36,184 nucleotides of DNA from Rhodospirillaceae bacterium (lineage in GTDB: Bacteria; Pseudomonadota; Alphaproteobacteria; UBA828), in NCBI GenBank assembly GCA_018666805.1, contig JABIXB010000160.1, positions 1 through 36,184 of the forward strand, read 5' to 3'. Positions 1 to 36,184 of the stretch are shown here, piece by piece. Below the pieces are notes generated by a model, which saw nothing but the letters and a program-made list of their open reading frames with translations, was not told where the DNA came from and did no database searches. The position numbers and the translations under genes were made by a program. Within the stretch, counting starts at the first letter, position 1. Every line of letters starts with the position of its first letter.

Positions 1-535
1 CAAACAGCGCCTGACTGCCGGCGCCGCCCGGCATGTTCTTGATGTGAAATTGCCAATCACCCGACTCATTCGCAAGATTGGCCATGGAATAGGCGCGCAA
101 ACCGTTCACGCCCGGTAGATCGAGAAGCGCATATTGGCCGGGCAGAAACTCGGCCGCTGCCTCGCCGGCGAAATGAAATTCCTGCATGTCATGTGTCAGC
201 GACCGGCTCTCAACAAGCCGCACCGCTTGTCGCCGCGGGATAATTTTCGGCACGGCGGCTGGGTCGATGCGCATTTTTATAGTGCAATCGCTTAGTGGCT
301 GATTTTGACAGGCGAGTTTGCGGTCCTTGCGTTTGTCGCGCTCCGTTAGGCCCGGCGCGTCCGGCCACAGATCTGCCACCTCACCGTCGAGCAGTTCGAA
401 CTTGCAGGTGCCGCATGCGCCGGTGCTGCATTCATAGGGCAAGCCAAAACCAGCGCGCAGGCCGGCGCGCAACAGGCTGTCATCGCCGTTCGAGTGGAAG
501 CTCTCTTCATGACCTTTAATGCGAATCTTAATCAT
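1..535 (-). CDS. [2Fe-2S] ferredoxin / flavin oxidoreductase, 3' end missing
   Basis: This ORF is not in the supplied track because it runs off the left edge; I translated it from the complement. It starts at an ATG at 535 and 178 codons are visible. The N-terminal domain is a plant-type [2Fe-2S] ferredoxin with the loop ECSTGACGTC near residue 36 and the fourth cysteine in LACQ near residue 75. An FNR-type domain follows, with the flavin-binding motif RAYSMAN near residue 152. This order is that of electron-transfer subunits of ring-hydroxylating and diiron oxygenases, passing electrons from NAD(P)H to an oxygenase. The oxygenase partner may lie left of the window. BoxB at 11 kb also needs a reductase but is on the other strand, so a link is only a guess. 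The start lies 18 bp after the asparaginase stop on the same strand, suggesting co-transcription. Confidence 0.85.
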   Translation of the reverse strand, partial: MIKIRIKGHEESFHSNGDDSLLRAGLRAGFGLPYECSTGACGTCKFELLDGEVADLWPDAPGLTERDKRKDRKLACQNQPLSDCTIKMRIDPAAVPKIIPRRQAVRLVESRSLTHDMQEFHFAGEAAAEFLPGQYALLDLPGVNGLRAYSMANLANESGDWQFHIKNMPGGAGSQALF

Positions 536-553
536 AAAGAACCCCAGCCCGGC

Positions 554-1555
554 TTAACGTCCGAAAGGATATCGCCAATCGTCAAATGTCTGCCTGATAT
601 CCTCCGTGCCGGCGCCGGCGCGGAGGAGAAGCATTAGCAACAGGCGCGACTTGATGCCGTCGAGCCAGCCGGCCGGGATCAGGCCGCGCGCCAACAGATC
701 GGTTTCGGCACCGGGAAAATTATAGGTCGCCTGCATGGTCTCGCCGTGACGGGTGCGCGAAGCAAAGACCACGGGTATTCTCTCTGCCGCCCGGCCCAGT
801 GCCGCAACCATCGCTTTCGGCACATGACCGCCACCGGTGGCATCGATGACGATACCGTCATAACCGGCCTGCAGCGCGAGATCGACGAGGGTGCCGTCTT
901 CATCGACGCCGGCGGTCAAGCGGGCAACGCGCACAGGGCGCGGTGTCGCAGGCAAATCAACCGGAAAACGTCCGCCCGGGCGGGTGGCGATGTGCGCCCG
1001 GCCTTCGAGAATCCACCCCACTGGTCCAGCCGGGGTCGAATGAAACGCTGCCGGGCTGGTGGTATGGCGCTTTTGCACATAGCGCGCGGCGTGGATCTCG
1101 TCATTCATCACCACCAGCGTACCAATGCCGCGCGCCTGCTGTTCGAGCGCGGTGATGACGGCATGATGGAGGTTGGCGGGACCGTCCGGACCGGCCAAGG
1201 TGGGGTTGCGCATGGCGCCGGTAAAGATCACGGGTGCGTCCTGGTGCACCAAACGATCCATGACAAAGGCGGATTCCTCTATCGTATCGGTGCCTTGGGT
1301 GACGACAATGCCACGCACGCCATCATCAAGGCGTGCATTGATCTCCAGCGCCAATGCCGCGAGATCATCGAGCGTAATATCCGGGCTGGGTAGCTGACGG
1401 AAAGACGACGCCTCAATTTCGGCGATTTCGGCCAAAGCCGGCACGGCTTCGACCAGCATCGCGGCCGAATGCGACAGAGAAACACCTTTGCCGGGCGCCG
1501 ACGCGCCCATGGCAATGGTACCGCCGAGAGAAAATACGCTAACTCGAGGCAACAT
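554..1555 (-). CDS. asparaginase-family amidohydrolase
   Basis: A 333-residue asparaginase/glutaminase-family protein of normal length. The nucleophile motif FSLGGTIAM is at the very N-terminus, the second catalytic motif VVTQGTDTIEE is near residue 85, the substrate-loop motif GPDGPANL is near residue 122, and the lysine-containing VMNDEIHAARYVQK is near residue 150. Known members hydrolyse the side-chain amide of asparagine or glutamine; some act on other amides. There is no signal peptide, so it should be cytoplasmic. It is the sixth gene of the minus-strand transporter run, 71 bp after an ABC ATPase and 18 bp before the reductase. That context suggests deamidation of an imported compound rather than housekeeping asparagine use, but this is inference. 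The substrate cannot be read from the sequence. Confidence 0.85.
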   Translation of the reverse strand: MLPRVSVFSLGGTIAMGASAPGKGVSLSHSAAMLVEAVPALAEIAEIEASSFRQLPSPDITLDDLAALALEINARLDDGVRGIVVTQGTDTIEESAFVMDRLVHQDAPVIFTGAMRNPTLAGPDGPANLHHAVITALEQQARGIGTLVVMNDEIHAARYVQKRHTTSPAAFHSTPAGPVGWILEGRAHIATRPGGRFPVDLPATPRPVRVARLTAGVDEDGTLVDLALQAGYDGIVIDATGGGHVPKAMVAALGRAAERIPVVFASRTRHGETMQATYNFPGAETDLLARGLIPAGWLDGIKSRLLLMLLLRAGAGTEDIRQTFDDWRYPFGR

Positions 1556-1626
1556 GAGGTTTCACCGCGGAATGTGAGGCGCCGGAGTGCAATAAATTTG
1601 TAGCCGAGAGGACAGCGGAAAACTTC

Positions 1627-2721
1627 TTAAGAGATACGGCGGCCCGTCTGGGGATCGAAAAACAGGATCGATTCCATATCGACATGCATCTCGACCTTGT
1701 CGCCGTCGGTGAATTCCTGCACGCCGGGGACGGTGAAAAAGAGGTCCACGCCGCCCAGATTTACGCCCACCGTGGTGTGCATACCGAGCGGTTCCATGTC
1801 GTTTACCGTGCCCGTTAAATGGGTTTCTGCCGAATCGGAGCCCACCATACGCACATGCTCGGGCCGCACGCCGATCTCGACTTCGCTGATGCCGGACGGC
1901 AGACCATGCTCCATCTGATCCGGTAACTTCATGTCCATGTTGCCTATTTTTAGGCTTGCCGTGCCATTATCACGCGTCAGGCGCGCCGGTATGATATTGA
2001 TCGGCGGGTTGCCGACGAAGCGCGCGACGTCACGGTCAACCGGCTCGTCATAGAGTTCCTGCGCCTTGGCGATCTGGCGCACCTCGCCGTCGATCAACAC
2101 GCAGACCGTATCGGCGAGCGCCAGGGCCTCGGTGTAATCGGGCGTGGCGAACAGGAACGTTCGGCCTGATTCCTGCTGCAAGCGCTTCAGCTCCGTTCTG
2201 AGATCGATACGCAGCATGAAATCGAGACTACTGAGCGGCTCGTCAAGCAGGTAAAAGCGCGGCTGGCGGATCATGGCGCGGCCCAAGGCAACGCGCTGGC
2301 GTTCGCCGCCACTGAAGGTCGCCGGCGTGCGCTCGAGGATATGGCCGATCTTCATCAGCTCGGCCATTTCCATAACGCGATCGTTGATTTCGCTTTTCGA
2401 TACTTTGGCAATTTTGAGTGGCGCGGCTATATTCTCATAGCCGGTTTTATTGGGATATAGCGCCAGATTATCAAAAATCATGGCGATATCGCGCTGGTTC
2501 GGCTGATGATTGGTGAAATCCATACCTTCGATGAAGACTTCACCTGAGCTTGGCGCTTCCAGTCCGGCAATGATGCGCAAGGTCGTTGTCTTGCCGGCGC
2601 CGGCCGGGCCGAGAAGAACGATCAGCGAGCCGTGCGGCACGGTGAGGTTGACATCCTTCAGGGCTTCGTTGCTGCCGAAATTTTTTGAAATCGAGCGTAG
2701 CTCGAGAACGGGCTCGCTCAT
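1627..2721 (-). CDS. CUT1-family ABC transporter ATPase with altered Q- and H-loops
   Basis: A 364-residue ATP-binding protein of the MalK/UgpC type: an N-terminal ATPase domain of about 240 residues and a C-terminal OB-fold regulatory domain (GVRPEHVR near residue 285). Walker A (GPAGAGKTT), ABC signature (FSGGERQRVALGRA) and Walker B (FYLLDEPLSSLD) are intact. Two switch positions are not. The Q-loop reads IFDNLALYP where the family has FQNYALYP, so Gln is Asp. The H-loop reads FATPDYTEA where the family has VTHDQ.EA, so the switch His is Pro. Its start overlaps the stop of the upstream ATPase in an ATGA, implying translational coupling and heterodimer assembly. It should sit on the cytoplasmic face of the transporter encoded just upstream. 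Confidence 0.92.
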   Translation of the reverse strand: MSEPVLELRSISKNFGSNEALKDVNLTVPHGSLIVLLGPAGAGKTTTLRIIAGLEAPSSGEVFIEGMDFTNHQPNQRDIAMIFDNLALYPNKTGYENIAAPLKIAKVSKSEINDRVMEMAELMKIGHILERTPATFSGGERQRVALGRAMIRQPRFYLLDEPLSSLDFMLRIDLRTELKRLQQESGRTFLFATPDYTEALALADTVCVLIDGEVRQIAKAQELYDEPVDRDVARFVGNPPINIIPARLTRDNGTASLKIGNMDMKLPDQMEHGLPSGISEVEIGVRPEHVRMVGSDSAETHLTGTVNDMEPLGMHTTVGVNLGGVDLFFTVPGVQEFTDGDKVEMHVDMESILFFDPQTGRRIS

Positions 2722-3827
2722 CGTCTGTCTCCACTGTCGAGTAAACGAACGCCTGATTCGGCATCGAAAAGCGCGACAAGATCGCTTACCGGCACGAGGT
2801 CAATAGAATCGCGCTCGACGGCCGGGTCGCCAGTCGGAACAATAACCTTTAGCGATGAATCGCCGAATGAAGCGGTGACCACCGTCTCCGGACCTTGCGG
2901 TTCGACTGCCAAAACCGGAACTGAGAATCGTCCGGGATCATCGGCGGCGGCCAAACTCAAACTCTCCGGTCGCACGCCAACGACAACATCCGCGCCGGCG
3001 GATACATCCGAGCCGAGATTGCCGGCCGGCAAGGGGATGGTCGAATCACCGGACGTCACAACCCGCCGGCCACCATCCTCCGCCAGCTTTCCTTTAAGAA
3101 AATTCATCGGCGGATTGCCGAGGAAGCTGCCAACAAAGCGATTGGCGGGATATTGGTAGACGTTATGGGCGGTGTCATATTGCTGCAGCGCACCGAAATC
3201 CATCACCGCGATACGATGGGCGAGCGACAGCGCCTCGATCTGGTCATGCGTTACGTAAATGATGGTCTGTCCGGTATCCGCCTGAATACGCCGCAACTCG
3301 CGCCGCATCTGGTTGCGCATCGCCGCCTCAAGGTTGCTGAGAGGCTCGTCGAGCAGCAGGATTTCAGGGTTTGTGACCAACGTCCGCCCGATGGCGACGC
3401 GTTGCAACTCGGACGCCCCCAATTCATCCGGCTTGCGGTCGAGCTGATGGGTGATCGAGAGGAACTCCGACACTTTGGCGATTTCCCGATCGATCTCCGG
3501 CTGTTTCATTTTGCGGACTTTGAGACCATAGGCAAGATTGCTGCGCACCGTCATATGGGTAAACACGGCATAATCCTGGAACACCAGACCGATATTGCGG
3601 TCACCCGGCGGGACATTCAGCACCGATTTACCGTCGATTAGAATATCGCCGCTGGTCGGCGCTTCGAGACCGACAATCATGTTCAGAATGGTCGATTTAC
3701 CGCAACCGGACGGGCCCAGCAGGGCCATTGTCTCGCTTTCCTCGATGGCGATGGAAACATCATCGACGGCGACAAGATCGCCGAATTCCTTACGTAGATT
3801 GACCAGTTCGAGCTTAATGTTTGCCAT
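2718..3827 (-). CDS. CUT1-family ABC transporter ATPase with degenerate signature motif
   Basis: A 369-residue MalK/UgpC-type ATPase. Walker A (GPSGCGKST), Q-loop (VFQDYAVFTHMTV), Walker B (ILLLDEP) and the H-loop (YVTHDQIEAL) are canonical. The ABC signature is not: LGASELQRVAIGR replaces the usual LSGGQ.QRVA. The D-loop reads SNLE instead of SNLD or SALD. The C-terminal regulatory domain is present (GVRPESLS near residue 290). It starts 6 bp after the permease stop and shares an ATGA with the next ATPase. Rhizobial glycerol-3-phosphate importers (GlpS/GlpT) are a known precedent for two ATPases in one CUT1 system. Its defect is the mirror image of the partner's, so the pair is expected to form one complete and one degenerate ATP site. 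Confidence 0.92.
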   Translation of the reverse strand: MANIKLELVNLRKEFGDLVAVDDVSIAIEESETMALLGPSGCGKSTILNMIVGLEAPTSGDILIDGKSVLNVPPGDRNIGLVFQDYAVFTHMTVRSNLAYGLKVRKMKQPEIDREIAKVSEFLSITHQLDRKPDELGASELQRVAIGRTLVTNPEILLLDEPLSNLEAAMRNQMRRELRRIQADTGQTIIYVTHDQIEALSLAHRIAVMDFGALQQYDTAHNVYQYPANRFVGSFLGNPPMNFLKGKLAEDGGRRVVTSGDSTIPLPAGNLGSDVSAGADVVVGVRPESLSLAAADDPGRFSVPVLAVEPQGPETVVTASFGDSSLKVIVPTGDPAVERDSIDLVPVSDLVALFDAESGVRLLDSGDRR

Positions 3828-3833
3828 GACCGG

Positions 3834-4769
3834 TCACCGTTTGATGGCGCCGAGGGTTAACCCGCGCACCAAGTGTTTCTGAATGAAGAAGCCGACGGTC
3901 ACCAACGGAACAATGGAAACCATGGCCAGAGCCGCCTGCACACCGTAAAGCGTACCCTCGGTCGCCGAGAAATATTTGCTCAGCGTAACCGGAATGGTCT
4001 GCACATTGGTGTAGGTCAGGATCAAAGCGAACAGGAATTCGCTCCAATTCAAGATAAAGATAAACAGCGTTGTCGCGATGATACCACCCTTGATAAGCGG
4101 CACCGTTACGGTGAAATGCGCTCGCCAGCGCGAATAACCATCCATCATCGCCGCCTCTTCGATCTCATGCGGCAAATCATCGACAAAGCTTTTCAGCATC
4201 CACGTCGAAAACGGCACGGTCACAGCCGCGTAAGCCAATATCAAACCGATATAGGTATCGGTGATGTCGAACACCTTCGGCCCAAACATGATGACGAACG
4301 GTATCGCTATTGCAATGGGCGGAAACATTCGCCCCGCCAATATGAAGAATGGCGTGAAATTCCCGCCAAATCGGTATCGCGATATGCTGATCGCGGCCAT
4401 CAGGCCGACGACAATGGACAATATCGTCGCCGAAATGGAGATGATGATCGAACCCTTGATACCGGGCCAGGCCGAGCGATTGAGGAAATCCGCAATCGCG
4501 CCGCCGGCGGCATCGTCCTTCGACCCGCCGAAATCCTCATCGCCAACTTGCTGCGTTCCACCACGCCGTTCGAGTAAGATATGCGGCGCTAAAATGGTGA
4601 GATAATTATCCACCGTGGGGGCCGAAGAAATCCATGTCGGCGGACTTGTAACCCACTCGCTGCGCAGTTTGAATGAGGTTGACACCATCCACAGGATCGG
4701 GAACACGGCGAACAGAAGGCCGGCAATGAGGGCAATAAAATTAAACGGCGTAAATTTTCTTTCCGGCAT
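3834..4769 (-). CDS. CUT1 ABC transporter permease, MalG type
   Basis: A 311-residue inner-membrane permease with about six hydrophobic segments. The first spans roughly residues 10-30 (FIALIAGLLFAVFPILWMVS). The cytoplasmic coupling motif that docks on the ATPase is EIEEAAMMDGYSRWRAHF near residue 205, and the C-terminus LTLGAIKR is typical of MalG-like subunits. Between the first and second membrane segments there is a charged insertion (LLERRGGTQQVGDEDFGG, about residues 65-85) that is much shorter in the paralogue at 7667-8503. It lies 2 bp after the MalF-type permease stop and 6 bp before the ATPase, within one operon. The substrate is unknown. Confidence 0.92.
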   Translation of the reverse strand: MPERKFTPFNFIALIAGLLFAVFPILWMVSTSFKLRSEWVTSPPTWISSAPTVDNYLTILAPHILLERRGGTQQVGDEDFGGSKDDAAGGAIADFLNRSAWPGIKGSIIISISATILSIVVGLMAAISISRYRFGGNFTPFFILAGRMFPPIAIAIPFVIMFGPKVFDITDTYIGLILAYAAVTVPFSTWMLKSFVDDLPHEIEEAAMMDGYSRWRAHFTVTVPLIKGGIIATTLFIFILNWSEFLFALILTYTNVQTIPVTLSKYFSATEGTLYGVQAALAMVSIVPLVTVGFFIQKHLVRGLTLGAIKR

Positions 4770-4771
4770 GA

Positions 4772-5746
4772 TCAGCGTCCCTCGACCAGCTGATAGCGGA
4801 TCGGCTTCAGCATCATGTTAATCAGCACCACTGTGATTACCAGGACGATGAAGGCGGCGGAGCCGGCATAGGCCAAGCGGAAATCCTCGAACGCCAGTTT
4901 ATAGAGATAGAGACTTATGGTTTCCGTCGCCGTTCCCGGCCCGCCGCGCGTCAGCAGGTAAATCTCGTCGAACAGCTTGACCACCTCCATGCCGCGGATA
5001 ACAAAGGCAATGATGATCACCGCCCGCATATTGGGCAGGATGATGGTCCAGAAAATCTTGACGTTGCTGGCGCCGAGCACCGTCGCGGCGCGGATCGGAT
5101 TTTCCGGTACCGCATTCAGGCCCGACAGCATGATCAGGAAAAACAGCGGCGTCCAGTGCCACACTTCGGTAACGATCACCGCGATGAAGGCCAGCGTGCC
5201 GTCGTTCAGCCATTGCAGATTGACCGGGCTGAAGGCGATCCAACCGAAAATCTGGTTGATCGGGCCATTATACTGAAACAGCATGAACCAAGTGTAGCCA
5301 ACCACGACCGGCATGATCATCATCGGCGTCAGGAGCGCGGTAAACCAAATGCGCTTGCCCCAGAATTTCTTCAGGAACAAGGAGGCCAGTCCCAAACCGA
5401 TGACAAACTCAAGACAGAGCGAGATAACCGACATGATCACCGTGCGGCCGAGCGCCTGCAAATAGCGCGGCTCGTCCGTCACCAGGTAATTATAATTAAT
5501 GCCCTGGTTTATTTTTTGCGTAAAGACGCTGGTGAAAGCGAGCCAAAAATCACCGTAAATCGGCTGCCACTCCGTCATACTGATGACGAATTCCAGTATG
5601 AACGGGAAGATCAGCATCACGCACAGCAAAATCTGCACCGGCGTGATCAGCAGGCCCGGAATATATTTTTTATCGTTAGGATCAAAGCGGCGGGGCTTTC
5701 CCAAACCGAGGGTGGAAGCCCCGCCAGTAGATGTATTTGTAACCAC
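4772..5746 (-). CDS. CUT1 ABC transporter permease, MalF type
   Basis: A 324-residue permease with a longer cytoplasmic N-terminus, a first membrane helix near residues 30-55 (LLITPVQILLCVMLIFPFIL) and five more. The coupling loop is present as NPIRAATVLGASNVKIFWTI near residue 215, a looser version of the EAA consensus. It pairs with the MalG-type subunit 2 bp downstream to form the transmembrane channel. The track start is a GTG at 5746; no in-frame ATG lies near it and the N-terminus up to the first helix is plausible. No strong ribosome-binding site is visible, only an A-rich leader after the binding-protein gene. Confidence 0.9.
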   Translation of the reverse strand: MVTNTSTGGASTLGLGKPRRFDPNDKKYIPGLLITPVQILLCVMLIFPFILEFVISMTEWQPIYGDFWLAFTSVFTQKINQGINYNYLVTDEPRYLQALGRTVIMSVISLCLEFVIGLGLASLFLKKFWGKRIWFTALLTPMMIMPVVVGYTWFMLFQYNGPINQIFGWIAFSPVNLQWLNDGTLAFIAVIVTEVWHWTPLFFLIMLSGLNAVPENPIRAATVLGASNVKIFWTIILPNMRAVIIIAFVIRGMEVVKLFDEIYLLTRGGPGTATETISLYLYKLAFEDFRLAYAGSAAFIVLVITVVLINMMLKPIRYQLVEGR

Positions 5747-5761
5747 TGTTTTTTTCTTATG

Positions 5762-5777
5762 TTCGTTTATTGACGAA
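5762..5777. other. small inverted repeat between binding-protein and permease genes
   Basis: TTCGT and ACGAA form a 5-bp stem around a 6-nt loop in the 47-bp gap after the binding-protein stop. In transporter operons a 3' hairpin at this place often stabilises the abundant binding-protein message. Here the stem is short and AT-rich, so this is only a possibility. Confidence 0.22.
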
Positions 5778-5793
5778 TTTTAGCGTGGTCAAT

Positions 5794-6852
5794 CTACATG
5801 CCCCACTTATCCGCACCGGACGCTTTCTGCAACGCTGACGGATACATCCCGGCAAGAGCGCGCCACGCCTCGATCTGGGTGTCTTTGCCCAGACGACGGG
5901 TGATGCGGTTTTGCTCTTTCGCTACGTCTTTCATGGCTTCCGCCGGAGTCTTCTGCCCGTTGTAAGCCGCCTGCAGGTTAATATCCAAGGCGTTGTGATA
6001 TTCCGAGCCGCCGCGCAGGATGATTTCCGGCACGCAATCGACCACGGCCTCGAACGAGGTCGCAAGGAAATCGCCAGGATAGGAAGCATAGAACTCAGGT
6101 GACGGATCGAGGAAGTGGTTGTTACGCCACGGATCGAAATAGCCGCCTTCGTTCGGAATCGAGCGCATCGACATGGTCGGGCCGGTGAGCCACTGCGCAT
6201 AGAGATAGGCAACTTCCGGAATTTCGGAATGGTTGTTGACGACAAAATCCCATGCAAACGGCATCACGTCGGCGCGGATCAGCTCGCCATTCACCATATC
6301 GCCCGGCACTTTCGAAATACCGGTCTGGCTCGGCTGGCCATTGGCATCCACGCCGGCAATGATCGACTGTGCGCCCTCGGCGTCATGGCTATAGCGCCAC
6401 AGTGACGGCCAACCGAACTGGAAGAAACCACGGCCGGCCGCATAATACTGGGCATAGTTCTCGGTGAAGCCGTAGTTAAACTGCTCTTTCGGCATATAAT
6501 CCTGAATCGCAACAAGATCCTCAACGGTCTTGATACTCTCCGGGCTATCGGCCATCGACTTCATGTCTTTGTCGAAATAGAGCTTGCCCTTGGATTGGAA
6601 ACGGGTCATCCAATGGAACTTGTTCCAGAACGGCGAGCGATATTCCAAGGCGCCCCAGAAATCATTGCCCTTGTCAGTCATATCGGCGGCGAGTTGGTCA
6701 TATTCCGCCCAGGTATCGACAACGGCGCGTTTTGATTTCGGCGATCTGCCGGCTTCCGCCAATTTATCCTTGCGGTAATTGAGCAGCCACCAGTCACCAT
6801 CGCAATAGAGGCCGTAGATCTTGCCCTTATATTTCTGGCCAAAATCCGACAC
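5794..6852 (-). CDS. solute-binding protein, C-terminal part of a frameshifted gene
   Basis: This ORF encodes about the last two thirds of an extracellular solute-binding protein (family 1, carbohydrate type). The listed start is a GTG, and the reading frame is open further upstream as LVAKYDPEVFDGPNKLEYPV, directly continuing the protein whose N-terminus lies in another frame at 6907-7403. The two parts join at 6906-6907. Features include the ligand-cleft stretch YGLYCDGDWWLLNYRKDKLAEAG and a C-terminal helical lobe. The rejoined protein would be about 535 residues, long for CUT1 binding proteins but within the range of the larger ones. It would act in the periplasm, delivering substrate to the permeases encoded just downstream. 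No ribosome-binding site suits the internal start, so I do not treat it as an independent gene. Confidence 0.85.
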   Translation of the reverse strand: MSDFGQKYKGKIYGLYCDGDWWLLNYRKDKLAEAGRSPKSKRAVVDTWAEYDQLAADMTDKGNDFWGALEYRSPFWNKFHWMTRFQSKGKLYFDKDMKSMADSPESIKTVEDLVAIQDYMPKEQFNYGFTENYAQYYAAGRGFFQFGWPSLWRYSHDAEGAQSIIAGVDANGQPSQTGISKVPGDMVNGELIRADVMPFAWDFVVNNHSEIPEVAYLYAQWLTGPTMSMRSIPNEGGYFDPWRNNHFLDPSPEFYASYPGDFLATSFEAVVDCVPEIILRGGSEYHNALDINLQAAYNGQKTPAEAMKDVAKEQNRITRRLGKDTQIEAWRALAGMYPSALQKASGADKWGM

Positions 6853-7403
6853 CGGATATTCGAGCTTGTTGGGGCCGTCAAAGACTTCCGGGTCATACTT
6901 GGCGACCAGTCCGTGAGATCATGCGCGAGGCCGGATTCGGCGTAATCAGGCAGGCTCAACGGCGCCGGCAGCATCAGGTCATAACGACCGGTCTGGGCAA
7001 CAGCTTCCTGCATGCCCTTTTGATGGGTCTGCGTCACCGGCACCTCGATCAGCTCAACGTCGAAGCCGGTCAAAGCTTTCCACTCGGCCGTGAACGGCGA
7101 CATGTTACCGCCGGAGCCCGACGGATGCATGATCGAGATGGTTTTCTTCTTCGCGCCGGCATACATCGCCTTCGCTGCCTTGGCAGCACGATCTTCCGGT
7201 GTGGCGCCTTCAACCGCCCAAGCGCGCTTTACGCTGAGCGGGGCTTTCTTCATGATCATGGAAATGGCGGTGGCGCTCAGGCCAAGGCTCGCCATACCCT
7301 TCATCAGATCACGGCGCGATACTTTGAAGTCGCGCGACATGTGCATGCCCCAGAGCCGATGCAGCTCTTTGACCATTCTTAATTTCTTATCCGCGTGTGA
7401 CAT
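6678..7403 (-). CDS. solute-binding protein, N-terminal part with Tat signal (frameshifted)
   Basis: About 165 residues of genuine protein (7403 to about 6907) followed by out-of-frame residues to a stop at 6678. I chose the ATG at 7403 because GGGAG lies 9 nt upstream; the in-frame ATG at 7409 would leave only 3 nt. The leader has a twin-arginine motif, VSRRDLMKGM at about residues 28-37, followed by a hydrophobic stretch, so the folded protein should be exported by the Tat system. The mature region begins with KKTISIMHPSGSGGN. In-frame sequence ends at GLAHDLTDW; adding one G there (TGG-GTC for TGGTC) continues smoothly into the 5794-6852 frame. This could be a real mutation or an assembly error; the intact downstream frame favours error or a very recent lesion. 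Confidence 0.82.
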   Translation of the reverse strand: MSHADKKLRMVKELHRLWGMHMSRDFKVSRRDLMKGMASLGLSATAISMIMKKAPLSVKRAWAVEGATPEDRAAKAAKAMYAGAKKKTISIMHPSGSGGNMSPFTAEWKALTGFDVELIEVPVTQTHQKGMQEAVAQTGRYDLMLPAPLSLPDYAESGLAHDLTDWSPSMTRKSLTAPTSSNIRCRILARNIRARSTASIAMVTGGCSITARINWRKPADRRNQNAPLSIPGRNMTNSPPI

Positions 7404-7547
7404 ATTCATTTCTCCCTTTAGCTCTGGCGGCCCGCGCCGCATCCCTGCGTCCGGGCCACCGGCAATACTCAGTTGATCTCGCCGCCTCGCCGCCGACAAA
7501 CAAAATCGACAACGCCACGGCGACCGAATTTTTCCAGACGCGGGAGG

Positions 7548-7577
7548 ACCATAACGGCGCACCTTTGCGCCTGTAAA
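7548..7577 (-). promoter_or_regulatory. putative promoter with palindrome between -35 and -10, upstream of the binding protein
   Basis: On the minus strand TTTACA (7577-7572) and TATGGT (7553-7548) are spaced by 18 nt, 9 of 12 matches to the sigma-70 consensus. The spacer holds the inverted repeat GGCGC-N6-GCGCC (7556-7571), a classical operator position. Transcription would start near 7541, giving an untranslated leader of about 138 nt in which I see no further feature. Pattern recognition only. Confidence 0.4.
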
Positions 7578-7578
7578 G

Positions 7579-7617
7579 CCAGAAATGTGAATTAATCATT
7601 AACTTTTTAATTTCTGG
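7579..7617. promoter_or_regulatory. nested AT-rich inverted repeats upstream of the binding-protein promoter
   Basis: The arms CCAGAAAT (7579-7586) and ATTTCTGG (7610-7617) are perfect inverted repeats separated by 23 nt. Nearly the same centre carries a second palindrome, TTAAT-C-ATTAA (7592-7602). The block abuts the putative -35 element. It is the most AT-rich part of the 263-bp gap between the orphan permease (ends 7667) and the binding protein, and could be an activator site or a site of DNA bending. Confidence 0.35.
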
Positions 7618-7666
7618 GGCAAACAGGCCGCTCCGGAAGCTTTATTTTTCAGATAATTCAAATAAT

Positions 7667-8503
7667 TCACCGCTTTATCGCCCCCAGGGTAAAGCCGCGC
7701 GCCAGATGTTTGTGAATCACCAAACCAGCGATAACGATCGGTAGCGCCGCAACCGTTGCCAGCGCCGCCTGAATACCGAATGCCCCGTTATAGAAATTAA
7801 TATTCACCGGAATGGTGATAACGGTCTTTTCCGAGAGCACCATGGCGAGGAGAAATTCGCTCCAATTGAGAATGAAAATAAACAGCCCCGTGGCGATCAC
7901 GCCACCCTTCGCCAGCGGCAGGGTAACGCGGATATGCGCCGCCCAACGCGACATCCCATCCATCATCGCCGCTTCCTCGATCTCCGCCGGAATCTCGTCA
8001 ACGAAGCTCTTCAGCATCCAAAAGGCGAAAGGTGCGGTAAAGACAACATAGGCAAGGATCAGCCCGGCATAAGTGTCACGCATGCCGAGCAGGCCGAATA
8101 GGATCAGGAACGGAATGGCGATCACCACCGTTGGAATGCCGCGCACCGAGAGAATGGCGAGCGCCATCGTATGGCCACCGGCGCGGTAGCGCGAAAATCC
8201 GATTGCCGCCATGCCGCCGATAATGAGAGAAATCAAGGTGGCGATGCTCGAGACAATGAGTGAATTGACCATGGCGATCCAGGAAGCGCCGTTGCCCGTC
8301 ATGTAAACGCCTTTGAATTCTATCAGCAGCGGCCCGTAGTTCGCCCAGGAGGCCTGGCTCGATATCCACACCGGCGGTGTCGCCGCCCATTCAAGCGTCG
8401 GCTTGAATGATGTCGAGACCATCCAGAATATCGGAAAAAGAGCGAAAAGAAGGCCGGCCACAAGGGCCAGAAAATGGGGCCAACGAAAGGGTTTGTGCAG
8501 CAT
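7667..8503 (-). CDS. second MalG-type CUT1 permease (paralogue)
   Basis: A 278-residue permease clearly paralogous to the one at 3834-4769. Shared stretches include GLLFA.FPI.WMVSTSFK, the coupling loop EIEEAAMMDG.SRW.AH, FIFILNWSEFL and the C-terminus LTLGAIKR/FTLGAIKR. It lies upstream of the binding protein, separated from it by 263 bp with its own putative promoter, and has no MalF-type partner of its own here. It could replace the other MalG subunit in an alternative transporter or be a duplicate left after rearrangement. The start at 8503 is forced, because an in-frame TAA immediately precedes the ATG. No clear ribosome-binding site is seen; the 18-bp tandem repeats begin 5 bp upstream. 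Confidence 0.9.
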   Translation of the reverse strand: MLHKPFRWPHFLALVAGLLFALFPIFWMVSTSFKPTLEWAATPPVWISSQASWANYGPLLIEFKGVYMTGNGASWIAMVNSLIVSSIATLISLIIGGMAAIGFSRYRAGGHTMALAILSVRGIPTVVIAIPFLILFGLLGMRDTYAGLILAYVVFTAPFAFWMLKSFVDEIPAEIEEAAMMDGMSRWAAHIRVTLPLAKGGVIATGLFIFILNWSEFLLAMVLSEKTVITIPVNINFYNGAFGIQAALATVAALPIVIAGLVIHKHLARGFTLGAIKR

Positions 8504-8507
8504 TTAT

Positions 8508-8561
8508 GTCGCTTTTGCGGTTGCTGTCGCATTTGCGGCTATCGCCGCTTTTGCGCTTGTT
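8508..8561. repeat. three imperfect 18-bp tandem repeats in the divergent intergenic region
   Basis: Three consecutive 18-bp units share the core GYCGCWTTTGCGS: 8508-8525, 8526-8543 and 8544-8561. Each contains the small dyad CGC-N4-GCG. They sit between the divergently read orphan permease (start 8503) and the crotonase operon (start 8633). The repeats could be operator sites for an unknown regulator acting on either side. A weak promoter match for the plus operon, TTGTCT (8563) and CATAGA (8585) with 16-nt spacing, follows directly. Confidence 0.5.
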
Positions 8562-8632
8562 ATTGTCTCCGAACGGGGCGACACCATAGAGTGATCTCGC
8601 AGGGGAAGAAAACGAATTCGGGAGCGCGGGCC

Positions 8633-9403
8633 ATGGCCGGTGATTATGAGACGCTAATATACAAAAAAGAGGGCGCGCGCGCGCGCATCACTTTCAATCG
8701 GCCGCATATCCTCAATGCCGTCGCCATGACCGGCGCGCACGAATTTGATGCGCTGGCGGCGAAGATTGCCGAAGACGACGAGGTCCGTATCGTCACCATC
8801 AGCGGCACCGGGCGCGCTTTTTCCACCGGCATCGACCTCAAAGATCTCGCCGCCGGGCTGATCGACAACAGTTATTTCGACCTGTGGGACCGCGCCCTCC
8901 GGCGCTTTGAGACCATGGACAAGCTGGTGCTCTGCCTGATCCACGGCTATGCGCTGGGCGGCGGCTTGCAGCTTGCTTTGGCATCGGACATCCGCGTTTG
9001 CACACCGTCGGCCAAGCTCGGCCTGCCGGCGATCAAGGAGGGCCTGATACCGGGCCTCGGCACGCTCCGCCTGGCGCGTTATATCGGCCTCGGCCGGGCC
9101 AAACGCCTGATTATCACCGGCGAAATGATCGACGGCGCCGAGGGCGAGCGTATCGGCATGGTCGACTATCTCGTTGCCGAGGACAGCGCCGAAGCCGAAT
9201 TCGAGGAAATCGTCGCCCGCGTTGCTGCGGTAAACTCAAAAGGCTGCCGCCTTTCCAAGGAAATGCTGAACAGCTGCTACGACCTTGATTTCGAAACCTT
9301 CTTCTCGCTCTATAAGGAGCGCCAGTTCCGCGCCACAAGCTCTGATGATTTCCGCGAGGCGATGGCAGCATATCGCGAAAAGCGTCCACCGAACTGGTCG
9401 TGA
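8633..9403 (+). CDS. crotonase-superfamily protein lacking both catalytic glutamates
   Basis: I start this at the ATG at 8633 (256 residues, normal crotonase length), preceded by GGGAG at good spacing; the track's longer version adds non-homologous sequence. The CoA-binding/oxyanion segments are clear: RAFSTGIDLKDL near residue 65 and HGYALGGGLQLALASDIRV near residue 105. The two glutamates of classical enoyl-CoA hydratase (rat Glu144 and Glu164) are replaced: GGCEL is GGLQL and QPEI is LPAI. It is therefore unlikely to hydrate by the usual mechanism; isomerase, hydrolase or other crotonase chemistry is open. It heads the operon with boxC and boxB, where a crotonase could act on the ring-opened acyl-CoA. 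Confidence 0.88.
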   Translation: MAGDYETLIYKKEGARARITFNRPHILNAVAMTGAHEFDALAAKIAEDDEVRIVTISGTGRAFSTGIDLKDLAAGLIDNSYFDLWDRALRRFETMDKLVLCLIHGYALGGGLQLALASDIRVCTPSAKLGLPAIKEGLIPGLGTLRLARYIGLGRAKRLIITGEMIDGAEGERIGMVDYLVAEDSAEAEFEEIVARVAAVNSKGCRLSKEMLNSCYDLDFETFFSLYKERQFRATSSDDFREAMAAYREKRPPNWS

Positions 9404-9422
9404 GACGGCTGGGGAATAAAAC

Positions 9423-11078
<1,656 letters not shown>

Positions 11079-11080
11079 TC

Positions 11081-12496
11081 ATGGCAATCGATTATAATGA
11101 ACGCATTCCCAACAATGTGGATCTGGCCGATAACCGGCGGCTGAAGCGCGCGCTTGAAAATTGGCAGCCCGGCTATCTCAATTGGTGGGCTGAAATGGGG
11201 CCTGCGGATTTCGACCAGGCCGATGTTTATCTCCGCACCGCGATCTCGGTCGACAAGGATGGCTGGGCACATTTCGGCCATGTCAAGATGCCGGACTATC
11301 GTTGGGGCATTTTCCTCGCCGAGCCGGAAGCCGGCCGGCGCATTGCCTTCGGCGCGCACAAAGGCGGAGCTGCATGGCAGGAGGTGCCGGGCGAACACCG
11401 CGCAACGCTCAGGCGCCTAATTGTCACCCAAGGCGATACCGAGCCGGCGAGCGTCGAACAGCAGCGCCTCCTCGGCCTGACCTGCCCGTCACTTTACGAT
11501 CTGCGTAATCTCTTTCAGGTCAATATTGAGGAGGGTCGCCATCTCTGGGCTATGGCCTATCTGCTGCACGCCCACTTTGGCCGCGACGGGCGCGAAGAAG
11601 CCGATGCGCTTTTGGGGCGGCGCTCGGGCGATGTCGACAAGCCGCGCATTCTCGGCGCCTTCAATGAAGCGACACCGGATTGGCTGTCGTTTTTCATGTT
11701 CACCTTCTTTACCGACCGGGACGGCAAATATCAGCTCGCCTCGCTCGCCGAATCGGCCTTCGACCCGCTCGCCCGCACCTGCCGCTTCATGCTGACGGAA
11801 GAAGCGCACCACATGTTTGTCGGCGATACCGGCATCCAGCGCGTTGTTCAGCGCAGTTGCGAATTGATGAAAGAGCACGATACCGACGATGTCGCGCCGC
11901 TTGGCGGCGTCAATCTCGCCACCATCCAGCGCTATCTGAATTTTCACTTCGCCGTTTCGATCGATCTGTTCGGCTCGGAATTTTCCACCAATGCGGCCAA
12001 TTATTTCACCACCGGCCTGAAGGGACGTTACCGGGAAGAGAAGATCGAAGACGACCATGTACTGTCGGAATCGTCTTACGGTGTGGCCAAACTTGAAGGC
12101 GACGCCATTGTCGAGAGCGACGAGGCGGCGCTCACTGTCATCAATGAGCGCCTGCGCGACGATTATGTCGAGGATTGCGAAAAAGGCATGGCGCGCTGGA
12201 ACCGCACCCTCCAGGAACAAGGTATCGACTTTACTCTGCGTATACCGCACCGCGCCTTCCAGCGCGCCATCGGCCAATATCGCGACACGCATTTCACCCC
12301 TGAGGGCAAGAAAATCAGCGCCGAGGAATGGGCGGCACGCCAAGACGAATGGCTGCCGAGCGCGGCCGAACGGGCGCATGTCATTTCGCTCATGCAACGC
12401 GTTGTCGAACCCGGTAAATTCGCCGGCTGGATCGCACCGCCACGGCGCGGTATCAACGGCCAGCCGCTCGATTTCGGGTATGTTCACTTGAGCTAA
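11081..12496 (+). CDS. boxB: BoxB-like benzoyl-CoA 2,3-epoxidase (diiron oxygenase)
   Basis: A 471-residue protein of the expected BoxB length. Two diiron ExxH motifs are visible, EEGRH with Glu151/His154 and EEAHH with Glu241/His244. Glu121 and Asp212 fall at the remaining ligand positions, each one residue off the numbering I recall for Azoarcus BoxB. The enzyme inserts one oxygen atom into benzoyl-CoA to give the 2,3-epoxide and needs electrons from a reductase (BoxA in known systems), which is not in this window. ATG start, 2 bp after boxC. The following gene begins after a strong GGAGAAAAA leader, continuing the operon. Confidence 0.93.
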   Translation: MAIDYNERIPNNVDLADNRRLKRALENWQPGYLNWWAEMGPADFDQADVYLRTAISVDKDGWAHFGHVKMPDYRWGIFLAEPEAGRRIAFGAHKGGAAWQEVPGEHRATLRRLIVTQGDTEPASVEQQRLLGLTCPSLYDLRNLFQVNIEEGRHLWAMAYLLHAHFGRDGREEADALLGRRSGDVDKPRILGAFNEATPDWLSFFMFTFFTDRDGKYQLASLAESAFDPLARTCRFMLTEEAHHMFVGDTGIQRVVQRSCELMKEHDTDDVAPLGGVNLATIQRYLNFHFAVSIDLFGSEFSTNAANYFTTGLKGRYREEKIEDDHVLSESSYGVAKLEGDAIVESDEAALTVINERLRDDYVEDCEKGMARWNRTLQEQGIDFTLRIPHRAFQRAIGQYRDTHFTPEGKKISAEEWAARQDEWLPSAAERAHVISLMQRVVEPGKFAGWIAPPRRGINGQPLDFGYVHLS

Positions 12497-12523
12497 GTCA
12501 CCGCTTCGGCGGAAGGAGAAAAA

Positions 12524-14566
12524 ATGGCGCGCTATCCCAAGCTTTTTTCCGAATGGTCGATCCGCAACTGCACAATCAAAAACCGAGTGGTCTTTCCGCC
12601 GACCTGCCCGACCTGGGTCTCGGACCCGTGGAACGGCCTCTTCATCGACATGGCGACCGACTATTACGAGGAGCGCGCCAAGGGCGGCGTCGGCCTGATC
12701 ATCATCGGCGGCACGCATGTCCATCCAAGCTCGATCATGGCGCCGCTGCTGATGCCGCAATTGTTCGACGACCGCCAGATCGAACCGCTCTCCAAGATCG
12801 CCGATGCGGTGCACAAGCATGGCTGCAAGCTGGCAATTCAACTGTGGCATTCCGGCGTACGCGGTTTTCCCGGCTACAAGCAGGCGCCGGGCTACGACCC
12901 GGACGCCACCTGGTACACGGTTTCGCCGAGCCAGGTGCCGCTTGGCGAATTTCCCGGCGCTTCGACGCCGAAGGAACTCGACGAGGACGAGATCCAGGAA
13001 ATTATTGCCGCCTATGGCAGCGCCGCGACGCGCGCCATGGCCGCCGGCCTCGACGGTGTGGAGCTGCATCTCAGCCACGGCTATCTGCCATGGCAATTTC
13101 TCTCGCCGCTCTACAACAAACGCAGCGATAAATGGGGCGGCTCCTACGAAAACCGCCTGCGCTTTCCGCTCGAAGTGTTGCAGAGCATGCGCGATGCGGT
13201 CGGCAATGAACCGTTTGTCGGTTACCGCATCAACTCGACCTCGTTCTGGCCCGGCGACCTTGAAATCGACGATGTGCGCAAGATCGTGCCGGATATCGAG
13301 AAAGGCGTCGATATCGACTATGTCGATGTCTCAGCCGGCGTGCATCATTCCTTTATTCATACGCCGATGGAGTTCGAAGGCGGTTGGGAGCGCGGCTATG
13401 CGCGGCAAATCCGCGAGGTTTCCAACAAGCCGGTGCTGGCGGTCGGGCGTATCACCACGCCGGACCTGGCCGAATCCTTGCTCGAAGCCGGTGACGCCGA
13501 TGCAATTTGTCTCGCCCGTCAATTGTTTACCGATCCCTATTGGGCGAAGAAGGCGGAGGAAGGCCAGGCTGAGGATATCCGCACCTGCGTCGCCGCCAAT
13601 TTGTGCTGGAAGAGCGTCAGCCAAGGGGCGCGTATCCAGTGCGTCTACAACCCCGTCATCGGGCGCGAGGGCGCCTGGGGCGAAGGCACGCTCAGCAAAG
13701 CCGAGGTGCCCAAGAAAGCACTGGTGATTGGTGCCGGCCCGGCCGGACTGGAATATGCCCGCGTCGCGGCGGCGCGCGGCCACAGCGTCACCGTGCTCGA
13801 AGGCGAGAGCGAAATGGGCGGCCATGTGCGCCTGCAATCGCTGCTGCCGAGCCGCGCCGAGTTCGGCGAGATCGCCCGCTGGCTGGCTCATCAGGCGGGT
13901 AAGAACGGCGCCGAACTGCGCACCGATTCACCGGTATCCGAAGCCGGCCTCGACGCGCTTCTCGAAGCCGAGCAGCCCGACCATGTGGTTCTGGCAACCG
14001 GCTCAAGCGTATGCGTTGACGGCTTCCAGGGCTGGACCGGCGAAGCCATGCCGGGCTGGGAGAGCGGCAATTGCATCGGCTGGGACGAGGTGTTGACGGC
14101 CGGCACACGCGCCACCGGTGCGAGCTTCCCCGGCGACGTGGTGGTAATCGACGATATGTGCGACGTGGTGGCGCCGCTCACCGCCGTCGCCCTGACCGAG
14201 GCCGGCGCCAACTCCGTCACCCTCTTAACGCGCTGGCCGATGGTCGGCATGGAGACAATTCTCGACGTCTATCTCGATTGGATTTTGCCGAAACTCTATG
14301 CGAGCGGCGTCAATATGCTGTGCGATCATTTCGTCCGCCGCATCGAGGACGACAAGCTACATATCTTCAACGTCCACAATGAGAAAGCCGAGCAGGTCTT
14401 GAACGCCGACTGGATCGTGATGGCGACCGGGCGGCGCTCCGAAACCGACCTTCTGGCGCCGCTCAAGCAGCGTGGCATCAGTGTCGAGGCGATCGGCGAC
14501 GCCGTCGCGCCGCGCTCGGCCCGTGAGGCGGTCTATGAGGGCCACCGTCAGGCGCGCAAATTATGA
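12524..14566 (+). CDS. OYE / 2,4-dienoyl-CoA reductase-like flavoprotein with altered Fe-S motif
   Basis: A 680-residue protein with the architecture of FadH-type dienoyl-CoA reductase and trimethylamine dehydrogenase: an FMN TIM barrel (1-350), an Fe-S linker and a C-terminal FAD/NAD(P) domain. The barrel shows ELHLSHGYLPWQFLSPLYNKR and GGSYENRLRFPLEV, typical of the family and including the active-site Tyr of HGY. The dinucleotide motif ALVIGAGPAGLEYAR is near residue 405. The [4Fe-4S] segment reads RTCVAANLCW...IQCVYNP, whereas the usual spacing is CxxCNxxC...C; one ligand position is Ala and only three Cys are obvious. Next to BoxB/BoxC it may reduce a conjugated acyl-CoA, but the substrate is not determined. 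Confidence 0.88.
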   Translation: MARYPKLFSEWSIRNCTIKNRVVFPPTCPTWVSDPWNGLFIDMATDYYEERAKGGVGLIIIGGTHVHPSSIMAPLLMPQLFDDRQIEPLSKIADAVHKHGCKLAIQLWHSGVRGFPGYKQAPGYDPDATWYTVSPSQVPLGEFPGASTPKELDEDEIQEIIAAYGSAATRAMAAGLDGVELHLSHGYLPWQFLSPLYNKRSDKWGGSYENRLRFPLEVLQSMRDAVGNEPFVGYRINSTSFWPGDLEIDDVRKIVPDIEKGVDIDYVDVSAGVHHSFIHTPMEFEGGWERGYARQIREVSNKPVLAVGRITTPDLAESLLEAGDADAICLARQLFTDPYWAKKAEEGQAEDIRTCVAANLCWKSVSQGARIQCVYNPVIGREGAWGEGTLSKAEVPKKALVIGAGPAGLEYARVAAARGHSVTVLEGESEMGGHVRLQSLLPSRAEFGEIARWLAHQAGKNGAELRTDSPVSEAGLDALLEAEQPDHVVLATGSSVCVDGFQGWTGEAMPGWESGNCIGWDEVLTAGTRATGASFPGDVVVIDDMCDVVAPLTAVALTEAGANSVTLLTRWPMVGMETILDVYLDWILPKLYASGVNMLCDHFVRRIEDDKLHIFNVHNEKAEQVLNADWIVMATGRRSETDLLAPLKQRGISVEAIGDAVAPRSAREAVYEGHRQARKL

Positions 14567-14586
14567 GGGTTGCTCGGCCTGCTTGA

Positions 14587-14614
14587 CTCAGGAGCGGGTG
14601 GCTTTCACCCTGAG
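14587..14614 (+). other. RNA hairpin between the OYE-type gene and hyuA
   Basis: CTCA pairs with TGAG and GGGTG with CACCC around a GCTTT loop, with a 5-nt bulge on the left arm. It sits in the 80-bp gap within the plus-strand operon. There is no T-run after it, so it is not a standard intrinsic terminator; RNA processing or modulation of downstream expression is possible. Confidence 0.35.
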
Positions 14615-14646
14615 AGACAACAAAAAGATAAAACGGGGAGAACCTA

Positions 14647-16728
14647 ATGAGCTACCGCATCACCGTCGATACCGGCGGCACCTTCACTGACATGGTAGTG
14701 GCGTCCGATAGCGGCAAGCAGGTGATCGGCAAGGCGCCGACCACACCAGAGCGTATTTTCAACGGCATGAAGGATGCGCTCGGCGCGGCGGCGGGCGAGC
14801 TCGGCGTCGAGCCCGGCCAGTTGCTGGCGGAGACCAGCATTCTGATTTATGGCACAACGCGCGCGACCAACGCCATCGTCCAGGGCAAGGTCGCCAAGAC
14901 TGCCTTTCTCACCACCGAGGGCTTTCCCGATACGCTGGTGCTGAAAGAGGGCGGCAAGCACGGGCCGCATGATTTCACCCAGGAATTCCCCGATCCCTAT
15001 ATTCCGCAGAAATACACCTTCGAAATCCCCGAGCGCATCGATTCGGAAGGCGGCATCCGCACGCCGCTTGATACAGGTGCGACGCGCGAAATCCTTTCGC
15101 GCCTGAAGGCGCATGATTTCGAGGCTGTGGCGGTGTGCCTGTTATGGTCGATCATAAACCCTGCGCATGAGCGTGCGGTCGGCGACATGATCGCGGAAAT
15201 CCTGCCCGGCGTCCCCTATACGCTCTCGCATGAATTGGTGCCGATCATCCGCGAATACCGCCGCGCCTCGGCGACCGCCATCGACGCCTCGCTGAAGCCA
15301 CTGATGCAGGAGCATCTGCGCCAGATGGAAAGCGATCTGCGCGGCGCCGGCTATCAGGGTGAAATCCTCGTCTCGACCGCCGTTGGCGGCTGCATGCATG
15401 TCGAGGAGCTGGCCGAGCGGCCGATCCACACGGTCAAATCCGGCCCGGCCATGGCGCCGGTGGCCGGGCTCAACTATGCCCGCATCGAAGATTTCGGCTC
15501 GGATGTGATTATCTGCGACACGGGTGGTACGACATTCGATGTCGGCCTGGTGCGCGACGGCGAGGTGAAGTTCACGCGTGACACCTGGATCGGCCCGCAA
15601 TGGACCGGCGACATTCTCGCCATCTCATCTGTTGATGTGCGCAGCATCGGCGCCGGCGGTGGCTCGATCGCCTGGATCGATCCGGGCGGCCTGTTACGCG
15701 TCGGCCCGCACAGCGCTGGCGCGGCGCCGGGGCCGGCGTGCTACGGCGCCGGCGGCGATCAGCCGACCGTGACCGACGCTGCCCTGGTGCTCGGCTATCT
15801 CGACGCCAAATATTTCCTCGGCGGGCGCATGGCGCTCGATGTTGCGGCGGCCGAACGGGTGATCAAAACCATCGCCGAGGGTATCGGCGCCGGTGTCGAA
15901 GAGGCCGCCTTCGCCATTATGAGCCTGGCGAGTGAATATATGATCAAGGCGATCCACGACATCACCGTGACCGAAGGCTTCAACCCGAGCGAAAGCGCTC
16001 TCGTCGCCGGTGGCGGCGCGGCCGGTCTCAACATTATGACGATCGCCGAAGAGCTCGGCTGCAAGCGCGTCATTCTGCCCAAAACCGCGAGCGCGCTCTC
16101 GGCCTGCGGCATGCAATTCTCCGATATCATCGCCGAGCACAGCGCCAGCAAGGTGACGCTCAGCGGCAATTTCAATTTTGACGGCGTCAATGAAACCCTG
16201 CAGTCAATCGACGACGAGCTTGGGCGCTTCATCAAGCTGCTCGAGAGCCGGGGCCTGGAAGAATCGAGCATCGAATATTTCCTTGAGGCGCGCTACCTGT
16301 TCCAGGTCTGGGAGCTTGACGTGCCGATCAATATCAAACGCTTCCGCGGGCCCGAAGATGTCGACGCCCTGATCGCCGCCTTCCACGAAGTGCATGAACG
16401 CGTTTTCGCCGTGCGCGATGTTGACAGCCAGATCGAATGCCTCAACTGGAAAGGCCGCGCCAGGGTGCGCCTCGCGCATGCGCCGGTGGCCGTTTCCACT
16501 TCAACCGGTTCGGGCGACAACAAGCCGGTCGCCCACCGCCCGGCCTATTTCGGCCCCGCGGGACGCGTCGATACGCCGATCTATCACGGCGACGAGCTTA
16601 GTCCCGGCGCGCTCATTGCCGGCCCGGCTATTATCGAGGAGCCGACCACAACGCTCGTGGTCAATCCCGGCATGTCGGCGCGGCTCAGCGACGCCAACAA
16701 TTATCTGCTCGAAACAGAAGCGAGCTGA
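14647..16728 (+). CDS. hyuA: hydantoinase/oxoprolinase-family subunit A (HyuA-like)
   Basis: A 693-residue ATP-binding subunit of the hydantoinase/5-oxoprolinase/acetone-carboxylase family. It opens with the phosphate-binding motif TVDTGGTFTDMV, and the second actin-fold ATP motif ICDTGGTTFDVGLV is near residue 288. Family members phosphorylate a carbonyl or lactam oxygen to drive ring opening (hydantoinases, oxoprolinase) or carboxylation (acetone and acetophenone carboxylases). No small third carboxylase subunit is nearby, which favours lactam hydrolysis. GGGGAGA precedes the ATG and hyuB follows after 14 bp. With a molybdenum hydroxylase encoded close by, which typically makes lactams from N-heterocycles, ATP-dependent lactam opening is a reasonable inference. 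Confidence 0.9.
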   Translation: MSYRITVDTGGTFTDMVVASDSGKQVIGKAPTTPERIFNGMKDALGAAAGELGVEPGQLLAETSILIYGTTRATNAIVQGKVAKTAFLTTEGFPDTLVLKEGGKHGPHDFTQEFPDPYIPQKYTFEIPERIDSEGGIRTPLDTGATREILSRLKAHDFEAVAVCLLWSIINPAHERAVGDMIAEILPGVPYTLSHELVPIIREYRRASATAIDASLKPLMQEHLRQMESDLRGAGYQGEILVSTAVGGCMHVEELAERPIHTVKSGPAMAPVAGLNYARIEDFGSDVIICDTGGTTFDVGLVRDGEVKFTRDTWIGPQWTGDILAISSVDVRSIGAGGGSIAWIDPGGLLRVGPHSAGAAPGPACYGAGGDQPTVTDAALVLGYLDAKYFLGGRMALDVAAAERVIKTIAEGIGAGVEEAAFAIMSLASEYMIKAIHDITVTEGFNPSESALVAGGGAAGLNIMTIAEELGCKRVILPKTASALSACGMQFSDIIAEHSASKVTLSGNFNFDGVNETLQSIDDELGRFIKLLESRGLEESSIEYFLEARYLFQVWELDVPINIKRFRGPEDVDALIAAFHEVHERVFAVRDVDSQIECLNWKGRARVRLAHAPVAVSTSTGSGDNKPVAHRPAYFGPAGRVDTPIYHGDELSPGALIAGPAIIEEPTTTLVVNPGMSARLSDANNYLLETEAS

Positions 16729-16742
16729 GGGAGGATCAAAAG

Positions 16743-18533
16743 ATGACAGAGGCCAACAAACCGAGCGCTTCCCAGCTCGATTCCGTTTTGATTTCGATCC
16801 TTGCCAACCGCTTGGACGGTATCGTGCGCGAGATGTCCAACACGCTGTTGCGCGCGGCGCGTTCCGCCGTGATCGCGGCGGCGCGCGATTTCTCCTGCGC
16901 CATATGTACCGGCGACAACCGCCTGCTCTCGGCCGCCGAGGGCCTGCCGGTGCATATTTTCGGCTCGCACCTGCAAACCCAGGCGATGTGCGACCTGCAT
17001 GACGATCTCGCCGAGGGCGATGCTTTCCTGCACAATGATTCCTACCTCGGCAATACGCACTCGGCGGATCTGACCGTTCTGGTGCCTGTGTTTATCGACG
17101 GCGAGCATATGTTTACCGCCTGCGCCAAGGCGCATCAGGCCGATATCGGCAACTCGATCCCGACCACCTACCACGCCGCAGCGCGCGACGTGTATGAAGA
17201 AGGGGCGATGATCTTTCCCTGTGTCCGCGTGCAGGCCAATTACGAGATGAACGACGATATCATCCGCATGTGCCGCCGGCGCATCCGCGTGCCCGAGCAA
17301 TGGTATGGCGATTTCCTCGCCGCCCTCGGCTCGGCCCGCATCGCCGAACGGCGTCTCAAGGAACTGTGCGCCAAATACGGCAAGGATCAGATCAAGCAAT
17401 TCATCGAGGAATGGTTCGACTATTCCGAACGGATGATGGTGCAGGCGATCCGCGAACTGCCGAAAGCCAAGATCGTCAATGAAGGCGCGCATGATCCGTT
17501 CGAGCCGATCCTGCCCGACGGCATCCCGATCAAGGTCGAGCTCGACCTCGACCCCGACAAGGCGATCATCGAGATCGATCTGCGCGACAATATCGATTGC
17601 GTCGATTGCGGCCTCAATCAATCGGAAGCCTGCGCCATCAACAATGTGGTCGCCGGCGTGTTCCATAGCCTCGAGGGCGACCTGCCGCATAATGCCGGCT
17701 CGTTCCGCCGTATCGTCGTGCATCTGCGTGACGGTTGCGTCGTCGGGCGGCCGAGCTTTCCGCACAGCGCTTCGATGGCGACCACCAATGTCGCCGACCG
17801 CCTCGTCAACCTCACCCAATCCGCCTTTGCCCAACTCGGTGACGGCCACGGCCTGGCCGAAGGCGGCAGCGCCATGGCGGCGGGCTTTGCGGTTGTCTCC
17901 GGCAATGACTTTAGGCGCAATGGCGAGCCCTATATCAACCAGCTCATGACGGCGGTAAATGGCGGCCCGGCGAGCCCTCAGGCCGATGGTTGGGTGACCT
18001 ATGGCCTGCCCGTGGTCGCGGGCCTGATGTACCGCGACAGCGTGGAGCTCGACGAGATCAAGCACCCGATGCATTTCGACAGCCTGCGCCTGATGCCGGC
18101 AACCGGCGGCGCCGGGCGCTTTCGCGGCGGGCCAGCGACCGAAGTGGTATATGGCCCGCGCGAGGACCCGATGACGGTGGTTATCCCATCCGACTGCCAG
18201 ATCAATCCAGCGCGCGGTGTGCGCGGCGGCCTCGACGGCGCCCCGGCGGCGCAGTGGAAAGTGAGCGCCAATGGCGATGAAACCAAGCTGCCCAATGTGG
18301 TGCAGGTCGAATTACAGCCGGGCGAATTCGTGCGCGGCTTCGAGGCCGGCGGCGGCGGCTATGGCAGCCCGTTTGAGCGCCCGCCCGAGCGCGTGCTAAA
18401 AGATGTCGAGCGGCGATGGGAGACCGTCGAGCGGGCACGCGATATCTATGGCGTGGTGCTGAGCGGCAGCCTGGAGAGTGACGACCTCGCCATCGATGCG
18501 GCGGCGACCGAAGCGGCCAGAGCGAGCGCCTAG
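16743..18533 (+). CDS. hyuB: hydantoinase/oxoprolinase-family subunit B (HyuB-like)
   Basis: A 596-residue partner of HyuA. Family landmarks are the start RLDGIVREMSNTLLRAARS near residue 22, the active-site stretch HNDSYLGNTHSADL near residue 97 (family form NDPYxGGTH.xD), CAKAHQADIGN near residue 123, and the C-terminal glycine-rich GFEAGGGGYGSP near residue 530. It forms a complex with HyuA and contributes the hydrolytic or C-N bond-cleaving site. GGAGG lies upstream of the ATG. The Ser-for-Pro and Asn-for-Gly changes in the NDPY motif may reflect an unusual substrate. Its stop codon interlocks with that of the convergent osmC-like gene at 18530-18533 (CTAG). Confidence 0.9.
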   Translation: MTEANKPSASQLDSVLISILANRLDGIVREMSNTLLRAARSAVIAAARDFSCAICTGDNRLLSAAEGLPVHIFGSHLQTQAMCDLHDDLAEGDAFLHNDSYLGNTHSADLTVLVPVFIDGEHMFTACAKAHQADIGNSIPTTYHAAARDVYEEGAMIFPCVRVQANYEMNDDIIRMCRRRIRVPEQWYGDFLAALGSARIAERRLKELCAKYGKDQIKQFIEEWFDYSERMMVQAIRELPKAKIVNEGAHDPFEPILPDGIPIKVELDLDPDKAIIEIDLRDNIDCVDCGLNQSEACAINNVVAGVFHSLEGDLPHNAGSFRRIVVHLRDGCVVGRPSFPHSASMATTNVADRLVNLTQSAFAQLGDGHGLAEGGSAMAAGFAVVSGNDFRRNGEPYINQLMTAVNGGPASPQADGWVTYGLPVVAGLMYRDSVELDEIKHPMHFDSLRLMPATGGAGRFRGGPATEVVYGPREDPMTVVIPSDCQINPARGVRGGLDGAPAAQWKVSANGDETKLPNVVQVELQPGEFVRGFEAGGGGYGSPFERPPERVLKDVERRWETVERARDIYGVVLSGSLESDDLAIDAAATEAARASA

Positions 18534-18991
18534 ATTTTCGTCACGTTCCAGGTGGCGTCGATCTTCGTTCCCGCCTCGGTGAAGATCACCGTCACCGGAC
18601 AGCGCAGGTAAAGGTCCGACTGGAGCTGCGCCAGCTGCGTATCGTTGGCATCGCTCGTGACGTTGACGGTCAAGGTTAGGTTGGGAAACGGCAAGGTTGT
18701 CGGCATCTGGGTCGAAACGCCGTTGGTGTCGAACTTCGCATCGAGCGCCATCGACATATCATCCAAGCGGATACCCATCTCATCGGCGATCAAATGCGAG
18801 ATCACGTTGAGGCAGGCAAGGTAGGACGACAGCATGGTCTCAAGCGGTGTCGCCGCCGCATCCGTACCGCCGCGAATTTCCGGCTCGTCGATTACCACCT
18901 TGTGCTGGCGCACACTGGCGTCAGTGCGCGAATGGGTGGGACATTCCGCTTTGAGTTTGAAATGATGGCTGGCCGGCATATCGAAGGTCAT
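18530..18991 (-). CDS. OsmC-family protein
   Basis: A 153-residue OsmC/Ohr-fold protein. The family segment DEPEIRGGTDAAATPLETMLSSYLACL is present around residues 35-60 (quoted here in two parts: DEPEIRGGTDAAATPLETML, then SSYLACL). A second cysteine lies in LRCPVTV near residue 130. The two cysteines are placed like the reactive pair of peroxide-reducing OsmC/Ohr proteins. A strong GGGGAGG precedes the ATG at 18991. It lies 39 bp after the molybdopterin-subunit stop on the same strand, so it is probably the last gene of that operon. Protection from peroxide made by the flavin and molybdenum oxidases is a plausible role, by inference only. Confidence 0.85.
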   Translation of the reverse strand: MTFDMPASHHFKLKAECPTHSRTDASVRQHKVVIDEPEIRGGTDAAATPLETMLSSYLACLNVISHLIADEMGIRLDDMSMALDAKFDTNGVSTQMPTTLPFPNLTLTVNVTSDANDTQLAQLQSDLYLRCPVTVIFTEAGTKIDATWNVTKI

Positions 18992-19030
18992 GGGTTCCTC
19001 CCCTGAAAATCATAATAACGGTGACGAATT

Positions 19031-21355
19031 TTAGCCCTTCTCCAGCAAGCCGCGCAGCACACGTTCCGGTGTGAGCGGAATTTGCTTGAGGCGCAAACCT
19101 GTCGCCGCTGAGAGCGCGTTGTTGATCGCCGGGGCGGCGCCGACCAGAGGGGGCTCGCCGACGCCCTTGACGTGGAAGGGGTGGCTCTTCTCCGGCGTCT
19201 CGAGGATGATGGCGTGGATTTTGTCGGGCGTATCCAGGGTGCCGGGGAATTTGTAGTCCATGAAGCTTGGGTTCACCAGGCGGCCATCCTCCCACAGCAT
19301 TTCTTCGCATAGGGCATAACCCTGGCCTTGGACGAAGCCGCCATGGATTTGACTTTCCACCGCACCGGGGTTTATGGCGCGGCCAACATCGTGCGCGCAC
19401 CAGGCTTCGATGACTTCGACCGCGCCCGTCACTTCATCGACCTCGACCTCGACCACTTGCGCGCCGAAGGTCAATACCGAGAGCGCATCAAGGCCCAAAA
19501 AGCCTGTCATTTTGGTGTGTTCGGGATCGGGTGGATCGTTCGGGATGTAGCTGCCCGAACCGGTGATCGGCCCGCCGACGGCCCACAGCGAACGGCCGGC
19601 GATATCGGCGAAGCTGACCTCGGCATTGCGCGGCGGCTCGACATCGACGCCGATGCGCCCGCCGGGGCGAAGCTCTAGCTGACCCTCGCTGCATTCCAAC
19701 ATCGCCGCGGCATGTTCCAGCAATTGCGCGCGCACCTGCATCGCCGCACGGTGTACCGCCTGACCGACCGTGTAGGTCACGCGGCTGGCATTGGTACCGT
19801 AATTATAGGGCGCTGAATCCGTATCCGGTGTGGCGAAACTTACCTGCTCGATATCGAGGCCAAGCGCGGCAGCGCACATCTGGCTGAGCGCGGTATCCGA
19901 GCCCTGACCGATATCGACGGCGCCGACATTGAGGATGATCGAGCCGTCGCCCTGCAGGCGCACAATCGCGCCCGAGGAAAGAAAGGCCGAGGTGTGCGTC
20001 ATGGCGGCAACGCCGAGGCCGCGCTTGCGCCCGGGCGCCGCTTCGCGCCGGCGCGTCCAATCCGAGGCGTCGCGCACTTTCTCCAAAGATTCGACAAGGG
20101 CGCAGGAGGTGATGCGCTGGCCGCCGAGCCATTGCTCGCCCGCCTTGATGGCGTTCTTGATACGCAGCTCGATCGGATCGATGCCGAGCTTCTCGGCAAT
20201 TTCATCCAACTGGGATTCGGCGGCGAAGGAAGCTTGCGGATTGCCGAAACCGCGAAACGCGCCGAGCCGGAGCTTGTTGGTATAGACCGCATGGCCAAGC
20301 GCGCGCACATGCGGGATCGAATAGGAGCCGCGCGCGTAAAATAGCACCAGATTCATCACCGCCGGGCTGTCGTCGGCATAGGCGCCGGCGTCGAGCCACA
20401 CTTCCATCTCGCGCGCCACCAAAGTGCCGTCCGCCTTGGCGCCAGTCTTGACGCGCAGCGTACCGGGATGGCGCGCGCGCATGCTGGTCATATCTTCATC
20501 GCGGGTCAGCACCAGGCGAACCGGCATGCCGGCTTTCTTCGCCAGCATTACGGTGACGAGCTGGCCCGAGGCTTCCGCCTTGGCACCGAAACCGCCGCCG
20601 ATGCGGGGTGCCACGCAACGGATCTTGCCCATCGGGATACCGAGGCCCTCATGGATATTGGCCTGGGTGCGGAAGATGCTCTGGGTCGAGGACCAGACGG
20701 TTACCCGGCCGTCCGGCCCGAAAGCGGCGAGCACCGAGACAGGCTCCATGTAGGCATGATATTGCGCACCAACCTCATAGGTGCCCTCGACGATGACATC
20801 GGCCTCGTCGAAGCCATCCACGCCCCGGCCCATGACGGCCTCGGCGCGGGCCAGGAGATTGCCTTCATTTTCCGGCGCCTGATAAATCTTGGTGTAATCG
20901 GCGAAATCCTCATGCAGCACGGGTGCGCCCTCGGCCATCGCTTGTTCGACGGTGGTGGCGGCGGGCAGCTCTTCATATTCCACTTCAATCAAACGTGCCG
21001 CCAGACGCGCCGTTGCCTCGTCCCGCGCCGCCACCGCCGCCACCGGTTCGCCGATATAGCGTACCTTGCCGTGCGCCAGCGCTTTCTCGTCCTTGCACAC
21101 CAGGCCGATATAACCGCCGCTGATATCCTCAGCCGTCACTACCGCTTTCACGCCGGGCAAGGCCAGGGCGGCGGAAACGTCATAGGAAAGGATGCGGGCG
21201 TGGCTGTATGGGCTGGTAAGGAGTGCGGCGTGCAACATGCCGGGCAGTTCCATATCGCCGCTATAGATTGCCGTGCCGGCGGCCTTCTCCGCCGCTTCGA
21301 GGCGGGGCGGGCTTTTGCCAATTGCGCTTTCTGTGGCGCTTTCGATATCGCTCAT
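19031..21355 (-). CDS. xanthine-dehydrogenase-family molybdopterin-binding subunit
   Basis: I start this at the ATG at 21355 (774 residues, MSDIESATES), which shares ATGA with the stop of the [2Fe-2S] gene; the track's longer version adds non-homologous residues. Molybdenum-cofactor motifs are RIGGGFGAKAEASGQ near residue 240, GAFRGFGNPQ near residue 350 and GQGSDTALSQM near residue 465. The catalytic glutamate is in HVKGVGEPPLVGAAP near residue 730. These are xanthine-dehydrogenase-type signatures, not the AYRCSFR of CO dehydrogenase. With the [2Fe-2S] and FAD subunits encoded just upstream it forms a complete three-subunit hydroxylase that would hydroxylate a carbon next to ring nitrogen or a similar position. 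The substrate is unknown. Confidence 0.92.
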   Translation of the reverse strand: MSDIESATESAIGKSPPRLEAAEKAAGTAIYSGDMELPGMLHAALLTSPYSHARILSYDVSAALALPGVKAVVTAEDISGGYIGLVCKDEKALAHGKVRYIGEPVAAVAARDEATARLAARLIEVEYEELPAATTVEQAMAEGAPVLHEDFADYTKIYQAPENEGNLLARAEAVMGRGVDGFDEADVIVEGTYEVGAQYHAYMEPVSVLAAFGPDGRVTVWSSTQSIFRTQANIHEGLGIPMGKIRCVAPRIGGGFGAKAEASGQLVTVMLAKKAGMPVRLVLTRDEDMTSMRARHPGTLRVKTGAKADGTLVAREMEVWLDAGAYADDSPAVMNLVLFYARGSYSIPHVRALGHAVYTNKLRLGAFRGFGNPQASFAAESQLDEIAEKLGIDPIELRIKNAIKAGEQWLGGQRITSCALVESLEKVRDASDWTRRREAAPGRKRGLGVAAMTHTSAFLSSGAIVRLQGDGSIILNVGAVDIGQGSDTALSQMCAAALGLDIEQVSFATPDTDSAPYNYGTNASRVTYTVGQAVHRAAMQVRAQLLEHAAAMLECSEGQLELRPGGRIGVDVEPPRNAEVSFADIAGRSLWAVGGPITGSGSYIPNDPPDPEHTKMTGFLGLDALSVLTFGAQVVEVEVDEVTGAVEVIEAWCAHDVGRAINPGAVESQIHGGFVQGQGYALCEEMLWEDGRLVNPSFMDYKFPGTLDTPDKIHAIILETPEKSHPFHVKGVGEPPLVGAAPAINNALSAATGLRLKQIPLTPERVLRGLLEKG

Positions 21356-21819
21356 GCGCCGCTCCGCCCTGCCGCCAGTTCGACCGCATCGATCACCCGG
21401 ACATAGCCCGAGCAACGGCAGAGATTGCCCGACAAGGCTTGGCGGATTTCTTTGCGCGAGGGCTTTGGATTCTCGGCTAAAAACGCGGTGGCGCTGACGA
21501 TCATGCCGCTCATGCAAAAGCCGCATTGGATCGCCCCGGCATCGACAAAGGCCTGCTGCATGGGAGAGAGCTTGCCACCCTCGCCGAGGCCCTCAATGGT
21601 GACGATTTCGCGCCCGGCAACATTCGCGGCGAGAACGAGACAGGCGTTTACCGGCACGCCGTCGAGCAACACGGTGCAGGCGCCGCAAACGCCTTGATTG
21701 CAGGCGTTTTTCGAGCCGGTCAATTTCATATCATTGCGCAATGCCGCGAGCAGGGTGCGCGTGGCCGGCAGTGAGAGCGCGCGCTCCTCGCCATTCACTT
21801 TGAGGGTGATATTGATCAT
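21352..21819 (-). CDS. [2Fe-2S] subunit of the molybdenum hydroxylase
   Basis: A 155-residue small subunit carrying two [2Fe-2S] clusters. The plant-type cluster is in ACNQGVCGACTVLLDG near residue 39 with its fourth Cys at NACLVL near residue 60. The second, all-helical cluster is in QCGFCMSGMI near residue 98 and LCRCSGY near residue 132. It carries electrons from the molybdenum centre to the FAD subunit. It overlaps both neighbours by ATGA, so the three subunits are translationally coupled in the order FAD, Fe-S, Mo. Confidence 0.95.
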   Translation of the reverse strand: MINITLKVNGEERALSLPATRTLLAALRNDMKLTGSKNACNQGVCGACTVLLDGVPVNACLVLAANVAGREIVTIEGLGEGGKLSPMQQAFVDAGAIQCGFCMSGMIVSATAFLAENPKPSRKEIRQALSGNLCRCSGYVRVIDAVELAAGRSGA

Positions 21820-22661
21820 GGCGCACCACCGGCGGCAGCAAGCGCACGTGTCAGTAGGCGCGGCACCAACATCAAACGGTAATCGGCGCTACCGCGCACA
21901 TCGTCAACCGGATCTGAGGCGGCAGTGAGAAGAGCGGCGGCCTCGCTTATTGCGCCTGCGTCGAGTGACGAGCCGATAAGGCGCGCTTCCGCCGCCACCA
22001 CCCGCACCGGCGTCGCACCGGCGGCACCGAGCGCGATACGCACGTGGCTGCATTTCCCGCTGGCCATGGCCAGAACGACGGCAACCGACAGGGTGGCGTA
22101 ATCGCCATGCACGCGGGCGAATTTTTCATAATGCCCGACTGCGCTCTCCGGTTGGGGCGGGAGGATAACAGCAGCAACCATCTCACCCTCCTCGAGCGCG
22201 GTGGTGAGATAATCCTCGAAAAAACCTTCGGCGGCGATGCTGCGCCTACCGGACGGCCCGGCCACTTCGATAACCGCGTCCGCCGCCACCAGCGCCGCCG
22301 GCAGGTCGGAGCTGGGATCGCCATGCGCCACCGCGCCGCCGAGCGTGCCGATATTGCGCACCGCGGGGTGGGCGATCTGCGCCGCCGCCTGACGCATCAC
22401 CGCATTGCCGCCGGTAAGCCGGGCCTCGCTCGCCAGGGTCGCGTGGCTCAGCATGGCGCCGAGACGCAAACCGCCCTCCGGCGTTGCCTCTATGGTGTGC
22501 AACTCGCAGATGCCGCCAAGGCTCACCAGCGCGGAAGGTTCGATCAACTCGGCATTCAACATGGCGACCAATGTGGCGCCGCCGGCGAGCGGCAATGCTT
22601 CCGGGTCGGCGGCAAGCAGGGTCAGTGCGTCGTCGAGAGTGGTTGGCTGGTGAAACTCCAT
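21816..22661 (-). CDS. FAD-binding subunit of the molybdenum hydroxylase
   Basis: A 281-residue medium subunit of the CoxM/xanthine-dehydrogenase FAD type. The FAD motifs are AGGATLVAMLN near residue 26 and NIGTLGGAVAHGDPSSDLPA near residue 103. It passes electrons onward to NAD+, oxygen or a quinone. It lacks the cysteine-rich insertion carrying the extra [4Fe-4S] cluster of 4-hydroxybenzoyl-CoA reductase beta subunits, so this is an oxidising hydroxylase rather than that ring-reducing enzyme. It starts 3 bp after the CoxG-type gene. Confidence 0.93.
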   Translation of the reverse strand: MEFHQPTTLDDALTLLAADPEALPLAGGATLVAMLNAELIEPSALVSLGGICELHTIEATPEGGLRLGAMLSHATLASEARLTGGNAVMRQAAAQIAHPAVRNIGTLGGAVAHGDPSSDLPAALVAADAVIEVAGPSGRRSIAAEGFFEDYLTTALEEGEMVAAVILPPQPESAVGHYEKFARVHGDYATLSVAVVLAMASGKCSHVRIALGAAGATPVRVVAAEARLIGSSLDAGAISEAAALLTAASDPVDDVRGSADYRLMLVPRLLTRALAAAGGAP

Positions 22662-22664
22662 GCT

Positions 22665-23111
22665 CTAAGCCTCCGCCGCGTTGCGGAAGTTTTCAGCGAA
22701 TTCGGCGCCGAGCGCCTTTGCCTTTTTTTTCATGATGCCGAGGCCGAATTTAGCCAAGCGGCCAACGACTTGGACATCCGATTTATAATGCACATGGGTT
22801 GCGTCGTTGCCGGATGCGGTCAAGGTCAATTCACTCTTGGCCGTGAGGCGGCTGGCGTTGGTGCCCTCTTGTCCTCGTGTCTCTACTCGGGCGAAGGTTG
22901 GCGGCGTTTCCTCCAGCACTTCGATATCGAGATTGAACGTCGTTTTTATCGGGCCGATGCCGACCTTGACCGCGGCCCGGTAGGCACCATCGCCAATATC
23001 CTCAACATCTTGGCAGCCAGGCACGCAGGGCGCGACAAAGCCCGGATCGCGGATGCATTGCCAGACATGCGCGAGCGCTGCGTCGACGGCGAATTCCTCT
23101 TCGATGATCAC
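22665..23111 (-). CDS. CoxG-like SRPBCC protein (molybdenum-hydroxylase accessory)
   Basis: I start this at the GTG at 23111 (148 residues, VIIEEEFAVD), preceded by a GGGGG run. The track's TTG start at 23165 adds a non-homologous 18-residue tail, although it would overlap the PrpF stop. The CoxG signature is clear: CVPGCQDVEDIGDGAYRAAV near residue 30 and GPIKTTFNLDIEV near residue 55. CoxG-family proteins have the START-like lipid-binding fold and help recruit CO-dehydrogenase-type enzymes to the membrane. Placement directly before the three hydroxylase subunits suggests it tethers this enzyme to the inner membrane for electron delivery to quinones. Confidence 0.85.
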   Translation of the reverse strand: MIIEEEFAVDAALAHVWQCIRDPGFVAPCVPGCQDVEDIGDGAYRAAVKVGIGPIKTTFNLDIEVLEETPPTFARVETRGQEGTNASRLTAKSELTLTASGNDATHVHYKSDVQVVGRLAKFGLGIMKKKAKALGAEFAENFRNAAEA

Positions 23112-23161
23112 GCGTCCCCCGTTTGCTCCCGCTTCGTTGTTATGGCTCTCAGGCCAGCCTG

Positions 23162-24313
23162 TCAATCGGCGAAGGCAGAGGCCGGCACCATAACGCGACC
23201 CTCCATCAAACGGCGCGCCGTGCGCGTGACCGTCACATGCTCGGCGAACCAGCCGCCCACTTCGACGCGGCGCACGCTCGCGGCCAGCGACAGCAGGCCC
23301 GACGGATGGGCGATGACGATCGATTCCACCCCCGATTGCCGCGCGGATACGATCTCGTGCACGAGGGTGCCCTCAATGGCCGCGGCGGTGGCGAGGCACA
23401 TGGCGCCGGTCAGCGGCAGGGCACGGTGCGGCTGTTCCATCGAAATCATGCGCGCCGTTAAATCCATGTCATGCGCTGTCAATTCGTCGCCAGAGAGGGT
23501 CGGCGAAGCCATGGGCGGGGCAACGAGGCCGAGTTTGGGCACGCTCAAACCGTCCGGCGGCAATCCCATGGCTTCGGCGCCGGCGCGGCGTATGGCTTCC
23601 AAGCGCTTGAGCAAGCCTTTCTTGGCCTCCAACTCTTCCGGCATCTCGTTGCCGCGCAAACCAATATCGGCGGCGCGCAGAAAGACGCAGGCCGTGGTGG
23701 CATCGACCAGCGAGACCTCAAAATTGCGCTTGCCCCTGCCCGGCACGGCAAGACGATTCAACGCCTTACCTGCCGGCAGAAGATGACCGGTTGTAGCTCC
23801 GCCGGGCGTTTCAAAATCGAGCGCAATCGGCGCGCCCTCGCCGGCTACACCGTGCAGCTCAAAATCGCCGGCGACACGGGTCCGCCCACCGGCGACCTCG
23901 AAACGGGCATGCACAAGCGCGCCGCTGGTGCTGTGGTGCAGGCAGAGCGCCACCTCGCCATCCGCAACATCAACCAGACCCTCATCGACCGCGAAGGGGC
24001 CGACCGCCGATGTAAGATTGCCGCAATTGCTGCGCCAATCGATCACTTTCCGGTCCACCGCGACCTGGCCGAAACTGTAATCCAGCACCGCATCCGCGTG
24101 GCTTGGCGGGGAAACGACGATCACCTTGCTGAGCGAGGAAATGCCGCCGCCCATGCCGTCGAGCTGGCGGCCATGCGGATCGGGGCTGCCCATGGCGGCG
24201 AGCAGCACACGGTCGCGCGCCTCGCCCTCGGGCGGCAGATCGCGGGCGTGGAAAAAGAGCCCTTTGCTGGTGCCACCGCGCATGAACACGGCTGGAATGG
24301 CGCGCTGGCTCAC
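23162..24313 (-). CDS. PrpF-family aconitate-type isomerase / tautomerase
   Basis: The track ORF is too long at the N-terminus. I place the start at the GTG at 24313, which shares GTGA with the stop of the upstream FAD gene and gives 383 residues beginning SQRAIPAVFMRGGTSKGLFF. The N-terminal RGGTSKG and the catalytic-cysteine motif DWRSNCGNLTSAVGPFA near residue 100 are PrpF hallmarks, as is the duplicated diaminopimelate-epimerase-like fold implied by length. Known relatives isomerise 2-methylaconitate, 4-oxalomesaconate (GalD) or 3-methylitaconate, all unsaturated di- or tricarboxylates. Coupling to a tricarballylate-dehydrogenase-like flavoprotein suggests sequential oxidation and double-bond movement on a polycarboxylate, perhaps a ring-cleavage product. 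Confidence 0.88.
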   Translation of the reverse strand: MSQRAIPAVFMRGGTSKGLFFHARDLPPEGEARDRVLLAAMGSPDPHGRQLDGMGGGISSLSKVIVVSPPSHADAVLDYSFGQVAVDRKVIDWRSNCGNLTSAVGPFAVDEGLVDVADGEVALCLHHSTSGALVHARFEVAGGRTRVAGDFELHGVAGEGAPIALDFETPGGATTGHLLPAGKALNRLAVPGRGKRNFEVSLVDATTACVFLRAADIGLRGNEMPEELEAKKGLLKRLEAIRRAGAEAMGLPPDGLSVPKLGLVAPPMASPTLSGDELTAHDMDLTARMISMEQPHRALPLTGAMCLATAAAIEGTLVHEIVSARQSGVESIVIAHPSGLLSLAASVRRVEVGGWFAEHVTVTRTARRLMEGRVMVPASAFAD

Positions 24314-25770
24314 AGCTTTAATCCGGCGGCATCCTGCCCGGCAATGCGGCCGAACACGGCGCCGCGCATGACCGAGGTCGAGCCGGTATAGGTGCGATAG
24401 TAGAGCCCGGCGGTTTCGCCGACGGCATAAAGGCCGGGAATCGCATCGCCGTCCATATTCACCACCCGCGCGCGATTGTCGATTTTCAGGCCGCCGAAGG
24501 TGAAGCAATTGGCGGCGATCACCGGCCAGGCGCGGAAGGGCGGGCGCACCAAGGGCCGGGCCCAGTTCGATTTGGCCGGGTCGAGAGCGTGCGTCGCCAA
24601 CCCATCGGGCTCGAGCGCCTTGAATTCGCCGTTTGACCGGCAGGCGGCGTTGTAGGCGTGCACGGTGTCGGCCAAGCCATCAAGGCCGAGCGCCGCCGCC
24701 AGACTGTCGAGATCGCCGGCCTCAACCGGCGGCTGGTCGGTGCGCACCGATTTTTGCCAATTGGGCACATCGTCGAGGCCGGCGTCGCAGATGGTGTAGG
24801 CGATACCTTGCGACTGGTTCATGATATCGCGCGTGATCGCCTCGTAGCTCGCATCCACCGTGCTCGGCGCTTCATCGGTGAAGCGCTGGCCCGAATTGTT
24901 GACGAGAATGCCGTAGGGGAAATTCAGTATCACCGGCTCGTGCCGGCCCGAACGCGGATCGACTGGCTGGGCGTGGAAGCTGCCAAAATCGCCGCAAGGT
25001 GCCGCGCCGGCACCCAGTCCCATTTGAATGCCCTCACCGCGATTGTAATAGCCGCCGCGCGCCACCGGGCGGATGAACTGACTGGCCGGCCCAAAATAGC
25101 GGCTCTGCATTTCCGGATTGCCTTCGAAGCCACCCGAGGCGAGAACAACTGCCGGTGCGCTGAATTCCACATGGCGGTTGTCGGCATCGACGGCGCACAA
25201 TCCGGCGACCGCCCCTGCCCCATCCTGGATCAATTCGCGCGCGGTGGTGCGGTAAAAAATCGTAATGTCATCAGGCACGCTCTCGGCATGGGCGACCAAT
25301 GCCTCGACCAGGGCCAGGCCACCGCCCGCCGGCGCGATACGCGTCGTCGATTGGGTGATGAAATAATTCGGCAGGAAATCGAATGTAACGCCGAAGCCGG
25401 CCAGCCAATTGAGGGTCGGGCCGGCATTGTTGGCGAGCGTCGTGATCACTTCCGGATCGGTGAAGCCGAGGCCCTTCAGGAGCGGCGGCCATTGTTCATA
25501 AGGCAGCGCCGCGTCGCGGATGATTTCGGGATCGAGATAGCCGCCGGCATTGGCTGCAAGCTGTTCCTCAAGGTCGTCGGAGACCTCATCATGGCTTTTC
25601 ATGCGCCAGAAAGATTCGGTGTAGCGCGTGTTGCCACCGCGGTCTTCTTTCGGCGCCCGTTCCAGCAGGGCGACACGCGCCCCAGCCTCCTGCGCACTCA
25701 CAGCCGCCGACAGCCCGGCGATACCGCAGCCAACCACGACAATGTCAAACTTATATTCCGTGTCGCTCAT
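24310..25770 (-). CDS. FAD-dependent dehydrogenase/reductase, TcuA/fumarate-reductase-like
   Basis: A 486-residue flavoprotein when started at the ATG at 25770 (MSDTEYKFD), preceded by GTGAGG; the ATG at 25809 in the track lies inside an inverted repeat and adds 13 unconserved residues. The FAD motif VVVGCGIAGLSAAVSAQEAG is at residue 10, and the C-terminal FAD-binding segment GLYAVGETAGLYYRTYTGST is near residue 445 with SVMRGAVFGRIAG after it. It belongs to the fumarate-reductase/succinate-dehydrogenase flavoprotein family and most resembles tricarballylate dehydrogenase TcuA; related enzymes include ketosteroid dehydrogenases. It is the first gene of the operon with PrpF, CoxG and the molybdenum hydroxylase. 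Specificity is uncertain. Confidence 0.85.
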   Translation of the reverse strand: MSDTEYKFDIVVVGCGIAGLSAAVSAQEAGARVALLERAPKEDRGGNTRYTESFWRMKSHDEVSDDLEEQLAANAGGYLDPEIIRDAALPYEQWPPLLKGLGFTDPEVITTLANNAGPTLNWLAGFGVTFDFLPNYFITQSTTRIAPAGGGLALVEALVAHAESVPDDITIFYRTTARELIQDGAGAVAGLCAVDADNRHVEFSAPAVVLASGGFEGNPEMQSRYFGPASQFIRPVARGGYYNRGEGIQMGLGAGAAPCGDFGSFHAQPVDPRSGRHEPVILNFPYGILVNNSGQRFTDEAPSTVDASYEAITRDIMNQSQGIAYTICDAGLDDVPNWQKSVRTDQPPVEAGDLDSLAAALGLDGLADTVHAYNAACRSNGEFKALEPDGLATHALDPAKSNWARPLVRPPFRAWPVIAANCFTFGGLKIDNRARVVNMDGDAIPGLYAVGETAGLYYRTYTGSTSVMRGAVFGRIAGQDAAGLKL

Positions 25771-25796
25771 TAATTGCCTCACCGCCTCGCGCCGAT

Positions 25797-25813
25797 TAGG
25801 ATTCACCATCCTA
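25797..25813. promoter_or_regulatory. inverted repeat in the divergent region between the FAD gene and the lone Mo subunit
   Basis: TAGGAT and ATCCTA form a perfect 6-bp inverted repeat around TCACC in the 85-bp gap between the divergent genes starting at 25770 and 25856. The position suits an operator controlling both directions. No convincing -35/-10 pair is visible. Confidence 0.38.
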
Positions 25814-25855
25814 TCCTAGCGGCCCCCGGAGCTTAGGTAAAAGAGATGGCGCAAA

Positions 25856-28186
25856 TTGTCTGAAAACACCGCCGGCGCGGCGACCTTGCGCCTTGAGGAC
25901 GAACGCCTGCTGCGCGGGCGCGGCAAATATGTCGACGACATGGCATTGGCCCGCCAGGCGCATGGCGTGGTGCTGCGCAGCCCGCATGCGCACGCCCGTA
26001 TTCTGGCGATCGATACATCCGCCGCCGCGGCCCTCTCCGGCGTGCTCGCTATCCTCACGGCAGACGAATTACGCGCCGACGATATCGGCGACATTCCCTG
26101 CGGCATCAATATTCCCAACCATGACGGCACGCCGAGTATGACGCCGGGACGCCCGACGCTGGTGTCCGGCCAGGTGCGTTTCGTTGGCGATCCGGTGGCG
26201 TTCATCGTCGCCGAGACTGCGACTGCGGCTGAGGATGCCGCCGAAGCGGTGATGGTGCGCTATGAGGAATTGCCGGCGGTGGTCGATCCGGCCGCGGCGC
26301 TGGAGAGCGCGGCGCCGCAATTGCACGATGCCGCGCCTGGAAACCTCTGCATGGATTGGCAAGGCGGCGACAGGGAGGCAGTCGACCGACTGTTCGCTAG
26401 CGCTGCCAAGACCGTCGCGCTCGAAGCGCGCAACAACCGCATCTCGCCATCGGCCATCGAGCCGCGCGTCGCGATCGGCGATTATGATGCGGGGAACGGC
26501 CAATATACGCTGCACATCCCCTCGCAGGGTGTGCACCGTATCCGTGGCCTGCTCGCCGGTAATGTGCTCAAGGTGCCGGAGAGCCGGTTAAGGGTGATGA
26601 CTCCCGATGTCGGCGGCGGCTTCGGCGTAAAACTCTGGCTCTATCCCGAACATGTGCTGGTGCTGTGGGCGGCGCAGCGCCTGGGGCGGCCGGTCAAATG
26701 GCTCGGCAGCCGAGCTGAGAGTTTCCTCACCGACCGGCATGGCCGCGACGTGCTGACCAAGGGTGAAATGGCGCTCAATCAGGAGGGCCGCATCCTCGCT
26801 CTCAGGATCGACAATATCGCCAATCTCGGCGCCTATACCTCCTATTTCGCGCCCTATATCCCGACCGCCGGCGGCACCCGAGTGCTGCCGGGTGGCTACC
26901 AGGTCGAGGCCATTCATATGCGCGTGCGCGGCGCCTTTACCAACAGCGCACCGGTCGATGCCTATCGCGGCGCCGGGCGGCCGGAGAATCTCTTTCTCGT
27001 GCAGCGCATGATGGATATGGCGGCGCGCGAAATGGGCATCGATGCGGCCGAAATGCAGCGCCGCAATCTGGTGATGGCGGACGCCATGCCGTACACGAAT
27101 GTGCTCGGGCAGACATATGATTCAGGCGATTTTCACGCCAATCTGGAGGCGGCGCTCAAAGCAGCCGACTGGGCGGGCTGTGCTGCGCGGAAGGACCGCG
27201 CGCGGAAAAAAAACCGCCGCCGTGGCATCGGCCTTGCCTGCTATGTCGATCCGTGCGGCGGCAATCGCGATCAATATGCGGCGCTGCGGTTTTCCGCCGA
27301 TGGCGGGGTGCAACTGGCGATCGGCGCGCAATCGAGCGGCCAGGGCCATGAGACAGTCTTTGCCCAGATAGTCGCTGGGCGCCTCGGTTTGGATGTTGCG
27401 GATGTGCGTGTCCTGCAGGGCGACAGCGACATCGTTCCGAGCGGCCAGGGCTCGAGCGGCTCACGCTCGATCCCGATCGGCGGCAATGCGGCGGCACTGG
27501 CGACAGCGCGCAGCATCGGGCGCGGTCGCGCCATCGCGGCGGGCATACTGGAGGCGGACACCGCCGATATCACATTCACCGATGGCGCCTACGAAATTTC
27601 TGGGACCGACCGACGTATCGCATTTGCCGAAGTGTTGAAGGCCTCGTTCGACCCGGCGCGCGTGCCGGTGGGCCACGACCTCGGCCTCGATTCGCGTGCC
27701 CAGCCGATGTTGCGCGACGTGACCTTTCCCAATGGCTGCCATACCGCCGAAGTGGAGGTCGATGTTGATACGGGCCAGGTGCGTCTCATGGCTTACACGG
27801 CGGTCGATGATTTCGGCCGCGTAATCAACCCAATGCTGGTCGCCGGCCAGGTGCACGGCGCCACCACGCAAGGCATCGGCCAGGCCTTGCTCGAGAACAG
27901 CTTGTTCGACGAAGCGAGCGGCCAGCTCCTCAGCGGCAGCTTTATGGATTACGCCCTGCCGCGCGCCGACGACCTCCCCGCCTTCACCTTAGAGCGCCAT
28001 GAGGTACCGTGCCGCAGCAACGAACTTGGCGTGAAAGGCTGCGGCGAATCCGGCACCACCGTCTCGCCGGCCGCCATCATCAATGCGGTGGTCGACGCGC
28101 TCAGCGAATATGGCGTCCACCATCTCGACATGCCGGCCACGCCGGAAAAGGTGTGGCAGCTTATTCGTGCTGGCAAAGAAGCGTAA
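25856..28186 (+). CDS. stand-alone molybdopterin-binding subunit, aldehyde oxidase/CoxL family
   Basis: A 776-residue large subunit. The conserved opening LRLEDERLLRGRGKYVDD begins nine residues after a TTG at 25856. An in-frame TAA lies 18 bp before that TTG with no ATG between, so the TTG start is forced. Cofactor motifs are VGGGFGVK near residue 255, DAYRGAGRPENL near residue 365 and GQGHETVFAQI near residue 495; the catalytic glutamate is in VKGCGESGTT near residue 725. It has AYRGAGR rather than the AYRCSFR of CO dehydrogenase. No [2Fe-2S] or FAD subunit gene accompanies it, so it may share those of the 21-22 kb enzyme or use partners elsewhere. It diverges from the TcuA-like gene. Confidence 0.92.
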   Translation: MSENTAGAATLRLEDERLLRGRGKYVDDMALARQAHGVVLRSPHAHARILAIDTSAAAALSGVLAILTADELRADDIGDIPCGINIPNHDGTPSMTPGRPTLVSGQVRFVGDPVAFIVAETATAAEDAAEAVMVRYEELPAVVDPAAALESAAPQLHDAAPGNLCMDWQGGDREAVDRLFASAAKTVALEARNNRISPSAIEPRVAIGDYDAGNGQYTLHIPSQGVHRIRGLLAGNVLKVPESRLRVMTPDVGGGFGVKLWLYPEHVLVLWAAQRLGRPVKWLGSRAESFLTDRHGRDVLTKGEMALNQEGRILALRIDNIANLGAYTSYFAPYIPTAGGTRVLPGGYQVEAIHMRVRGAFTNSAPVDAYRGAGRPENLFLVQRMMDMAAREMGIDAAEMQRRNLVMADAMPYTNVLGQTYDSGDFHANLEAALKAADWAGCAARKDRARKKNRRRGIGLACYVDPCGGNRDQYAALRFSADGGVQLAIGAQSSGQGHETVFAQIVAGRLGLDVADVRVLQGDSDIVPSGQGSSGSRSIPIGGNAAALATARSIGRGRAIAAGILEADTADITFTDGAYEISGTDRRIAFAEVLKASFDPARVPVGHDLGLDSRAQPMLRDVTFPNGCHTAEVEVDVDTGQVRLMAYTAVDDFGRVINPMLVAGQVHGATTQGIGQALLENSLFDEASGQLLSGSFMDYALPRADDLPAFTLERHEVPCRSNELGVKGCGESGTTVSPAAIINAVVDALSEYGVHHLDMPATPEKVWQLIRAGKEA

Positions 28187-28207
28187 ATTGGCTATTTTTC
28201 CCGCATC

Positions 28208-28882
28208 ATGAAACATCCGACCATTCGCCCGCGCGACGCCGCCACACTCGCCCTTATACGCCGCGACGGCCGGCACCCCTCCGTGCTGATGGGCCAGCGC
28301 GGCAAGAGCCAGGCTTTCATGCCGGAGCGCTATGTCTTTCCCGGCGGCGGGGTCGAGCTTGGCGATCGCTATGTGCGGCCGTCCGGCGAGTTGGCGGAGA
28401 ATGTTGCGGCGCGCCTCGCGCGCTCGTGCACGCCGGCGCGCGCCCGTTCGCTCGCCGCCGCAGCGGTGCGCGAAACATTCGAGGAAACCGGCCTGATGTT
28501 GGCCGCCCCGAGCGCCCCCCCCAAGGGTAAAGTGCGCCCGGAATGGAACGGCTTCCACGCGCGCGGCCTCGCCCCGGCGCTCGACCGGCTCGACTATATT
28601 TACCGCGCCGTTACGCCGCCCGGACAGGTGCGCCGCTTCAACGCCCGCTTCTTCATGGCTTTCGCCGACGATCTGCACGGCGAAATCGCCGGTAATGGCG
28701 AACTGCACGACATCGGTTGGGTGTCCATTTCGGAAGCGCTGAAAATGCCGATCCCGCATATCACCGGCGTCGTCCTCGGCCAGATCAGCCGCCTGCTGGA
28801 CGACCCGGGGCCGCGCGAGCACGTCAAAACCACGCCCTTCCTACGCCACATCGGCGATAAATATCTCGTCGAGATGGAGTAG
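28208..28882 (+). CDS. Nudix hydrolase with a split Nudix box
   Basis: A 224-residue Nudix protein. The two halves of the catalytic box are present but separated: FPGGGVELGD near residue 45 and AAVRETFEETGLM near residue 85, with roughly 35 extra residues between them. The metal-binding REtfEETG half is intact. An insertion inside the Nudix box is known in NUDT19-type coenzyme A diphosphatases, which would fit a region rich in CoA-thioester enzymes, but many alphaproteobacterial Nudix proteins of this length are uncharacterised. It follows the lone molybdopterin subunit by 21 bp and converges on the LLM gene 5 bp away. Confidence 0.85.
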   Translation: MKHPTIRPRDAATLALIRRDGRHPSVLMGQRGKSQAFMPERYVFPGGGVELGDRYVRPSGELAENVAARLARSCTPARARSLAAAAVRETFEETGLMLAAPSAPPKGKVRPEWNGFHARGLAPALDRLDYIYRAVTPPGQVRRFNARFFMAFADDLHGEIAGNGELHDIGWVSISEALKMPIPHITGVVLGQISRLLDDPGPREHVKTTPFLRHIGDKYLVEME

Positions 28883-28887
28883 TTTTT

Positions 28888-29985
28888 CTAAGCGGCCTTC
28901 CGCCGCTCAGCGATGCCGGCCTCGACGAGCGGCAACACCTCTTTGATAAACAGTTCCTGGGTCTGCATCGCCTTGTGCGCCGGGATGCCGCCATAATGAG
29001 CGACCAGGATGAACTCCTCGAACGGCACCTTGTCGTAAAGCGTGAGCAGTTGGTTGGCGACCTTCTCCGGCGTGCCGATATAGATAATGCCGAGATCGAC
29101 GATGTCCTGATACGAAACATCACCAAGGCGGAGAAAATCATCGCCGGCGTAAAAGTCGAAACCACCGGCCCGCATGCGCTCCTTGACCGCTTCGGTGCGG
29201 TTCATCTCCTTCAGCGGTGAGACGTTATATTCGATGAACTTCATCGCATATTCCTCGGCGTCGCGTTCCGCCCGCGCCTGGTCTTCGTCGAGATAGAGCG
29301 CTTTCAGGAATGAGACATGCGGCGTATTGCCGGCCTTGGCGCTGGCCTCAAGGTAGATCCGGTGCGGCTCGATAAAGATATCATCCGGTGTCGGCGCGCC
29401 CAAAACCACGTTCCAGCCACGCTCGCCGGCCTGGGTGAAAGTCTTGGCGCTGGTGCCGACCTGATAGATTGGCGGATGCGGTTTTTGAATTGCCCTTGGT
29501 ACAATCGAAAGATTGTCGCATTGGTAATATTTACCGTCGAAGGAGAAGCGCTCCTCGGACCAACCCTTGATCATAATGTCGATACATTCGTGAAAGCGTC
29601 CGAGGCTTTCTTCATAGGGCACATTGGCGGGCTCTTGCAGCCAGCCATGGCCGCGCCCGATGCCAACCTCGATGCGCCCGCCGGTGAGAATATCGGCCTG
29701 GGCGATCTGGCCGGCCAGCACCATCGGATTGTGCAGCGGCAGGGTGTGGCAAAGCGTGCGGAAGCGTAAATTGCGCGTGCGCTCAGCCAATTTCGTATAG
29801 AGCGGCAGCGGCGCGCAATTGATCGCGAATTTCTCGAAAAATGGATGTTCCAATGTGGTGAACACATTGAAGCCGCGCTGATCAGAATGTTCGGCGCAGC
29901 GGATCACATCATTAAACAGCTCGGTATGATCCACCCCCGGCGGGCACTGAAATTCAGTGTAGGTTCCCAGGCGTAATTTTGTCAT
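28888..29985 (-). CDS. LLM-class (luciferase-like) flavin-dependent oxidoreductase
   Basis: A 365-residue luciferase-like TIM-barrel protein. Typical segments are HPFFEKFAINCAPLPLYTKL near residue 47, LTGGRIEVGIGRGHGW near residue 100 (the conserved flavin/phosphate region) and KPHPPIYQVGTSAKT near residue 168. Members are FMN- or F420-dependent monooxygenases or dehydrogenases acting on diverse organic substrates. A GGGGGAGAA leader precedes the ATG at 29985. It lies 92 bp after the LDH2-family gene on the same strand and may be the last gene of that run. It needs a flavin reductase if it is an FMN monooxygenase; none is obvious except possibly the truncated gene at the left edge. Confidence 0.88.
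   Translation of the reverse strand: MTKLRLGTYTEFQCPPGVDHTELFNDVIRCAEHSDQRGFNVFTTLEHPFFEKFAINCAPLPLYTKLAERTRNLRFRTLCHTLPLHNPMVLAGQIAQADILTGGRIEVGIGRGHGWLQEPANVPYEESLGRFHECIDIMIKGWSEERFSFDGKYYQCDNLSIVPRAIQKPHPPIYQVGTSAKTFTQAGERGWNVVLGAPTPDDIFIEPHRIYLEASAKAGNTPHVSFLKALYLDEDQARAERDAEEYAMKFIEYNVSPLKEMNRTEAVKERMRAGGFDFYAGDDFLRLGDVSYQDIVDLGIIYIGTPEKVANQLLTLYDKVPFEEFILVAHYGGIPAHKAMQTQELFIKEVLPLVEAGIAERRKAA
28891..28907. terminator. GC-rich hairpin at convergent gene ends
   Basis: AGCGGC-CTTCC-GCCGCT forms a 6-bp GC stem spanning the last codons of the LLM gene and lying 8 bp past the Nudix stop. It could stop or pause transcription from either side, but no T-run follows the stem in either direction, so the call is weak. 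Confidence 0.28.
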
Positions 29986-30031
29986 GACTTCTCCCCCGCA
30001 TGCTTATTGGCGCGCAGTCTAACGGCATCAT

Positions 30032-30051
30032 CACCCCGGTTTCCACCCCGG
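30032..30051. repeat. CACCCCGG direct repeat upstream of the LLM gene
   Basis: CACCCCGG occurs twice with a 12-bp period (30032-30039 and 30044-30051) in the 92-bp gap between the LDH2-family stop and the LLM start. It may be a binding site or chance; nothing else stands out in this gap. Confidence 0.25.
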
Positions 30052-30077
30052 ATTACTTGGCCTTGGTCACGCTTTCG

Positions 30078-31217
30078 TCAGCAATCGACAGCGGCGTCAC
30101 GCGCCGTCTCTATGACGGCGGACGGCATCCCCACATCCGCTGCCGCACTCAGCAGGCTTTGCCAGGTGGAGCTCGGCAGCGGCACCCCCTCAGCCAGACG
30201 TTCGACCCGGTTGCGCTTTTCCGCATCGCCCGGACACAGCACCTCACCCCCCACTTCCGCCGGATTTGCCGAGCGGAAGAAGGCCACATAGTCGCGCAAC
30301 TCGGCGGCGAAACCGGCCTCGCTGTTGAGAAACTCCGGCGCCACGTAAATCGACAGCATGCCGTTGGCCAACTGCTTGACGCCCGGCCTGGAGCAGCCCG
30401 AGCCGGTCAAGGCGCCGGCCAAAATCTCGCACATGAAGGAAAGGCCCGAGCCCTTATGCTCGCCCATGGCGCGGATCGCGCCGGTGCCGGTACGCACATC
30501 CAAGGGCTGGCTGCTGTCACTGGCGCCATAGATCAGCACCGGGTCGGTGGAAAGCGTACCGTCGCCATCGATCAGCGCACCTTCCGGCAGGGGCTTGCCG
30601 CCGCCATGCGCGTTCAACACTTTGCCCTCGGCCACAATGGAGGTGGCAAAATCGAGTATCAGAGAATCCCCCTCCGCGTTTGGAATGCCGATGCAAACCG
30701 GATTGGTTGACATGCGCCGCTCGGCCCCACCGAAAGGCGCGACCAACAGGCCGAGCCCGGAGGTGTTGACGAAATGAATCGAGATCAGGCCATCCGCCGC
30801 CGCCATCTCGGCCCAATCGCCAATGCGCCCGAGATGGCCGGAATTGCGCAAACCAATTAATGCGACGCCATTCTTACGCGCCTTTTCCATGCCGAGGCGC
30901 ACAGCCTGCGGACCAATTGTCTGACCGAAACCGAAATTGCCGTCGACCACAGCCAAGACGTCATTGTCATTGTCGATGGTGATCGTCTGGTCGCGCGTGA
31001 TATTGCCTTCGTTCAGCCAATGGAGATAGCGCGGCACACGAAGAACGCCATGGCTCTCATGGCCGGAAAGATTTGACGCCGTTAGATAGCTGCCGATGCG
31101 CCCGGCCTCATCGGCCGAGCAGCCGGCGGCAACGAATGTATTGCTGACCAGTTGCCGTAAAACATCCGCCGGAACGCGGATGCCACCGTCTTGAGCAATG
31201 TCTTGGGAATTCGCCAT
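30078..31217 (-). CDS. LDH2/malate-lactate-type NAD(P)-dependent dehydrogenase
   Basis: A 379-residue member of the malate/L-lactate dehydrogenase 2 family (also ureidoglycolate, sulfolactate and piperideine-2-carboxylate dehydrogenases). The catalytic-histidine motif SGHESHGVLRVPRYL is near residue 51 and NSGHLGRIGDWAEMAA near residue 125. The nucleotide-site segment LDFATSIVAEGKV near residue 195 and GEHKGSGLSFMCEIL near residue 255 are typical. These enzymes interconvert 2-hydroxy and 2-oxo acids. It starts 6 bp after the hydroxyacyl-CoA-type dehydrogenase and is co-directional with it, so the two probably act in one pathway. Confidence 0.9.
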   Translation of the reverse strand: MANSQDIAQDGGIRVPADVLRQLVSNTFVAAGCSADEAGRIGSYLTASNLSGHESHGVLRVPRYLHWLNEGNITRDQTITIDNDNDVLAVVDGNFGFGQTIGPQAVRLGMEKARKNGVALIGLRNSGHLGRIGDWAEMAAADGLISIHFVNTSGLGLLVAPFGGAERRMSTNPVCIGIPNAEGDSLILDFATSIVAEGKVLNAHGGGKPLPEGALIDGDGTLSTDPVLIYGASDSSQPLDVRTGTGAIRAMGEHKGSGLSFMCEILAGALTGSGCSRPGVKQLANGMLSIYVAPEFLNSEAGFAAELRDYVAFFRSANPAEVGGEVLCPGDAEKRNRVERLAEGVPLPSSTWQSLLSAAADVGMPSAVIETARDAAVDC

Positions 31218-31223
31218 ATCTGC

Positions 31224-32180
31224 TCAGGCCTTGCCGCGTTCACGTGCCAGCATTTCGAGCAGCGATATCAGCAATTGATCGCGCTCCTGGGTTAAGTCCT
31301 CGAGCGAACGCCCCGCCGCTTCGGCCATAACGCCATCAATAAGTTTCTTCGCCGTTTCCTCGGAAATTTTTGGTTCCTTGCCGAGGTCGGCCCACCAGGA
31401 TTCGAGCGCCGGACCGAAATGCTCGATCGCATGGCGGATGCCACCATCGCCGCCGGCGAGGTGGAGAATGAGGTTCGGCCCCATCAGCGCCCAACGCATG
31501 CCGGGGCCGTAGGATACGGCGATATCGACATCCTCAACACTGGCGACGCCAGTATCGACGAGATGCACCGCCTCGCGCCACATCGCCGCCTGCAGGCGGT
31601 TGGCAAGATGACCGGGCACCTCGCGGTTGATGCGGATCGCCTTCTTGCCGCAGCCATTATAAAAACCCAGCGCCCAATCGACGGCGGCATCATCGGTCTC
31701 CCTGCCACCGACCACTTCGACCAGCGGCACAAGATGGGGCGGATTGAAGGGATGGCCAATGACGTAACGCTCCCGGCCTTTGCGCCCGACCTGGAGGTCA
31801 CTGATCATCAGTCCTGACGAGCTCGACGCCATCACCACACCCTCGGGCAAGGCATCGTCGAGGCGACTGTAGAGCTCGATCTTGACCGTGGTATTTTCCG
31901 GCCCGCTTTCCTGTACGAACTGGCTGCCCCGCACCGCCTCCGCCGGATCGTCGAAAAACGCCATGCGGCTTTCGTCCGGCGCATCGGGCGCGCCCAACCG
32001 TTTCAGCGCCGGCCAAGCGGCGGCGATAAAGGCGCGGCTGCGTTGCTCAAAGCCCGGCGCCGGGTCCCAGATGTTAACGGCCATGCCATGCGCCAGAAAC
32101 TGCGCCGCCCAGGACGCACCGATCGTGCCCGCGCCGAGGATGGCGACGCGTTCGACCGCCTCCGGTTTCACCAAATTCAT
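31224..32180 (-). CDS. 3-hydroxyacyl-CoA / L-carnitine dehydrogenase-like protein
   Basis: A 318-residue protein with an N-terminal Rossmann fold (VAILGAGTIGASWAAQFLAH at residue 12) and a C-terminal helical domain. The hydroxyacyl-CoA dehydrogenase residues are recognisable: Ser in MASSSSGLMI, the His-Glu pair in GHPFNPPHLVPLVEVV and Asn in VPGHLANRLQ. The single-domain length and the HPFNPPHL form are usual for L-carnitine 3-dehydrogenase and lambda-crystallin/gulonate dehydrogenase relatives. It would oxidise a 3-hydroxy acid or acyl-CoA with NAD+. GGGAG precedes the ATG at 32180; the next gene starts 6 bp after its stop. Confidence 0.88.
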   Translation of the reverse strand: MNLVKPEAVERVAILGAGTIGASWAAQFLAHGMAVNIWDPAPGFEQRSRAFIAAAWPALKRLGAPDAPDESRMAFFDDPAEAVRGSQFVQESGPENTTVKIELYSRLDDALPEGVVMASSSSGLMISDLQVGRKGRERYVIGHPFNPPHLVPLVEVVGGRETDDAAVDWALGFYNGCGKKAIRINREVPGHLANRLQAAMWREAVHLVDTGVASVEDVDIAVSYGPGMRWALMGPNLILHLAGGDGGIRHAIEHFGPALESWWADLGKEPKISEETAKKLIDGVMAEAAGRSLEDLTQERDQLLISLLEMLARERGKA

Positions 32181-32210
32181 AATCGTCTCCCGCGTAAATA
32201 ATTCAAAAAT

Positions 32211-33593
32211 TCAGGATATCAGCCGGGCGGCGCTTTCTCCCGCGACGCGCCCCAGCATCACCGCCGTTAACAAGCCATTGCCCGAGGAATATCCCCATAC
32301 CTCGGGACCCGAGACACCGCAAGCCGCACCGCCGCCAGCAAAGAGATTGGGCAGCCGGCCGCCTTCCTTGCGCAACACTTGAGCAGATGTATCGATGGCG
32401 AGCCCGCCCTGGGTGTGAAACAGGGCAGCGCCGACTTTCACGGCGTAATAGGGCGGCATCAGTTTTGTCGCGGCGGATAAGTCCCGCCCAAACCGGTCTT
32501 CCGCCAGGCTTCGCACATCAGCCAGGGTCTCGCTCAGCGTAGCCTCAGGCACACCGAGCGCGCCAGCGAGCGCCGCCACGTCCTCCGTTATTTTCACCGC
32601 ACCCGTCGCCTCTGCCTGGCGGTAATCCTCGAATTCCATCGCCAATTCATGGATGCGCGTGTCATAAATATTCCACACCACGCCGCCGGGCTGGCGCAAC
32701 ACATCGACGGCATGTTCCGAATAGCCGCGGCTTTCATCGGCGAAACGCTTGCCATTGGAATTTACCTGAATGCCGCCCTCGCGCATCACCGCCCAGGTGA
32801 TGAGGATTCCATGCGGGACGGCGACCGAGGCGTGGCCTTGATAAGCACCCAAATGTTTGATCTCGGCGCCGAGCGCCCGGCCCCACTGGACGGCATGACC
32901 GCGATTGCCGGCATGGCCGAAATACTCTGCTTCGGCAATTTCTGGAATATGCCGGTGTACCATCTCCGCATTGCCGCCGAAGCCGTTACAGGCCAGCACC
33001 AGTGCCCGGCAGCCAACCCGCTCTTCACCGCCGTCGGGACGCGTATAGCCGACACCATTTATCCGGCCATCGGGCTCGGCATAGAGCTCGCGCACCTCAG
33101 CGCCGCACAGGATATCGACGCCCGCCGTCTCGGCCGCGCCGAGGAGACGCGCCATCAGCGCCGCGCCGGTGCGCTCCGGCACCGCGTGCATGCGCGCGCG
33201 GCGCTGGCCAGTGTAGAGAAAACCTTCGACCAGAACGAACGGGATGTTGTGGCTATCGGCAAGCCATTCCAAGGTTGGCCCGGAGCGTTCGCAACACAGG
33301 TCGACAATGGCGGGATCAGCCAAGTTTTCGGCTTTGCCTTGAATATCACCCGCCATCATTTCAACATTATCGTCGACATCGCGCGCCCGCTGCCAGCGCG
33401 TGCCGCAGGCCGGGATAAAGCCGGAGGAAAGCGCGGTCGAGCCCGCTGGCGCCGCGTCCTGCTCAAGTACGAGCGCCGGCAAGCCAGCATCGCGCAGTGT
33501 CAGCGCTGCCGTCAGGCCACAGGCGCCACCGCCGATGATGACCACGGGATATTCCGTCTCAAACACTTCGCCGTCGGAGGGGCTTACACGCAT
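32211..33593 (-). CDS. FAD-dependent dehydrogenase/reductase, fumarate-reductase flavoprotein family
   Basis: A 460-residue flavoprotein, the second of this family in the window. The FAD motif VVIIGGGACGLTAALTLRDA is at residue 17, a glycine-rich ACNGFGGNAEM is near residue 205, and the C-terminal FAD segment NLFAGGGAACGVSGPEVWGY is near residue 415. The family includes succinate/fumarate, ketosteroid and tricarballylate dehydrogenases; the substrate here is unknown. It has no lipoprotein or Tat signal, so it is cytoplasmic. It is the first gene of a minus-strand run with two NAD-dependent dehydrogenases and the LLM protein, and diverges from the CoxD-like gene with only 60 bp between them. 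Confidence 0.87.
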   Translation of the reverse strand: MRVSPSDGEVFETEYPVVIIGGGACGLTAALTLRDAGLPALVLEQDAAPAGSTALSSGFIPACGTRWQRARDVDDNVEMMAGDIQGKAENLADPAIVDLCCERSGPTLEWLADSHNIPFVLVEGFLYTGQRRARMHAVPERTGAALMARLLGAAETAGVDILCGAEVRELYAEPDGRINGVGYTRPDGGEERVGCRALVLACNGFGGNAEMVHRHIPEIAEAEYFGHAGNRGHAVQWGRALGAEIKHLGAYQGHASVAVPHGILITWAVMREGGIQVNSNGKRFADESRGYSEHAVDVLRQPGGVVWNIYDTRIHELAMEFEDYRQAEATGAVKITEDVAALAGALGVPEATLSETLADVRSLAEDRFGRDLSAATKLMPPYYAVKVGAALFHTQGGLAIDTSAQVLRKEGGRLPNLFAGGGAACGVSGPEVWGYSSGNGLLTAVMLGRVAGESAARLIS

Positions 33594-33621
33594 TGTTATC
33601 GACCTTCACCAACCCTATGCT
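33593..33621 (+). promoter_or_regulatory. putative sigma-70 promoter for the coxDE-like pair
   Basis: TTGTTA (33593-33598) and TATGCT (33616-33621) are separated by exactly 17 nt and match the consensus at 4 of 6 positions each. A start near 33628 would give a leader of about 26 nt that includes AGGAG before the TTG start codon at 33654. The -35 box touches the start codon of the divergent FAD gene. Confidence 0.4.
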
Positions 33622-33653
33622 GCACCCCAAATCCGTTTCACAGGAGAGATGCC

Positions 33654-34499
33654 TTGCGCTTCGAGGGAACCAAATCTTACGTTACCACCGAGGAACTAAA
33701 TGCCGGCGTTAACGCCGCAATCACATTACAGCGCCCGCTCCTGGTCAAGGGCGAACCGGGCACTGGTAAAACGGTGCTCGCCACCGAGATCGCCGAAGCC
33801 TTGGGTGCGCCGCTGATTGAATGGCATGTAAAATCGACCACCAAGGCGCGGCACGGCCTCTATGAATATGACGCGGTGGCGCGCCTCAGAGATGGTCAAC
33901 TTGGCGATGAACGGGTCAAGGATATTGCCAACTACATCATACCGGGCAAATTGTGGGAGGCGTTTCAATCGGAAAAACGACCGGTTCTGCTGATCGACGA
34001 GATCGACAAGGCGGATATCGAATTTCCCAACGATCTGCTGCTCGAGATCGACCGCATGGAATTCTATGTCTATGAGACCAAGCAGACGATCAAGGCAGTG
34101 CACCGGCCGATCATCATCATCACCTCGAACAATGAAAAAGAGCTGCCCGACGCCTTTCTCCGGCGTTGCTTTTTCCATTACATCCGCTTCCCCGACCACG
34201 AGACCATGGAGCGCATCGTCGATGTGCATTACCCCGATATCAAAAAGCGCCTGGTGGCTGCCGCGCTCGGTCTCTTTTACGATATCCGCGAAGCGCCCGG
34301 CCTGAAGAAAAAACCGTCCACGTCGGAATTGCTGGACTGGCTGAAGCTGCTGATGGCCGAGGATATTTCACCCGAGGATCTCCGCGCCACTGAATCCTCG
34401 CAATTGATTCCCCCGCTCTATGGCGCGCTGTTGAAATCCGAACAGGACGTACAACTGTTTGAGCGCCTTGCCTTCCTCAACCGGCGCGAACAACGCTGA
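33654..34499 (+). CDS. CoxD-like MoxR AAA+ ATPase
   Basis: The track ORF is far too long. The real start is a TTG at 33654 with AGGAG 7 nt upstream, giving 281 residues (RFEGTKSYVTTEEL...), the usual MoxR/CoxD length. Walker A is GEPGTGKTVLA near residue 36, Walker B VLLIDEIDKADIEFPNDLLL near residue 110, and sensor 1 with the arginine region is ITSNNEKELPDAFLRRC near residue 155. CoxD-type ATPases act as chaperones with a VWA protein to mature CO-dehydrogenase-type molybdenum enzymes. The CoxE-type partner follows at once. The two molybdopterin subunits encoded 6-14 kb away are the likely clients. Confidence 0.9.
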   Translation: MRFEGTKSYVTTEELNAGVNAAITLQRPLLVKGEPGTGKTVLATEIAEALGAPLIEWHVKSTTKARHGLYEYDAVARLRDGQLGDERVKDIANYIIPGKLWEAFQSEKRPVLLIDEIDKADIEFPNDLLLEIDRMEFYVYETKQTIKAVHRPIIIITSNNEKELPDAFLRRCFFHYIRFPDHETMERIVDVHYPDIKKRLVAAALGLFYDIREAPGLKKKPSTSELLDWLKLLMAEDISPEDLRATESSQLIPPLYGALLKSEQDVQLFERLAFLNRREQR

Positions 34500-34509
34500 G
34501 GCGCCCATC

Positions 34510-35691
34510 TTGTTTCAGAACCTCTTTCGCGAATTGAAACGGGTGCGGGTGCCGGTATCGCTGCCGGAATATCTCGACCTGATGGCGGCGATGGACAAGG
34601 AGTTGGCCGATTACAGCGTCAATGAATTCTACTATTTGTCGCGCGCGCTCCTGGTCAAGGATGAGCGCCATCTCGACCGCTTTGATCAAGTTTTCAGCCA
34701 TGTCTTCAAGGGCCTCGAGCGCGTCACATCCGGTGACGAAGAAGTAGAGATTCCCGAGGAATGGCTGAAGCGCCTGGCTGAACTCCACCTCAGCGACGAA
34801 GAGAAAGCCAAGATCGAGGCGATGGGCGGCTGGGAAAAGCTGATGGAGACGCTGCGCGAGCGCATGGAAGAACAGGAAAAGCGCCACCAGGGCGGCAGCA
34901 AATGGATCGGCACCGCCGGCACTTCGCCGTTTGGCGCCTATGGCTATAATCCGGAAGGCGTGCGCATCGGCCAGCGTGAGGGCCGGCATGGGCGCGCGGT
35001 CAAGGTGTGGGACAAGCGCGAATTTCGCGATCTCGATGGCGAGGTCGAGCTCGGTACGCGCGGCATGAAAATCGCGCTCCGGCGCCTGCGCCGTTTCGCC
35101 CGCGAAGGCGCACTGAGCGAGCTCGATATCGATGACACCATCCAATCGACGGCGAAGAATGGCGGCTGGCTCGATCTCAGAATGGTGGCGGAGCGCCACA
35201 ATGCGGCCAAGGTTCTGCTGCTGCTCGATGTCGGCGGTTCGATGGACGCCCATGTCAAACGCTGCGAACAATTGTTCTCAGCCGCGCGCAGCGAATTCAA
35301 ACATCTTGAATATTATTACTTCCACAATTGCCTTTACGAAAATGTCTGGCGCGACAATCGGCGGCGGCACAGCGAACTGATTCCGACCTGGGAACTGATC
35401 AACAGCTATAATTCCGAATATAAGGTGGTGATCATCGGCGACGCCCATATGAGCCCCTATGAGATCGTCTATCCCGGCGCCGGAGTCGAGCATTTCAACG
35501 AAGAATCGGGCGAGGTGTGGTTCCGCCGCCTGCTGCGCGCCTTCCCGCAGGCTATCTGGCTCAATCCGCTGCGCCAGCGCGGCTGGCCAAGCAGCGAATC
35601 GATCAAGATGATTCAGGAATTGATGGAAAACCGCATGTACCCGCTCACCCTGGACGGCCTCGATGCAGCCATGCGCGAGCTTAGTAAGTAG
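34510..35691 (+). CDS. CoxE-like VWA-domain protein
   Basis: I place the start at the TTG at 34510 (393 residues, FQNLFRELKRVRVPVSLPEY), with GAGG 8 nt upstream; the track's TTG at 34459 overlaps the ATPase gene and adds unconserved residues. The C-terminal half is a von Willebrand A domain whose metal site reads LLLLDVGGSMDAHV near residue 240: DxGxS rather than the classical DxSxS, as I recall in other CoxE-family proteins. The N-terminal part is charged and helical. It partners with the AAA+ ATPase in metal-cofactor maturation. Its TAG is one base from the stop of the convergent lyase gene. Confidence 0.88.
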   Translation: MFQNLFRELKRVRVPVSLPEYLDLMAAMDKELADYSVNEFYYLSRALLVKDERHLDRFDQVFSHVFKGLERVTSGDEEVEIPEEWLKRLAELHLSDEEKAKIEAMGGWEKLMETLRERMEEQEKRHQGGSKWIGTAGTSPFGAYGYNPEGVRIGQREGRHGRAVKVWDKREFRDLDGEVELGTRGMKIALRRLRRFAREGALSELDIDDTIQSTAKNGGWLDLRMVAERHNAAKVLLLLDVGGSMDAHVKRCEQLFSAARSEFKHLEYYYFHNCLYENVWRDNRRRHSELIPTWELINSYNSEYKVVIIGDAHMSPYEIVYPGAGVEHFNEESGEVWFRRLLRAFPQAIWLNPLRQRGWPSSESIKMIQELMENRMYPLTLDGLDAAMRELSK

Positions 35692-35692
35692 C

Positions 35693-36184
35693 CTAAGCCC
35701 GCTTCCTTGTCGCCTCGGCCACCGCCATAATGCGGTACATTGAGCGCAATACCGGCTTCTCGATCAGTTTCCCATCGACCACCACCAGCCCGGTATCGGC
35801 ATCCGCGAAAGCCTGGATGATGCGCTTGGCATGCGCGATCGAGGCTTCGTCCGGCGTGAACACCTCGTTCAAAATTCCGATCTGCTTGGGATGGATGGAG
35901 CCCTTGCCGCTGAAGCCGAGATCGCGGACCAGCTCGGCCTCCCGTCGCATGCCCTCGGGGTCTTCCAGATCCAGATACGGAACGTCGATCACATCCATTC
36001 CCTGCCCCGCCGCCGCGTGAACAATCCGCGAGCGCGCGTATAGCAAAGGCCCCCACGCATTGCGGCAGCGAAGCTCGGCGGCCATGTCGACGCCTCCGAA
36101 GAACAATGCGTCCATCCGGGGGCTGGCCTTGGCAATATCGTATACCGCTTCCAGCGCGGCGTTGGTTTCGATGATCACATGCAG
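35693..36184 (-). CDS. CitE/HpcH-type CoA-ester lyase, 5' end missing
   Basis: The C-terminal 164 residues of a citrate-lyase-beta/malyl-CoA-lyase family protein; the reading frame is open through the right edge (LHVIIETNAALEAV), so the start lies outside. Visible landmarks are the substrate-site IIETNAA, the metal region DVPYLDLEDPEGMRREAELV with RDLGFSGKG after it, and the signature GSIHPKQIGILNEVFTPDEA. Family members cleave or form malyl-, methylmalyl- or citramalyl-CoA-type esters, or hydrolyse them. In this setting it could split a CoA-linked product into acetyl-CoA, propionyl-CoA or glyoxylate, but the substrate is not fixed by sequence. Confidence 0.88.
   Translation of the reverse strand: MHVIIETNAALEAVYDIAKASPRMDALFFGGVDMAAELRCRNAWGPLLYARSRIVHAAAGQGMDVIDVPYLDLEDPEGMRREAELVRDLGFSGKGSIHPKQIGILNEVFTPDEASIAHAKRIIQAFADADTGLVVVDGKLIEKPVLRSMYRIMAVAEATRKRA

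Follow-up and report, generated by a model that had tools for sequence, protein, structure and literature searches.

Complementary motif defects in the paired ATPases of a CUT1-type importer operon predict a single hydrolysing ATP site

The typical CUT1 importer has one ATPase, which forms a homodimer with two identical ATP sites (PMC11519228). An operon in the 36,184-nucleotide stretch of DNA analysed here (the window; Rhodospirillaceae bacterium, assembly GCA_018666805.1, contig JABIXB010000160.1) encodes two MalK/UgpC-type ATPases, A and B, with defects in different motifs, and the question it raises is whether such an importer works with a single competent site. Both reading frames were confirmed on the minus strand, as are the motif, permease (P1 and P2) and binding-protein features described below: A (369 aa) lies at 2718..3827 and B (364 aa) at 1627..2721, with the start codon of B inside a four-base ATGA overlap with A. 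Upstream are a MalG/UgpE-like permease, P2 (3834..4769), and a MalF/UgpA-like permease, P1 (4772..5746), both recognised by PF00528 and by the order of the orthologous operons, then a gene for a substrate-binding protein (SBP_bac_1; 5794..7412), located by domain match and tblastn. In this assembly the binding-protein gene is split over two frames by a change near 6867-6906, which is either an assembly error or a real break; in relatives it is a single open frame (eg L036:1074-2765, 564 aa). An additional MalG-like permease gene, 51% identical to P2, lies upstream of it at 7667-8503. That gene is also present in two of the related genomes (G001 and G003) and was not detected in the remoter orthologous operons. 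Directly downstream of B there is an asparaginase-like gene (554-1555), a linkage seen only in the window's genus. Beyond the operon, on the opposite strand, are the aerobic benzoyl-CoA epoxidation genes boxC and boxB (9423-12496), called with scores well above the NCBIfam cut-offs.

The class of the two proteins was established from their domains and their gene neighbours. A and B are only 34% identical and are distinct ATPase genes. The best NCBIfam model for both is UgpC, at 347 and 330 bits, respectively, scores which fall below the model's cut-off of 432. PF00005 and OB_MalK are above their cut-offs in both proteins (51.5 bits in A and 29.5 in B for OB_MalK), as is TOBE_2 in B, giving each a C-terminal OB/TOBE regulatory domain, and the nearest solved structures are MalK-type ATPases. 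The CUT1 ATPase motif G[IV]RPE[DH] (PMC11519228) is matched by B (GVRPEH), while A (GVRPES) differs at the last position. Two different permeases and a binding protein of the SBP_bac_1 type complete the CUT1 picture.

Residues were numbered by alignment of A and B to a canonical MalK-type ATPase. Both subunits have intact Walker A and Walker B motifs and an intact catalytic glutamate. In A, Walker A reads GPSGCGKST (K44), and Gln84 of the Q-loop (FQDYAV; 3576..3578), Glu161 of Walker B (LLLDEP; 3345-3347) and His194 of the H-loop (YVTHDQ; 3246..3248) are all present. Its signature, at residues 136-140, is the degenerate LGASE (3408..3422), which still ends in glutamate, and its D-loop, at residues 164-167, is SNLE (3327..3338), with Glu167 replacing aspartate. 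B has the reverse arrangement. Walker A (GPAGAGKTT, K44), the signature FSGGE (residues 136-140; 2302..2316), Glu161 (YLLDEP; 2239..2241) and the D-loop SSLD are intact, but Asp84 replaces the Q-loop glutamine (FDNLAL; 2470..2472) and Pro194 replaces the H-loop histidine (FATPDY; 2140..2142). The initial annotation, made from the window alone, had read the motifs in this way, and the alignment confirmed it in every detail.

In MalK-type dimers the D-loop of the subunit that donates the signature faces the same site as that signature. More generally, an ABC dimer site combines Walker A/B and the Q- and H-loops from one subunit with the signature contributed by its partner (PMC7756269). If A and B dimerise head-to-tail, the site formed by the body of A and the signature and D-loop of B (site 1) is canonical throughout. 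The site formed by the body of B and the signature and D-loop of A (site 2) would hold all the defects, ie aspartate for glutamine, proline for histidine, LGASE for LSGGQ and SNLE for SNLD, while retaining the catalytic glutamate and both Walker motifs. A complete site would arise only in the A-B heterodimer, since two copies of A would lack an intact signature and two copies of B an intact H-loop. The reading we favour, with a probability of roughly 0.78, is that A and B form an obligate head-to-tail heterodimer of one CUT1-type importer, in which site 1 hydrolyses ATP and site 2 does so slowly or not at all.

The importer would then consist of the binding protein, P1, P2, A and B. Hydrolysis would take place at site 1, with Walker A/B and the Q- and H-loops supplied by A and the signature and D-loop by B. 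Site 2 probably still binds ATP, because its Walker motifs are kept; lacking the H-switch, the Q-loop glutamine and a proper signature, it would be slow in hydrolysis or inactive. Because B keeps its catalytic glutamate, which most degenerate exporter sites have lost (PMC7756269), slow turnover at site 2 is conceivable. Nucleotide bound there would help to close the dimer, as has been proposed for asymmetric exporters, and import would be powered by a single ATP hydrolysed per cycle, at site 1. From the motifs, their conservation, gene linkage and purifying selection, all seen directly in the sequences, we infer the heterodimer, the nucleotide occupancy of site 2 and one-site hydrolysis, and with Walker A/B and Glu161 present in both subunits the single working ATP site is a prediction.

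The pattern itself is conserved well beyond this genome. Orthologues of B were found in 15 related genomes (59-93% identity), and orthologues of A in the same genomes, except G004 and G016, where B sits at the end of a contig. A phylum-wide scan of 399 genomes, in which five candidates per genome were scored, gave no further orthologue of B. In the related genomes A has LGASE or LSASE with SNLE and the histidine, and B has Asp, Pro and FSGGE. More distant pairs, from Rhizobium sp. ACO-34A, Phaeobacter gallaeciensis, Alisedimentitalea scapharcae and Paenirhodobacter enshiensis, show LGGSE or MGGSQ as the signature of A, again with SNLE, and in B either Asp or Glu alongside Pro. (The Rhizobium locus also has glutamine synthetase-type genes.) The initial annotation had suggested testing whether the Q- and H-loop changes co-occur with the signature change in adjacent homologous pairs, and had stated that all defects sort into one composite site. 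Both hold: the defects are divided in this way in 16/16 complete orthologous pairs, so that the sorting is evolutionarily fixed. Of the two outcomes that it named as refuting, neither was observed: none of these pairs is canonical in both subunits, and there was no sign of two transporters with homodimeric ATPases. The operon order SBP-P1-P2-A-B is conserved, and dN/dS for A and B is 0.03-0.13, similar to the permeases, which indicates purifying selection. Judged from these sequences, the complementary pattern is not one of chance or decay: it is retained in every complete pair, A and B are found together, and dN/dS is low.

The alternative that fares best is an A-B heterodimer in which both sites hydrolyse ATP, the odd residues being tolerated and marking subunit-specific docking to P1 and P2. 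It is consistent with the intact Lys44 and Glu161 of both subunits, with the terminal glutamate retained in the A signature, and with the existence of two-ATPase pairs whose motifs vary only a little (LSGGD or LAGGD with LSGGE). We nevertheless consider it unlikely, since the H-loop histidine of B is absent from every orthologue, those same operons encode a partner without an intact signature, and the losses are confined to one composite site. That A and B serve two different transporters, each as a homodimer, is very improbable. CUT1 importers are typically one-ATPase homodimers (PMC11519228) and an extra permease gene lies close by at 7667-8503, but each homodimer would be without a complete site, the two genes are always adjacent and co-occurring, here with the ATGA overlap, and each operon has a single binding protein and a single P1/P2 set. 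The idea that constraint on one of the ATPase genes has relaxed and the gene is decaying, for which the lost catalytic motifs and the frameshifted binding-protein gene of this assembly might be cited, is scarcely credible and was rejected on the dN/dS of both genes, the invariance of the motifs across distant orthologues and the single open frame of the binding-protein gene in relatives.

A and B were also placed among two-ATPase CUT1-type loci gathered from pattern matches, DUF2160-linked loci (DUF2160 being the marker used to find glycerol importer loci) and the genomes of relatives. Loci were collected without selecting on partner motifs, and the partner signature was never used as a criterion. 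The contig pattern scan gives a lower bound, ie the arrangement is at least as widespread as the loci found. Of 109 scorable pairs, 69 were canonical in signature and H-loop. Both defects were present in 34, in opposite subunits (trans) in all 34, and a double defect in the same subunit was seen in 0/109. The 34 are not independent, as they come from a handful of lineages which may share ancestry: the window's family (16), GlpST (11), a family with LSEGE or LAEGE and SRLD opposite LSGGE and ATPDQ (6, with an additional pair in G022) and Candidatus Caldatribacterium (1). A signature defect alone occurred in 4/109 pairs and an H-loop defect alone in 2/109. One of the search patterns (ATPD[YF]TEA) selects proline, and the proportion of pairs with H-loop defects should therefore not be read as a frequency. 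Stand-alone ATPases, taken as homodimer controls, were canonical at signature and H-loop in 54/54 cases, seven of them having glutamate in the Q-loop. The few unpaired defective ATPases belong to two-ATPase loci whose partner lies beyond the end of the contig or of the fetched region.

The recurrent element is loss of the signature, with the D-loop, in one subunit and loss of the H-loop histidine in the other. This part of the layout given in the initial annotation extends to other families; the Q-loop part does not, Asp or Glu being confined within this layout to the window's family, while glutamine is kept in GlpS and in the LSEGE/ATPDQ family. Single CUT1-type ATPases with a Q-loop glutamate (FEN) and all other motifs intact are found in many genomes of the window's family (L203 and L205-L210). 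Two further two-ATPase pairs, from Hwanghaeella (L130:11870-14223) and from G019 (L204:3430-5837), have glutamate in both Q-loops, proline in one H-loop and LSGGA opposite, and represent another asymmetric variant.

The glycerol importer GlpSTPQUV was described in Rhizobium leguminosarum VF39 (Ding et al. 2012, as cited in PMC7912956), and the Ruegeria glycerol importer is SPO0608-0612 (PMC9870897). The gene order in Rhizobium sp. NXC14 (L211), ie glpR-like, glpD, ATPase, ATPase, permease, permease, DUF2160, SBP, glpK, matches the layout reported for VF39 (PMC7912956). NXC14 GlpS has LSGGQ and ATTEP, the histidine being lost, and GlpT has LTADQ and TVID with the histidine present. All 11 complete DUF2160-linked pairs agree, with LTADx and histidine in GlpT, and LSGGQ with histidine changed to Thr or Ser (ATTEP or ATSEP) in GlpS. 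In the tree A and B are not orthologous to GlpS and GlpT but fall in separate, well-supported clades. No solved structure of GlpS was found, the best structure matches being generic MalK-type ATPases.

The trees are compatible with one or with several origins of the layout. The A subunit of the window and a group of ATPases with the signature LSVNE are sisters (support 100/98). In the LSVNE pairs one subunit has the signature defect and its partner is canonical with an intact histidine. This half-way state weighs somewhat against the reading we favour, and it suggests that loss of the signature can be the earlier step. The window's own genome carries a second two-ATPase CUT1-type locus, of the LSVNE type (L175, G000:C229:30000-34500). 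The H-defective subunits form one clade in 41% of bootstraps, and a single clade of signature-defective subunits is not rejected (p-AU 0.164). We offer only tentatively, at somewhat less than even odds, the reading that complementary loss of signature and histidine is recurrent, with several independent origins (the window's family, GlpST, the LSEGE/ATPDQ family and Caldatribacterium), signature loss possibly coming first, and that such importers hydrolyse one ATP per cycle, their second site acting as a structural ATP clamp.

The amount of ATP used per substrate, and the need for two hydrolysing sites in ABC importers, have been argued mainly on the basis of symmetric models, for example MalK2. 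CUT1 importers in which an intact site is naturally paired with a broken one offer a direct test without engineered mutants, and a genetically tractable glycerol importer belongs among them. The asymmetric design familiar from exporters also exists in MalK-type importers.

With the CUT1 importers of the maltose and sn-glycerol-3-phosphate type, the window operon shares the ATPase fold with its OB/TOBE domain and the classes of permease and binding protein, but it has two ATPases with complementary defects in place of a single homodimeric one. As in heterodimeric exporters where one site is degenerate (TAP1/2, TM287/288, MRP1 and CFTR; PMC7756269), the defects of the A-B pair all lie in one composite site. 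Those exporters, however, usually lose the catalytic glutamate (PMC7756269), whereas A and B both keep Glu161 and are encoded with importer permeases and a binding protein. Importers with one degenerate ATP site have been reported in the CUT2 class (RbsA and NupO; PMC11466899), which differ in their fused halves, in loss of the Walker A lysine and in belonging to another importer class. A literature search covering few subscription journals found no paper reporting a complementary or degenerate-site layout in CUT1 importers, GlpST included. GlpSTPQUV differs from the window operon in its remote ATPases (roughly 140-220 bits in comparisons with A and B), in the Q-loop glutamine retained by GlpS, and in its linked genes: DUF2160, glpD/glpK and glpR were not found beside the window operon, whose neighbours are asparaginase-like and box genes, and DUF2160 had no match in the window's genome. 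Like the window operon, it combines two MalK-type ATPases with a binding protein and two permeases, with the signature and D-loop altered in GlpT and the H-loop histidine lost in GlpS. The initial annotation knew of no described CUT1 importer with this layout; it is in fact present in a genetically characterised one, GlpSTPQUV.
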